Shown piece after piece: positions 1 to 64,000 of a DNA stretch of 64,000 bases. Under the pieces are notes generated by a model that did no database searches, was not told the DNA's origin, and saw only the letters and a list, made by a program, of their open reading frames with translations. The stretch spans positions 1 to 64,000 of the forward strand of contig CACLHW010000003.1 of the NCBI GenBank assembly GCA_902606835.1, given 5' to 3'. Position 1 is the first letter of the stretch; each line of letters opens with the position of its first letter. Made by a program: the position numbers and the translations under genes. This stretch comes from an uncultured Pelagibacteraceae bacterium (GTDB taxonomy: Bacteria; Pseudomonadota; Alphaproteobacteria; Pelagibacterales; Pelagibacteraceae).

Positions 1-101
1 GAAAAAGATTATGGAAGATGTATTTCTGTCATATTAATGACTTAATTAAATGCTTTATTAAATTGAAAAGTTTATTCAAAGTTGTATAAACAACTAAGCT
101 T

Positions 102-1031
102 ATGAAAATTCTTGCTGGTACAAGTAATTCAAAACTATGTAGAGATATAGCAAGACATCTCAAACTAAAATTGGTCAATTCAAACATCACAAGATTTGCT
201 GATGGAGAAGTTTATATAGAAATTAATGAAAATATTAGAGGAAATAGTATATTTGTAGTTCAGTCGACGTCCACGCCGGCTAACGATAACCTAATGGAAC
301 TTTTAATTTGTATAGATGCCTTGAGAAGATCTTCAGCTAAAAATATTACTGCTGTTATCCCCTACTTTGGGTACGCAAGACAAGATAGAAAAGTAGTTCC
401 TAGAACTGCAATTTCAGCAAAGCTAGTTTCTAATTTAATAACCAACGCAGGTGCAAATAGAATATTAAGCGTAGATCTTCATGCTGGTCAAATTCAAGGT
501 TTCTTTGATATTCCTGTAGATAATTTATTTTCTACACCTATCTTCGCAAGACATATTAAAAAAACTAAACTAAATAATTTGATATGTGTTTCTCCCGATG
601 TAGGTGGGGTAGAAAGAACAAGAGCTTTGAGTAGAAGAATAAATTCAAGCATAGCTATTATTGATAAAAGAAGACCTACTCCAGGAAAGTCAGAAGTTAT
701 GAATATTGTTGGTAGTGTAAAAAATAAAAATTGTGTAATTGTTGATGATATAATTGATTCAGGGGGTACTATTGTTAATGCAGCTAAAGCATTAAAAGGT
801 AAGGGTGCTAAAGATGTATATGTTTATATTACACACGCAGTTTTAAGTGGTCAGGCTGTAAATAAAATAGAAAATTCCTCAATAAAAAGATTGGTAACAA
901 CAGATACAATTGATAATTCAAAAAAAATTAGAAATAGTAAAAAAATAGAAATAATTTCTATAGCTCCTATGATTTCAGAAGCTATGAAAAGAATTGCTAA
1001 CTCTACGTCAGTTTCAAGTCTTTTTAAATAA
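102..1031 (+). CDS. prs: Ribose-phosphate pyrophosphokinase
   Basis: ORF; FADGEVYIEINENIRG, YFGYARQDRK, CVIVDDIIDSGGTI (PRPP-binding) motifs. Confidence 0.97.
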   Translation: MKILAGTSNSKLCRDIARHLKLKLVNSNITRFADGEVYIEINENIRGNSIFVVQSTSTPANDNLMELLICIDALRRSSAKNITAVIPYFGYARQDRKVVPRTAISAKLVSNLITNAGANRILSVDLHAGQIQGFFDIPVDNLFSTPIFARHIKKTKLNNLICVSPDVGGVERTRALSRRINSSIAIIDKRRPTPGKSEVMNIVGSVKNKNCVIVDDIIDSGGTIVNAAKALKGKGAKDVYVYITHAVLSGQAVNKIENSSIKRLVTTDTIDNSKKIRNSKKIEIISIAPMISEAMKRIANSTSVSSLFK

Positions 1032-1080
1032 TTTTACTTGTTTTTTTTTCAAACATAATATAAAAACACCATTTCAATTT

Positions 1081-1863
1081 ATGAATATTTTAAAAGCTAC
1101 AAAAAGAACTAGTGCCTCAACAGGGCAAGTGAATAAACTAAGATCAGATGGTTTTATTCCAGCAGTATTGTATGGGGGAGAAAAAAATAATTTAAATATT
1201 TCCTTAAAAAAACTTCATTTGCAAAATTTAATAAACACTGAAACTTTTATGTCTAAAGTTTTTGACTTAGAAATTGATGGTAGTTCAGAAAAAGCTCTTC
1301 CAAGAGATGTTGCATATGATCCAATTTCGGACGAACCTATACATATTGATTTTATGAGAATTACAAAAGGTTCAAAAATAATTTTAAATATACCAGTTAA
1401 ATTTATTAACTCTGAAAAATCTCCTGGATTAAAAAAAGGAGGAGTTTTAAATATTGTAAGAAGAAAAGTTGAATTAAAATGTCCTGCCGAAAATATTCCA
1501 GATGAAATTGTAGTTGATTTAGATAATACAGAAATTAATAGTAGTCTTAAAATATCTTCCGTTAAATTACCAGAAAGCGTAATTCCGACAATTACTGATA
1601 GAGATTTTGTTATTGCAACAGTTGCGTCTCCAACAATTTTAGTAGAACCTGAAAAAACTGAAACGACTGCTGATGGAGAAGTTCCAGCAGAAGGTGCGGT
1701 TGAAGGTGCCGTTGAAGGAGAAGGTGAAGCAGCGGAAGGCAAAGAAAAAACAACTAAGCCTTCTGAAGATAAAGGTAAAGCTGCAAAATCCCCAGATGAT
1801 AAAGGGAAAGCGCCTTCAGGTGATAAAGGTAAAGCTGCCAACAAGGAAACGAAAAAAAAATAA
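1081..1863 (+). CDS. rplY: 50S ribosomal protein L25/CTC family with long low-complexity C-terminal tail
   Basis: MNILKATKRTSASTGQVNKLRSDGFIPAVLYGG start at internal ATG 1081; followed by pth as is common; tail EGAVEGAVEGEGEAAEGK...[24 protein letters not shown]. Confidence 0.93.
   Translation: MNILKATKRTSASTGQVNKLRSDGFIPAVLYGGEKNNLNISLKKLHLQNLINTETFMSKVFDLEIDGSSEKALPRDVAYDPISDEPIHIDFMRITKGSKIILNIPVKFINSEKSPGLKKGGVLNIVRRKVELKCPAENIPDEIVVDLDNTEINSSLKISSVKLPESVIPTITDRDFVIATVASPTILVEPEKTETTADGEVPAEGAVEGAVEGEGEAAEGKEKTTKPSEDKGKAAKSPDDKGKAPSGDKGKAANKETKKK
1782..1827 (+). repeat. Donor copy (within rplY tail) of the 46-bp inverted repeat found in hemF
   Basis: In-frame coding sequence of the [14 protein letters not shown] tail; reverse complement present at 7331-7376. 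Confidence 0.95.
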
Positions 1864-1875
1864 AAGGTTTATTAT

Positions 1876-2433
1876 ATGTTGCTTTTTGTAGGTCTAGGAA
1901 ACCCTAATCCAAATAATGTTGATAATCGACACAATGTGGGTTTTTTTGTAATAGATGCTCTTAACAAAAAATTTAAATTATCAAAGCAAAAACCAAAATT
2001 TAAAGGACTTCTTACTACAGGTAGAATAAACGAACAAAAAGTTTATGCTATAAAACCTCTTACATTTATGAATAGCTCTGGCGTATGTATAAAAGAACTA
2101 ATTGAATATTTTAAAATAGATGTAAAAGATGTTTTTGTCTTTCACGATGACATGGATATTGATCTTGGAAAAGTAAAAGTAAAGGTTGGAGGAAGTAGTG
2201 CTGGACATAATGGAATCGATTCCATTGATAAAAATATAGGAAAAAATTATTCACGTGTAAGAATTGGAATAGGGAGACCCCAAAAAAATTCAGAAGCAGT
2301 TGATCATGTATTAGATAATTTTTCTTCAGATGAAAAATCTAGCGTAGAGGAAGTAACTAAAAATATAATAGAATCAATATCATTTTTAATCAATAAAGAT
2401 TTAGGTCTTTTTTCAAGCAAAATTAACCAGTAA
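1876..2433 (+). CDS. pth: Peptidyl-tRNA hydrolase
   Basis: VGLGNPNPNNVDNRHNVGF, PLTFMNSSG, HDDMDIDLGKVKVK. Confidence 0.96.
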   Translation: MLLFVGLGNPNPNNVDNRHNVGFFVIDALNKKFKLSKQKPKFKGLLTTGRINEQKVYAIKPLTFMNSSGVCIKELIEYFKIDVKDVFVFHDDMDIDLGKVKVKVGGSSAGHNGIDSIDKNIGKNYSRVRIGIGRPQKNSEAVDHVLDNFSSDEKSSVEEVTKNIIESISFLINKDLGLFSSKINQ

Positions 2434-2438
2434 CGATA

Positions 2439-3512
2439 ATGGGTTTTAAATGTGGAATTGTTGGGCTACCCAATGTTGGTAAGTCCACTTTATTTAATGC
2501 GCTTACAACTTCAAAAAAAGCCCAAGCTGAAAATTTTCCTTTTTGCACAATTGATCCTAATGTTGGAATAGTTGCTGTTCCTGATGAAAGATTAAATAAA
2601 ATATCTTTGATATCAAAATCAGTAAAAAAAATTAATGCAGCAATTACTTTTGTGGATATTGCTGGTCTTGTAAAAGGCGCTTCTAAAGGAGAAGGATTGG
2701 GAAATAAATTTCTTTCTCACGTTCGGGAAGTAGATACTATTATTCACCTGACTCGATGTTTTGATTCAGAAAAAATACAAAATGTAAATAAAGATGTAGA
2801 TCCTTTAAGAGATCTAGAAATTATTGAAACTGAAATTTTATTATCAGACTTAGAATCTCTTCAAAAAAGACTAGAAAAAAATAACAAAAAAAAATTAGAA
2901 AAAGATGAATTAAACTTTTTAGAAGAGTGTCTTAAATTAATCAGCAATGGGAAAAAACCAGATGAGTTAAAAAAAAAATATAGTAAAGATTTGATAAAAA
3001 AATCAGCTCTTTTATCGCTTAAGCCAAGAATAATTGTATGTAATGTTGATGAAAAAAGCTTACCTAATGGCAATAAATACTCTGAGGCTTGTAAAAAAAA
3101 ATTTCCTAAAGAGAGTATAATTATTGTTTGTGCTGATATTGAAGATCAAATTATGGGTCTTCAAACGATAGATAGAAAAGATTTTATGTTAGAATCTGGA
3201 ATTAAAAGCACAGGTTTAGATAATCTAATAAAAACAGGTTATAATGCTCTTGGTCTTAGTACTTTTTTTACTTCAGGCCCTGAGGAAAGTAGAGCTTGGA
3301 CTATTGAAAAAAACTCAAAAGCTGTTGATGCTGCAGGCGTAATTCATTCTGATTTTAAGAAAAAGTTTATAAGGGCTGAAACAGTAACTCATCAAGACTT
3401 TATAAAATATAAAGGTTTTAACGAATGTAAAAATGTAGGTAAATTAAGACTTGAAGGCAAAGAGTATTTAGTTAATGACGGTGATGTAATGTTTTTTAGA
3501 ATAGGAAGTTAA
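2439..3512 (+). CDS. ychF: Redox-regulated ATPase/GTPase YchF (Obg family)
   Basis: GIVGLPNVGKSTLFNALT, FCTIDPNVGIVAVPD, DIAGLVKGASKGEGLGNKFL. Confidence 0.97.
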   Translation: MGFKCGIVGLPNVGKSTLFNALTTSKKAQAENFPFCTIDPNVGIVAVPDERLNKISLISKSVKKINAAITFVDIAGLVKGASKGEGLGNKFLSHVREVDTIIHLTRCFDSEKIQNVNKDVDPLRDLEIIETEILLSDLESLQKRLEKNNKKKLEKDELNFLEECLKLISNGKKPDELKKKYSKDLIKKSALLSLKPRIIVCNVDEKSLPNGNKYSEACKKKFPKESIIIVCADIEDQIMGLQTIDRKDFMLESGIKSTGLDNLIKTGYNALGLSTFFTSGPEESRAWTIEKNSKAVDAAGVIHSDFKKKFIRAETVTHQDFIKYKGFNECKNVGKLRLEGKEYLVNDGDVMFFRIGS

Positions 3513-3513
3513 A

Positions 3514-4404
3514 TCATTTAAAAGTTTTAGGGTCTTCTCCTTCGTATTCTGTTACAGTTTTTTCAATTTTATCAAAAGCTTCTTCTTCTTCTGGTTCTTC
3601 TTTTGAGCCAAAACGAGACCATACTTTTTGTTTGCTCATATAAACTAATGTGAACAGTATGATCAAATAAATTATAACTTTAAAACCCATTCTATGTTGT
3701 GCTTCCAAATGTGGTTCGGATGCCCAAACTAAAAATGCTGTTACATCTTTTGACATTTGTGCTGTTGTTGCTTGTGTACCATCAGAATATTCAACAATCC
3801 CATCAGAAATTGGTGCTGACATTTTAATTTTATTTCCAGGCATAAATTTGTTGTAATAAACCCCATCATCTAATTCAAAACCCGCAGGAGCTTCTTCGTA
3901 ACCTAAAAGAAGCGAATAAATATAATCAGCTCCACCTGCCCTTGCTTTTGCTAAAACAGACATATCAGGTGGATATGCACCTCCATTAGCTGCTGTTGCA
4001 GCTTGGACATTAGGAAAAGGTTTTACAAATTTATCTGATAATCTCGCTGGTCTCATAAACATTTCCCCATCGCTATTAGGTCCATCTTCTACTTCAAATT
4101 GAGACGCAATAGCCTTGGCTTCTTCAACGGAAAACTCAGGACCTCCCTTTTCAGATAAATTTCTATAACTTAAATGTTGTACAGAGTGGCAACCGGCGCA
4201 AACTTCTTGGTAGACTTGATAACCTCTTTGAAGCGAAGCACGGTCAAATGTTCCAAAAATTCCTTTAAAACTCCAATCTGTATTTAAATAATTTGTATTT
4301 GCTCCGTGCGAATGTTGTTCATCAGCAAAGGACAAAGTGGTAATTATTGAAATTAAAATTGTTAAAATTATTCTATTTAAAAGACCTAACATCATCACCT
4401 TCAT
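3514..4404 (-). CDS. petC: Cytochrome c1, bc1 complex
   Basis: [15 protein letters not shown] heme site, C-terminal TM; start chosen at internal Met (ORF open to 4434). Confidence 0.94.
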
Positions 4405-5659
4405 ATTGCCCTGCTGCTTTTTTAAACTTATCAATTAAGCCAGGTTTATCTAAAACTGGATCGGAAATGCTCATTGGTAATGGATCTGTTTTTTCATAAC
4501 GTCCAAGAACGGGTAGTAATATTAAAAAATGAATAAAATAATACGCTGTTGCTATTCTCGATAAAATTAAATAAATTCCTTCAGGAGGTTTTGCTCCTAG
4601 GTATCCTAATAAAATCACTGTAGCCACCAAAACCCAGAAAAACTTTCTATATAGTGGTCTAAATGTTGAAGATCTAACTTTTGATGTATCGAGCCATGGT
4701 AACAAAACTAATACAAAAATTGCAGCAAACATAAAGATAACTCCTCCAAGTTTGCTAGGTATAGCTCTTAAAATTGCATAAAAAGGTAATAGATACCACT
4801 CAGGAACAATGTGCGTTGGAGTTACTAATGGATTAGCTTCAATGTAATTATCTGGATGTCCTAAAGCATTTGGTGCAAAAAATACAAACCAAAAAAATAT
4901 AATTATAAAAACTAATAAAGCAGTTATATCTTTCATGACCATATATGGATGAAATGGCATAGTTTCGTTACTATTTTTCTTAACATCAATTCCTGTTGGG
5001 TTGTTATTTCCTGGAACGTGTAGAGCCCAAATATGAAGTATAATTAAACCAAAAATTAAAAATGGAAGTAAATAATGTAAAGCATAAAACCTTGTCAAAG
5101 TTGGATTGTCGACAGCATATCCTCCCCAAAGCCATGTTGTAATACTTTCTCCAACTAAAGGTATTGCGCTAAATAAGTTTGTAATTACTGTTGCACCCCA
5201 AAAACTCATTTGCCCCCACGGCAAAACGTAACCCATAAACGCTGTTGCCATCATTAATAAATAAATTATAACACCAATTATCCAGATAACTTCTCTAGGT
5301 GCTTTATATGAACCATAAAATAATCCTCTAAAAATATGAATGTAAACTGCTAAAAAAAACATTGAAGCTCCATTTGCATGAACATATCTTAATAACCAGC
5401 CATAATTTACATCTCTCATTATATGTTCGATGCTTTCAAAAGCATGGTCTGTGTGCGCTACGTAATGCATACCAAGAATTACTCCAGTTACAATTTGAGT
5501 AATTAGACAAAAAGTTAGTATGCCTCCAAATGTCCACCAATAATTTAAATTTTTAGGTGTTGGGTATTCTTTTAAATGGTGTGAAAGAGACAGAAGTGGC
5601 AACCTAGAGTCAAACCATTTAGCAATTTTTGATTTTGGAATATATTTTGTTTCGCTCAT
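4373..5659 (-). CDS. petB: Cytochrome b, bc1 complex
   Basis: [38 protein letters not shown]; adjacent to Rieske and cyt c1. Confidence 0.97.
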
Positions 5660-5666
5660 TTTAAAA

Positions 5667-6179
5667 TTACCCTATCTTAATTGTATTATTATCAACAAAT
5701 TCATACTTGGGTATTTCTAAGTTTGTTGGCGCCGGTCCTTTTCTAATTCTTCCGGATGTGTCATAATGTGAACCATGACATGGGCAGAACCAAGCGTTAA
5801 AATCTCCTTTATCTGCTAATGGTACGCAACCTAAATGAGTGCAAACACCTACCATAACTAACCACTCGGGATTTTTTGCTCTATCAGAATCCTTTTCAGG
5901 ATGTTTTAAATCTTTTAAATCAACTGCTGCAGCTTCATCAATTTCTTTTTTTGTTCTTCTTCTAATAAAAATTGGTTTTCCTCTCCATAAGACTGTTATT
6001 GTTTTTCCAGGTTCAACACTACTAACATCGACTTCTGTAGTTGATAAAGCTTTAACAGATGAATCTGGATTCATTTGATCAATAAGTGGCCAAATAGCTG
6101 CACCTATGCCTACCGCACCAATCGTATAAGTTGCTGTAAATAGAAAATTTCTTCTTTTTGGCGTAGTTTCTTTACTCAT
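5667..6179 (-). CDS. petA: Ubiquinol-cytochrome c reductase Rieske iron-sulfur subunit
   Basis: CTHLGC and CPCHGSHYD [2Fe-2S] motifs, N-terminal RRNFL Tat-like anchor. Confidence 0.97.
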
Positions 6180-6278
6180 AATATATGAAGCTTTTGTTTA
6201 ATATATAATATTAATTAATTATAATTAATATAAATTTACCAGGGTCAGAATGACACACAATTTAATACACAACTAAAA

Positions 6279-6728
6279 ATGTTTAATATTGCTCTATATC
6301 AACCCGATATACCTCAAAACACAGCTGCAATAATTCGTTTGTGTTCTTGTTTTAATGCAACCCTTGAAATAATTGAACCATGCGGTTTTTATCTAAATGA
6401 CAAAAGATTAAAAAGAGTCGCTATGGATTATTTGGATAAAACTAAAATAATAACATACAAATCCTACGAAGATTTTGTTATTAAAAAAAAAAAATCAAGA
6501 ATAATATTAATGACTACAAAAGCTAAAAAAAATTACAGCAGTTTTAAATTTAAAAAAAGGGATACTTTGCTTTTTGGTAGAGAAAGTGAAGGTGTTCCAA
6601 AAATTGTACATAAGAGTTCTTCTTACAGATTAAAAATACCTTTAAAAAAAAATACAAGATCTCTTAACGTGGGTATGGCAGCTGCCATAACTTTATCAGA
6701 AGCTCTAAGACAGAATTATTGTTTATGA
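6279..6728 (+). CDS. trmL: tRNA (cytidine(34)-2'-O)-methyltransferase, SPOUT family
   Basis: MFNIALYQPDIPQNTAAIIRLCSC; LLFGRESEGVP; RSLNVGMAAAITLSEALRQ. Confidence 0.92.
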   Translation: MFNIALYQPDIPQNTAAIIRLCSCFNATLEIIEPCGFYLNDKRLKRVAMDYLDKTKIITYKSYEDFVIKKKKSRIILMTTKAKKNYSSFKFKKRDTLLFGRESEGVPKIVHKSSSYRLKIPLKKNTRSLNVGMAAAITLSEALRQNYCL

Positions 6729-7574
6729 AAATAAAAGAAAAACAAAATCTAGCAAAAAAATGGTTTATTAATTTACAAAATATTATTACTAATAATATTG
6801 AAGAATTAGAAGAGGAGTTTGGTTCTAAAACAAAATTTAAAAAAAAAAAATGGAAACATGGTGAGTTTAGAATCATAAGAGGAAAAGTTATTGAAAAAGG
6901 TGGTGTTGCATTTTCAAATGTTAAAGGTAAATTTTCTAGAGAATTTGCAAATAAAATTCCGGGAACAAAGAATAATACCAATTTTTGGTCATCTGGAGTT
7001 TCGGTAGTACTTCACCCAAAAAATCCGAAGGTGCCTGCAATGCATTTTAATACAAGATTTATTTGTACAACAAAAAATTGGTTTGGGGGTGGTATGGATG
7101 TAACACCTTGTCTTGCTGATAATAAAGAAAAAGAATATTTCCACAAAACATTAAAAGTAATGTGCGATCTACATGATAAAAAGTATTACCCTAGATATAA
7201 AAAATGGTGTGATAAGTATTTTTATTTATCACATAGAAATGAATCTCGAGGTATAGGTGGTATCTTTTTTGATTATAAAATGGATAATTGGGAAAAAGAT
7301 TTTTTATTTGTTAAAGATGTTGGTATTACTTTTATCACCTGAAGGCGCTTTCCCTTTATCATCTGGGGATTTTGCAAATTTAGTTAAAAAAATTATAAGA
7401 AAAAAAATGTTTTATAAATGGACTAAAAAAGAGAAAAAAATTCAACAAATAAAAAGAGGAAGGTATGTCGAATTTAATTTATTATATGATAGAGGTACGA
7501 AATTTGGATTAAACAGCGGAGGTAATCCAGAGGCAATATTAATGTCTATGCCACCAACTGCTGACTGGGAGTAA
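6725..7574 (+). pseudogene. hemF: Coproporphyrinogen III oxidase (aerobic), split by a frameshifting 46-bp insertion
   Basis: N-terminal part ends 7342 ([39 protein letters not shown]); C-terminal part [39 protein letters not shown] continues in the +1 frame to 7574; foreign 46 bp at 7331-7376. Confidence 0.88.
7331..7376 (-). repeat. 46-bp exact inverted copy of rplY 1782-1827
   Basis: tttatcacctgaaggcgctttccctttatcatctggggattttgca is the exact reverse complement of rplY 1782-1827 (base-by-base comparison); mismatches immediately flank both ends. Confidence 0.97.
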
Positions 7575-7577
7575 TTT

Positions 7578-8054
7578 ATGGAAAAAGAACCGATAACGTC
7601 AGAAGGACTAAAAAAAATAAAAAAAGAATTAGAAGAATTAAAAAATATTAAGCGTCCAAAAATTATACAAGCAATTGCAGAGGCTAGAGCTCACGGCGAT
7701 TTAAAAGAAAATGCTGAATATCATGCAGCAAAAGAAGAGCAAGCAAAAATTGAAAGTAGAGTTTTAGAAATAAATGATCTTATTGCAAGGGCAAATGTAA
7801 TCGATGTAACTAAATTTGAAAAAAAAGATAATGTGATTTTTGGATCTACAGTTATTCTAATAAATTTAGAAACAAAAGAAAAAAAAACTTATAAAATAGT
7901 TGGAAAAGATGAAGCAGATATATCAAAAAGTTATATTTATTTTAAATCACCTATTGGAAAAGCGTTAATAGGAAAAAATAAAAAAGAAATAGTGACAGTG
8001 GTTACTCCTTCCGGAGAAAAAAATTTTGAAATAAACGAGGTTAAATACATTTAA
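7578..8054 (+). CDS. greA: Transcription elongation factor GreA
   Basis: PITSEGLKKIKKELEELKNIKRPKIIQAIAEARAHGDLKENAEYHAAKEEQ. Confidence 0.97.
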   Translation: MEKEPITSEGLKKIKKELEELKNIKRPKIIQAIAEARAHGDLKENAEYHAAKEEQAKIESRVLEINDLIARANVIDVTKFEKKDNVIFGSTVILINLETKEKKTYKIVGKDEADISKSYIYFKSPIGKALIGKNKKEIVTVVTPSGEKNFEINEVKYI

Positions 8055-8056
8055 CT

Positions 8057-9349
8057 CTAATGTATCTTTTCCAGGGATTTTTCTAATAAACGTTTATCCA
8101 TAGAAAAATTATTTTGTATCCATTTTTCTTCAAGCATTTTAAGTTTTTTACCTAGCTCCTGGCCAGATTCAAACCCGTAGCTTTTTAAATAATCTCCTGA
8201 AATTGGAAATTTAGGAATTTTACAGTTAATTGCATATTTAAAAATTTTTTCAGCATCAGAACTTTTAATTCCTTTTTTTGAACAAAATGAAAAAAGCAGC
8301 AAATCAATAATATTATCTTTTCCTAAAAAATAAATTTCTTTTTTTATATTTTTTTCTTCAAAAAATTTTTTTATTTTTAATTTTTCCATATTTTTTGATA
8401 TATTTTTGAATCTATTTTTTACTTCGTTAGATACTTTGTATTTATGGCAAAAATACTCGTAATCATTAGATTCATCTAATATTAGTGAAGCTAATATTAG
8501 ACAATAATCATATTTAATTTTTATATCCATGCTTAGACTGTTTATCGTTTTAATTCTTTTATAATTTTTAAATTGAGGAAAAATATTTAAAATAATCTCT
8601 CTAGATTCTTCTTGAGAAAATAAATCATGTAAATTTTCGAGTTTGATAATTTTTTTAAGTTCTACAAAAATTCTTTCATTTGAAATTTTATTTAATCCAT
8701 TTATATTTTTTTTTATTAATTTTATAATATTTGGATCTAACTTATTTTTACTATATTGCAAAAAAAATCTAAAATATCTTAAGATTCTTAAATAATCTTC
8801 TTGTATACGTTCTTCAGTAGAACCAATGAATTTTATCTTTCCTTCTTTTAAATCTAATGTTCCATTTAATGGATCAAAAATACGTCCTTCAATATCAGCG
8901 TATATTGCATTTATAGTAAAATCCCTTCTCGCGGCATCTTGTTCCCAATCCTCTGTAAATTCCACATTAGCATGTCTGCCATCCGTTGTTATATCTTTTC
9001 GTAAAGTTGTGATTTCAAATTTTTTTTTATTTAAAATGGCTGTTACGGTTCCATGCGACAGCCCAGTATCAATAACTTTAATATTATGCTGATGGAGTTT
9101 TTTTTTTACTTCTTCGGGTGTAATTGTTGTAGCTAAATCAATATCATCTATTTTTTCTCCTGATAAAGCTTTTCTAACACACCCTCCAACATACCTAACT
9201 TTGGTGTCTTCCCCCAACTCATTAAGATAAGAAAAAATAATCTGAGCTTCTTTTATATTTTCTAAAACTTTTACACTTTTTTCTGATCCAAATTTTTTAT
9301 AAAAAAAGCGATCAGCCTGTGAAACAATTTTTTTTATTTTTTTAAACAT
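8057..9349 (-). CDS. CCA tRNA nucleotidyltransferase / poly(A) polymerase family
   Basis: VRYVGGCVRKALSGEKIDDIDLATTITPEEV; RRDFTINAIYAD. Confidence 0.94.
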   Translation of the reverse strand: MFKKIKKIVSQADRFFYKKFGSEKSVKVLENIKEAQIIFSYLNELGEDTKVRYVGGCVRKALSGEKIDDIDLATTITPEEVKKKLHQHNIKVIDTGLSHGTVTAILNKKKFEITTLRKDITTDGRHANVEFTEDWEQDAARRDFTINAIYADIEGRIFDPLNGTLDLKEGKIKFIGSTEERIQEDYLRILRYFRFFLQYSKNKLDPNIIKLIKKNINGLNKISNERIFVELKKIIKLENLHDLFSQEESREIILNIFPQFKNYKRIKTINSLSMDIKIKYDYCLILASLILDESNDYEYFCHKYKVSNEVKNRFKNISKNMEKLKIKKFFEEKNIKKEIYFLGKDNIIDLLLFSFCSKKGIKSSDAEKIFKYAINCKIPKFPISGDYLKSYGFESGQELGKKLKMLEEKWIQNNFSMDKRLLEKSLEKIH

Positions 9350-9353
9350 TTCT

Positions 9354-9427
9354 TGGCTGGGGCGCTAGGATTCGAACCTAGGATGGTGGTACCAAAAACC
9401 ACTGCCTTACCGCTTGGCTACGCCCCA
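9354..9427 (-). tRNA. tRNA-Gln (anticodon UUG), CCA encoded
   Basis: Reverse complement tggggcgtagccaagcggtaaggcagtggtttttggtaccaccatcctaggttcgaatcctagcgccccagcca folds as cloverleaf; loop TTTTGGT. Confidence 0.95.
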
Positions 9428-9461
9428 AATTAAGTTTGAGATATACCACAAATGATTTATT

Positions 9462-10325
9462 TTATATAGTTTTTGATACTACACTCCAATACTTTGGATA
9501 TTTTAACCTTACCATTTTTTTCGCAGAAATCGCTTGGACTCTATTAGAAAATATTCCAATGCAAGCTGAGCCAGAGCCAGTAATTCTTGAAAAAATACAA
9601 CCATTTTGTGATTTAATATATCCAATGGTTTTTTCTATTTTTGGATAAATTTTAACTACTGTATTTTCAAGATCGTTTCTTTCATTTTTTAAGTAGTTAA
9701 TCAGCTTTTTTCTATTTTGTTTATTATTAAATGATTTAAATTTTGATGAACTTATTTTTTTATTTTTCTTAAATATATTTTTAGTTGAACAAATTATATT
9801 AGGGTAAACTATAAGCAAATTAAGTCTGAACTTTTGGTTTAATCTAGATATATGATTTTTAGTTCCATTTAAGAAAGTATTTTTTTTTTCTAAGTTAATG
9901 GGCACATCAAAACCAATTTTTTTGGCTAAGTTTATTAGATTGGCTTTGTTTAAATTAAGTTTCATTTTTTCATTAAAAAAATTCAATAAACTAGCAGCAT
10001 TTGATGATGCTCCCCCTAAACCAGCCCCGTGTGGTATGTTTTTTTTAATATCTATTTTGAATGATCTATTTTTAATTAATTTTTCTTTTCTAAGTAGACT
10101 TAAAGTTTTTGTAATAGTATTTGAATTTTTATTAACTCCATATTTAAATTTACCAGAAAAAGTTATTATATCTTTATGCTTTTTAATTTCAGATATAAAT
10201 ATTGAATCATATAAATCACAAAAAGTAATTAAAGATTCTAAATTGTGGTATCCATTCTTTAGTTTTTTAATAACTTTTAATGATAAATTAATTTTACAAT
10301 AGCTCTTTATCTTAAAATTTTTCAC
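9462..10325 (-). CDS. ispE: 4-diphosphocytidyl-2-C-methyl-D-erythritol kinase
   Basis: SYCKINLSLKVIKKLKNGYHNLESLITFCDLYD; PHGAGLGGASSNAA (GHMP kinase). Confidence 0.93.
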   Translation of the reverse strand: MKNFKIKSYCKINLSLKVIKKLKNGYHNLESLITFCDLYDSIFISEIKKHKDIITFSGKFKYGVNKNSNTITKTLSLLRKEKLIKNRSFKIDIKKNIPHGAGLGGASSNAASLLNFFNEKMKLNLNKANLINLAKKIGFDVPINLEKKNTFLNGTKNHISRLNQKFRLNLLIVYPNIICSTKNIFKKNKKISSSKFKSFNNKQNRKKLINYLKNERNDLENTVVKIYPKIEKTIGYIKSQNGCIFSRITGSGSACIGIFSNRVQAISAKKMVRLKYPKYWSVVSKTI

Positions 10326-10333
10326 TAAATTAA

Positions 10334-12052
10334 TTATAATTTATTTGTAACACCGAAAATTAGCTTTTTGTTTACTATATCTTTTAATTCTTTTTCAGCC
10401 GAATCAAGCTCTAAAATATTTTTCCAAATATATCTGGCCTGAATATTTTTATTTAACATCCATAAAGTGTCAGCGTAATGGTCATTTATTATTGGATCAA
10501 AAGGCAGAAGTTGGACGGCCTTCTGTAAAAACTTCTCTGCTTCAATATAATTTTTTTTTGCATAATAAGCCCATCCTAAAGAATCTATTATATAACCATC
10601 TTCACTTCTTATTTCGTTAGCTTTTTTTAACATCTCTAAACCTTTATCAATATTAATTCCCTGATCAATCCACGAGTATGCTAAATAATTTAAGACATGG
10701 GCTTGATTTGGTAATATCTCAAGCGATTTAATTAAATCTTTTTCAGCATTTTCCCAATCACCGGATCTTTCGTAGCTTGTTCCTCTTCTATCTAATATTT
10801 TTGGAATTAATAAATGGTCGTTATTAATTTTATTCAATGCTAACGAATAATATTTTATAGAATCTTCGTAATACATATTATCTTTATAAAAATTAGCTAG
10901 TTCATAATAGTGCATAAAACTTGGATCTTTGATTAATTCAAATTCTTTTTCTAAATAACTTATAGAATATTCTTTTCCTTTTTCTTTTAATAAAATTTTT
11001 GAAATACTTTTTGTAGCATACCACGAATATGTTGGGCCAATCGATTTTAAAGATTTATAAATATTATTTGATAATTTATATTTTTTTTGGTAATAAAAAT
11101 TTTCAGCTAGAAGAGCATTATTAGTTAAAAAATTTTTGTTTAACAATTGAGAAATTTTAATATAAAAATTTGATAATTGGTACTCTTGCTCACTTGAAAA
11201 AAGGTTTGCCAAAACATAAAAAAATTCAGCGATTGAGTCTTTTGGATCTTTGCAATTAAAGAAGCTTATTGCTTTATTATTTTCTAAAAAAAATTCTGTT
11301 TCTTGTAAAAGAATATTTGAGTTATGTTTTTTTCTAGCGCTTATAATTACTTGTTTTGCCTCTTCGCTTTTGTTTTTAGACAATAAATAATTTGCTAGAA
11401 AAAAATTATATCTAGAAAAATTATACTCTTTATTTTGAACTAATTTTTCAAAAAATTTTTTAGTATCTTGTGAATCGAAAAAACATTTTAAAAGGCTTTT
11501 TTGTGTTCTAATTAAATGTTGATAAGCATTTGGAGTTTTGTCCAAAAATAAAAAACTATCCTTCTTATTGCCATTAACACTTTCGTTCCAAGCTAAAAGC
11601 ACATTACCAATAAAATCATCAAAAAAAAGATTGTATTTAGAAATTCTGTTTAGTCTTTCAAAATGTTTTTTTGATTTTTTATAATCTTTTTTTATAAAAG
11701 AATCTAAACCAAGTATTAAATCTGCTTCAAAAAATAATTCATTTTCATTCCAAATTTTTTCTGAAAAAACTACAGCTTCATCAAATTTTTCAAGTAAAAC
11801 GAGTGTCCTGACAAATTCAATGTTATAATTGTAATGACTTTTTTTTAACGACCTAACTTTTTTTAAATATTTATGTGCCGCGCTATTGTAATCTTTATTT
11901 ACAGCTATTATTCCAGAAAAATAGTTAGAGATGTTTTCACTTGTGTATAAAATTTTGTTATCTTTAGACAAAGCTGGTGTTTTAGTGAAAAGTATAGAAA
12001 ACAAAAGTAAAATAATGTAAATTTTTTTAAATAAAAATTTCATATAGTACAT
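10334..12052 (-). CDS. Tetratricopeptide-repeat protein, secreted
   Basis: Signal-like N-terminus; multiple TPR-like repeats (YIIDSLGWAYYAKKNYIEAEKFLQKAVQLLPFDP). Confidence 0.85.
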   Translation of the reverse strand: MYYMKFLFKKIYIILLLFSILFTKTPALSKDNKILYTSENISNYFSGIIAVNKDYNSAAHKYLKKVRSLKKSHYNYNIEFVRTLVLLEKFDEAVVFSEKIWNENELFFEADLILGLDSFIKKDYKKSKKHFERLNRISKYNLFFDDFIGNVLLAWNESVNGNKKDSFLFLDKTPNAYQHLIRTQKSLLKCFFDSQDTKKFFEKLVQNKEYNFSRYNFFLANYLLSKNKSEEAKQVIISARKKHNSNILLQETEFFLENNKAISFFNCKDPKDSIAEFFYVLANLFSSEQEYQLSNFYIKISQLLNKNFLTNNALLAENFYYQKKYKLSNNIYKSLKSIGPTYSWYATKSISKILLKEKGKEYSISYLEKEFELIKDPSFMHYYELANFYKDNMYYEDSIKYYSLALNKINNDHLLIPKILDRRGTSYERSGDWENAEKDLIKSLEILPNQAHVLNYLAYSWIDQGINIDKGLEMLKKANEIRSEDGYIIDSLGWAYYAKKNYIEAEKFLQKAVQLLPFDPIINDHYADTLWMLNKNIQARYIWKNILELDSAEKELKDIVNKKLIFGVTNKL

Positions 12053-12060
12053 GTTATAAA

Positions 12061-12765
12061 ATGAAAAAAAATTTAAATCAAAAGTTAATTAATCTTGTTG
12101 AATACTATAATTTAATCAATTCTAATATCCTGTTAAGTGACCATCCTATAAAAAGAACAAGCCAAAATAAGTCTTTTGCTTTTGTTGGAACAAAACATGT
12201 TAAACTTGATAAGTTAAAACAAAAAATTAAATCAATTAAAAACTGTGAATTAAAAAAAAATGCAACAAATTTGGTATTTGGAGATGGAAATATTAATTCA
12301 AAGATTATGATTATAGGTGAAGGACCGGGTGCTAATGAAGATATGGAAGGTAAACCCTTTGTGGGAAGAGCTGGTAAATTATTAGATAAAATGTTGGCTT
12401 CAATAAATTTAGACAGAAAAAAAGTTTATATATCAAATGTTGTAAATTATCGACCCCCTGATAACAGAAAACCAACAGATGAAGAAATTGAAAGATACCT
12501 GCCTTATCTAAAAATGCATATTGAAATAATAGGACCAAAAATTTTAGTTTTATTAGGTAGCACTGCTTTAAATTCTTTAGTTGGAAACGAAGTGGTTATT
12601 TCTAAAGCTAGAGGTAAATGGATTCAAAAAAGTATAGGAAATACCAAACTTTGGGTAATAGCATCTTTCCACCCAGCTTTTTTAATGAGGCAGCCAGAGC
12701 AAAAAAAATTAGCCTGGATTGATTTAAAAATGATAAGAGAAAAATCAAAAATTTTAAAAATATAA
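12061..12765 (+). CDS. Uracil-DNA glycosylase, family 4-like
   Basis: VFGDGNINSKIMIIGEGPGANEDMEGKPFVGRAGKLLDKML; NVVNYRPPDNRKPT; SFHPAFLMR. Confidence 0.92.
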   Translation: MKKNLNQKLINLVEYYNLINSNILLSDHPIKRTSQNKSFAFVGTKHVKLDKLKQKIKSIKNCELKKNATNLVFGDGNINSKIMIIGEGPGANEDMEGKPFVGRAGKLLDKMLASINLDRKKVYISNVVNYRPPDNRKPTDEEIERYLPYLKMHIEIIGPKILVLLGSTALNSLVGNEVVISKARGKWIQKSIGNTKLWVIASFHPAFLMRQPEQKKLAWIDLKMIREKSKILKI

Positions 12766-12769
12766 TATA

Positions 12770-13363
12770 TTGTATAAAATTGAAAAAATGGCAGGTGTTG
12801 ATGAGGTAGGTCGAGGTTGTTTGGCTGGACCGGTTTTTGCAGCTGCAGTAATATTAAATAAAAATATCAATATAAGAGATATAAAAGATTCGAAAAAAAT
12901 TTCTTTTAAAAAAAGAATAATAATTTCTGAATATATTAAAAGAAATTCAGTCTACGCTATAGGATCAGCAAGTGTTGATGAAATAAATAAAATAAATATT
13001 TTGAATGCATCACTTTTATCTATGCAAAGAGCTTTGAACAAGTTAAAATTAAAACCCTCTATAGCCTATATCGATGGAATTTTTGCTCCCAAGAATATCA
13101 AAATAAATTACAAAACTTTTATAAAGGGAGACGAAAAAGTTACTTGCATTGCAGCCGCTTCGATTGTTGCGAAGGCAACAAGAGATTTGTTTATGATAAA
13201 ATTAGGTAAAAAATTTCCAAAATATAGATGGAATAAAAATTTCGGCTACGGAACAGGTGAACACCTTAATAGCCTTAAAAAATATGGAATTACAAAGCAT
13301 CACAGAAAAAAATTTAAACCGGTATACAACATCTTGATGCATACAACACGTGAAACACTATAA
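12770..13363 (+). CDS. rnhB: Ribonuclease HII
   Basis: MAGVDEVGRGCLAGPVFAAAVIL; AAASIVAKATRD; GYGTGEHLNSLKKYG. Confidence 0.95.
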   Translation: MYKIEKMAGVDEVGRGCLAGPVFAAAVILNKNINIRDIKDSKKISFKKRIIISEYIKRNSVYAIGSASVDEINKINILNASLLSMQRALNKLKLKPSIAYIDGIFAPKNIKINYKTFIKGDEKVTCIAAASIVAKATRDLFMIKLGKKFPKYRWNKNFGYGTGEHLNSLKKYGITKHHRKKFKPVYNILMHTTRETL

Positions 13364-13439
13364 GCTTCATTTTTTTCTATAAATATTTTGACTGAAATAA
13401 AAATTTAGAGTCTAATTCAACGTAAAGTTGAATCTAGAC

Positions 13440-14510
13440 ATGTCAAAATTTATTAATAAAATTATTAACGGAGATTCTTTAGAAGTATTAAAAAAAATTC
13501 CAAGCAAAACTTTTAACTTAATTTTTGCAGATCCTCCATACAATTTACAAATTGGAAATAAGCTAAAAAGACCTGACGATAGCGTGGTAAATGGAGTGAA
13601 CGATAAATGGGATCAATTTGAAAACCTTGAACAGTATGACACTTTTTTAAAATCTTGGATTGCAGAATGTAAAAGAATTCTAAAAGACGATGGAAGTATT
13701 TGGGTAATCGGATCTTATCACAACATATTTAGGCTTGGCTATTTTTTACAAAATTTAGATTACTGGATATTAAATGATGTGATTTGGAGAAAAAATAATC
13801 CAATGCCGAATTTTAAAGGAACAAGATTTACCAATGCCCATGAAACTTTAATTTGGGCTTCTAAGAATAAAAAATCAAAATACACTTTTAACTACCAATC
13901 TATAAAATGTTTAAATGATGACCTGCAAATGCGTTCTGACTGGACATTTCCTATATGTAGTGGCAAAGAAAGATTAAAAAAAAATGGAAAAAAAGTTCAT
14001 TCTACTCAAAAGCCAGAAGCGCTTTTACATAGAATAATTTTAGCAACAACAAATAAAAATGATACTATTTTAGATCCTTTTTTAGGTACTGGAACTACTG
14101 CAGTTGTAGCAAAAAAATTGGGCAGAAAATATTTTGGTATAGAAAAAAATAAAAAATACTTTGAAGCAGCTAGTGAAAGAATCAATAAAACTAAAATTAT
14201 TGAAGAAAGTTACTTAGATACTTTAGAAAATAATAAATCTAAACCAAGAGTTCCTTTTGGGTCTTTGGTCGAATTAGGTATAATTAAACCTGGAACAAAT
14301 ATTTTTGACCAAAAGAAAAAAATAAATGCAACAATAATGGCCGATGGCAGTATCAAGCATAGTCTGGGCGAAGGCTCTATTCATAAAGTAGCAGCTAAAA
14401 TACTTGGCACCGAAAGTTGTAACGGGTGGACTTACTGGCATTGTAATATAAAGGGATCAATAAAACCAATCGACAATCTTAGAAAAATTTTTTTTTCTAA
14501 AAATATTTAA
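13440..14510 (+). CDS. ccrM: CcrM-type adenine DNA methyltransferase (GANTC)
   Basis: DPPYNLQIGNKLKRPDDSVVNGVNDKWDQF; DPFLGTGTTAVVAKKLGR; C-terminal Caulobacter-type extension (RVPFGSLVELGIIKPGT). Confidence 0.93.
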   Translation: MSKFINKIINGDSLEVLKKIPSKTFNLIFADPPYNLQIGNKLKRPDDSVVNGVNDKWDQFENLEQYDTFLKSWIAECKRILKDDGSIWVIGSYHNIFRLGYFLQNLDYWILNDVIWRKNNPMPNFKGTRFTNAHETLIWASKNKKSKYTFNYQSIKCLNDDLQMRSDWTFPICSGKERLKKNGKKVHSTQKPEALLHRIILATTNKNDTILDPFLGTGTTAVVAKKLGRKYFGIEKNKKYFEAASERINKTKIIEESYLDTLENNKSKPRVPFGSLVELGIIKPGTNIFDQKKKINATIMADGSIKHSLGEGSIHKVAAKILGTESCNGWTYWHCNIKGSIKPIDNLRKIFFSKNI

Positions 14511-14518
14511 AATTTTTC

Positions 14519-15649
14519 TTATTTATAAATTTTACCTAAATAGTGAGAAGTAAATTTTTCATTTTTGACAAGATATTTTAACAATTTATTTCTTAAACTT
14601 TTTAATAATGGATTCGAAATATGAAATCCAAAATAATTAAATTTAGACCTCTTAATAATTAAATTAGTTTTTTTTCTTCTATCTATAAAGTATTTATTTT
14701 GTAAATCAGGATTGTCTTCAATAATTAATTTAAAAATTTCGTTAGCAGCCTCGATTGACTGCGATGCTCCTTGAGCCATGGTTGGTGGGAAAGTATGAAA
14801 GGCATCACCAATATATAAAACATTTTTATGAATTGATTTAACTGGTTTGTTGGTAATATAAATTGGCCAAGATTTTAATTCCCCTTTAAATAAATTAAAT
14901 AAATTTTTGTTTTCTTTTAAAATTGTATTCTCCAAAATATTGTTTATAGAAACATCGTCTTCATTTTTTTTTCTAATAATACAAACTAAATTTAATTCTT
15001 TTTTTTGATTTATTGGATATAAAACTAAATGAGAATTAGAACCCATAATAAGGGAAATATTATTACTATTTAAATTGAGAATATTTTTATTTGGAATTTG
15101 CGATCTTATAGCGATAGCCCCATAGTAAGTAGGTTTTAAAAAACTTTTTTCTATTGCTAATTTTGTGCTAGAGAATACTCCATCAGATACTATTAAAAAA
15201 TCCACCTGGTCACTTGAGCCATCAATAAAATTAATATTAACTTTTTTATCTATTTGCTCAATATTTTTAATTTTTTTACGAAATATTATTGAATTGGATA
15301 ACAGTTTATCTTTTAAAAATTTAATTAAAACTGATCTTTTGAGAGTTGTGTATTTATCATTTGCAGAATTAAATTTGGATAAATCTAAATCACAAATTTT
15401 ATTACAATCAATTGAATAAAAATCTAATTTTAATGGATGATATTTTTCATTTTTATTTTTCTGGTTAAAACCAATTTTATTTAAAATAGAAACACTATTG
15501 GTTGATAGCTGAATTCCATATCCTTCCTCTAAGCTTAAAACATCTTCTTTTTCATAGACAACAAACTCGAAATTAGAATTACTGTTTATAAGACCTGCTA
15601 AAGTAAGTCCTGCTATTCCCGACCCTATAATAGCTATTTTTTTTTTCAT
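14519..15649 (-). CDS. FAD-dependent monooxygenase (UbiH/salicylate hydroxylase-like)
   Basis: KIAIIGSGIAGLTLAGLI; VLYIGDAFHTFPPTMAQGASQSIEAANE. Confidence 0.88.
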   Translation of the reverse strand: MKKKIAIIGSGIAGLTLAGLINSNSNFEFVVYEKEDVLSLEEGYGIQLSTNSVSILNKIGFNQKNKNEKYHPLKLDFYSIDCNKICDLDLSKFNSANDKYTTLKRSVLIKFLKDKLLSNSIIFRKKIKNIEQIDKKVNINFIDGSSDQVDFLIVSDGVFSSTKLAIEKSFLKPTYYGAIAIRSQIPNKNILNLNSNNISLIMGSNSHLVLYPINQKKELNLVCIIRKKNEDDVSINNILENTILKENKNLFNLFKGELKSWPIYITNKPVKSIHKNVLYIGDAFHTFPPTMAQGASQSIEAANEIFKLIIEDNPDLQNKYFIDRRKKTNLIIKRSKFNYFGFHISNPLLKSLRNKLLKYLVKNEKFTSHYLGKIYK

Positions 15650-16620
15650 TGATATAAATATGAAATTTCTTTAAATATTTTTTTAGTAAATGTTGGAATG
15701 AAATCACTATTTTTATTTAAGGAATACCAATTATATTTGGAAGGTATTTTTGATGAAAATTTGTAATATAAATTAATCTTTAATTTTTTATTAGATATAG
15801 AATTTTTAAAATTACATAAAAACTTCCAATTTTTATTATTTTTTGATGTTTTCTCTATTTTTGGCAGATTAAAATTTTTTAAAAAACCTAAACTATTATT
15901 TTTTGTTAATGCTATTTGTTTTTTATTTTTTTTTAGGTAGCAAAAAATATCATAACTTTTTAATTGATAATTTTTTTTCTTTTTAAATTTTATTTTTTCC
16001 TCTGATAAATAATATGAACATATTTTTTTCATTTTACATTCAAAACATCTGGGATCTTTTGACTTACATATTAAAGCTCCAAATTCCATTAAAGCTTCTG
16101 CAAAATCTCCGTTTCTTTTTGTCTTAAAAATGATTTCGACTTTCTCTACTTTTTTATTAAATAACCGAGATAAAACTCTTTTGACATTACCATCTAGCCC
16201 TATACGCGGCTGGTTATATATTAATGCTAAAAGTGCGTTTGCAGTGTAATCTCCTATTCCAGGTAATTTTTTTAATGCCTCAAAGTTATTTGGAATTTTG
16301 CCTTCGTGCTCTTGGGTTAATATTTTAGACGTTTTGTGCAAATTTTTAGCTCTAGCGTAGTAACCTAGACCTTCCCAAAGTTTAAGTACTTTTTTTTCTT
16401 TAGTATTAGATAAAACTTTTAGATTAGGAATTTCTTTAATAAAATTTTTAAAATACGGAATTACAGTTCTTACTTGAGTTTGCTGAAGCATAAATTCGCT
16501 TAATATTCTGTAATAATGCTTTTTATTAGACTTTTGACTTACTCGCCAAGGAAGTGTGCGCTTGTTATTATCATACCATGAAAGAACTTTTTTTGGTAAA
16601 TTTGAATTATTTGTATGCAT
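15646..16620 (-). CDS. mutY: A/G-specific adenine glycosylase
   Basis: LPWRVSQ, EFMLQQTQVRTVIPYF, LPGIGDYTANALLAL; Fe-S motif C-x6-C-x2-C-x5-C retained; start at 16620 chosen. Confidence 0.94.
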   Translation of the reverse strand: MHTNNSNLPKKVLSWYDNNKRTLPWRVSQKSNKKHYYRILSEFMLQQTQVRTVIPYFKNFIKEIPNLKVLSNTKEKKVLKLWEGLGYYARAKNLHKTSKILTQEHEGKIPNNFEALKKLPGIGDYTANALLALIYNQPRIGLDGNVKRVLSRLFNKKVEKVEIIFKTKRNGDFAEALMEFGALICKSKDPRCFECKMKKICSYYLSEEKIKFKKKKNYQLKSYDIFCYLKKNKKQIALTKNNSLGFLKNFNLPKIEKTSKNNKNWKFLCNFKNSISNKKLKINLYYKFSSKIPSKYNWYSLNKNSDFIPTFTKKIFKEISYLYQ

Positions 16621-17094
16621 TATAAACAAAATAAACAAAGCAGAAGCTACGTTCAAGGATTAAGACCATTCGGTAACACTTTGCCACGAGGTCTCAAAGG
16701 AATTTTAAAAAAAAATGGTTATAATTATTCCGAAATAATTAGCAAATGGAACATGTTAATGGGTAAAGATATATCTAGTTGTGCTTATCCTAAATCAATA
16801 AAAATGAAAAATGGGGATAAAAATGGAACGCTAGTGGTAGCAGTCAAAAGAGGTGATGAAATAAATGTAGAATACTCAAAAAAACAAATAATTGATAAAA
16901 TTAACAGTTACTTTGGATATCAGTTAATTAATGAAATAAAGCTTCAAACTTTTAATTCTGATATGGAAAAATCAAAAAATAAATATAATGTAAGAAAAAT
17001 TCCTAAAAATTTGCAAGACAAAGTAAACCAAATTAAAAATGAAAATATTAAAAATTCACTGTCTGAATTATTAAAAATAATAAAAAATGATTAA
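16615..17094 (+). CDS. DUF721 family protein (DciA-like)
   Basis: DUF721-like N-terminus; conserved alphaproteobacterial position between mutY and dsbA-like/smc. Confidence 0.75.
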   Translation: MHYKQNKQSRSYVQGLRPFGNTLPRGLKGILKKNGYNYSEIISKWNMLMGKDISSCAYPKSIKMKNGDKNGTLVVAVKRGDEINVEYSKKQIIDKINSYFGYQLINEIKLQTFNSDMEKSKNKYNVRKIPKNLQDKVNQIKNENIKNSLSELLKIIKND

Positions 17095-17704
17095 ATATAG
17101 TTTAAAATTATCATTCTTAGTAAAAATATTTATAATTTATCTTACTATTTGTTTAAAATCTTATGCTGATGATGCTGTAGTAAATAAAAAAGTAGTTTCA
17201 GTGGGGCCTAATGATGCTGCGGTTAAAATAAAAATTTTTTCTTCTCTTACTTGTCCTCATTGTGCCAGTTTTCACAATAATGTAGTTCCAGAAATAATTA
17301 AAAGCTACGTCAATTCTGGTAAAGTGCAATTAATTTTTATAGATTTTCCATTAGATCTTGCCGCTTTTAATGCTGCAAAATTATTACATTGTTTAGACCA
17401 AAATAAACAAATAGCTTTTTTAAATGTAATTTATGAGACGCAAAGTAGATGGACCAATGGCACTAATATAGAAGATATTAATAAAAATTTAAAAAATATT
17501 GTTAAAGAGCTGGGGGTAAGTTCTGAAAATTTTGATAAATGTTTAATTGATGAGGCCGTTAGCGACAAAATATTAAATGAGAGAATCGAAGCTACCCAAA
17601 AATATTCCATAGATTCAACCCCAACAATTATAATAAATGAGAAAAAACTTGAAGGTTCTGTTAATTTTAACAATATTAAAAAAAAAATAGAGAAAATTAT
17701 ATAG
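17087..17704 (+). CDS. DsbA-family thioredoxin-like protein
   Basis: SLTCPHCASFHNNVVPEI CPHC active site; signal peptide; STPTIIINEKKLEG. Confidence 0.9.
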   Translation: MIKYSLKLSFLVKIFIIYLTICLKSYADDAVVNKKVVSVGPNDAAVKIKIFSSLTCPHCASFHNNVVPEIIKSYVNSGKVQLIFIDFPLDLAAFNAAKLLHCLDQNKQIAFLNVIYETQSRWTNGTNIEDINKNLKNIVKELGVSSENFDKCLIDEAVSDKILNERIEATQKYSIDSTPTIIINEKKLEGSVNFNNIKKKIEKII

Positions 17705-17707
17705 TGT

Positions 17708-20104
17708 ATGAAATTTAAAAGACTTGATTTAACGGGCTTTAAATCTTTTGTTGAAAAAACATCAATTCATATTGAAAAAGGTTTAACTGGAATAGTTGGT
17801 CCAAACGGTTGTGGAAAATCAAATATAGTTGAAGCTATTAGATGGTGCATGGGGGAGAACTCTGCAAAAAGTATGCGAGGGTCTGGAATGGAAGATGTTA
17901 TATTTTCAGGAACTTCAAACAAAACATCTAAAAACATTGCTGAGGTTTCCTTAACTTTAGATAATTCAGAAAAAGAAGGGCCTCTTCAATTTAAAGAGTT
18001 AGATACAATTAGTGTAAAAAGAAGAATACAAAGAGATAAAGGCTCAAGATATTTTATAAATGATAAAGAAATGCGGGCAAGAGATATTCAAACTCTTTTT
18101 GCTGATTTATCAACTGGAGCCCACTCTCCTTCAATGATTAGCCAAGGAAGAATTGGCGCTCTAGTAACGGCAAAACCTGCAGATAGAAGATCAATTTTGG
18201 AGGAGGCGGCAGGTATTTCTGGAATACATGTGCGAAGACATGAATCTGAACTAAGACTTAATTCTGCTGAAAATAATTTAAAAAAAGCAGATGAACTAAG
18301 AAGGCAAGAAGAAAAACAGCTGGAAAATTTAAAAAAACAAGCAGCAGAAGCATCAAAATACAAACTTATTTCTGAAGATATAAAAAAAATTGAAGCTGGT
18401 CTTTATTATATAAAATTAAAAGAGATTGAAAAGGAAATAGAATCATCAAAAAGAATTACCAGCGAGTCAGATGAAGGAATAAATACTTTAAAGATAAAAA
18501 TTGATGAAAAAAATAGTTTTTTAGAAAAAGCTAATTTAGAATTGAAACCTTTAAGAGATAAAAATATGGAAATACTATCTAAATTACAAAGACTTAATTT
18601 AGAACTCCAAAATTTAGAAGATGAAGAAAAAAGAATTAAAACAGATAAAGATAGATTACAGAAATCTCAAGATACACTTACAGATGATATTGAGAGAGAG
18701 AAAAATATTATTTTAGAAGCAATGTCAAATGAAAAGAGACTTAAAGAGGAAAAAAATGAATTAATTGAAATAGACTCGAAATACTACGATACAGAAAAAA
18801 AATCTAGCGAAGACTTGAATGTTACAAAAAACAGATTAACGGCTGAGATAGACAAAGTTAAAGAATTGGTAAATGCTCAGAAAAATGATGAAGCAATAGC
18901 CGTACTTGATAACTTTAAAGTAATCATAGAAGCATATGCAGATAGTTACAGTAAAAATCAAAATATAAAAAATGAATCTATAAAAAGAAAAGAAAGAATT
19001 AGCACGATTGATAAAGAAATAGAAAGTTGGAAAAATTTAAAATTTAATTCTGAAAAAATGTCAAAGGAGTTACACGAGAGAATAGATAAAGTAAAAAATG
19101 ATTTAGAAAATATTATTAAACTTCCTGAAGAAATATCCCTTAAAAAAGGTAGATTAATGCAAAATACTTCAGATACTGAGAGCAAGAAATTAGAACTTTC
19201 GGATGATTTAATAAAAGCTGAAGAAGCTTATCAAAAAATTAATAAAGAATTAAAAGAAGTTGAACAAAAGATGATGCTAGCAAGAGAAAACAAAGCTAGA
19301 TCAGGAGCTACACTTGAAGGCCTTGAGGGTAGAAAAAAAGATTTAATTAACACTTTAAAAATTGACTTAAATATTGAAGAAAAAGATCTAATAGAAAATT
19401 CAGATATTAAAGATATTAAAGATCTTCCAAATGTAATTGAACAAGAAGATAAGCTAGATGCTAAAAAAAACGAGAGAGATCGTCTTGGAGCTGTTAATTT
19501 AAGGGCAGACGAAGAAACTAAACAACATAAAGTAACAATAATTAAAATGGAAAAAGATAGAGAAGACTTAGTATCTGCAATATCTAAGCTACGAGCTAGT
19601 ATAAATGAACTCAATCAAAAAGGAAGGGAAAGACTTATAGATGCATTTGAAAAAGTTAATAAAAAATTTAATGATGTTTATACAAAACTTTTTAACGGAG
19701 GAATGGCAAAATTAGAGTTTGTGGATTCGGATGACCCGCTAGAAGCTGGTTTAGAAATGTTAGTAAGTCCACCTGGTAAAAGGTTACAATCAATAACTTT
19801 ATTATCAGGAGGAGAGCAAGCATTAACGGCTTTATCTTTAGTATTTGCAGTTTTTTTAACGAGCCCATCTCCAATTTGTGTTTTAGATGAAGTTGACGCT
19901 CCCTTGGATGATGCGAATGTAACAAGATTTTGCTCTTTGTTAGATGAATTAACTAAAATTACAGAAACTAAATTTATAATAATAACACACCATGCTTTAA
20001 CTATGTCAAAAATGGATAGACTATACGGTGTTACAATGCCTGAAAAAGGGATTAGTCAATTAGTTTCTGTAGACTTAGGAAAAGCTGAGGAATTAGTTGC
20101 CTAA
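17708..20104 (+). CDS. smc: Chromosome segregation protein SMC, short form (798 aa)
   Basis: Walker A GPNGCGKSN, signature LLSGGEQALTALSL, Walker B ICVLDEVDAPLDDAN, coiled coil between. Confidence 0.94.
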   Translation: MKFKRLDLTGFKSFVEKTSIHIEKGLTGIVGPNGCGKSNIVEAIRWCMGENSAKSMRGSGMEDVIFSGTSNKTSKNIAEVSLTLDNSEKEGPLQFKELDTISVKRRIQRDKGSRYFINDKEMRARDIQTLFADLSTGAHSPSMISQGRIGALVTAKPADRRSILEEAAGISGIHVRRHESELRLNSAENNLKKADELRRQEEKQLENLKKQAAEASKYKLISEDIKKIEAGLYYIKLKEIEKEIESSKRITSESDEGINTLKIKIDEKNSFLEKANLELKPLRDKNMEILSKLQRLNLELQNLEDEEKRIKTDKDRLQKSQDTLTDDIEREKNIILEAMSNEKRLKEEKNELIEIDSKYYDTEKKSSEDLNVTKNRLTAEIDKVKELVNAQKNDEAIAVLDNFKVIIEAYADSYSKNQNIKNESIKRKERISTIDKEIESWKNLKFNSEKMSKELHERIDKVKNDLENIIKLPEEISLKKGRLMQNTSDTESKKLELSDDLIKAEEAYQKINKELKEVEQKMMLARENKARSGATLEGLEGRKKDLINTLKIDLNIEEKDLIENSDIKDIKDLPNVIEQEDKLDAKKNERDRLGAVNLRADEETKQHKVTIIKMEKDREDLVSAISKLRASINELNQKGRERLIDAFEKVNKKFNDVYTKLFNGGMAKLEFVDSDDPLEAGLEMLVSPPGKRLQSITLLSGGEQALTALSLVFAVFLTSPSPICVLDEVDAPLDDANVTRFCSLLDELTKITETKFIIITHHALTMSKMDRLYGVTMPEKGISQLVSVDLGKAEELVA

Positions 20105-20118
20105 ATTATTTTAAAAAA

Positions 20119-20403
20119 ATGAAAAAGATTAAAGAAATTACAACTCGCCTAGAAATTGCAAAAAAAAAAATTAAAAATTTAAAAAAAAATAACAGTGAAT
20201 CAAATGCCGCATCATTGGGAAAAGCTTTGAAAATTAGTACAGAATTAGTAGCTGCGGTAGTTGTAGGATCAACAATAGGGTATCTTTTTGATAATTGGTT
20301 TGATACTAAACCGCTGTTAACGATTTGTTTTTTTTTTATGGGTGTAGCAGCTGGCATACTAAATGTGTTTAGATCAGCAAAAAAAATGCATAAAAAAATA
20401 TAA
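20119..20403 (+). CDS. atpI: ATP synthase protein I (AtpI)
   Basis: KISTELVAAVVVGSTIGYLFDNWFDTKPLL; immediately upstream of atpB. Confidence 0.85.
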   Translation: MKKIKEITTRLEIAKKKIKNLKKNNSESNAASLGKALKISTELVAAVVVGSTIGYLFDNWFDTKPLLTICFFFMGVAAGILNVFRSAKKMHKKI

Positions 20404-20423
20404 ATAAAAATTAGGAAATATAA

Positions 20424-21158
20424 ATGGCCACAAATCCAATGCAACAATTTGAAGTTTATAAGATAGGACCAGAAATTAATCTAGGTGGAATAAATTTATC
20501 TTTTACAAACTCAAGTTTATTTATGATAATTAGTTCAGGATTAATTTTATTATTACTTTTTTTTGGAACAAAAAAAAAATCATTAGTACCATCTAAAATT
20601 CAATTAATAACTGAAATGAGTTATACATTTGTTGCAAAAATGATTAATGATACCGCTGGCTCCAGTGCAAAAACTTTTTTTCCTTTTATATTTACACTAT
20701 TTATGTTTGTTTTATTTTCAAATATGGTTGGAATGTTGCCGTACTCATTTACAGTTACAAGTCATATAATTGTTACATTTGTTCTTGCAGCATTTGTATT
20801 TGTTGGGGTTACAGTTTTAGGCTTTGTAAAACATGGAATTAAATATTTAGAACTTTTTGTGCCTAAGGGCGTACCTATAGTACTTTTACCTTTAATAATT
20901 ATTATAGAAATTATATCTTATTTAAGTAGACCGGTTAGTTTATCAGTTAGATTGTTTGCAAACATGATGGCTGGCCACACCATGCTAAAAGTGTTTGGTG
21001 GATTTGTAATAAGTTTGGGATTACTGGGTGGTTGGCTGCCACTTGGTTTTTCTGTTGCTTTAACTGGGCTTGAAATACTTGTAGCTTTTCTTCAAGCATA
21101 TGTTTTTGCAATTTTAACATGCATTTATTTAAATGATGCATTAAATTTACACCATTAA
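20424..21158 (+). CDS. atpB: F0F1 ATP synthase subunit A
   Basis: SLSVRLFANMMAGHTMLKVFGGF; ILVAFLQAYVFAILTCIYLNDA. Confidence 0.97.
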   Translation: MATNPMQQFEVYKIGPEINLGGINLSFTNSSLFMIISSGLILLLLFFGTKKKSLVPSKIQLITEMSYTFVAKMINDTAGSSAKTFFPFIFTLFMFVLFSNMVGMLPYSFTVTSHIIVTFVLAAFVFVGVTVLGFVKHGIKYLELFVPKGVPIVLLPLIIIIEIISYLSRPVSLSVRLFANMMAGHTMLKVFGGFVISLGLLGGWLPLGFSVALTGLEILVAFLQAYVFAILTCIYLNDALNLHH

Positions 21159-21171
21159 AAAAGGAGGAAAA

Positions 21172-21399
21172 ATGGAGTTAGAAGCAGCTAAAATGATAGG
21201 AGCAGGCCTTGCAGCAATCGCATTAGCAGGAGCTGGAGTAGGCATTGGTCTTATTTTTGGAAATTATTTGTCTGGTGCAATGAGAAATCCTTCTGCAGCA
21301 CAAAAACAGTTTCCAAACTTACTTTTGGGATTTGCTTTAGCAGAAGCTACTGGTCTTTTTGGACTAGTAGTCGCATTAATAATTTTATTTGCATTTTAA
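21172..21399 (+). CDS. atpE: F0F1 ATP synthase subunit C
   Basis: AGVGIGLIFGNYLSGAMRNPSAAQKQFPNLLLGFALAEATGLFGLVVALIILF. Confidence 0.97.
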   Translation: MELEAAKMIGAGLAAIALAGAGVGIGLIFGNYLSGAMRNPSAAQKQFPNLLLGFALAEATGLFGLVVALIILFAF

Positions 21400-21415
21400 T
21401 AAATAAAATTCTTAT

Positions 21416-21994
21416 ATGAAAAATATATGCGTTGCGTTATGCATAGCTTTAACCTTTTCCGTAAATAAAGTTTATGGATCAGAAGCTGGTATGCCACAAC
21501 TCGATCCAGAGTTTTGGCCAGCGCAGGTATTTTGGCTAATAATAACCTTTTCTGTTTTATATTTAATTATTTGGAAAATATTTTTACCTAAAATTACCTA
21601 CAGTATTGAAAATCGAAAATCTCGAGTAGTTAATGATCTTGATGAAGCTCAAAAGCTAAAAGAAAGTGCTGAAAAAAAACTTAGGGAATATAACCAAATA
21701 ATTGAAAATGCGAAAAAAGAGGCAAAAAAAATAATTGAAGAAAGTAGAAAAAAACTTGATCAAGATATTGAAAATAAAAAACATAAGTTTAATAATGACA
21801 TGGAAAAAGAATTAGCCACAATCGAAAAAGAAATTAAAGAACTTAAAAAATCATCTATAACAAACATAAGTAAAATTTCTGCTGAAACTTCTTCCGAGAT
21901 AATTAAACAACTTATTGGTACAGAAATTAATAAAAGTAATGTTGTTGCTATTGTGGAAGATGTATTAAAAAAAAACGTGAATAAACATATATGA
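21416..21994 (+). CDS. F0F1 ATP synthase subunit B'
   Basis: GMPQLDPEFWPAQVFWLIITFSVLYLIIWKIFLPKI; position after atpE. Confidence 0.92.
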   Translation: MKNICVALCIALTFSVNKVYGSEAGMPQLDPEFWPAQVFWLIITFSVLYLIIWKIFLPKITYSIENRKSRVVNDLDEAQKLKESAEKKLREYNQIIENAKKEAKKIIEESRKKLDQDIENKKHKFNNDMEKELATIEKEIKELKKSSITNISKISAETSSEIIKQLIGTEINKSNVVAIVEDVLKKNVNKHI

Positions 21995-22488
21995 GTATAG
22001 ATGCAACATTTTGGGTAGCCGTATCCTTTTTTATTTTTATCGGTGGATTAATATATTTAAAAGTTCCTCAAAAAATTGATGGTTCTTTAACTGACCAGAT
22101 AAATTCTATAAAAAAAGAAATAAATGAAGCTGAAAAATTAAAAGTTGAAGCTAAAAATCTTTTGAGCGACTATGAAAGCAAAATTGATAAGTCAAAAAAA
22201 GAAACACAACAAATAATCAATTTAGCAAAGGCAGAGAGCGAAAAAAGTATTATAGAAAAAACAAAAAAATTTCATCAACTGTTAGAAGATAGAAAAAAAA
22301 ATATGGAACTAAAAATTAGCCAAATGAAAGAAAATGCATTAAGGGAAATTAAAAATATTTCAGTAAAAGTTAGTATAGAGTCTGTTGAGCACTTAATAAA
22401 AAATTCTATTGATAAAAGTAAATTAGAAAAAATTTACTTTGAAAGCTTAGAGCAAACTAAATCAACTCTTAAAAAAACTAAAGTTTAA
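21991..22488 (+). CDS. atpF: F0F1 ATP synthase subunit B
   Basis: MSIDATFWVAVSFFIFIGGLIYLKVPQKIDGSL; second b-type subunit. Confidence 0.92.
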   Translation: MSIDATFWVAVSFFIFIGGLIYLKVPQKIDGSLTDQINSIKKEINEAEKLKVEAKNLLSDYESKIDKSKKETQQIINLAKAESEKSIIEKTKKFHQLLEDRKKNMELKISQMKENALREIKNISVKVSIESVEHLIKNSIDKSKLEKIYFESLEQTKSTLKKTKV

Positions 22489-22723
22489 GATGTGAATTGT
22501 CACAAAAGGGAGGATGTTTAGTAGCTTTACATCCACAAAAGAATATTTCCTTATCAGATTTTGCTGTGTACTTTAGCGATCTAAGGTTGCCTTCACAATT
22601 TCTATGCGAACCATCGCAAAAGGGCTGTTTCTGAGACAAACCACAAGAACACCAAGAATAAGTTTTGCCTTCTTCAACTTTAACTTTATAAGGACTTTTT
22701 TGAGGACAGGCTGGTTTTTCCAT
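22478..22723 (-). CDS. CDGSH iron-sulfur domain protein (two CDGSH-like motifs)
   Basis: CSCGLSQKQPFCDGSHR and CGCKATKHPPFCDNSH. Confidence 0.92.
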   Translation of the reverse strand: MEKPACPQKSPYKVKVEEGKTYSWCSCGLSQKQPFCDGSHRNCEGNLRSLKYTAKSDKEIFFCGCKATKHPPFCDNSHLKL

Positions 22724-22770
22724 AAACTAATAATACTCTATATTAAAAAAAAAGGATATAAGTAAAAAAA

Positions 22771-23739
22771 ATGGCAGTATATACAAAATTAACTGGAGAA
22801 GAACTTAAAGCTTTTTTTCTAAAATATAACTTGGGCAAATTTCTAGAATACAAAGAAATTAAAGAAGGCATTGAAAATACTAATTATCTTATAAAAACTG
22901 AAAAAGGTAAATTTATATTAACGCTATATGAAAAAAGAGTTGAAGAAAAAGACTTACCTTTTTTTATAAGTTTGATGAAAAATCTTTTTGATAGAGATTT
23001 TCCATCACCAGAACCTATAATTAATAAAAATGGCAATTATATCTCAAAGATTGCAGGAAAAAATGCAGCTGTAGTATCTTTTCTTGATGGAAAAGATAAA
23101 AAAATTTTAAATCCTGAAAATTGCTACGATGTAGGAGTATTCGCTGCAAAATTACATATGATAACAAAAGATTTAGCCAGCAAAAGACAGAATAAACTAT
23201 CTATAGATTCTTGGAGAAAAATTTACAGTAAAGTAAAAAAAGATTGCTCTAAAATTCATTTAAATTTACCTAAAATTATTGAAAAAAATCTAGATAATAT
23301 AGAAAAAAATTGGCCAAAAAATATTCCTTTCGGAATAATTCATGCTGATTTATTTCCTGATAATATTTTTTTTAAAAATGATAAATTATCTGGCATTATA
23401 GATTTCTATTTTGCTTGTAACGATTTTTATGCATTTGAAATTGCAGTATGTTTAAATGCACTTTGTTTTGAAGGAAAAAATGAAAATTTAAGTTTTAATG
23501 TAACTAAAGCAAAAAAATTTATAGATGGTTATTCAAGTATAAGAAAATTAAGCAAAGAAGAAAAAGATTCTTTAAAAATATTATGTCAAGGAGCTGCGAT
23601 TAGATTTTTGTTAACAAGAGTATTTGATTACTTAAATTTAATAGATGGAGCTGTGGTAAAAATTAAAGACCCTGTAGAATATTTAAAAAGATTGGAATTT
23701 CATGACAGTGTAAAAAATTATCAAGATTACTTTTTTTAA
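22771..23739 (+). CDS. thrB: Homoserine kinase (ThrB type II, aminoglycoside phosphotransferase fold)
   Basis: GIENTNYLIKTEKGKFILTLYEKRV; FGIIHADLFPDNIFF; adjacent to rnhA. Confidence 0.93.
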   Translation: MAVYTKLTGEELKAFFLKYNLGKFLEYKEIKEGIENTNYLIKTEKGKFILTLYEKRVEEKDLPFFISLMKNLFDRDFPSPEPIINKNGNYISKIAGKNAAVVSFLDGKDKKILNPENCYDVGVFAAKLHMITKDLASKRQNKLSIDSWRKIYSKVKKDCSKIHLNLPKIIEKNLDNIEKNWPKNIPFGIIHADLFPDNIFFKNDKLSGIIDFYFACNDFYAFEIAVCLNALCFEGKNENLSFNVTKAKKFIDGYSSIRKLSKEEKDSLKILCQGAAIRFLLTRVFDYLNLIDGAVVKIKDPVEYLKRLEFHDSVKNYQDYFF

Positions 23740-23741
23740 TT

Positions 23742-24188
23742 ATGGAAATAAAAATTTATACAGATGGAGCATGCGTAGGAAATCCTGGCCCAGGCGGCTG
23801 GGCAGCCGTTATTATAGCAGAAGATAATAAAAATGAATTATTTGGAGGAGAAAAATTAACTACTAATAATAGGATGGAATTAACAGCAGCAATTAAAGCC
23901 TTGGAATATTGCTCAAAACAGGACGATAAGCAGTTATCTCTAAAACAAATAAAAATTTACACAGATTCAGTATACGTTAAAGAAGGAATAACTGTCTGGA
24001 TTGAAAACTGGGAAAAAAATAACTGGAAGACATCTGATAAAAAAAATGTCAAAAATGTTGATCTTTGGAAAAAACTAAAAGATCTTGCTAAAAATAATCA
24101 GATTGAGTGGAATTGGGTTAAAGGGCATTCAAATAACCCAATGAACGAACTTGCAGACAAACTAGCAAAAAAGGCAACTCCGATATAA
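23742..24188 (+). CDS. rnhA: Ribonuclease HI
   Basis: IYTDGACVGNPGPGGWAAVI; NNRMELTAAIKALE; WVKGHSNNPMNELADKLA. Confidence 0.97.
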   Translation: MEIKIYTDGACVGNPGPGGWAAVIIAEDNKNELFGGEKLTTNNRMELTAAIKALEYCSKQDDKQLSLKQIKIYTDSVYVKEGITVWIENWEKNNWKTSDKKNVKNVDLWKKLKDLAKNNQIEWNWVKGHSNNPMNELADKLAKKATPI

Positions 24189-24189
24189 A

Positions 24190-25569
24190 TTATATTTTGC
24201 TAAGTATATAATTTTTAACTTTTGTTAAATTTACAGGTAATTTTTCGTAACTTTCTTTTTCACCCATCGCATTTTTTAAACTTTCTGGCAACTTAGGATG
24301 AACATTTGTTGCCTTATAAACAACCTCAGAAAATTTATATGGGTGCGCGGTAGATAAAACCATAGTCCTGTTTATTTTAGATAATTTTTTTGCAACTCCA
24401 ACACCTACTGCAGTATGAGGATCTATTAGAATATTATGAGTTTTATAAATTTCTTCAATAACAGACTTGGTTTCATCGTCAGTCAAACTTTCTGATTCAA
24501 AAACCTCTTTTATTTTTTCTAACTCATTTTTTTCTATTATTAATTCGCCTTTATTATTTAAATCAGTCATAAGTTTTGATATTTTGTTTGAATCGCTTGA
24601 AAAGATATCGAAAATCAATCTTTCAAAATTACTAGCTATTTGAATATCCATACTGGGAGAAATTGTATGTTCAACTTTTTTTGGTTTATACGATCCAGAG
24701 TGTATAACTCGAGTTAAAATATCATTTTTATTTGTTGCAATAATTAATTTGTTTATTGGAAGGCCCATTTTTTTTGCAACATAACCAGCGTAAATATCTC
24801 CAAAATTTCCAGTTGGAACTGAGAAGTTTATTTTTTCATCTTTTGTGGCTGTTTTAAAATAAGAATAAAAATAATACACAATTTGGAAAACTATTCTTGA
24901 CCAATTTATTGAATTAACTCCTGACATATTTATTGAAGTTGAAAAGTTTTTGTCAGCAAACATAGACTTAACTAATTTTTGGCAATCGTCAAAATTTCCA
25001 GTTATAGCAAGATTAAAAACATTTTCTGATTTAACTGTTGTCATAAATTTCCTTTGTATTTCCGATATTTTTTTATAAGGATGTAAAACAAAAATTTTTA
25101 TATTTTTTCTATTTTTAATAGCATTTATGGCTGCAGCACCTGTATCACCTGAAGTTGCTACAACAATATTAATTTTTAAATTTCCTTTTTCTAAAATTTT
25201 TCCATACATGTTGCCTATTATTTGCATAGCTATATCTTTAAATGCTAAAGTAGGTCCATAAAACAGCTCAAGTAAATTAAGATTTCCTATTTTTTTAAAC
25301 TCTACCACATTTTTGCTTCTAAAACTTTTATATGAACTTAAAACTAAATCCTCAATTTCGGTTTTACTAAATTCATCACTACAAAATTTTGAAATTATTT
25401 TTTCGGCAGTTTCATTATATGAAAGATTTTTAAATTGTTTTAATTCTTCTAGATTATATTTAGGAATAGTCTTGGGCACAAATAGACCTCCATCTGGAGC
25501 TAATCCTTTTAAAAAAACATCTTTAAATGAAAAAACCTTTTGTGTATTTCTAGTACTTACGTATTCCAT
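24190..25569 (-). CDS. thrC: Threonine synthase
   Basis: MEYVSTRNTQKVFSFKDVFLKGLAPDGGLFVP; GPTLAFKDIAMQ; VATSGDTGAAAI. Confidence 0.96.
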   Translation of the reverse strand: MEYVSTRNTQKVFSFKDVFLKGLAPDGGLFVPKTIPKYNLEELKQFKNLSYNETAEKIISKFCSDEFSKTEIEDLVLSSYKSFRSKNVVEFKKIGNLNLLELFYGPTLAFKDIAMQIIGNMYGKILEKGNLKINIVVATSGDTGAAAINAIKNRKNIKIFVLHPYKKISEIQRKFMTTVKSENVFNLAITGNFDDCQKLVKSMFADKNFSTSINMSGVNSINWSRIVFQIVYYFYSYFKTATKDEKINFSVPTGNFGDIYAGYVAKKMGLPINKLIIATNKNDILTRVIHSGSYKPKKVEHTISPSMDIQIASNFERLIFDIFSSDSNKISKLMTDLNNKGELIIEKNELEKIKEVFESESLTDDETKSVIEEIYKTHNILIDPHTAVGVGVAKKLSKINRTMVLSTAHPYKFSEVVYKATNVHPKLPESLKNAMGEKESYEKLPVNLTKVKNYILSKI

Positions 25570-25633
25570 ACCCTCTATTAGTATAGAATTTTGATATTAT
25601 CTAGGCAAAACCTGCCGCAATTATTAAAGAAGA

Positions 25634-25822
25634 TTATTTTTCTTGTGAAATTTCCTTTTTATTGGAGAAATATTTCTTCCAGGCCCAATTAGCAACACCT
25701 AATAGTAATAGTGCTGAAACGATAATGGTTAAAGCTATTTTCCCCCCATTATTGTCGGTAATACATACAGTACAAAGTGAAATTAAAGTATCATTTTGAA
25801 ATTCTAAAGTTTTAACTATCAT
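25634..25822 (-). CDS. Small single-TM protein near cytochrome oxidase assembly genes
   Basis: 62-aa ORF with one predicted TM (ALTIIVSALLLLGVANWAW), same strand and spacing as ctaG operon. Confidence 0.6.
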   Translation of the reverse strand: MIVKTLEFQNDTLISLCTVCITDNNGGKIALTIIVSALLLLGVANWAWKKYFSNKKEISQEK

Positions 25823-25827
25823 ATTAT

Positions 25828-26313
25828 TTAACTCTTTTTCTTTTTATATTCTTTATAATCAAAAAAAGTAAATTGAATAGTAGCCTCTTTTATGTTTTTT
25901 GTCTTGCTATCTTTTGTCACTTCAGGATCAATTAAAAGAACCAAGGTAAATTTATTTTTTTCTTTAGGTTTTAAAGTTTGCGCGTCATAACAAAAGCAGT
26001 TTATTTTTCTTATATAATCTCCTAATTTATTAGGAAAATAAACAAATGTAGCGATTCCAGTACTGTCTTGGTTGCTTAAATTTTCTATAATATATTCTAT
26101 TGTATTTACATCTCCTGGTTTTACTGAAATTTTAGATTGTACAGGCTCAAAATTCCAATCTAGATTAGGGTGCACGCTTGTTAACAGATTTATCAAAATA
26201 GGCTGTTGAGCATACTTTTCTTCTTTATAATAATTATTTACCAAAAATAAAATAAAAATTATTATAAATGATATTATTAGAAGTATTAAACTTTTTTTTT
26301 TACTTATAGTCAT
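25828..26313 (-). CDS. ctaG: Cytochrome c oxidase assembly protein CtaG/Cox11, N-terminally reduced
   Basis: HPNLDWNFEPVQSKISVKPGDVNTIEY; INCFCYDAQTLKPKEK; LLIDPEV. Confidence 0.9.
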   Translation of the reverse strand: MTISKKKSLILLIISFIIIFILFLVNNYYKEEKYAQQPILINLLTSVHPNLDWNFEPVQSKISVKPGDVNTIEYIIENLSNQDSTGIATFVYFPNKLGDYIRKINCFCYDAQTLKPKEKNKFTLVLLIDPEVTKDSKTKNIKEATIQFTFFDYKEYKKKKS

Positions 26314-26322
26314 TTTAAATTA

Positions 26323-27228
26323 TTATATAATTTTATCTGCTAAAATAGCGCTAAAAATAATAAAAAGATATAATATTGAATAACCAAATAATTTTTTGGC
26401 TATTTTATTTTCTTCAGTGAAATTTTTTTCTTTTAGTAATTGGTATGAAATAAGCAAGTAGTAGCTGCTTAAAATACTTGCGGGTATAAAATAAACTAAA
26501 CCGGAGAAATTAAAAAAATAAGGAGAAAGAGCGATAGGAAACAACAAGAATGCGTAAATAAATATATTAATTTTTGTTTTTTTTATGCCAGATGTAATCG
26601 GCAACATAGGAATTTTTGCTTTTTTGTAATCGTCAGATTTATACAAACTCAGAGCCCAAAAATGTGAAGGAGTCCATACAAATATAATAAGAAATAAAAT
26701 AATAGGCTCTAAAGTTATTCCATTTGTAGCAATGGCCCAGCCAATTACAGGAGGCAAAGCCCCTGAAGCTCCTCCTATAACAATATTTTGTGGAGTTTTT
26801 CTTTTAAGCCAAATTGTATAAACAAAAACGTAGAATAGAATTGTTATTACCAAGGTTGTTGCTGCAATTAAATTAGAAAAAATATAGAGAGAAACAACAG
26901 AAACGACGGATGATATAACACCAAAAACAAGTGCCTGATTTTTGCTTAATTTTCCAGTTGGGATTGGTCTAAGACAAGTTCTGGTCATGAGTGAGTCTAG
27001 ATCTGATTCATACCACATGTTCAATGCTCCTGCTGCGCCCGAACCCAAGGCTACAGCCATTAATGAAAAAATAGCATTAGCAAAATTAATTTTTTCTGGT
27101 GCAATTAATAAACCTACAGCGCAGGTAAAAATTACTAATGACATTACTCTAGGTTTCATAAGATTAAAAAAGGCTTTAGCGTAACTAAAGTAGTCTACCT
27201 TTAGCGTTTTCGATTTAGTAATTGCCAT
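26323..27228 (-). CDS. ctaB: Protoheme IX farnesyltransferase (heme O synthase)
   Basis: LMKPRVMSLVIFTCAVGLL; ALNMWYESDLDSLMTRTCLRPIPTGKLS; WTPSHFWALSLY. Confidence 0.96.
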   Translation of the reverse strand: MAITKSKTLKVDYFSYAKAFFNLMKPRVMSLVIFTCAVGLLIAPEKINFANAIFSLMAVALGSGAAGALNMWYESDLDSLMTRTCLRPIPTGKLSKNQALVFGVISSVVSVVSLYIFSNLIAATTLVITILFYVFVYTIWLKRKTPQNIVIGGASGALPPVIGWAIATNGITLEPIILFLIIFVWTPSHFWALSLYKSDDYKKAKIPMLPITSGIKKTKINIFIYAFLLFPIALSPYFFNFSGLVYFIPASILSSYYLLISYQLLKEKNFTEENKIAKKLFGYSILYLFIIFSAILADKII

Positions 27229-27247
27229 TTTTTAAATTTAAAAGAGT

Positions 27248-27580
27248 TTAACTCCCCACTACAAAATAAAACATTCTTGAGAAAAATGTGTAGTAAGATT
27301 CTGCTGCCATGATAGCAATAAATACTCCTATAGCAGTCATAGGCCATAAAAGAACATTAACAATAGCCCACCGCTCCCAATATAAATGCATAAAAATTGC
27401 CATTATTAATCCTGCTTTGACTAACATAAAAAATATAATTAGAGACCATCTTAATAGTCCTTGATAATTTATATAATCAACCATGTATGAAAAGAAACTA
27501 AATACAAATAGCAGGCCCCAAATCCAAAGGTAAACTCCTATTTTATGTGTATGTACTTCTTGTTTTTTATCACTTGTCAT
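27248..27580 (-). CDS. Cytochrome oxidase subunit IV-like
   Basis: Three-TM small protein, LVKAGLIMAIFMHLYWE; located in cox operon. Confidence 0.82.
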   Translation of the reverse strand: MTSDKKQEVHTHKIGVYLWIWGLLFVFSFFSYMVDYINYQGLLRWSLIIFFMLVKAGLIMAIFMHLYWERWAIVNVLLWPMTAIGVFIAIMAAESYYTFFSRMFYFVVGS

Positions 27581-27588
27581 AGATTACC

Positions 27589-28296
27589 TTACCAAAGATA
27601 GAAAAATGCAAAAATAAATACCCAGACTAAATCTACAAAGTGCCAATATAGTCCTAAAATTTCTATAGCTTCATAATCGGATTTCATAGAGGTAAAATAC
27701 CCTCTTCTTCCTGTTTCAAAGTCACCTCTAAAAACTTTCCTTGCAAAAATAAAAAGGAAAATTACACCGATAGATACATGCGTTCCGTGAAATCCAGTTA
27801 CCATAAAAAAGAAAGCTCCAAACTGTTCTGCGCCAAATGGATTTCCCCACGGACGCACACCATCATGAAAAATTAATTTTGACCATTCAAATGCTTGCAT
27901 TCCAACAAAGGTTAGTCCGCCTAATGCTGTCGCTACTAAAAACCAACCACATAATTTACGATTTTTCTCATACCCATATTTAACTGCTATGGCCATTGTT
28001 CCGCTGCTTGTAATTAATACAAACGTCATGATTGCTATAAGCAACAGAGGAACACTTGTTCCAAAAACTGTTAATCCAAAAACTTCGCTAGCATAAGGCC
28101 ACGGGACTACTGTTGAGGCACGAGCAGTCATTAATGAAATTAAAAAACAACTAAAAATAAATGTATCGCTTAAAAGAAAAATCCACATCATGGCTTTTCC
28201 CCAAGGAACTCCTTTAAAAGCCCTTTGATCAGAACCCCAATCATACATAAAACCCTTTGATCCCTTAGGAAGTTTAGAAATATCAAATTGACTCAT
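27589..28296 (-). CDS. ctaE: Cytochrome c oxidase subunit III (copy B)
   Basis: GFHGTHVSIGVIFLF; LYWHFVDLVWVFIFAFFYLW; start at internal MSQFDISK. Confidence 0.93.
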   Translation of the reverse strand: MSQFDISKLPKGSKGFMYDWGSDQRAFKGVPWGKAMMWIFLLSDTFIFSCFLISLMTARASTVVPWPYASEVFGLTVFGTSVPLLLIAIMTFVLITSSGTMAIAVKYGYEKNRKLCGWFLVATALGGLTFVGMQAFEWSKLIFHDGVRPWGNPFGAEQFGAFFFMVTGFHGTHVSIGVIFLFIFARKVFRGDFETGRRGYFTSMKSDYEAIEILGLYWHFVDLVWVFIFAFFYLW

Positions 28297-28310
28297 AAGT
28301 AATATCCTTT

Positions 28311-28946
28311 TTATGTGGCTATCATTAAACCGAATAAAATTAACCAAACTATAAGTAAAAAATGCCAATAAATAGCGCATAGTTCAATCGCTTGCTTAGT
28401 TTTTGCTATACTAAAATTATTTTTAAATAATTTTTTTGTGGCTTTTCCCCAAAAAAACAAACCTCCTAGTAAATGTAGTCCATGTAATGCCGTAAAAAGG
28501 TAAAAGAAGGCATTTGCTGGATTAGTTGCTGCATACTGCCCAGCACTAATAAAATGTTGCCAAACTATTAATTGGCCAGTAATAAAAGCAAAAGTTAAAA
28601 AACCAACTAAAAATAAATAATTTTTAGCTTTCTCAAATTCATTTTTATCAGATAAGACTTTTGCCTTATGAAAAACAAAACTAGTAAAAATTAGTATTAA
28701 AGTGTTGATCCAAAGTAACCATGGTTCAGATAAACTTCTCCAATCATGAACTAACATCCTGTCAGAGTATGAAACAACAAATAAAGAAAAAATAACCGTG
28801 CTAACAACCATAATCGTTCTAACACCTAATTTTGCTTTACTTAAATCTAGAGTCCTACCATCATGCTGATTATCAATTTCAGCCTGAGATGCTTCCCAAG
28901 GTTTTTCTGACAACAGCTTAAAAATATTTAATTCTTTTTTACTCAC
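28311..28946 (-). CDS. Heme-copper oxidase subunit III-like (copy A)
   Basis: LFTALHGLHLLGGLFFW; LCAIYWHFLLIVWLILFGLM; between ctaD and ctaE. Confidence 0.88.
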   Translation of the reverse strand: MSKKELNIFKLLSEKPWEASQAEIDNQHDGRTLDLSKAKLGVRTIMVVSTVIFSLFVVSYSDRMLVHDWRSLSEPWLLWINTLILIFTSFVFHKAKVLSDKNEFEKAKNYLFLVGFLTFAFITGQLIVWQHFISAGQYAATNPANAFFYLFTALHGLHLLGGLFFWGKATKKLFKNNFSIAKTKQAIELCAIYWHFLLIVWLILFGLMIAT

Positions 28947-30769
28947 GTAGTTTCAGCCTTTGCTGTTGGTACTTGACTAGGAGCTACATCCTGAGGAATG
29001 TATTCTTTATCTGATCCTGGTACGCTAAAATCGTACGGCCAACGATATACAACTGGTAATTCTTTACCAAAATTTCCATGCGTTGGAGGATAATCAGGAG
29101 TGTGCCATTCTAAAGAATTTGCTTTCCAAGGGTTTCTTTCTGATTTTTCCCCTTTGTACCAACTTGTAAAAATATTATATAAAAATAAAAATTGCGTAAA
29201 GCCCACAATTAATGCCGCTACAGTAATAAATTGGTTTAAGCCTACTCCAGAAGTCATATATGGACTATCATACATTTCAAAATATCTACGTGGCACTCCT
29301 ATAAAACCTAGATAGTGCATTGGAAAGTATATTGCATACGCTCCAACAAAAGTTACCCAAAAATGAATTTTTCCTAAAGTTTGATTTAAGTGTCTGCCTG
29401 TAATTAGAGGGTACCAATGATATATTGCTCCAAACACAACCATTAAAGGTGCAATTCCCATTACCATATGAAAGTGTGCTACAACAAAATAAGTATCTGA
29501 AAGCGGTACATCAATTATAACGTTTCCTAAAAACAATCCTGTAATTCCTCCGTTAACGAAAGTAACAATAAAACCAAGAGAAAATAACATTGGAATGGTA
29601 AGGTGAATATTTCCTCTCCAAAGAGTTAATACCCAGTTGTAAACTTTGATAGCGGTAGGAACTGCAATAATTAACGTGGTTGTTGCAAAAAAGAAACCAA
29701 ACCATGGATTCATTCCACTTACATACATATGGTGTGCCCAAACAATAAAACTTAGAGCTCCAATAATAACTATAGCCCAAACCATCATTCTATAACCAAA
29801 AATATTTTTTCTTGCATGAACTGAAATTAAATCAGAAACAATTCCAAATGCCGGTAGGGCAACTATATAAACTTCTGGATGTCCAAAAAACCAAAATAAA
29901 TGTTGAAATAAAATTGGACTACCTCCGCCGTATTCTAATTTTTCACCCATTGAAAATATTTCTGGCATAAAGAAACTTGTTCCTAATAAATTATCGAGCG
30001 TCATCATTATGCAAGCAACGAAAAGAGCTGGAAAAGCTAAAAGAGCAAGTACTGTTGCAGTAAATATACCCCAAATAGTTAAAGGCATACGCATTAAAGT
30101 CATTCCTCTTGTTCTCGCTTGTAAAACTGTAATTACATAATTTAATCCACCCATAGTAAAACCAATAACAAATAACGACAATGAAATTAGCATAAGCACT
30201 ATTCCCATTTCTGATCCTGGTGTCCCGGGCAATATTGCTTGAGGAGGATACAAAGTCCAACCTGCTCCCGTTGGTCCTCCAGGTACAAAAAAACTAGCAA
30301 TCAAAACAAGAACTGCAATTAAAAACATCCAATAGCTGACCATATTTACATACGGAAACACCATGTCTCGGGCTCCAACCATTAATGGAATAAGATAATT
30401 ACCAAACCCTCCTAAAAATAATGCGGTGAGAAGATAGATTACCATAATCATGCCATGCATGGTAACCGACTGATAGTATGTTGCTGGTCCTAGAAAAGAA
30501 AATGTTTCTGGAAAACCTAATTGCAATCTCATTCCCCATGATAAAATTAATCCTATAAAACCAATTGCGGTCGCTGTTAGAGCATATTGAACACCTATTA
30601 CTTTTGCGTCTTGAGAAAAAACCCATTTAGTCCAAAAACTTTTAGCATGATATAGCTCTTGATCTGGAGATTCTTTTGCTGGAACTGTTTCAGCAGTAGG
30701 AGCATAACTTCCTGATGAAGAATCTGCTGCTTTTGCTTCTAATTTATTTTCTGTATATTCATCACTCAT
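28943..30769 (-). CDS. ctaD: Cytochrome c oxidase subunit I
   Basis: HGMIMVIYLLTALFLGGFGNYLIPLMVGARDMVFP; LFWFFGHPEVYIVALPAFGIVSD; VAHFHMVMG. Confidence 0.98.
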   Translation of the reverse strand: MSDEYTENKLEAKAADSSSGSYAPTAETVPAKESPDQELYHAKSFWTKWVFSQDAKVIGVQYALTATAIGFIGLILSWGMRLQLGFPETFSFLGPATYYQSVTMHGMIMVIYLLTALFLGGFGNYLIPLMVGARDMVFPYVNMVSYWMFLIAVLVLIASFFVPGGPTGAGWTLYPPQAILPGTPGSEMGIVLMLISLSLFVIGFTMGGLNYVITVLQARTRGMTLMRMPLTIWGIFTATVLALLAFPALFVACIMMTLDNLLGTSFFMPEIFSMGEKLEYGGGSPILFQHLFWFFGHPEVYIVALPAFGIVSDLISVHARKNIFGYRMMVWAIVIIGALSFIVWAHHMYVSGMNPWFGFFFATTTLIIAVPTAIKVYNWVLTLWRGNIHLTIPMLFSLGFIVTFVNGGITGLFLGNVIIDVPLSDTYFVVAHFHMVMGIAPLMVVFGAIYHWYPLITGRHLNQTLGKIHFWVTFVGAYAIYFPMHYLGFIGVPRRYFEMYDSPYMTSGVGLNQFITVAALIVGFTQFLFLYNIFTSWYKGEKSERNPWKANSLEWHTPDYPPTHGNFGKELPVVYRWPYDFSVPGSDKEYIPQDVAPSQVPTAKAETT

Positions 30770-30779
30770 ATATATTCTC

Positions 30780-31613
30780 CTAATTTTGTTTTTCTGCTAT
30801 TAATTTATTTTTAATATTGTTTTTCGCTAACATTTTTTCGTAGCTAATTTGCTTTGCTAGCCAATTCGAATAGTCCTGCTCTTCATCAACTTGGACGTAT
30901 CCTCTCATTGCATAGTGCCCTGTTCCACAATATTCGGCACAAAGAATTTCGTATTCGCCTTTTTTTTCAGGTGTAAACCAGTAATAAGTAATTATTCCAG
31001 GAAGAGTATCCATCTTTGCTCTAAACTGAGGAATATAGAAGTTATGAAGCACATCTAAAGAACGAAGTTCTATTTTTACAGGTTGATTAATTTTTAAATG
31101 CAAATCTGCATCCATTACTAAAATATCATCTGCGCTATTTGGATCATTTGAGTCTAGACCGAATGGATTTTCATCACTAATTAATCCAACGCTCGTTTTT
31201 CCTAGAATGCCATCGTTTCCTGGTAATCTATAATTCCAGCCCCATTGGTATGCAACTACTTCAATTTTAAAAGCATTTTCAGGAACTGAAATATATTTAT
31301 TCCAAACTATTAATCCTGGAGCAAGTAGAGCTATTACCCCCAAAGCTGTAAGCCAGGTTAATCTAAATTCTAATTTTTTATCTTCAGGTTTGTATTCTGC
31401 TTTTCTATCAGGTCTATAACGGTATGCCCAAACGCAGTAAGCCATAAATAAACAAACAGCAACAAATACAGCTCCTGTTACCCAAAAAGTTAAAATAATT
31501 GTATCATCAATATTTCCCCAATTTGAAGCTACGGGCGTCCACCACCAAGGACTCCAAAAATGGAAAATGATTGATCCCAAAATAATTAATACAAATATTA
31601 CTGCTACAAACAC
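30780..31613 (-). CDS. ctaC: Cytochrome c oxidase subunit II
   Basis: VVAYQWGWNY; VLHNFYIPQFRAKMDTLPG; ILCAEYCGTGHYAMRG CuA site; GTG start. Confidence 0.96.
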   Translation of the reverse strand: MFVAVIFVLIILGSIIFHFWSPWWWTPVASNWGNIDDTIILTFWVTGAVFVAVCLFMAYCVWAYRYRPDRKAEYKPEDKKLEFRLTWLTALGVIALLAPGLIVWNKYISVPENAFKIEVVAYQWGWNYRLPGNDGILGKTSVGLISDENPFGLDSNDPNSADDILVMDADLHLKINQPVKIELRSLDVLHNFYIPQFRAKMDTLPGIITYYWFTPEKKGEYEILCAEYCGTGHYAMRGYVQVDEEQDYSNWLAKQISYEKMLAKNNIKNKLIAEKQN

Positions 31614-31758
31614 TTAGTACCTTACCTTTATATTTATGGTTTATTTTTACAACTTTTGTTGTTTTAAAACAACTTTCTATAATTGATATAGTTTTTTTTT
31701 CCACAAAAACTATTAGTCATTTTGGGCAATAACTGTGTCAACTTGATGCAGTTTTGGA

Positions 31759-32484
31759 TTAATTAAAATTTAAGTGATAATTTACAATCGTTATAGCTGC
31801 AATTGCTGCTGTCTCTGCTCTTAAAAGATTGTTAGCCAAAGATAGAGAAAAAATTTCTTTTTTTTCAATTATTAATTGTCTCTCTCTTTCTGAAAAATCA
31901 CCCTCAGGTCCTATAAGTATACAAACTGGCCCCTCTTTTTTTTTCGATAAAATATTTTTTAAATTATTTTTATCACTATTAATATCACAAAAAATTAAAC
32001 ATCCATCTTTAGGAAATTCATCTAAAAAAGATTTCAAAGGTCTTAAATTTTTTATTTCTGGAACTGAAATTCGATTTGATTGCTCGCTGGCCTCAACTAT
32101 AATTTTTTTCAACCTTTTAGTATTAATTTCTTTAACAATTGTTCTTTCTGACAATATTGGAATAAATCTCTGAACTCCTAATTCAGTTGATTTTTGTATC
32201 ATCATGTCCAAAGGATTTTTCTTGATTGGGGAAAAAGCTAACCATATGTCATTTTCTAATTTTTTACTTATAATTAACTTATCAACTTTAATCTCTGTAT
32301 TTTCTTTATTGTGATTAACTATTTTTGCACTCCATTCTCCGTTGATTGAGTTAAATAGCGAAATTGTGTCACCTGGCTTTAATCTCATTACATTTTTAAT
32401 ATAGTGTGATTGTTCAATAGAAAGGTTAGATAGTAAATTTGCTTTTAATTCTTTGGAAAAAAAAAGTCTTATTTTAGATGGCAT
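31759..32484 (-). CDS. rsmE: 16S rRNA (uracil(1498)-N3)-methyltransferase
   Basis: RLFFSKE; SPIKKNPLDMMIQKSTELGVQRFIPILSERT; ILIGPEGDFSERE; LRAETAAIAAI. Confidence 0.94.
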   Translation of the reverse strand: MPSKIRLFFSKELKANLLSNLSIEQSHYIKNVMRLKPGDTISLFNSINGEWSAKIVNHNKENTEIKVDKLIISKKLENDIWLAFSPIKKNPLDMMIQKSTELGVQRFIPILSERTIVKEINTKRLKKIIVEASEQSNRISVPEIKNLRPLKSFLDEFPKDGCLIFCDINSDKNNLKNILSKKKEGPVCILIGPEGDFSERERQLIIEKKEIFSLSLANNLLRAETAAIAAITIVNYHLNFN

Positions 32485-33553
32485 GAAAAATTTCTATAAA
32501 TTAAAATTAATAATAATTATTTTAGTCATTAATATTAGTTATAATGGTTTTGCAGAAAATATGAAAGATACACCTTATCATCATTTACCGAATGGAACAT
32601 TTAGAAATCCTGAAGGAAGTCCATTAAGAGATCCTAATTTTAAATGGGACATGTCAAAATGGAACGAGGAAAAGAAAAAAATTAAAATAAATATTCCCTC
32701 TGATCATGTTATAGATAAAAAAAAAGTAATAGAAAATCTAAAAAAATACAAAAATGATGACTATGTTGCCTGGATTGGGCACGCAACATTTTTAATTAAA
32801 CTTGGAGATACGACAATAATTACCGATCCTGTTTTTTCAAAAAATATGGGTCCATTAATTTTTGGCCCCAAAAGATATGTTGATCCTGCTATTGATTTAA
32901 AAGAAATACCAAAGGTAAATTTGTTTTTGTTAACACATAATCATTATGATCATCTAGATTATAGAACAATAAAAAAATTTCCTTATAAAGAAGCTAACGT
33001 CCTAGCTCCTCTTAAGCTTGGAAGATATTTTACTAAAAACAAATTTAAAAAAGTTAAAGAAATGGATTGGTATGAACAAACAACAGTTAATGATTTAAAA
33101 ATTACTTTTGTTCCTGCCGTGCATTGGTCAAAAAGAACATTAACTGATACTGACAAAACTTTGTGGGGAAGTTTTTTAATAGAATATAAAGATAAAAAAA
33201 TTTTCTTCGCTTGCGATACCGGTTATGGAAATATTTATAAAGAACTTGGAAAAAAATATGGACCTATTGATTTAACTTTTATTAATATAGGAGCATATAA
33301 TTTTTACCCGATGGCACCAAAGAAAGATAAGTCTATTTTTCACGCAAATCCTGAAGAAGCATTAAATATTGGTCAAGATTTAAAAAGCAAAAAAGTTTTG
33401 GGAATGCATTGGGGAACTGTAGTGCTTTCTCTTGAGGATCCATTTGAGCCTCCAGTAAGATTTAAAAATGCAACCAACATGTATGGTTATCATAAAGATG
33501 ATGCTATTATATTTAAAATTGGTGAAGTACAAAAATTGGAAAATTTATTATGA
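32483..33553 (+). CDS. MBL-fold metal-dependent hydrolase (NAPE-PLD/UlaG-like)
   Basis: VAWIGHATFLIKLGDTTIITDPVFS; LLTHNHYDHLD; signal peptide. Confidence 0.92.
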   Translation: MKNFYKLKLIIIILVINISYNGFAENMKDTPYHHLPNGTFRNPEGSPLRDPNFKWDMSKWNEEKKKIKINIPSDHVIDKKKVIENLKKYKNDDYVAWIGHATFLIKLGDTTIITDPVFSKNMGPLIFGPKRYVDPAIDLKEIPKVNLFLLTHNHYDHLDYRTIKKFPYKEANVLAPLKLGRYFTKNKFKKVKEMDWYEQTTVNDLKITFVPAVHWSKRTLTDTDKTLWGSFLIEYKDKKIFFACDTGYGNIYKELGKKYGPIDLTFINIGAYNFYPMAPKKDKSIFHANPEEALNIGQDLKSKKVLGMHWGTVVLSLEDPFEPPVRFKNATNMYGYHKDDAIIFKIGEVQKLENLL

Positions 33554-34218
33554 AAATAGAAAATATCAAAGCTTGTGTATTTGATGCATATGGAACTTTA
33601 TTTGACGTAAATTCTGCTGCTGCAAAATGTAAAGAAAAACTTGGAAGCAAATGGGAAGGTTTTGCTAACGCTTGGAGAACTACTCAACTTGAGTATACCT
33701 GGTTAAGAAGTCTTCTAAAAAAACACAAAAATTTTTGGGAAATTACTGAAGATTCTTTAGATCATACTATGGAAACTTTTAAAATAAAAAAAGAAATGAG
33801 AAATGAATTGTTAGATTTGTACAAAAAACTTAGCCCTTACCCTGAAGTTCAAGAATGCTTGGAAGGACTAAAAGCTAAAAAAGTTAAAATTTCTATTCTT
33901 TCGAATGGAACACCGGATCTTTTAAAGGGATTAGTAGAAAGTAACAAAATTCAAAATTATTTTGATGATATTTTTTCTATTGAAACTGTAGGAATATACA
34001 AACCAGATTCACAAGTTTACGAAATACCAATTAAAAATTACAGTTGTAAACCTGAAAATATTTGTTTTATGAGTTCAAATACTTGGGATGTTTCAGGTGG
34101 AGGTCTTTTTGGTTATAACGCTGTATGGGTAAACCGCTTTAACAAGGTTTTTGATAAATTGAGTTATAAACCAAAGTTTGTAATTAATAATTTGAAAGAA
34201 CTACTCACGATTATTTAA
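33550..34218 (+). CDS. Haloacid dehalogenase, type II (HAD superfamily)
   Basis: ACVFDAYGTLFDVNSAA; ISILSNGTPDLL; NICFMSSNTWDVSGG. Confidence 0.92.
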   Translation: MKIENIKACVFDAYGTLFDVNSAAAKCKEKLGSKWEGFANAWRTTQLEYTWLRSLLKKHKNFWEITEDSLDHTMETFKIKKEMRNELLDLYKKLSPYPEVQECLEGLKAKKVKISILSNGTPDLLKGLVESNKIQNYFDDIFSIETVGIYKPDSQVYEIPIKNYSCKPENICFMSSNTWDVSGGGLFGYNAVWVNRFNKVFDKLSYKPKFVINNLKELLTII

Positions 34219-34219
34219 A

Positions 34220-35059
34220 ATGAAAAATGTTGAGGTAAGTAAGATTATAGATGCAACACCTGCTTCTGATGGGGCTGGTGTTAAACTAAAAAGAAGTATT
34301 GGGGTTGATCCTAATTATTTTGATCCATTTTTAATGTTAGATGAATTTGGGTCTGAAAATAAAGAGGATTACATTGGAGGTTTTCCACCTCATCCGCACA
34401 GAGGAATTGAAACCGTAACCTACATGCTTGATGGTGAATTTGAGCATGAAGACAGTACGGGTGCTAAAGGAAAAATGTCAGCTGGCGATGTACAATGGAT
34501 GAAAACAGGTGGTGGTATTATCCACTCTGAAATGCCTTCCATGAGCGAGGGAAAGCTGCATGGATTTCAATTATGGATAAATATGCCCGCAAAATTAAAA
34601 ATGAGTAAACCAGAATATATCTACATAGATTCTAAAAAAATGAAGATTCACAAAGATGAAAATAAAAGAATAAAAATTATAGCTGGCAAATTTGATAATA
34701 CCGAAGGTCCTGTTGTAGGTCATAATATTGAACCAATATATTTCGATATTGAACTTAAAAAAAATAAAGATTTTAATTTTACGCTTCCTTTAACTCATAA
34801 CTCTTTTGTTTACCTTGTAGAGGGTGAAATTAAAATTGGAGGAAAAAACCATGATAAAGTTAATGAATCCACTTTAATACTTCTTACAAAAGGCGAAAAA
34901 TTAAAAGTAAAAGCTATAACTAAGTCAAAATTTTTACTAATATCTGGAAAACCGATTGGAGAACCCATTGCTAGAGGAGGGCCTTTTGTTATGAATACTA
35001 AAGAAGAAATTCTTAAAGCTTTGGATGATTATCAAAATGGAAATTTTGTTAAAAAATGA
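34220..35059 (+). CDS. Pirin family protein
   Basis: FDPFLMLDEFGSENKEDYIGGFPPHPHRGIETVTYMLDGEFEHEDSTG. Confidence 0.95.
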   Translation: MKNVEVSKIIDATPASDGAGVKLKRSIGVDPNYFDPFLMLDEFGSENKEDYIGGFPPHPHRGIETVTYMLDGEFEHEDSTGAKGKMSAGDVQWMKTGGGIIHSEMPSMSEGKLHGFQLWINMPAKLKMSKPEYIYIDSKKMKIHKDENKRIKIIAGKFDNTEGPVVGHNIEPIYFDIELKKNKDFNFTLPLTHNSFVYLVEGEIKIGGKNHDKVNESTLILLTKGEKLKVKAITKSKFLLISGKPIGEPIARGGPFVMNTKEEILKALDDYQNGNFVKK

Positions 35060-36030
35060 CAAGAGTAGTTAGTGTTAAAAAAAATGGCGGACCTGAAGTT
35101 CTTGAAATAAAGAATATTGATCTTAAAGATCCTCTTCCGGATCAGGTATTGATAGAACAAAAGGCAATAGGATTGAATTACATTGATGTGTATCACAGGA
35201 CAGGAATGTATCCTTTGCCATTACCTACTGGAATTGGATTAGAAGGATCGGGTATAATTAAAAAAATCGGATCAAAAGTAAAAAATTTTAGTGTAGGAGA
35301 CTTGGTTGCCTACGCTGGTGCACCTATTGGAGCTTATGCAGATGAAAGAGTTTATTCAGCTGAAAAATTAGTAAAATTGGCCGATGGAATTACTCCGGAA
35401 ATAGCAGCATGTATAATGACAAAAGGTTTAACCACATATTATCTTTTGTACAAAACTTTTGCTGTAAGATCTAATGACACTGTACTATTTCATGCTGCAG
35501 CAGGTGGAGTTGGACAAATTTTTTGTCAATGGGCCAAAAGTTTAGGTTGTAAAGTTATAGGTACGGTTGGTTCAGAAGAAAAAGTCAACATAGCAAAAAA
35601 AAATGGTTGTGATTTAGTAATTAATTATTCTAAAGAAAATTTTGTAGAAAAAGTTAAAGATTTTACCAAAGGAAAAGGAGTTCCTGTAGTTTATGATGGT
35701 GTAGGAGAAAAAACATTTGAAGACTCCGTTGCGTGCTTAGCTAATACCGGAATGATGGTTTCTTTTGGAAATTCTTCAGGACCAGTAAAGAATATAGACA
35801 TAAAAAAACATATTATGCCAAAAAGTTTATTTTTTACTCGACCTACCTTGGGTCATTATTTTCCTAATAAAGAGTTGCTTAATGAGGCTGCGGGAAAACT
35901 ATTCGAACAAATAAAGTATGGAAAAGTAAAAATAGAAATATTTAAAAAATATAAACTAGAAGAAGTTGTTCAAGCTCACAAAGATTTAGAAGCAAGAAAA
36001 ATTATTGGACCAGCTGTTATTATTCCTTAA
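35056..36030 (+). CDS. qor: NADPH:quinone oxidoreductase (zinc-independent MDR)
   Basis: GLNYIDVYHRTGMYPLPLPTGIGLEGSGII; AAAGGVGQIFCQWAKSLGCKVIGTV. Confidence 0.95.
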   Translation: MTRVVSVKKNGGPEVLEIKNIDLKDPLPDQVLIEQKAIGLNYIDVYHRTGMYPLPLPTGIGLEGSGIIKKIGSKVKNFSVGDLVAYAGAPIGAYADERVYSAEKLVKLADGITPEIAACIMTKGLTTYYLLYKTFAVRSNDTVLFHAAAGGVGQIFCQWAKSLGCKVIGTVGSEEKVNIAKKNGCDLVINYSKENFVEKVKDFTKGKGVPVVYDGVGEKTFEDSVACLANTGMMVSFGNSSGPVKNIDIKKHIMPKSLFFTRPTLGHYFPNKELLNEAAGKLFEQIKYGKVKIEIFKKYKLEEVVQAHKDLEARKIIGPAVIIP

Positions 36031-36917
36031 TGGGTAAAATCCAAATATTTATTCAATTAACAAGATTAAATAAACCAATCGGTTTTATGCTTTTGTTTTG
36101 GCCGTGTGCATGGGGACTTACACTTGCATATTATTTAGATCCTTTTTTTGGGTTCTATTTTGATTGGGGAAAATTATTATATTTTAAATATTTAATTTTG
36201 TTTTTTTTAGGATCCGTTTTGATGAGAAGCGCAGGATGTATTTTTAATGATATTGTTGATAGAGATCTTGATAAAAAAGTTGGGCGAACAAAAAAAAGAC
36301 CTATTGCGTCTGGGAAAATTTCAGTATCTGAATCTTTATTATATGTAATCATACTTTGCTCAATAGCTTTCTTAATATTATTACAATTTAATTTGAGAAC
36401 AATAGTTCTTGGTTTGGGGTCAATGCTTTTAGCATTTGCTTATCCGTTTATGAAAAGAATTACTTACTGGCCTCAACTTTTTTTAGGACTTACTTTTAAT
36501 TGGGGAATTATTATGTCTTGGACCGCAGTAACAAATTCCATATGGATCGAACCAATAATTTTGTACATTGCAGCCATATTTTGGACACTCGGTTATGACA
36601 CCATTTATGGGCTTCAGGACATACATGATGATGAAATTATTGGCGTAAAATCTACATCAATTAAGTTTAAAAATAACCCTAAAGTCTTTGTTGCGAGTTG
36701 TTATTGTTTATGTGTTTTATTTATTTTAATAATGTTTTTTATGATGGATATAAATAAATATATTTTATTTTTCTCTATACCTTTTATCGCCTCTTTGTTT
36801 TACCAAATAAAAATATTTGATATAAATAATTCAAACTCATGCTTAAAAGCATTTAAGTTTAATAATTTTTCTGGATTTTTAAATTTTATATTTATTTTTT
36901 TAATTAGTGTTTTATGA
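36030..36917 (+). CDS. ubiA: 4-hydroxybenzoate polyprenyltransferase
   Basis: TRLNKPIGFMLLFWPCAWGL; RSAGCIFNDIVDRDLDKKVGRTKKRPIASGKIS. Confidence 0.96.
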   Translation: MGKIQIFIQLTRLNKPIGFMLLFWPCAWGLTLAYYLDPFFGFYFDWGKLLYFKYLILFFLGSVLMRSAGCIFNDIVDRDLDKKVGRTKKRPIASGKISVSESLLYVIILCSIAFLILLQFNLRTIVLGLGSMLLAFAYPFMKRITYWPQLFLGLTFNWGIIMSWTAVTNSIWIEPIILYIAAIFWTLGYDTIYGLQDIHDDEIIGVKSTSIKFKNNPKVFVASCYCLCVLFILIMFFMMDINKYILFFSIPFIASLFYQIKIFDINNSNSCLKAFKFNNFSGFLNFIFIFLISVL

Positions 36918-38659
36918 GCTTCTCTGAAATAAAAAAAATTTTATTAAGATTACTTAGCCAATATGTAAAAAAACATCTTAAAAAAATAATACTATCGCTT
37001 GTGCTTTCTCTTATAGTTGCCGGTTCAACTGGCGCTATAGCATGGTTATTAGATCCGGCTATAAAAAAGATTTTTGTTGAACAGGACCAAACTATGATGT
37101 TGCTAATACCGATTGCTATTGCTCTTTCATTTTCAATAAAAGGTGCATCCTTATATGCTGCAAGATCAATATTAATTAATGTAAGCAATAATGTTGTGAA
37201 AACTATGCAGACTCAGCTGGCCTCATGTATTCTAAAATCCGATATTAATACTATAGAATCAAAACATTCAGGAAAATATATTGCACATTTTTTTTATGAT
37301 GTGGGGCAAGTAAGTCAATTAGTAGGTTCGGGAATACTAAATCTGATGAAAGACTCATTTACCTTAGTGGTTTTGGTAGGTTTAATGTTTTATCAAAATT
37401 GGAATTTAGCTCTATTTGCAATAATCATGATGCCTTTAGCAGCTATTGTCGCAAAATCTTTGGGGAAAAGAATAAATAAAGCAGTGTCTGAAAGTACAAA
37501 AATAGAGGGAGGTTTAACATCTTACTTGTCTGAAGTAATTAAAGGTTCAAGAATGATAAAAATATACCAGCAAGAAAATTTTGAATTTAATAGATCTGAA
37601 AAAAAAATTGACGAGAGGGCAAATATCCAAATTAAAATCGGTAAAATTCTTATTAGAGCTACTCCAATTATGGAAGTTTTAACAGGTATAATGATCGCTG
37701 GTTTTATTTATTATTCAGGATTTATGATTGCTAACGGAACAATGGAAATAAATAATTTTTTTTCCTTTCTGACGGCCATGATGCTGGCTTACCAACCTAT
37801 TAGATCTTTAGCAACTATTAACATGCTATTTAATCAAGGTGCTGTAGGAGCAAATAGAGTGTTTAATATTCTTGATGCTGAACCTAGTATTAAGGAAGTT
37901 AGCACAGATCAAAATTTAAAAGTTACAAAAGGTAATGTGCTGTTTGAAAAAGTAAGTTTTTCTTATCCTAATACACAGGAAGAGGCTATAAAAAATATAA
38001 ATATTTCTGTTGATGGTGGTGCTACTGCTGCTTTAGTAGGGCATAGTGGAGCTGGAAAAAGTACAATAATAAATTTACTTCCACGATTTTATGATCCAAA
38101 AGACGGAAAAATTTTAATTGATGGACAAAATATTCGTTCAATCACACTTTCTTCACTAAGAAAAAATATATCAATGGTTAGCCAAGACATTATACTATTT
38201 GATGATACGGTCCATGCAAACATAGCTTACGCAAACATGAATGCTTCTGAAAAAGAAATTAAAGAGGCTTGTGATTTTGCCGCTGCTACAGAATTTATTG
38301 ATAAATTGCCTAAAAAGTTTGATACAATTATTGGAGAAAACGGCATTAGGTTATCAGGTGGGCAAAAGCAAAGAATTTCTATTGCTAGGGCAGTTTTAAA
38401 AAATTCTCCTATAATTCTTCTAGATGAAGCCACTTCTTCATTAGACGCAGAATCTGAAGAAAAAGTTCAAAATGCAGTTATGAACTTAACAAAAAATAAA
38501 ACTACTTTGGTCATTGCCCACAGATTATCAACTATAATTAGAGCCGATAAAATAATTGTTATGAATCAAGGTACAATAACTGATGTCGGAACACATAAAG
38601 AGCTTTTAGAAAATTCTATGATATATAAAAATTTATATAGCAAACAGTTAAGTGCATAA
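36914..38659 (+). CDS. msbA: Lipid A export ABC transporter, MsbA-like
   Basis: ABC TM + ATPase: GHSGAGKSTIINLLPRFYDP, LSGGQKQRISIARA, ILLDEATSSLD; in lipid A cluster. Confidence 0.93.
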   Translation: MSFSEIKKILLRLLSQYVKKHLKKIILSLVLSLIVAGSTGAIAWLLDPAIKKIFVEQDQTMMLLIPIAIALSFSIKGASLYAARSILINVSNNVVKTMQTQLASCILKSDINTIESKHSGKYIAHFFYDVGQVSQLVGSGILNLMKDSFTLVVLVGLMFYQNWNLALFAIIMMPLAAIVAKSLGKRINKAVSESTKIEGGLTSYLSEVIKGSRMIKIYQQENFEFNRSEKKIDERANIQIKIGKILIRATPIMEVLTGIMIAGFIYYSGFMIANGTMEINNFFSFLTAMMLAYQPIRSLATINMLFNQGAVGANRVFNILDAEPSIKEVSTDQNLKVTKGNVLFEKVSFSYPNTQEEAIKNINISVDGGATAALVGHSGAGKSTIINLLPRFYDPKDGKILIDGQNIRSITLSSLRKNISMVSQDIILFDDTVHANIAYANMNASEKEIKEACDFAAATEFIDKLPKKFDTIIGENGIRLSGGQKQRISIARAVLKNSPIILLDEATSSLDAESEEKVQNAVMNLTKNKTTLVIAHRLSTIIRADKIIVMNQGTITDVGTHKELLENSMIYKNLYSKQLSA

Positions 38660-38662
38660 TTT

Positions 38663-39925
38663 ATGTATTTTTGGTATAGATTTTTTACATACCTGTTTTA
38701 CCCGTTTGCTCCGATATATTTATATTTTAGAAAAATTAGGAAAAAAGAAGACCCAGTAAGATACAAAGAAAAATTATCAAAAATAAATATAGAAAGAGGT
38801 CAAGGTTTTTTAGTTTGGTTTCATGTTGCAAGCGTTGGAGAAGCGATGAGCATTCTTCCTTTGATAGATAGTTGTATAAGAGAGGAAAAAATTAATAGAA
38901 TCCTTATCACATCAATAACTTTAAGTTCAGGAAAAATATTAGAGAAAAGATTTAGCGGTAATTCTAAAATAAATCATCAGTTTTTACCTTTGGATATAAA
39001 TTTATTAATAAATAGATTTTTAAATCACTGGAAGCCAAATTTATCCATCTTTATTGACTCTGAGATATGGCCCAATCTAATTTTAAATATAAAAGAAAAA
39101 AAAATTCCTTTAATACTTCTTAATGCAAGAATAACAGAAAAAAGTTTTAATAGGTGGAAACTTGTTAAAAGTTTTTCAAAAAAAATATTTGAAAAATTTG
39201 ATTTATGCATAACATCTAACAGGGAAAGCGAAAATTTTTTAAAAGCATTGGGCTCAAAAAATATAAAAAATTATGGGAATCTTAAATTTTCAAATATTAA
39301 GGATAATATAAAAAATTTAGATGTTAATTTTTTAGATAAGATAAAAAATAGAAAAATTTGGTGCGCAGCTAGCACACATCCCACTGAAGAAGTAGTATGT
39401 GCAAAAGCGCATGTGGAGATTAAAAAAAATTATAATAATATTTTAACTATTATTATTCCAAGACATATAGATAGAGTTAAAGCAATAAAAGAAGAATTGC
39501 TTAAATTGAATATGAATGTTCTTTTAGCAACAGAAATAAATAGCTTTAGCGATAATACAGATATTTTATTGGTAAATTCTTATGGTGAGGCTGTTAAATT
39601 TTATAATATTTCAAAATATGTTTTTCTTGGAAAGTCATTGATAAAATCTTTAATGAAAAATAGCGGACAAAACCCTATTGAGCCGGCAAGGCTAGGATGT
39701 AAAATTTTCCACGGACCGTATGTTGCTAATTTCTTAGAAACGTATGATTACTTACAAAAACTGGGAGTTACTAAAAAAATAAACACCTCAAATGAGTTAG
39801 GCCTATCTTTAATTGAAGAATTTAAGAGTGACAAACCTAAAAATAAAGACATTGTAACAAAAATTGAAAATCATGGACAAAACATACTTAATAACGTGAT
39901 GATGGAATTGAAAAAATATATATAA
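38663..39925 (+). CDS. waaA: 3-deoxy-D-manno-octulosonic acid transferase
   Basis: VWFHVASVGEAMSILPLI; SEIWPNLI; GQNPIEPARLGCKIFHGPYVANF. Confidence 0.94.
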   Translation: MYFWYRFFTYLFYPFAPIYLYFRKIRKKEDPVRYKEKLSKINIERGQGFLVWFHVASVGEAMSILPLIDSCIREEKINRILITSITLSSGKILEKRFSGNSKINHQFLPLDINLLINRFLNHWKPNLSIFIDSEIWPNLILNIKEKKIPLILLNARITEKSFNRWKLVKSFSKKIFEKFDLCITSNRESENFLKALGSKNIKNYGNLKFSNIKDNIKNLDVNFLDKIKNRKIWCAASTHPTEEVVCAKAHVEIKKNYNNILTIIIPRHIDRVKAIKEELLKLNMNVLLATEINSFSDNTDILLVNSYGEAVKFYNISKYVFLGKSLIKSLMKNSGQNPIEPARLGCKIFHGPYVANFLETYDYLQKLGVTKKINTSNELGLSLIEEFKSDKPKNKDIVTKIENHGQNILNNVMMELKKYI

Positions 39926-39935
39926 ATAATCGTAA

Positions 39936-40865
39936 ATGAATTTTCTTAAACCAAAATTTTGGGATGAAGATAAAATTTCATTATTTTCTATTCTGCTTTT
40001 TCCAATTGCTTTAATAATAAAATTATTATCTTTTTTAAAAAATATCTTTGTTAAAAAAAAACAATTTAAAATTCCAATAATTTGTGTTGGAAATATTTAC
40101 ATAGGTGGAACTGGCAAAACCCCTGCGTCTATTGAAATATATTCAATTTTAAAAAGTTTAAATATGAATCCTGCCTTCATAAGAAAAGAATACGAATCTT
40201 ATAAAGATGAAGTAGAACTAGAAAAAGCAATAGGCTTTGTATACCAGAACAAAAAAAGAGTTGAGGCTGTAAAAAATGCTATTCAAAATAATATTGACGT
40301 TGCTATTCTAGATGATGGTTTTCAAGATTTTTCTATAAATAAAAGTCTTTCTATTGTTTGTTTTAATGAGAAACAATGGATTGGAAATGGATTTACTATT
40401 CCTTCCGGCCCTTTAAGAGAAGGTCTCAGCTCTTTGAAGAGAGCAAATTGTGCTTTAATAAATGGTGAAAAAAATACCAGTATTGAAAAAAAAATATATA
40501 ATGAAAATAAAGAAATAAAAATTTTTTATACAGAGTATAAAGCAAAAAATATTGATAAATTTAAAAATAAAAAAATAATAGCTTTTGCAGGAATTGGTAA
40601 TCCTATTAATTTTTTCGACTTGTTGGTAAAAAATGGTGTAGAATTAAGTGAAAAAATAATTTTTCCAGATCATTATAATTATTCTAAAGAAGAATTAGAT
40701 AAATTAGTAAATAATGCACAGGAAAAAAACGCAATTTTACTAACAACAGAAAAAGATTATTTTAGAATTAATCAAAACTTTAAAAAAGTTATAAATTATT
40801 TAAAAATAGAAGTTGAAATAAAAAATAAAAATAAATTCATTGAAGAATTAAAGAAAGTTATATGA
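39936..40865 (+). CDS. lpxK: Tetraacyldisaccharide 4'-kinase
   Basis: IICVGNIYIGGTGKTPASIEI; AILDDGFQDFSINKSLSIVCF; GPLREGLSSLKRA. Confidence 0.95.
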   Translation: MNFLKPKFWDEDKISLFSILLFPIALIIKLLSFLKNIFVKKKQFKIPIICVGNIYIGGTGKTPASIEIYSILKSLNMNPAFIRKEYESYKDEVELEKAIGFVYQNKKRVEAVKNAIQNNIDVAILDDGFQDFSINKSLSIVCFNEKQWIGNGFTIPSGPLREGLSSLKRANCALINGEKNTSIEKKIYNENKEIKIFYTEYKAKNIDKFKNKKIIAFAGIGNPINFFDLLVKNGVELSEKIIFPDHYNYSKEELDKLVNNAQEKNAILLTTEKDYFRINQNFKKVINYLKIEVEIKNKNKFIEELKKVI

Positions 40866-41737
40866 AACTAATAAAATATTTTTTTCAATTTATAATAATA
40901 ATATCCTTATATACTTTATTTAAAATTATAGGTCTTCGTAATGCGTCTTATATTGGAAGTTTGCTAGGAAAATTATTTGGTCCATTATTTAGGTCGAGTC
41001 AAATCACAAAAAAAAATATAAAAATTGGTTTAGGGGAACTAGATCAATATAAGGAAAATCAAATTATTCAATCTATGTGGTCAAATATAGGTAGAACCTT
41101 TGCTGAGTATGTTTTTTTAAAAGATTTTAGATTAAATAAAACAAACCCAAAACATATTATAATAAATGGAGCTCATTATTTAGATCAAATTAAAAAAAAT
41201 CATGAGAGTGTAATTTTTTATTCTGCGCATTTTGCAAACTTTGAACTTATGGCTATGGAGTTAGATAAATACGGAATTAAATGTGCTGCAATTTATAGAC
41301 CTCTTAATAATTTTTTTTTAAATCCTGTGATGGAATATTTGCGAATGAAATATATTTGCCCCAATCAAATACCTAAGGGGCGCAAAGGTATGAAAGAAGT
41401 AGTTAATAAAATTAAAAATGGCTATAGTATTGCCTTAATGGTAGACCAACGTCTCAGTGAAGGCCCCAGAATACCTTTTTTCGGTAAGCCAGCTCATACA
41501 ACAACAATTCCTGCTCAAATTGCAATAAAATATAATTGTAAATTAGTTCCTATTTTTATTGAAAGAAAAAATAGTATAAATTTTGAAATGACAATTTATG
41601 AACCGTATAAAATTGAAAAAACTGAAAGTGATGAAGAAGATATAAAAAATATAACACTTAAAATTAATAAAATTATAGAAAAAATGATAATTAAAAATCC
41701 AATGCAATGGATTTGGTCACATAATCGCTGGAAGTAA
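40862..41737 (+). CDS. lpxL: Lipid A biosynthesis lauroyl acyltransferase family
   Basis: IFYSAHFANFELMAMEL; MVDQRLSEGPRIPFFGKPAHT; WIWSHNRWK. Confidence 0.9.
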   Translation: MKLIKYFFQFIIIISLYTLFKIIGLRNASYIGSLLGKLFGPLFRSSQITKKNIKIGLGELDQYKENQIIQSMWSNIGRTFAEYVFLKDFRLNKTNPKHIIINGAHYLDQIKKNHESVIFYSAHFANFELMAMELDKYGIKCAAIYRPLNNFFLNPVMEYLRMKYICPNQIPKGRKGMKEVVNKIKNGYSIALMVDQRLSEGPRIPFFGKPAHTTTIPAQIAIKYNCKLVPIFIERKNSINFEMTIYEPYKIEKTESDEEDIKNITLKINKIIEKMIIKNPMQWIWSHNRWK

Positions 41738-41739
41738 AT

Positions 41740-42537
41740 ATGGAAAATTTAGATTTAATTAAAAGTATTGAAGAAAAATATCAATTTAAAATAAGCCCAA
41801 ACAAAAATATCAGGAAAGAATATTTTTATAGAGTTAAAAAAAAATATTATAAAATCTTTGGAAAAGAAAAAAAATTTTTAAGTTCAAATACAATTTTTAA
41901 AAATCTAGATAAAGATGAATATAATACTATAAAAATTTTATCAGAAATAGACAATATGTCTTCTATAGCCGTTGGTTTTATAATTAATCAAATAGCAAAA
42001 AAATTAGGCAGAAATGATATTTATTTAAATATAGGAATTTTTCGTGGTTTTAGTTTATTGGCGGGCATATTAAATACTGAATGTAAAGTATATGGTATAG
42101 ACAACTTTTCACATAACTATCATTTTGGTAATAAATTGCTAAAACCAGAAGATGATTCACAAGAAAATCTTAAATCAAAAGAATATTTTCTCTCTTATTT
42201 TAATAAGCATAAATCAGAAAATAAGCACAAGTTTTTTGAAATTGATTACAAAAAATTTTTTTCAAATTTTAACGAATATATAAATTTTTATTATTATGAC
42301 GCTGATCATTCTTATGAGAATCAACTAGAAAACCTTGAAATAGCTAACCAATTTTTAAAGAAAAATTCTATTATACTTGTAGATGATTATAATGAAGAAC
42401 CTGTTGAAAGAGCCACTTTAGATTTCATTTCAAAAAATTCAAATAAGTTCAAAATACTAAAAGAATTTAAAACTGCAAATAGATTTATACATCCAACTTA
42501 TGCAAATGGAATAATTTTATTTGAAAAACATTCTTAA
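41740..42537 (+). CDS. Putative class I SAM-dependent methyltransferase
   Basis: YLNIGIFRGFSLLAGIL; YYYDADHSYENQLENLEIANQFLKKNSIILVDDY. Confidence 0.7.
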   Translation: MENLDLIKSIEEKYQFKISPNKNIRKEYFYRVKKKYYKIFGKEKKFLSSNTIFKNLDKDEYNTIKILSEIDNMSSIAVGFIINQIAKKLGRNDIYLNIGIFRGFSLLAGILNTECKVYGIDNFSHNYHFGNKLLKPEDDSQENLKSKEYFLSYFNKHKSENKHKFFEIDYKKFFSNFNEYINFYYYDADHSYENQLENLEIANQFLKKNSIILVDDYNEEPVERATLDFISKNSNKFKILKEFKTANRFIHPTYANGIILFEKHS

Positions 42538-42566
42538 ATTAAATTTAAAAAAGTTGAGAAGAAATC

Positions 42567-43253
42567 ATGAATCAAGAAAAATACTTTAAAATTAATCCTA
42601 GTAGTGTTGATTATGCTTTAAAATGTAAAAGATGTCTTTGGCTATCTCACAGAGGAATTAAACTTGATGCTTTTTTTCCACCAATATTTAATGCCTTCGA
42701 TTTAATTCAAAAAAAATTTTTACTTTCACAATCGGTAAAAATTATGTCAAAAAATCTTTTGGAGGGACGTATTATGAAAGAATTAAATGGATTCATTGCC
42801 TCTTCAGTTTTAAAAGATAACAAGGGAAGATATTTTATAATAAACGGAAAAACTGATGTTGTAGTTGAATTCGACACTAACCCAAAAAAATATGGAATAA
42901 TTGATTTAAAAACTACAAACATTAACCTTTCAAAAATCCAAAATTATAAACTTCAATTAGAAAGTTATGCAACAATTTTTGAAAATCCTAACTCAAAAAC
43001 ACCAAAATTTTCTAATATAGAAGAAATAGGTTTATATCTTTTTGAGCCTAAGGAAATTACTAATATTTTAAATAAAAACTGTAATATGAAATTCGAAACT
43101 TTATACTTAAAAGGAAACAGGTGTCACGATCAACTATTAAAAAGGATAACAGATATTATTGACATCTACCTTATGAAACAGCCACCTGACTATAATCCAA
43201 ACTGTAGTAGTTGCAAATTTGTTTTGTCTTTAATTAAGGAAAAATATGTTTAA
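42567..43253 (+). CDS. PD-(D/E)XK (RecB/Cas4-like) nuclease family protein with CxxC...CxxC
   Basis: N-terminal SSVDYALKCKRCLWL; GKTDVVVEF...GIIDLKTTN...LQLESYA; C-terminal CSSCKF. Confidence 0.75.
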   Translation: MNQEKYFKINPSSVDYALKCKRCLWLSHRGIKLDAFFPPIFNAFDLIQKKFLLSQSVKIMSKNLLEGRIMKELNGFIASSVLKDNKGRYFIINGKTDVVVEFDTNPKKYGIIDLKTTNINLSKIQNYKLQLESYATIFENPNSKTPKFSNIEEIGLYLFEPKEITNILNKNCNMKFETLYLKGNRCHDQLLKRITDIIDIYLMKQPPDYNPNCSSCKFVLSLIKEKYV

Positions 43254-43288
43254 CCTGATTGTATTTTTTGTTAGACAAATTGATAAAA

Positions 43289-44353
43289 ATGAATCTTAAA
43301 AAAATAAATATTATTTATATGCTGCCAGCACACAAAAGTGCATCTGGTGGATCCAAAGTTATCTATCAACATAGCGAGTTAATAAATAAACTTAAAATTG
43401 GCAATATAACTTCTAATATTTTGCATTTAAAAAAAAGGAAAATAGATAAAATTTTATTATCTTTAAAAAAAAGAGTATTTAATAAACCTTCAAAAAAGTA
43501 CGGATGGCGAGGTAGCGAAATGGAGGTCGTAAAATCTTTTACACCTTCCTCATCTTGGACAAAAAATAAGATTCAAATTAAAAAAGATATGAATTTTAAT
43601 CCTAAAACTGATTTTGTAGTTCTTCCAGAAATATGGGCTCATTTCGCAAATGATTTTTTGATAAAAAAAAAAATAAAATACTCAATTTTTGTTCAAGGTT
43701 TCTATCATATGAACTCATTTTATGACCATAAAAAACTTTTTGAGGCTTATAAAAAAGCTGAACTCATTATCACCACATCTAAAGAAACTCATAAATGCTT
43801 AGAATTTATTTTTCCAAACAAAAAAAATAAAATTTTAAAAATTAATTTATCTTTTAATTATAAAAAATTCAAAATTCCTCATAGAAAAGATAATTTAATT
43901 ACATTTATGCCAAGAAAACTAATTGATCATTTTCATATACTTTCACTATTTTTGTTTAAAAAGTTGCCAAAAAAATGGAAAATGGAATCTTTGGGTAATT
44001 TAGATGAAAAAAAACTTTTTTTAAAACTTAGTAAATCAAAAATATTTTTATCTTTTTCTAATGCAGAAGGCTTTGGAATGCCTCCGCTTGAAGCAGCAAT
44101 TGCAGGTAATAAAGTTATTGGCTATACAGGTGGAGGTGGTAAAGAATATTGGCAAAAACCAATATTTGAAGAAGTTCAGTCTGGTGACATTAGGAGTTTT
44201 TCTGAAAAAATATTAAATGCAGTAAATAGTTTGCCTAAAAATTGGCACAAAAAAACTTTAAATCACAGAAGAAAATTAGCTAAAAAATATTCTGAAATTA
44301 ATGAAAAAAAACTAATTATAAAATTAGTTAAGAAAGTTTCTACCTTTTATTAA
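43289..44353 (+). CDS. Glycosyltransferase, GT4-like
   Basis: PAHKSASGGSKVIYQHSELI; LSFSNAEGFGMPPLEAAIAGNKVIGYTGGGGKEYW. Confidence 0.87.
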   Translation: MNLKKINIIYMLPAHKSASGGSKVIYQHSELINKLKIGNITSNILHLKKRKIDKILLSLKKRVFNKPSKKYGWRGSEMEVVKSFTPSSSWTKNKIQIKKDMNFNPKTDFVVLPEIWAHFANDFLIKKKIKYSIFVQGFYHMNSFYDHKKLFEAYKKAELIITTSKETHKCLEFIFPNKKNKILKINLSFNYKKFKIPHRKDNLITFMPRKLIDHFHILSLFLFKKLPKKWKMESLGNLDEKKLFLKLSKSKIFLSFSNAEGFGMPPLEAAIAGNKVIGYTGGGGKEYWQKPIFEEVQSGDIRSFSEKILNAVNSLPKNWHKKTLNHRRKLAKKYSEINEKKLIIKLVKKVSTFY

Positions 44354-45138
44354 TTTTTTATATTCAAAACTGTAGCTGGGTCTAGTCGGGTTTGAAACCA
44401 ATTAAGCCTTACATCTAAATGTGCCCCTGTTGATCTCCCTGTCGAACCAACAGTTCCTATAACATCTCCTTGTTTAACTTTTTGACCTTTTTTAACAAGT
44501 AACTTTTGCATATGCATGTACAAAGTTGAAACACCATGCCCATGGTCAAATATTAAAGTGCCGCCAGTATAAAATAAATCTGGTTCAGCTAATGTAACAA
44601 CTCCATCCAACATCGCTTTTATTTCTGTGCCTTCCTCAGCTGCAAAATCTATGCCGTAATGGGGCCATTTAGGTTTTCCGTTTAAAATTCTTTGACTTCC
44701 ATAAACTCCGGTTACAATTGCGTTTTCTAATGGATTAATGAATTTATTTTTAAAAAAAGTTAAGTTGCTGTTAATAGCTCTGGCCTCTCCTATCCATTTA
44801 TTTTCCCTTTTAATTCTCTCATAAACTTCTTCTGGGGGAGTGACTTTTTTTTCTTCCAGCCCGTCAATTCTTTGAATTTTATATTCTCTTTTAAAAACTT
44901 TTTTAACAATTTTTTTTTCATTTATCTTTATTACAACATCATTTTTTCTATCTCTGCCTAGCCCAAAAGCAAAATATCCATCGGGTGTAACTTTTACTTT
45001 TTTTTTATCAATAAAAACTTCGGAACCTGGTTCTGTTTTTCCGAGAATAAATGAACCTTGAATAAATTTGCCATCGAAAGTAGTTGCAAAACTTGAGGTT
45101 GTAATTAACAAAAAAAATAAACTTAATAGTATTCTCAT
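44350..45138 (-). CDS. M23 family metallopeptidase
   Basis: HYGIDFAAEEGTEIKAMLDGVVTLAE; HGHGVSTLYMHM; GSTGRSTGAHLDVRLNW. Confidence 0.93.
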   Translation of the reverse strand: MRILLSLFFLLITTSSFATTFDGKFIQGSFILGKTEPGSEVFIDKKKVKVTPDGYFAFGLGRDRKNDVVIKINEKKIVKKVFKREYKIQRIDGLEEKKVTPPEEVYERIKRENKWIGEARAINSNLTFFKNKFINPLENAIVTGVYGSQRILNGKPKWPHYGIDFAAEEGTEIKAMLDGVVTLAEPDLFYTGGTLIFDHGHGVSTLYMHMQKLLVKKGQKVKQGDVIGTVGSTGRSTGAHLDVRLNWFQTRLDPATVLNIKN

Positions 45139-45332
45139 TTATTATTTAATTCCTCATATCTCTGTTGTGCTTCTTTTGCAGAAAAATAAGCTTCCTGCAG
45201 TTCAACATTCCAATAAGTTAGCTTGTTAAGCGGAATATTTTTTCCAGAAACAGCGCAAACCACGTAGTCCCCTCTCTCGATAATCTCAAAATCGTTTGGA
45301 TTAAATTTAAGTTTTGCTTTATTTCCAATCAT
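45135..45332 (-). CDS. DUF2093 family protein
   Basis: KLKFNPNDFEIIERGDYVVCAVSGKNIPLNKLTYWNVELQEAY. Confidence 0.85.
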   Translation of the reverse strand: MIGNKAKLKFNPNDFEIIERGDYVVCAVSGKNIPLNKLTYWNVELQEAYFSAKEAQQRYEELNNK

Positions 45333-45363
45333 ATATATTTAAATATCAGAATATCTATAATAT

Positions 45364-46635
45364 ATGAATTTAGCTGTCATAGGAAGTGGTGGGCGAGAAC
45401 ATTCAATTTGTTATAAACTAAAACAGTCAACGAAAATTAAAAATTTATTTTGTATACCTGGTAATGCAGGAACTAATAAAATAGCCAAAAATATCAAAGA
45501 GGATATTTTAAATTTTGATAATCTTTATAAAATTATAAAGGAAAATAACATTGATTTAGTCATTGTTGGCCCAGAAGAGCCTTTGGTCAAAGGTTTGGTG
45601 GACTTTTTAAAAGAAAAAAAAATTAAAGTATTTGGTCCAGATAAATATGCATCTCAATTAGAAGGTTCAAAAGCATTTATGAAAAATTTGTGCAAAGAAA
45701 AAAATATTCCAACTGCAAATTTTGGTGTTTTTGATAATTATGAAAGTGCTTGCCAATTTATAAAAAAAAGCAAAACTCCAATAGTGGTGAAAGCTGATGG
45801 ACTCGCTGCAGGAAAAGGAGTATCGATATGCAGCACTCTGGAAGAAGCTTTTAAAAATACAAAAGAAATATTAGAAGGAAAATTTAAATCTTCAAATAAA
45901 GTAATATTAGAAGAATTTTTAGAAGGAGAAGAGTTAAGTTATTTTGTAATTGTTGATGAAAATTCTTACCAATTTTTTGGGTCAGCGCAAGACCATAAAC
46001 GTGTTGGAGAAAATGATACTGGTCCGAATACTGGTGGTATGGGAGCCTATTCTCCTTCTCCGCTGCTTTCAGGTCAGCTCGAAAAAAAAATAAAAAAAAA
46101 AATTATCGAACCTACTCTTAAAGCCCTTAAAGATTCTGGCCACCCTTATAAAGGTTTTTTGTATGCAGGTTTAATGGTATGCAAAGGCGAACCCCATCTA
46201 ATAGAATATAATATTAGAATGGGTGATCCTGAATGCCAAGCTTTAATGATGAGATTAGAAACTGATTTGGTAAAAATTATAGATTTAGCATTAGTGAATC
46301 AGATAAACAATATTGAAATTAAATGGTCAAAAAAAAATGCTTTAACAATTGTTTTGTGCGCAAATGGATATCCTTTTAAATATATTAAAGATAGCGAAAT
46401 AAAAAATTTATCTAATGTTTTGATAAACAAAGAAAATCAAATATTTCATGCTGGAACATATGAAAAAAATAATAAAATTTACTCGAATGGTGGAAGAGTA
46501 CTAAATGTAGTTTCTTTATCAAAAAATTTGATTGACGCCAGAAAAAAGTCTATTGCAAACATAAATATTGTAAATTGGTCAGATGGTTTTTATAGAAAAG
46601 ATATTGGTTGGAAGGCAACAAATAATAAAAAATAA
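45364..46635 (+). CDS. purD: Phosphoribosylamine-glycine ligase
   Basis: AVIGSGGREHSICYKL; GADGLAAGKGV-like VVKADGLAAGKGVSIC; QDHKRVGENDTGPNTGGMGAYSP. Confidence 0.97.
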   Translation: MNLAVIGSGGREHSICYKLKQSTKIKNLFCIPGNAGTNKIAKNIKEDILNFDNLYKIIKENNIDLVIVGPEEPLVKGLVDFLKEKKIKVFGPDKYASQLEGSKAFMKNLCKEKNIPTANFGVFDNYESACQFIKKSKTPIVVKADGLAAGKGVSICSTLEEAFKNTKEILEGKFKSSNKVILEEFLEGEELSYFVIVDENSYQFFGSAQDHKRVGENDTGPNTGGMGAYSPSPLLSGQLEKKIKKKIIEPTLKALKDSGHPYKGFLYAGLMVCKGEPHLIEYNIRMGDPECQALMMRLETDLVKIIDLALVNQINNIEIKWSKKNALTIVLCANGYPFKYIKDSEIKNLSNVLINKENQIFHAGTYEKNNKIYSNGGRVLNVVSLSKNLIDARKKSIANINIVNWSDGFYRKDIGWKATNNKK

Positions 46636-46637
46636 TT

Positions 46638-47207
46638 ATGAGAATAATATCTGGAAAACATAAAGGATTTTCTCTCTACTTGGCCGAAAAAGAAAAAACA
46701 AGGCCACTTAAAGACCGTGTCAGGCAAAGTGTATTTAATATGTTAGAACATTCAAATAAAATTTTATTTCAATTAGAGGGGGCTAAGATTTTAGATTTAT
46801 ATGCTGGAACAGGATCATTTGGTTTAGAATGTTTATCTAGAAAATCTAAATTCGTATATTTTGTAGAAAATGAAAAAAATACACGTAAAATTTTAGAAAA
46901 AAATATAAGAAAATTAAAATTAGATAATAAAGCTAAAATTTTTTTTAAAAATGTTTTTGAACTAATAGAAAAAAAATTTATTTTAAAAGAAAAATTTGAT
47001 TTAATTTTTTGTGATCCTCCTTTTAAAGATATGAATATTGAAAAATTAATTGAATTAATTTTTGAAAGAAAAATTCTTAACCAAAACGGTGTAATTATTT
47101 TACATAGAAATAAAAACAGTAATGACAAAATGATAAAAAAATTTAATATTCTAGATGAAAGAATTTATGGAATATCTAAAATAGTTTTTGGTAATTTTTT
47201 AAACTAA
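46638..47207 (+). CDS. rsmD: 16S rRNA (guanine(966)-N2)-methyltransferase
   Basis: MRIISGKHKGFSL; TRPLKDRVRQSVFNMLEH; LDLYAGTGSFGLECLSR; FDLIFCDPPF. Confidence 0.95.
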   Translation: MRIISGKHKGFSLYLAEKEKTRPLKDRVRQSVFNMLEHSNKILFQLEGAKILDLYAGTGSFGLECLSRKSKFVYFVENEKNTRKILEKNIRKLKLDNKAKIFFKNVFELIEKKFILKEKFDLIFCDPPFKDMNIEKLIELIFERKILNQNGVIILHRNKNSNDKMIKKFNILDERIYGISKIVFGNFLN

Positions 47208-48407
47208 AAACTTTTTTGTTTCAGTTTTAATCTGTTCGACAGCTGGCTGATTAAAAGGATTAACACCCATTAATCTGGATAAAAGAATTGTTTCTAAAAC
47301 AAAAAAAGTGATTATTTTTCCTAATTCCTCTTCATTATTTTTATTAAACAGAACATGTCTATAAGGAATTTTTTTTAATTTAAAAACGCTCTTTGTAGCT
47401 TTGTATTGTGCTCTAATTACAAAATCTATACTTTTATTCTTTAAAAAATTCATTTGGCTAGGAATAATATCTTTGGAAATTTTATATTTTTTTTCATTTT
47501 GTGAAGAATTAAAAAATGTAAAAAATTTATCTCTACGACCGTCCAAATAAAGTTGCAAAAGGCTGTGATGGTCTTTGGGACCAAAGGAAAGAGACGGATT
47601 AATACCTTTTTTATTTTTACCTAAACTTTCGGCAACAAGTTGTTGGTACCAATAACCAAGATCATTTAAATTTGAATCGTAATTTAATACAACAGAATTA
47701 TTAATACCGTTTTGGTTTAATGTGTAAATAGTTGCTACGTTTTGAATTAGAGATGAAACGAAATCTTTATTTTTAATTAAAACTTTTAAATTTTTGAACT
47801 TTTTTATATTTAAACCCATAAGAGCAGATGGAAACATACCAGCTTCTGAAAAGATTGAATATCTTCCTCCGATAAACTCTTTATGCTCTATAATTTCAGC
47901 ATTATATTTATTTGCAATTTCCATTAAATAATTGTCATTAATCTCAGTTATAATAATTAATTTATTTTTGATGATAGACTTTTGAAGTATTGAGCTTGCA
48001 TTAATTATTGTTTCAAGCGTGTTGCCTGACTTTGAAATAACTATAAAGCAGGAATTTTTTATGTTTTTTATGTTTCTATATTTAAAATTTAAATTCGAAT
48101 CCAAATTATCGAAGAAAAATACATTTTTTTTTATTTTTTTTTTAAAGAATGAATAAATGCATTTGGTTCCTAAAATTGAACCTCCCATGCCAATAATAAT
48201 AATATTTTTATATTTGGAATATTTTTTTACAGTATTGGATGAAAAATCTAATTCATAATCTTTTTCATAAGAAGTTAACATAGGAATCTTAAAGCTTTTT
48301 AAATCTGACTTTAAAGAATTAAATATTTTTTTTGTTTTTTTTATATTTGCTGAAAATTTCTTGGAGTTAGAAAAGTAATTTTTAAATAAATTATCTTTTT
48401 TAAACAT
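47199..48407 (-). CDS. pgi: Glucose-6-phosphate isomerase (short form)
   Basis: IIIIGMGGSILGTKCIY; FIVISKSGNTLETI; GGRYSIFSEAGMFP; QPAVEQIK. Confidence 0.92.
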   Translation of the reverse strand: MFKKDNLFKNYFSNSKKFSANIKKTKKIFNSLKSDLKSFKIPMLTSYEKDYELDFSSNTVKKYSKYKNIIIIGMGGSILGTKCIYSFFKKKIKKNVFFFDNLDSNLNFKYRNIKNIKNSCFIVISKSGNTLETIINASSILQKSIIKNKLIIITEINDNYLMEIANKYNAEIIEHKEFIGGRYSIFSEAGMFPSALMGLNIKKFKNLKVLIKNKDFVSSLIQNVATIYTLNQNGINNSVVLNYDSNLNDLGYWYQQLVAESLGKNKKGINPSLSFGPKDHHSLLQLYLDGRRDKFFTFFNSSQNEKKYKISKDIIPSQMNFLKNKSIDFVIRAQYKATKSVFKLKKIPYRHVLFNKNNEEELGKIITFFVLETILLSRLMGVNPFNQPAVEQIKTETKKFLV

Positions 48408-48713
48408 TTATTTTGATTGAATTTTTTTTAAAATGGATGTTTCTACTGATCCAGATGCTTCTGAATTATTTTCTGTGTTATTTTCCAAAGTATTTTCAAA
48501 AAGTAAATTTTCGTCTACTTTTTGAATTTCTTCATCAGGAGTTGGTAAATTTTCAAAATCCGGTGGTAATACAAGAGGATCTTTTTTCTTAACCAAAAAT
48601 TCCTCTGCGCTATTTGCTTTTTCCCCTGTTAATCCTCTTTTAACAGAATCAAATGTATTTGCGCACGAAGTTAAAAATAGTAATAAAAGTGCATAATTTA
48701 TTTTTTTAATCAT
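48408..48713 (-). CDS. DUF3035-like lipoprotein
   Basis: Lipobox LFLTSCAN; KKDPLVLPPDFENLPTP; between lspA and pgi. Confidence 0.78.
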   Translation of the reverse strand: MIKKINYALLLLFLTSCANTFDSVKRGLTGEKANSAEEFLVKKKDPLVLPPDFENLPTPDEEIQKVDENLLFENTLENNTENNSEASGSVETSILKKIQSK

Positions 48714-49176
48714 TTTCGGAAATTTTTTCTTTCTTCATTAACTCAACAAATATTAGACCAATTATACCAGCTGAAATAAAAATATCAGCAACATTAAATA
48801 TAAACCAATGATAGTTTCCTAGATGTAAATCTATAAAGTCAGGCACAGCGTAATAATATATCCTATCGAACAAATTGCCTAGTGACCCACCAATGATTAT
48901 TGAAAATAGATAGATATAAACACCTTTAGCTTTAATTAGAAAATATATAAGAACAATATTTATTATTAGAATTATGAAAGTTAAAATATGGTAATAAATT
49001 CCTGTTTCCATTGAAGCTAAGCCAAAACCGATACCAGTATTCCAAACTAGATAAAAATTTAGAAATGAATTTATATAAAAATCAATGTCTGTACCATTTT
49101 CTTGCAAATTCAACAAATAAACTTTTGTTAACCTGTCAAAAAAAAATATAGTTAAAATAATAATAATTTTTTTCAT
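48706..49176 (-). CDS. lspA: Lipoprotein signal peptidase
   Basis: WNTGIGFGL; IIGGSLGNLFDRI; FNVADIFISAGI. Confidence 0.94.
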   Translation of the reverse strand: MKKIIIILTIFFFDRLTKVYLLNLQENGTDIDFYINSFLNFYLVWNTGIGFGLASMETGIYYHILTFIILIINIVLIYFLIKAKGVYIYLFSIIIGGSLGNLFDRIYYYAVPDFIDLHLGNYHWFIFNVADIFISAGIIGLIFVELMKKEKISEND

Positions 49177-49182
49177 CTATTT

Positions 49183-51948
49183 TTAATTTTTTAATACAGC
49201 GTTACATCTTTCACATAAATTTCCTAAAATTTTCCAACATCTTGAACACTTCTCACCTTCGGCTTTTTTAACAAAAACACCTACGTTCGATATATCATCT
49301 AATTTGAAAATTTTATCATCACTGGTCATATTTTTCGCTTTTGCCTTTGAAGTAATAAAATATTCAGACAAATTTATGTCCTTTACAAGTTCCAAATATT
49401 CATTTCCAAGATAAACTTCTATATCTGCCTCTAAACTAGAGCCTATATCTTTATTGCTCCTTTTAACTTCAATTCCAGCATTTACTACATTTCTAATTAT
49501 CTTTAATTTTTCCCATTTTTCGTGCAGTTTTTTATTTTCCCAATTTGCTGGGATTTTAGGAAAACTTTCAAGATGTATGCTAGATTTTTTTTCTGTATTA
49601 ATAATTTGAAAAATCTCCTCCGTCGTAAAAGATAGAATTGGAGCAAACCATTTTAATAAAGTATCTAATGTTAATGATAATAAATTAGTACAAATTTTTC
49701 TTTTTGTAGAGTTTAAATCATCACAGTAAAGCACATCTTTTCTGATATCAAAATAAAACGCTGATAAATCCAATGAGCAAAAATTTAATAACTCTTTGTA
49801 AAGTTTATGAAAATTGTATTCTTTAAAATATTTTTCAAAAGCTTTATTAAGCATAAATATTTGATGAAGAATATAACGTTCTAACTCTGGCCAATTTTCT
49901 ACTTCTTTGGAGTTTAATTTAAATTCTATTTTTTTATCTTTTAAATTTCCTAATAAAAATCTAAATGTATTTCTAATTTTCCGATATGACTCTGCATGTT
50001 GTTCTAAAATTGAATAATCAAGTCTTAAATCTTCAGCATAATCAGATGCTGCCACCCACGTGCGCAGAATATCAGCTCCATATTTTTTAAGTACATCTTC
50101 TGGTGCTATAATATTTCCTGTAGATTTTGACATTTTTAAACCTTTGCCATCAACTACAAAACCGTGGGTAAGAATACTTTGGAATGGAGCTTTGCCTCTA
50201 GTTCCGCATGATTCTAGCAAAGAAGAGTGGAACCAGCCTCTATGTTGATCTGAACCTTCTAAATACATAGAGGCAGGCCAACTTAAATCTTTTCTTTTTT
50301 CAAGAACATAACTATGTGTAGCACCACTATCAAACCAAACCTCCACTATGTCATTAGATTTAATATAATCATTTTTATTATATTTTTTTCCTAAAAATTT
50401 TTGAGGATCGTCAGTGAACCAACAGTCAGCACCTTCTTTTTCAAAAATTTTAGCTATATTTTCTATTACGATAGGGTCTTTTAAGGGTTCTTTGGTTTTT
50501 TTAGAAACAAATAAGGGCAAAGGAACCCCCCATATTCTTTGACGAGAAATACACCAATCTGGCCTTGTTTCAATCATTGATCGAATTCTATCTCTTCCTC
50601 TTTCGGGGTAAAAAGCAGTTTCGTCTATGGCTTTAAGTGCTTTTTTTCTTAACTCTTTCGTTTCCATAGAAATAAACCATTGGGACGTAGCTCTATGAAC
50701 TAAAGGTGCTTTAGATCTCCAAGAATGTGGATAGCTATGAATAAGCTTTCCATTTGCCAATAATTTTTTAGATTCTTTAAGATTTTCAATTACAACCTGA
50801 TCTGCTTTAAAAATATGAATTCCTTCAAATTTTTTTATATGCTTGGTGTATCTGCCATCATCATCTATTGTGTCTAACGATTTAATTCCATGTTTTAAGC
50901 ACAAATTAAAATCATCTGGTCCATGGCTTGGGGCACAGTGAACAATACCTGTTCCTTGCTCAAGTGTTACAAAGTTCGCTTCAAGCATTGGTACATCATA
51001 CTGGTAACCTAAATTTTCAAAAGGGTGCGAACAAATTGTCCCCTCAAAATCATTTCCTTTAATTTTTTTAATTAATTTATAATTTTCTATCTCACACTCT
51101 TTCAAAGCTACATCAAGAAGTTTTGTAGCAATAACAATTTTTTTATTATCAAAATTTTTTAAAGTAGAATTAACTTCAATAATTGAATAATCAAGATTTT
51201 TATTATATGCCAAAGCTTTGTTTGCGGGTATAGTCCAGGGTGTTGTGGTCCATATAATAATTTCTGTGTCTTTTAACAAATCAATTTTTGCTGACTTAAC
51301 TTTAAAACCTACATATATTGTATTGGAAGTGTGGTCTTTATACTCAACCTCGGCATCAGCTAAAGCAGTTTTTTCAACCGTAGACCATAGAACAGGTTTG
51401 TAACCTTGATACAAACTGCCATCTAGAAGAAATTTTCCAAGTTCTCTTACAATTTGTGCTTCAGCATCATAACTCATTGTAGAGTAATAGTTTTTCCAAT
51501 CTCCTTCGACTCCCAATCTTTTGAACTCTCCTATATGTATTTGAATCCATTTTTCGGCAAATTCTCTGCATTCTTTTCTAAAATCTTTTATTGGAACTTG
51601 ATCTTTATCTTTTTTATTTTTTTTATATTGCTCTTCAATTTTCCATTCAATAGGCAATCCATGGCAATCCCATCCAGGTACATAAACTGAGTCCTTGCCG
51701 TCCATTTGATGAAATCTAGTAATTATATCTTTTAAAATTTTATTTAACGCCGTTCCCATATGTATATGACCGTTTGCATATGGAGGTCCATCGTGCAAAA
51801 CAAATTTTTCTTTTCCTCGATTAGATTCTCTTAATTTTTTATAAAGATTTAACTTTTCCCAGCTTTTTAAAATTTCAGGTTCTTTGTTAGGTAAATTTGC
51901 CTTCATAGAAAATGAAGTTTTGGGTAAATTTATGTTTTCTTTACTCAT
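49183..51948 (-). CDS. ileS: Isoleucyl-tRNA synthetase
   Basis: HDGPPYANGHIHMGTALNKILKDII; GWDCHGLPIEWK; KMSKSTGN; C-terminal zinc motif CSRCWKILGNLCERCNAVL. Confidence 0.98.
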   Translation of the reverse strand: MSKENINLPKTSFSMKANLPNKEPEILKSWEKLNLYKKLRESNRGKEKFVLHDGPPYANGHIHMGTALNKILKDIITRFHQMDGKDSVYVPGWDCHGLPIEWKIEEQYKKNKKDKDQVPIKDFRKECREFAEKWIQIHIGEFKRLGVEGDWKNYYSTMSYDAEAQIVRELGKFLLDGSLYQGYKPVLWSTVEKTALADAEVEYKDHTSNTIYVGFKVKSAKIDLLKDTEIIIWTTTPWTIPANKALAYNKNLDYSIIEVNSTLKNFDNKKIVIATKLLDVALKECEIENYKLIKKIKGNDFEGTICSHPFENLGYQYDVPMLEANFVTLEQGTGIVHCAPSHGPDDFNLCLKHGIKSLDTIDDDGRYTKHIKKFEGIHIFKADQVVIENLKESKKLLANGKLIHSYPHSWRSKAPLVHRATSQWFISMETKELRKKALKAIDETAFYPERGRDRIRSMIETRPDWCISRQRIWGVPLPLFVSKKTKEPLKDPIVIENIAKIFEKEGADCWFTDDPQKFLGKKYNKNDYIKSNDIVEVWFDSGATHSYVLEKRKDLSWPASMYLEGSDQHRGWFHSSLLESCGTRGKAPFQSILTHGFVVDGKGLKMSKSTGNIIAPEDVLKKYGADILRTWVAASDYAEDLRLDYSILEQHAESYRKIRNTFRFLLGNLKDKKIEFKLNSKEVENWPELERYILHQIFMLNKAFEKYFKEYNFHKLYKELLNFCSLDLSAFYFDIRKDVLYCDDLNSTKRKICTNLLSLTLDTLLKWFAPILSFTTEEIFQIINTEKKSSIHLESFPKIPANWENKKLHEKWEKLKIIRNVVNAGIEVKRSNKDIGSSLEADIEVYLGNEYLELVKDINLSEYFITSKAKAKNMTSDDKIFKLDDISNVGVFVKKAEGEKCSRCWKILGNLCERCNAVLKN

Positions 51949-52883
51949 CTTAATAATTTTGTTTTTAAAGCTCTTTTTGCAGAAATAACATCTTTGCTCA
52001 TTTGTCTTATTAATTGATTAGAATTTATAAATTTTTTATCCTTGCGTATAAATTTAAAAAAATAAACCCTTAATCTTTTCTTATACAGATTTTTTTTGAA
52101 ATTAAATATGTTTGTTTCAAGAAAAATTTTCTTACCACCAAATGTTGGCCTAGATCCAAAATAAGCAACACCATTATATGCTTTTTTTTCACTACCTATT
52201 AAAACTTTCACAGAGTAAATGCCTATTTTTGGCAAAATGTAATTCTTAATTAAAATATTACACGTGCGATACCCAAGTTTTCTTCCTAACTTTTTACCTT
52301 GGCCAACCTTCCCATCTATAAACCAATTTCTTGATAAAAGTTTGTTTGCTAAATTAATTTTTCCTTTCTCCAAGCATTTTCTTATTCTTGTTGAAGAAAC
52401 TACTTTTCCCAGATACTTGAAGGCACTAATATTTAACAATTTATAATCATACTTAATACAAAATCTTTTTAATAAATTTATATTACCTTTTCTTCGCCTT
52501 CCAAATTTGAAATTACTACTTACTGAAAGTGATTTTGGATTTATTTTTTTATAAATAATCTCTTTAATAAATTTTTCTGCTATTATCTTAGAAAAAACTT
52601 TATTAAATTTTATATTTATAACAAAATCTGCTCCATATTTTTTAAAAAGTTCAAACTTTTGATTTTCAGAAACCAACCTATGATTCTTTAATTTTTTATT
52701 AAAAAACATGACGGGTAATGGTCTAAAAGTTAGAACACCAAATTTTATTTTATTTTTTTTAGCAAAACTTTTAGTTATGTTAAAAACTTTCTGGTGCCCT
52801 ATATGCATACCATCAAAATTTCCAACGGCAACTGCAGACCTTTTATAATTTTTTGGAATGTTTAAATTTTTAAAAATCTTCAT
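51945..52883 (-). CDS. ribF: Bifunctional riboflavin kinase / FAD synthetase
   Basis: AVGNFDGMHIGHQKVFN; SSTRIRKCLEKG; YNGVAYFGSRPTFGG. Confidence 0.93.
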   Translation of the reverse strand: MKIFKNLNIPKNYKRSAVAVGNFDGMHIGHQKVFNITKSFAKKNKIKFGVLTFRPLPVMFFNKKLKNHRLVSENQKFELFKKYGADFVINIKFNKVFSKIIAEKFIKEIIYKKINPKSLSVSSNFKFGRRRKGNINLLKRFCIKYDYKLLNISAFKYLGKVVSSTRIRKCLEKGKINLANKLLSRNWFIDGKVGQGKKLGRKLGYRTCNILIKNYILPKIGIYSVKVLIGSEKKAYNGVAYFGSRPTFGGKKIFLETNIFNFKKNLYKKRLRVYFFKFIRKDKKFINSNQLIRQMSKDVISAKRALKTKLLR

Positions 52884-52886
52884 AAT

Positions 52887-53705
52887 TTACCATGTTAGTT
52901 TTTCTTGATAGTAATTAGTTTTAGCATCATATTTATTTAAAATTTTGTCATAATTTTGTAAAGAAGTATTTAAAAATTCATCTCGATGAATTCCACCAGT
53001 TACAAATAGAGAGTCAAAGTTCATTTTATTTGCTCCCTTAATATCTGTTCTAATATTATCACCAATAGCTAGGATTGTTTCTTTTTCCTTTAAACAAAAA
53101 TTATAAATTTCAGGATAAGGTTTTCCAAAATAAATTACTTCTCCACCTAATTTTTCAAAAATATCAGCTACAGATCCAGCGCAATATTCTATTCTGGCTC
53201 CTCGATGCACAATTAAATCTGGGTTTGTACAAATCATCTTTAAATTTGTTTTTTGCTTTAATAAATTTTTATAATAATCTAAAGAACTTTCCTTGTCTTC
53301 AAAAAGACCTGTGCACAATATAAAATCACATTTTTCTATACTTGTTTTATTTTTTTGCAAACCTTCTATTAAATCATAGTCCCTTTTTGGACCAATATGA
53401 TAAAACTTTTCTCCGTAAGTATTTTTTTTTAATGTCTGTAAAGCAGCTTCTCCTGAGGTAAAAATGTTTTTAATTAAAATTTTATCCATTTTTAAATTTA
53501 ATAAATATTTTTCGACACTCTTCGAAGGACGAGGAGCGTTAGATATTAAAACAAATCTTTTGTTTAGTTTATTTAAGTTTTCCATAACACTTATAGCTCC
53601 GGGATAAACTTGTATTCCATTATGAACAACTCCCCACAAATCTATGAAAAAAGCATCATATTTGCTTTGTATTTGACTTAACCCCTTTATTAATTTTGCC
53701 TTCAT
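52887..53705 (-). CDS. HAD superfamily hydrolase (subfamily IIA, TIGR01459-like)
   Basis: AFFIDLWGVVHNGIQVYPGAI; VLISNAPRPS; AIGDNIRTDIKGAN. Confidence 0.9.
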   Translation of the reverse strand: MKAKLIKGLSQIQSKYDAFFIDLWGVVHNGIQVYPGAISVMENLNKLNKRFVLISNAPRPSKSVEKYLLNLKMDKILIKNIFTSGEAALQTLKKNTYGEKFYHIGPKRDYDLIEGLQKNKTSIEKCDFILCTGLFEDKESSLDYYKNLLKQKTNLKMICTNPDLIVHRGARIEYCAGSVADIFEKLGGEVIYFGKPYPEIYNFCLKEKETILAIGDNIRTDIKGANKMNFDSLFVTGGIHRDEFLNTSLQNYDKILNKYDAKTNYYQEKLTW

Positions 53706-53789
53706 GATATTAAATGATTAGCTTAACCGAGATTAAAAATACACTATTTTGCGTCATTTGTGTTATAAAGTCTGGTTTTTTAAGGGGTA

Positions 53790-53814
53790 TTGAAATTTTT
53801 ATATCCCTTATTAT
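53790..53814 (+). promoter_or_regulatory. Possible heat-shock (RpoH-like) promoter upstream of groES
   Basis: ttgaaa-N11-cttattat, 31 nt upstream of groES ATG; resembles but does not match RpoH consensus exactly. Confidence 0.35.
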
Positions 53815-53844
53815 ATAACTGCTATAAAAAAATTAGGAGTAAAT

Positions 53845-55795
<1,951 letters not shown>

Positions 55796-55800
55796 CCCAC

Positions 55801-56478
55801 CTAAATTAATGAATTTAGAAAAGGCCGCAAAATTGCGGCCTTTTTTTTTGAAATCAATAAACAAGCTTCGGAATTTAAAATACATCCATCTTTGAGAACT
55901 CTAAGGTTATTATCTTTTAAAGTTTTTCCTGTCGAAGTTATATCTGTAATAATTTCAGATGAACCAATAAATGGATAAGTTTCTGTTGCTCCAAGACTTG
56001 GTACAAGTTTGTATTGTGTAATGCCTTTTGAGGCTAAAAAATTATTAGTTAAATTTGGATACTTTGTTGCAACTCGCAGCCTAGTGTTCTTTTTATCTCT
56101 AAAATCAAAAGAAACTTCCTCTAAATCTGCCACTGTTTGAACATCTATCCAATCATTAGGAATAGCGATTACTACGTCAGCTATACCAAAATCTAGTTTT
56201 TTTTTAATTTCAATTTTTTTTTGGAGATTGATAGACGACTCTTGTAATAGATCTAGACCAGATATCCCTATGTCAATTGTTCCATCAGCAAGTCTTTGGA
56301 TTATCTCTTTGGCGTGCAAATAAATAATTTTTGAGTTAGGTAAATTCTCTATTTCGGCAAAGTAATTTCTTTCACCCCCATTGGATGTTGGTTTAAAATT
56401 ATTTTTTTCAAAGAAACTTATTGAATCTTCTTTTAGTCTTCCTTTGCTTGGTAAACCTATAGTTATTAAATTTTTCAT
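55801..56478 (-). CDS. hisG: ATP phosphoribosyltransferase, short form catalytic subunit
   Basis: TIGLPSKGRLKEDSISFFEK; DGTIDIGISGLDLL; ATKYPNLTNNFLASKGI. Confidence 0.95.
   Translation of the reverse strand: MKNLITIGLPSKGRLKEDSISFFEKNNFKPTSNGGERNYFAEIENLPNSKIIYLHAKEIIQRLADGTIDIGISGLDLLQESSINLQKKIEIKKKLDFGIADVVIAIPNDWIDVQTVADLEEVSFDFRDKKNTRLRVATKYPNLTNNFLASKGITQYKLVPSLGATETYPFIGSSEIITDITSTGKTLKDNNLRVLKDGCILNSEACLLISKKKAAILRPFLNSLI
55819..55849 (+). terminator. Rho-independent terminator of groESL, inside hisG 3' coding end
   Basis: ggccgcaa-aa-ttgcggcc stem followed by T9; opposite strand encodes HisG KKKAAILRPF. Confidence 0.88.
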
Positions 56479-56480
56479 AT

Positions 56481-57527
56481 TTATAAGTTATTTAAATTAA
56501 TTGCCGCCCCGACTGCTGAAATATTTTTTTTAGATCCTAAACTTTTCAATAAACCATCGTATCTTCCGCCTCGCGCTATCTCTTTTTTTGATGAGTTATA
56601 TACCTCAAAAACTATTCCAGTATAATATTCTATATTTCTGCCAAAATTTGTTGAAAAAACAGTTTTTGAATTTATTTTTGATAAATTCTTTATAGTTGAT
56701 AAATCTTTGAAAACGCTATCATTTAATTTATTTTTTTTAACAAAATTTTTTAATGTTTTGTCTAATTCATTTATAGGGCAATTAATTTTTAAAAATTCTC
56801 TAATAATTTTTACAATTTTTTTATTTTCTGAAAACGATCTTGGATCTTTTATTTTTCTATCAAATCTGGACAAAATTTCAGAAACTTTACGACCTGCAAT
56901 TTCTTTGCTTTGATCAAGATTTTTCATTTCAATAAATCTTTTTTTATCTAACTCAACTGCCGCCGGATCTACATCAGAGTTAGTTTCAAGTCTTTTAAGC
57001 AAATCTTCAAAATATTGAGGCCGCCAAAAGTGTCTTTTCAGCCTCACTTTCCATCTTTCTGGAATTGTTAAAGACTCTATTAACTTTTGAAATAAACTTA
57101 CATCGCTCATTTTAATCGATGTATTTTTTATTTTTATTTTTTTAATTGAACTTGCAATTGTTTTTAAAACTTTTAAATCGTCAGTAGATTTATTTTTAGA
57201 ACCTAAAATCTCGATTCCCAACTGATCATTGACAACTTTATCTTTTAAGTTATTTGATCTTCTATAAGCTTGTCCAGAGTAAAAAATTTTTGAATTTTCT
57301 TTAGAATTATCTTTTAAATATTTTATACAAGAAGCAACGGTCAAATCTGGACGTAGACAAACACTTTTCCCGGTGTCATCCTCAAAAGTAAGCATTAACT
57401 TTCTAAAATTTTCTCCTGATCTTTGAATAATATAATTTGAATCTAAAAGAACATCTGGTTCTGATAAAACAAAACCATCTTTCTTAAAAACTTTTATTAT
57501 ATTTTCAGAGTATTTTTTTGATTTCAT
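56481..57527 (-). CDS. hisZ: ATP phosphoribosyltransferase regulatory subunit
   Basis: HisRS-like fold without anticodon domain; LRPDLTVASCIKYL; ARGGRYDGLLKSLG; adjacent to hisG. Confidence 0.9.
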   Translation of the reverse strand: MKSKKYSENIIKVFKKDGFVLSEPDVLLDSNYIIQRSGENFRKLMLTFEDDTGKSVCLRPDLTVASCIKYLKDNSKENSKIFYSGQAYRRSNNLKDKVVNDQLGIEILGSKNKSTDDLKVLKTIASSIKKIKIKNTSIKMSDVSLFQKLIESLTIPERWKVRLKRHFWRPQYFEDLLKRLETNSDVDPAAVELDKKRFIEMKNLDQSKEIAGRKVSEILSRFDRKIKDPRSFSENKKIVKIIREFLKINCPINELDKTLKNFVKKNKLNDSVFKDLSTIKNLSKINSKTVFSTNFGRNIEYYTGIVFEVYNSSKKEIARGGRYDGLLKSLGSKKNISAVGAAINLNNL

Positions 57528-58839
57528 TTACTAGATCCTCAATTTTAACCAGGTTTTCTTTACCACTTTCAAGATTTTTTAATGTTGCTTTTCCAGATTT
57601 TATTTCGTCATCGCCATACAAAATAACAGCAGGAGATCCAATCTTATTTGCATACTCCATTTGCTTTTTTAACTTACCTTCCCCTGGATAAATCTCAGAA
57701 CTGATATTTGACATTCTAAGTTTATTTAATATCCCAACATATTCTTTGTTTTTGTTTTGATCAAAAACACATATGACTACAGGTCGAGTATTCTTTATTT
57801 TAAAATCTTTTTTTTGCATTAAAGCAAACACTAGCCTATCAAGACCGATTGATATTCCGGTTGCGGGACAATCATAATTTCCAAAATTGCTTACAAGATT
57901 ATCGTATCTTCCGCCTCCCCCTATTGAACCAAATTGAATAGCTTGTCCTTTTGAATTCTTTACTTCAAAATTTAAATTAACCTCAAAAATAGGTCCTGTA
58001 TAATATTCCAAACCTCTTATCACCGATGGATCAAATTTATAATTTTCAAAATTATAATCTTTAAATATTTTAATAATCTCTAAAACGTCTTCACTGTCAG
58101 ATGTTTTGCTTTTTAAAGCATTTTCAATTATTTTTATCTGATCACTATTAAGATTTGCACCCTTTGTATAATCTCCAGATTTATCTTTTCTGCCTTCTCC
58201 AAGAAGCTTCTTTGCCTCTCCCCATCCAAGTCTATCAATCTTATCAAGAGCACGTAAAGCACTTGATATTTGTTCTTTTGATTTAATTTTTAATTGTTCA
58301 AAGAGTTTATCTGTGAATTTTCTAGAAGAAATCTTCACTGTATAATCTTTTTTATCTAGTCCACACTTTTCTAATATCTCAGATATTAATACACAAAGTT
58401 CAGCGTCAGCTTGTAAATTCTTTGTTCCTACATAATCTGCATCAAATTGTAAAAACTCCCTAAATCTACCAGGTCCTGGTTTTTCATTTCTCCATACCGT
58501 TCCTAATTGATAACGTTTAAATGGTTTGGGAATCTCAAGATAATTTTTTGCAACATATCTTGCTAAGGGGGCAGTAAGATCATATCGAAGTGATAGCCAT
58601 TTTTTTTCATCTTTAAAAGAAAATACTCCAGCGTCAGGTCTTTCCTTGTCAGGCAAAAATTTTCCAATACTATCCGTGTACTCGAAACTTGGTGTCTCGA
58701 GATATTGAAATCCGTACTTAGTCATAACTTCTTTAATATTAGAAATTATAAAATCTCGGATTAATAATTCTTTCTCTTGTCTATCTACAAAACCTAAAGG
58801 TAATTCCTTAGAGGGTTTTAGATTTTTTTCCTTACTCAT
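57505..58839 (-). CDS. hisS: Histidyl-tRNA synthetase (alphaproteobacterial divergent type)
   Basis: WRNEKPGPGRFREFLQFDADYVG; GLEYYTGPIFEV; IGGGGRYDNLVSNFG; start at MSKEKN (longer ORF would enter tRNA-His). Confidence 0.94.
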   Translation of the reverse strand: MSKEKNLKPSKELPLGFVDRQEKELLIRDFIISNIKEVMTKYGFQYLETPSFEYTDSIGKFLPDKERPDAGVFSFKDEKKWLSLRYDLTAPLARYVAKNYLEIPKPFKRYQLGTVWRNEKPGPGRFREFLQFDADYVGTKNLQADAELCVLISEILEKCGLDKKDYTVKISSRKFTDKLFEQLKIKSKEQISSALRALDKIDRLGWGEAKKLLGEGRKDKSGDYTKGANLNSDQIKIIENALKSKTSDSEDVLEIIKIFKDYNFENYKFDPSVIRGLEYYTGPIFEVNLNFEVKNSKGQAIQFGSIGGGGRYDNLVSNFGNYDCPATGISIGLDRLVFALMQKKDFKIKNTRPVVICVFDQNKNKEYVGILNKLRMSNISSEIYPGEGKLKKQMEYANKIGSPAVILYGDDEIKSGKATLKNLESGKENLVKIEDLVNEIKKIL

Positions 58840-58844
58840 TTTTT

Positions 58845-58921
58845 TGGTACAGCAGGGTGGATTCGAACCACCGACCCCTAGTTCCACAAACTAGTGCTCT
58901 AACCAACTGAGCTACTGCTGC
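58845..58921 (-). tRNA. tRNA-His (anticodon GUG), CCA encoded
   Basis: gcagcagtagctcagttggttagagcactagtttgtggaactaggggtcggtggttcgaatccaccctgctgtacca; anticodon loop TTGTGGA. Confidence 0.95.
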
Positions 58922-59052
58922 ATAACTCCTTTTTATATTATTTGTTAATAAATTTATATTTTAAATATGTAATGATTTAGCTAAGCAATAGCTTAGCGTG
59001 TGCAAAATGATGTTTTGCATTTAAAGTGTATATGATTTTTAAATTTTCAATC

Positions 59053-59092
59053 ATTGCTGCAAAGTAGCATAATTTTTCTACTTTGCAACAAT
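59053..59092 (-). terminator. Long hairpin (15 bp with one mismatch) downstream of the first csp gene; terminator or structured RNA
   Basis: ATTGcTGCAAAGTAG-cataattttt-CTACTTTGCAaCAAT. Confidence 0.6.
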
Positions 59093-59105
59093 AGATTGTA
59101 TGCAA

Positions 59106-59309
59106 TTAAATTTTTTGTAAATTAACTGCTGAAGGACCTTTTTGACCATTCTCAACTTCAAATGTTAGTTCATCACCTTCATTCAACTCTAAGCTTGCTG
59201 CTTGAGCTGCAGAAGAATGAACAAAAACATCTTTTTCTTTGTCTTCTCTTTCAATAAAACCGTAACCCTTTTGTGGATTAAACCATTTTACTTTTCCTTT
59301 TATACTCAT
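59106..59309 (-). CDS. Cold-shock domain protein
   Basis: [31 protein letters not shown]. Confidence 0.97.
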
Positions 59310-59436
59310 GTTGTTTCCTTTCTTTACTTATTTTAAATTTATTGATAGCCAATCTAACAACAAATTTTATTGGGGCAGTTCAAATTAGTTATTAATAAGC
59401 TCTGCCCCAAATTTTATGAAATTTATTGAAATACGA

Positions 59437-59643
59437 TTAAGCTTTTTGCAGTTTTACTGCGGAAGGACCTTTTTCGCCGTTCTCAACTTCAAATGTTAGT
59501 TCATCGCCTTCATTAAGATATTTTAAACCAGCTTCTCTTACAGCTGTATGATGAACAAAAACATCTTTTTCTTTATCTTCTCTTTCAATGAAACCATAAC
59601 CTTTTTTTCCATTGAACCATTTTACTTTACCTTTTAGACTCAT
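59437..59643 (-). CDS. Cold-shock domain protein (paralog)
   Basis: [31 protein letters not shown]. Confidence 0.97.
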
Positions 59644-59744
59644 TTACTTTTCCTTACTTGTTAATAAATACTGTAGATTAACTACAGCAAAACTTCTTTA
59701 ATAGATTGTAAGTAGGTATGTCAAGTTCAAATATAACTTTAATG

Positions 59745-59820
59745 TGGTGGCCAGGGACGGAATCGAACCGCCGACACAAGCCTTTTCAGGGCTCTGCTCT
59801 ACCGACTGAGCTACCTGGCC
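59745..59820 (-). tRNA. tRNA-Phe (anticodon GAA), CCA encoded
   Basis: ggccaggtagctcagtcggtagagcagagccctgaaaaggcttgtgtcggcggttcgattccgtccctggccacca. Confidence 0.95.
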
Positions 59821-59823
59821 TAA

Positions 59824-60039
59824 TTAGAACCTATAAATTATTCTACCTTTAGTGAGATCATAAGGAGTAACCTCGACCAAAACACTATCTCCTGTAAGTA
59901 TTCTTATTCTATTTTTTTTTAATTTTCCAGCTGTATGTGCTAAAACTTCATGGTTATTTTCAAGCTTTACTCTAAACATAGCGTTTGGTAATAGCTCTTT
60001 AACTTCACCTTTAAATTCTAAAAAATCTTGTTTTGCCAA
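59824..60039 (-). CDS. infA: Translation initiation factor IF-1
   Basis: [63 protein letters not shown]. Confidence 0.98.
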
Positions 60040-60088
60040 TTAAATCTCCTTTTCTATTTTTAATTAAAATTAATAAATAAATCAACAT

Positions 60089-60538
60089 TCAAATTTTATG
60101 TTTTGGAAAATGTTTTACACTCCATGCTTTGCCTAAATCCTGCATAAAAACTTCTATAAACTCTACAATTAAAGTAATAATGCTACCACCTGAGAAAAAA
60201 ATTTTGATTTGATGATTTTCATTTTCTGTTTTATCACATTTAATTGCTAAACATTCCAATGCTCTACTTTTATTACTTTGTTTAATTTTTTTTGATTTTA
60301 CTTCTAAAACTTCATCAAATTTTATTGCACATCTTATTCTCTTATTTTTTCTAAAAGCTCCTTTTTCTAAATCTTCCCACATAAATCTATTTACTATCAT
60401 TATAAAAGTTTTATTTTTTTTTAAAAAAACCATATCTTTAACTGTAACTATACTGTCCTGACAATATGCAGATATTACTTTTAAGTCTTCTATATTTTTG
60501 CCAATTAATTTTAGATTATTTATTGCATTTATACTCAT
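60089..60538 (-). CDS. DUF2948 family protein
   Basis: Short alphaproteobacterial protein adjacent to murA; DLKVISAYCQDSIVTVKDMVFLKKNKTFIMIVNRFMWE. Confidence 0.8.
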   Translation of the reverse strand: MSINAINNLKLIGKNIEDLKVISAYCQDSIVTVKDMVFLKKNKTFIMIVNRFMWEDLEKGAFRKNKRIRCAIKFDEVLEVKSKKIKQSNKSRALECLAIKCDKTENENHQIKIFFSGGSIITLIVEFIEVFMQDLGKAWSVKHFPKHKI

Positions 60539-61794
60539 TGCAATCTTCTAACTTTTGCTCCACATTGAGATAATTTTTTTTCAATTTTTTCATATCCTCG
60601 ATCCAAGTGATAGATTCTATTTATAACTGTTTTGCTTGACGGTATTAGTCCAGCTAAAACTAAACATACTGAAGCTCTTAAATCTGTTGCCATTAATTCA
60701 GCTCCATTTAATTTACTTTTCCCAAAAACTTTTGCTTTATTTCCTTTAATTTCAATTTTTGCGCCCATTCTTCTTAATTCAGAAACGTGCATAAATCTAT
60801 TTTCAAAAATATTTTCTTGTATTGTTGAAACGCCTTCAGCTTTGGTCATTAAAATCATAATTTGAGCTTGCAAATCAGTTGGAAAACCAGGATATGGTCT
60901 AGTTACAATATTTATACTTTTTAATTTTTTTGGTCGGCTCACAATTATATGATCTTTTTTTATAACTACCTTGACACCCATTTTATTCAATAATTTAATT
61001 TCGGTTGAAATAATTTTTGGAATAATATTTTTTATTTTTAAATTTCCTTTAGTTAGGGCTGCAGCTATTATGTATGTGCAGGTCTCTATTCTATCAAATA
61101 TTATCTTATGTTTTGCAGGTTTTAACTTTTTAATTCCAAAAACGTTAATGCTACGCTTGCCTATTTTTTCAATTCTGCAACCAATTTTTTTAAGAAAAAT
61201 TATTAAATCTTCTACTTCGGGCTCTATAGCGCAATTTCTTAGCTTTGTCTCTCCTTTAGCAAAACAAGCTGCGATTAAAATATTTTCTGTAGCACCTACT
61301 GATATTTTTGGAAATTTTATTATACCTCCTTTTAAACCTTTTTTTGCAGATGCGTGAATATAACCATTTTTTATTTTAATTTTTGCGCCCATTTTTTTTA
61401 AAGCATTAAGATGGAGATCAATTGGTCTTGAACCTATGGCGCAGCCTCCTGGTAAAGATACTTTTGCTATTCTATATTTTGTTAGCATGGCACCAAGAAC
61501 TAAAACTCCTGCACGCATTGTTTTGAGTAAGTTGTAAGGAGCAAAGGTTTTTAAAGATTTTTTGTTATGTATTAGTATTTTTTTTTTCTTTTTGTTAAAT
61601 TTAATTGACGAACCTATAGTCTTTAAAAGTTCTGCCATAGTCTCTACATCTCGTACTACAGGCACATTGTTAATAATAACCTTTTTATTTGTTAAAATAG
61701 TTGATGCTAATATTGGTAATGTTGCATTTTTTGCACCAGAAATTATTACTGTCCCGGATATTTTTTTACCTCCAATAACTTCCAATTTTTGCAT
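60535..61794 (-). CDS. murA: UDP-N-acetylglucosamine 1-carboxyvinyltransferase
   Basis: GTVIISGAKNATLPILAS; MRAGVLVLGAML; PGGCAIGSRPIDLHL; FPTDLQAQIMIL. Confidence 0.98.
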   Translation of the reverse strand: MQKLEVIGGKKISGTVIISGAKNATLPILASTILTNKKVIINNVPVVRDVETMAELLKTIGSSIKFNKKKKKILIHNKKSLKTFAPYNLLKTMRAGVLVLGAMLTKYRIAKVSLPGGCAIGSRPIDLHLNALKKMGAKIKIKNGYIHASAKKGLKGGIIKFPKISVGATENILIAACFAKGETKLRNCAIEPEVEDLIIFLKKIGCRIEKIGKRSINVFGIKKLKPAKHKIIFDRIETCTYIIAAALTKGNLKIKNIIPKIISTEIKLLNKMGVKVVIKKDHIIVSRPKKLKSINIVTRPYPGFPTDLQAQIMILMTKAEGVSTIQENIFENRFMHVSELRRMGAKIEIKGNKAKVFGKSKLNGAELMATDLRASVCLVLAGLIPSSKTVINRIYHLDRGYEKIEKKLSQCGAKVRRLQ

Positions 61795-61805
61795 TAATTT
61801 TAAAT

Positions 61806-62360
61806 TTATACTTTTGGCAAAGTAACACCAGTCTGTTTCATATATCTTCCATTTCTTTTGTCGTATGTTATCTCTGGTTCCTCATTGCCCTTTAAAAAAA
61901 CAAACTGAGCTGCTCCCTCATTAGCATAAATTTTTGCTGGCAACGGGGAAGTGTTAGAAAATTCTAATGTAACATGACCTTCCCACCCAGGTTCAAGAGG
62001 CGTTACGTTAACAATTATTCCACATCTTGCATAAGTAGATTTTCCTAGACATATGACCAAAATATCTTTTGGAATTTTAAAATATTCAACTGTACTAGCA
62101 AGAACGAAGGAATTTGGAGGTATAATGCACTCGTCAGCCTTTCTTGAAACAAAACTATTGTTTTTAAAATTTTTTGGATCAACTATAGCAGAATCTACGT
62201 CTGTAAAGATTTTAAATTCATTAGAAACTCTTGCATCATAACCAAATGAAGAAAGACCATATGAAATTACGTTATTTTTTTTTTGCTCATCTATAAATGG
62301 TTTAATCATTTCTTTTTCAATAGCCATTTTCTTAATCCAACGATCTGATAAAACGCTCAT
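61806..62360 (-). CDS. dcd: dCTP deaminase
   Basis: [58 protein letters not shown]. Confidence 0.97.
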
Positions 62361-62473
62361 TTGTTTTCTATTTTTTTGATTTTTTTTTGAAAGACTTTTC
62401 TTTTTTTGAGATTAATTTTTAATAATTTCTCAATTCTTTGTCGTCTTAAATCTTTTTTTAAATTTATCTGCAT
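62357..62473 (-). CDS. Putative 38-aa basic microprotein coupled to dcd (ATGA overlap)
   Basis: Manual translation [38 protein letters not shown]; stop overlaps dcd start; below track length cutoff. Confidence 0.4.
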
Positions 62474-62478
62474 CCATT

Positions 62479-62682
62479 TTACTTCTGGCTTGGGTTTGTC
62501 AGATCGTCTAATGTGATTGTTTTTTTAATATCGTGTGTTTTAATTTCTTCTTTTTCTACTGGAGATGAATTTGAAGAAAGCATTCTTTTTGCTCTTCGCT
62601 GAGCCAATCGGGCTTTTCTTTTAGCTTCTTTTAGCATCGCCCTTTCACCACGCTTCGATTTATAATCGTAATGTATGCCCAT
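62479..62682 (-). CDS. Hypothetical 67-aa basic protein
   Basis: MGIHYDYKSKRGERAMLKEAKRKARLAQRRAKRM...; same strand as dcd. Confidence 0.6.
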   Translation of the reverse strand: MGIHYDYKSKRGERAMLKEAKRKARLAQRRAKRMLSSNSSPVEKEEIKTHDIKKTITLDDLTNPSQK

Positions 62683-62844
62683 AAATCTACCATTTATTTA
62701 AGTTACTTTTTACTTTGTTGATTAGAGTTATGTCAAGTTACATAAATAATATGGCAATTTGTTGTTAATTAATCTGTGTGTATTTTCCAGTTCTAACACC
62801 ACGAGAACCTACATTGTTCAGAAACACTTGAAAATTCGATTCAA

Positions 62845-63774
62845 TTAATGAAAAAAATTGTCCTTCAATTTTTGTATTTCTAAATTTGTTGAGAAATTCA
62901 GTTTTTCCGAAATAGTTTGCAAAAGCCTAATATGACCAAATATTAGCATTAGACTAATAAATTCTTTTTCTCTTGATAAAATAATTTTTTTTCCAAATTC
63001 AGTAAAATAATTTGGAATAAAAATCATGTCCATTTCTGCTGGTGTCCGAGTCAAATGTTTTCCTATTTCTATCCATTCACATATCATAAAGTTCATTTCA
63101 TAAAGATAATTCAATAATTGGCTCCAATTTGGGACATTTTCATACATTGGAATGATTTGGGCTTCTATTTTTATTATTAATGGAAAATATTCTCCAAGAC
63201 CCTTTAAAACTTCTAGTTCAGAGCCTTGTGTATCTACCTTTAAAAAATCAAGATTTTGTATTTTAAAATCACTTAAACTTTCTTTTATCGTTGTACAATT
63301 AACCTCAATTTCATCTGTTACTTTAAATTGTGAAAAATTTTCTTTTTTAAAACCATAAATATTAAGTGATTCTTTATTGGGCCTGTACATTGAAGAACTT
63401 CCCGGTCTGCTTCCCAGTATATATAGTTTCTTTTTACATTTTGTGCTCCAAATTCCATTTTTTATAACTTTGTAATTTTGATTAACTAATTTTTCAGCCT
63501 CACTTGGTATAGGCTCAACTACTACAGGATCAAAAAAAGAATTGTATTTCTTAGAAAAAATACTTCCATTAAAAAATCCGCCCTGAGCTCCCACATCTAA
63601 TGCGATTAACCTTTGTTTGCCCAATAGTTTAGAAATAAAGTTGCTATGATCTTGATTTTTATGAGATTCAGAACGTAATTTATTAAATTGATTTATTACC
63701 CTGGAGCGTATTTTTAATACGACTAGGATTTTTGAAATCATTTCTATTATTTTTGAAAGTAAAACCTTGATCAT
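62845..63774 (-). CDS. FkbM family methyltransferase
   Basis: LIALDVGAQGGFFNGS; LDFLKVDTQGSELEVLKGLGEYFPLIIKIEAQIIPMY. Confidence 0.87.
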   Translation of the reverse strand: MIKVLLSKIIEMISKILVVLKIRSRVINQFNKLRSESHKNQDHSNFISKLLGKQRLIALDVGAQGGFFNGSIFSKKYNSFFDPVVVEPIPSEAEKLVNQNYKVIKNGIWSTKCKKKLYILGSRPGSSSMYRPNKESLNIYGFKKENFSQFKVTDEIEVNCTTIKESLSDFKIQNLDFLKVDTQGSELEVLKGLGEYFPLIIKIEAQIIPMYENVPNWSQLLNYLYEMNFMICEWIEIGKHLTRTPAEMDMIFIPNYFTEFGKKIILSREKEFISLMLIFGHIRLLQTISEKLNFSTNLEIQKLKDNFFH

Positions 63775-63794
63775 TTCTTAATATTATAAACAGT

Positions 63795-64000
63795 TTATTT
63801 TTTAGTAAAAGTAGTTAAGCCTAATTTCTTGTGGTTGATTCTTGAAGAGGCGCAATGAATATGGCTTCTGTCTACAATAAGAGTTTCTCCAACTTTCCAT
63901 TCATATATAAATTCCACCTCCATTCCTTTAAGATTGTTAATATCAATATGAGTCAAATATTTTGTATGAATTTCTTCATTAAATTCTTTATCTCCCAGGT
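63795..64000 (-). CDS. Partial CDS, C-terminus only; oxygenase/cupin-like hypothetical
   Basis: Open to window end: ...LGDKEFNEEIHTKYLTHIDINNLKGMEVEFIYEWKVGETLIVDRSHIHCASSRINHKKLGLTTFTKK*. Confidence 0.5.
   Translation of the reverse strand, partial: LGDKEFNEEIHTKYLTHIDINNLKGMEVEFIYEWKVGETLIVDRSHIHCASSRINHKKLGLTTFTKK

Follow-up and report, generated by a model that had tools for sequence, protein, structure and literature searches.

Whether a conserved gene that is broken in a draft genome is also broken in the living cell is the question raised by the hemF locus of a SAR11 bacterium, in which the reading frame is interrupted by an inverted copy of a sequence from a nearby ribosomal protein gene. 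If the break is real, heme synthesis may have been affected; if it is not, the gene is intact and the interruption arose while the genome was being amplified or assembled. We analyzed a window of 64,000 nt (contig 3, bases 1-64000) of the draft, which was assigned to Pelagibacteraceae (SAR11) on the basis of its relatives.

The draft genome and the hemF neighborhood

The draft assembly comprises 965,399 bp in 36 contigs (the smallest of 2,103 bp), is 78% complete with 0.07% contamination, and includes 11,927 bp of N, all as masked stretches and none as scaffold gaps. Single-cell assemblies (designated AG-..., SAG-... or SCGC) make up most of the 80 named relatives. Because of these relatives, and because the draft has a contig floor of 2,103 bp, little contamination and no scaffold gaps, we infer that it is a single amplified genome rather than a metagenome-assembled one.

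According to the ORF list, the gene order around hemF is prs, rplY, pth, ychF, cytochrome c1, cytochrome b, Rieske, SpoU-type methylase, hemF and greA. Pfam searches supported prs, rplY, pth, the methylase, hemF and greA, and the remaining neighbors were identified from their translations. Elsewhere in the window (59100-59655, minus strand), two similar genes, read as encoding cold-shock-like proteins, occur in tandem and share DNA blocks that are 79-85% identical.

An inverted copy of the rplY tail within hemF

The original prediction, that a segment of hemF is the exact reverse complement of the 3' tail of rplY, was confirmed at every base (Table 1). Copy and donor are 5,549 nt apart, start to start, and the template strand at the donor is the plus strand. 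The edges of the copy are sharp; once mismatches are allowed, the two arms reach 57 nt at 95% identity. In a self-comparison of the whole assembly, this pair was the longest exact repeat among the low-complexity-filtered matches listed, and its length excludes a chance match as its origin. The flanks of copy and donor show 37% and 27% identity, against a random mean of 29% (sd 6%), and are thus unrelated, unlike those of the other exact repeats of at least 30 nt in the draft, which are related or partly related. Separately, a tRNA-Ser(GGA) segment is directly repeated over 40 nt (C3:94873-94912 and 96606-96645; L121:10873, 12606); the two copies enclose 1.7 kb containing an ORF of 523 aa rich in Glu and Lys, and look like an attachment-site duplication.

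Table 1. Coordinates of the hemF parts, the inverted copy, its donor and edges, and the other frame breaks (window positions unless a contig is named)
Feature	Position	Strand	Remarks
hemF, 5' part	6725-7342	+	From ATG 6725; PF01218, E=1.6e-60; 85% identical to L028 (AG-333-E23)
hemF, 3' part, other frame (NLVKK...TADWE)	7377-7574	+	PF01218, E=2.9e-24; undecayed
Exact inverted copy of rplY tail	7331-7376	+	46/46 match; ~40 nt are net insertion
Donor, 3' tail of rplY (ribosomal protein L25, CTC type)	1782-1827	-	PF01386 and PF14693 confirm rplY
Left edge microhomology, TTT (7/8 as TTACyTTT)	7331-7333	+	Host TTACTTTT, donor TTACCTTT
Right edge microhomology, TTTTGCA (7 nt)	7370-7376	+	Donor end equals empty target site
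Six frame breaks outside the window	C1 near 8.5, 29.25 and 34.2 kb; C14 near 10.28 and 8.63 kb; C5 near 42.3 kb		

As had also been predicted, reading frames showed that the N-terminal part of HemF stops at a TGA (7340-7342) inside the insert and that the C-terminal part resumes in another frame, which holds the last 65 residues. Both parts match PF01218, so that this domain, which lies in one frame in relatives, is divided between two frames in the draft.

Additional copies of the rplY tail were absent from the 22 congeners, and the draft itself contains only donor and copy. Where rplY is readable in relatives, its locus has a low-complexity tail comparable to that of the draft. The tail is strongly divergent among relatives and, in the draft, includes an internal imperfect repeat with 54-nt spacing (window 1758-1841; GATAAAGGTAAAGCTGC).

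A functional insert, either a small palindromic mobile element of the Rickettsia type or the site of a programmed +1 frameshift that would yield HemF with 13 additional residues, can be given almost no weight. The +1 frame is indeed open through the insert (ORF 7257-7574). Against this, the insert is a single copy in its genome and absent from the 22 congeners, its fold is unremarkable (z 0.14), the site (ATC ACC TGA) has no prfB-like slippery stop, and the frame used by relatives exists without the insert. A mobile or palindromic element was rejected because, in the own genome and in congeners alike, the donor alone matches the insert, and because there is no fold excess.

Net insertion length and edge microhomology

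The original prediction of a clean 46-bp insertion needed correction. When spacing was measured from the conserved N-terminal block ending in DVGxT to the C-terminal block starting at the N/YLVKK position, it was 46 nt in the draft and 6 nt in all seven relatives measured, and the net gain is therefore 40 nt. The match is longer than the insert because 6 bp of it are host bases that equal the donor. Removal of 46 bp, which had been expected to restore HemF, would give a product two residues shorter than the HemF of relatives. When 40 bp are removed, the joined flanks read KDVGITFANLVKK, with the same length as in relatives (compare their GITFAYLVK, GSTFANMVK and similar sequences). The insertion cost no host bases, and the intact (empty) hemF site would read ...ATTACTTTT directly followed by GCAAATTTAG, while a junction of the insert reads, for example, TTACTTTTATCACCTGAAGG.

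Both edges of the insert show microhomology between host and donor. In simulations of random junctions in this sequence, a run of at least 7 nt was expected with a probability of about 3-4e-4 and a run of at least 3 nt with about 3%. Thus refined to 40 bp with two edge microhomologies, the claim of a templated, inverted, frame-breaking insertion by template switching, absent from relatives, was supported.

An in silico assembly error, in which a wrong graph path is taken via a short k-mer overlap without any chimeric molecule, is consistent with the 7-nt word common to one edge. The overlaps of 3 nt and 7 nt are, however, far below the k-mers used by assemblers, and therefore at least one real chimeric read must exist, which makes this explanation very improbable.

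hemF in relatives

In every SAR11 locus readable across the site, among both congeners and GTDB relatives, hemF is uninterrupted; this survey excludes loci that end before the site or were missed by the motif search. The insert is absent from all relatives readable at the site, in a comparison set that holds no second genome of the same species, and a shared old insertion was rejected on this ground.

dN/dS is low and similar in both parts of hemF, and dN of the 3' part to the nearest relatives is not above that of the 5' part. Both parts are similarly constrained, and the break therefore shows no sign of age; an old, decaying pseudogene was rejected, the 3' part being as conserved as the 5' part.

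Heme supply

A real and very recent mutation in the cell or its close lineage would be a microhomology-mediated template switch (FoSTeS/MMBIR-like) during replication or repair, with HemF lost and heme obtained via an unassembled HemN, by uptake, or not at all. The anatomy of the insert (inverted, microhomology at both edges, no host loss) fits such an event equally well, and a true HemN occurs in some congeners (G002 and G011). On the other hand, the insert is absent from every relative readable at the site, the downstream part of hemF is undecayed, no HemN above the cut-off was detected in the draft, the adjacent cytochrome bc1 genes imply that heme is needed, and the same draft breaks further normally essential genes. 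We consider this explanation unlikely, although it is the main rival to an artefact.

The search for a second hemF or for hemN called for in the original prediction returned neither: no further PF01218 protein and no HemN above the cut-off were found in the draft, which is 78% complete. A standing null allele is therefore less likely, although this falls short of proof. True hemN genes over the NCBIfam cut-off were detected in two congeners (L108 and L109, in genomes G002 and G011). Their neighborhoods are unlike each other and have only weak matches, with no clear counterpart, in the draft, and hemN looks accessory in the genus. The presence of HemN in some congeners means that the genus has a backup enzyme, whose gene the unassembled 22% of this genome could contain. 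If the break is real, the heme pathway would be interrupted unless HemN is encoded in the missing part. It is highly improbable that the insert is real in the population and that the cells either produce HemF by +1 ribosomal frameshifting into the frame left open through the insert or now rely on an accessory HemN for heme synthesis; if true, an essential SAR11 pathway would have been caught switching enzymes.

Other frame breaks in the draft

We compared the draft gene by gene with G006, the closest relative compared genome-wide (563 genes, 536 kb of aligned coding sequence). Besides hemF, six draft genes are frame-broken relative to this genome. Five of the six have clear 1-nt insertions in or at nucleotide runs (carB and genes for ftsI-like transpeptidase, lipoamide-dehydrogenase-like, mraY-like and cyclopropane-synthase-like proteins); the sixth, a nucleotidyltransferase-like gene, is less clear. 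These six breaks are probably errors, and a living cell lacking all five run-broken genes is unlikely, although the breaks at homopolymers may be genuine, or slippage may rescue the genes. False mutations caused by multiple displacement amplification (MDA) have been reported mostly at nucleotide runs (PMC3142133).

Evidence for and against an amplification artefact

The best explanation of the insert, to which we assign a probability of about 0.78, is a chimera that arose in two template-switching steps when the genome of one SAR11 cell was amplified with phi29 polymerase, and that was kept in the assembly. A nascent hemF strand would have lost its template, and its 3' end would have paired, over a few bases, with rplY, whose opposite strand lay single-stranded 5.5 kb away on the branched molecule that also carried hemF. 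After about 40 nt had been copied, a second microhomology would have brought the strand back to the hemF position it had left, where synthesis would have continued. If the plus strand was being synthesized, TTT would have served on the way out and TTTTGCA on the way back, and the reverse would hold for the minus strand; the insert fits either direction. That the switch occurred in vitro is what we infer, and the cell's own hemF would then be intact.

Published properties of MDA chimeras agree with this explanation. Of 475 chimeras formed in single-cell MDA of E. coli, 85% were inverted, and 83% of these joined sites less than 10 kb apart; most were primed on 2-21 nt of complementarity (PMC1855051). 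The hemF insert has all of these properties: it is inverted, within 10 kb of its donor, and has priming matches of 3 nt (7/8) and 7 nt. Inversions were also increased by two orders of magnitude in mate-pair data after MDA (PMC3142133), and a benchmark of the SCGC single-cell pipeline, which lies behind many of the draft's relatives, gave 1.5 misassemblies and 3.0 indels per 100 kb (PMC11247762). A SAR11 single-cell relative (AAA795-P11, L095) carries a 66-nt inverted copy (98% identity; 11588-11653 and 13770-13835, 2.1 kb apart) that ends exactly at the contig end; it resembles an MDA chimera and would be an ordinary product of this process. The identity of donor and copy and the undecayed downstream part of hemF also speak for an artefact.

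Other observations argue against an artefact. In most MDA chimeras there is a single junction, and events in which the strand goes there and back and both flanks are retained are rarer; in the literature we found no rate, no direct precedent and no bacterial examples for this class. In addition, a sharp-edged inverted copy occurs only once in the draft: widespread chimeras were rejected, as no other such copy of at least 30 nt within 10 kb was detected, shorter ones not being discernible in this AT-rich genome.

The original prediction had left open whether the insertion is real or an artefact. The second option stands, and the balance now lies towards it because of the apparent single-cell origin of the draft, its other frame breaks, the MDA chimera profile of the insert and the error rate of the pipeline. 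Given this balance, the suggestion that HemF is lost in the organism is unsupported as a biological conclusion. An artefact is most likely, and gene loss should not be concluded from this break without raw reads.

Public single-cell genomes serve as proxies for uncultured ocean bacteria, and a there-and-back chimera in a conserved gene is liable to be annotated as a pseudogene and misread as loss of heme synthesis. An exact inverted copy within 10 kb, microhomology at the edges and an intact gene in relatives may together serve as a filter for such false pseudogenes. If the insertion were real, it would be a clear case, in a wild bacterium, of a template-switch insertion with two junctions.

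Comparison with known systems

The inverted chimeras formed by phi29 polymerase in MDA, described by Lasken and Stockwell in 2007 (PMC1855051), resemble the hemF insert in their inverted orientation, a distance of less than 10 kb and priming on short complementary sequences. These chimeras are described with a single junction and an intervening deletion, whereas in hemF the strand returns, leaving a small insertion without loss. FoSTeS/MMBIR events and short template-switch insertions resemble the hemF insert in joining at two microhomologies and in copying a short segment in inverted orientation. However, they are real mutations in cells, and the hemF insert is present in only one assembly, presumably of one cell. 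Another known class of short inserts inside conserved coding genes is the Rickettsia palindromic elements, which are multi-copy and in frame. In contrast, the hemF insert occurs once, breaks the frame and consists simply of rplY sequence.
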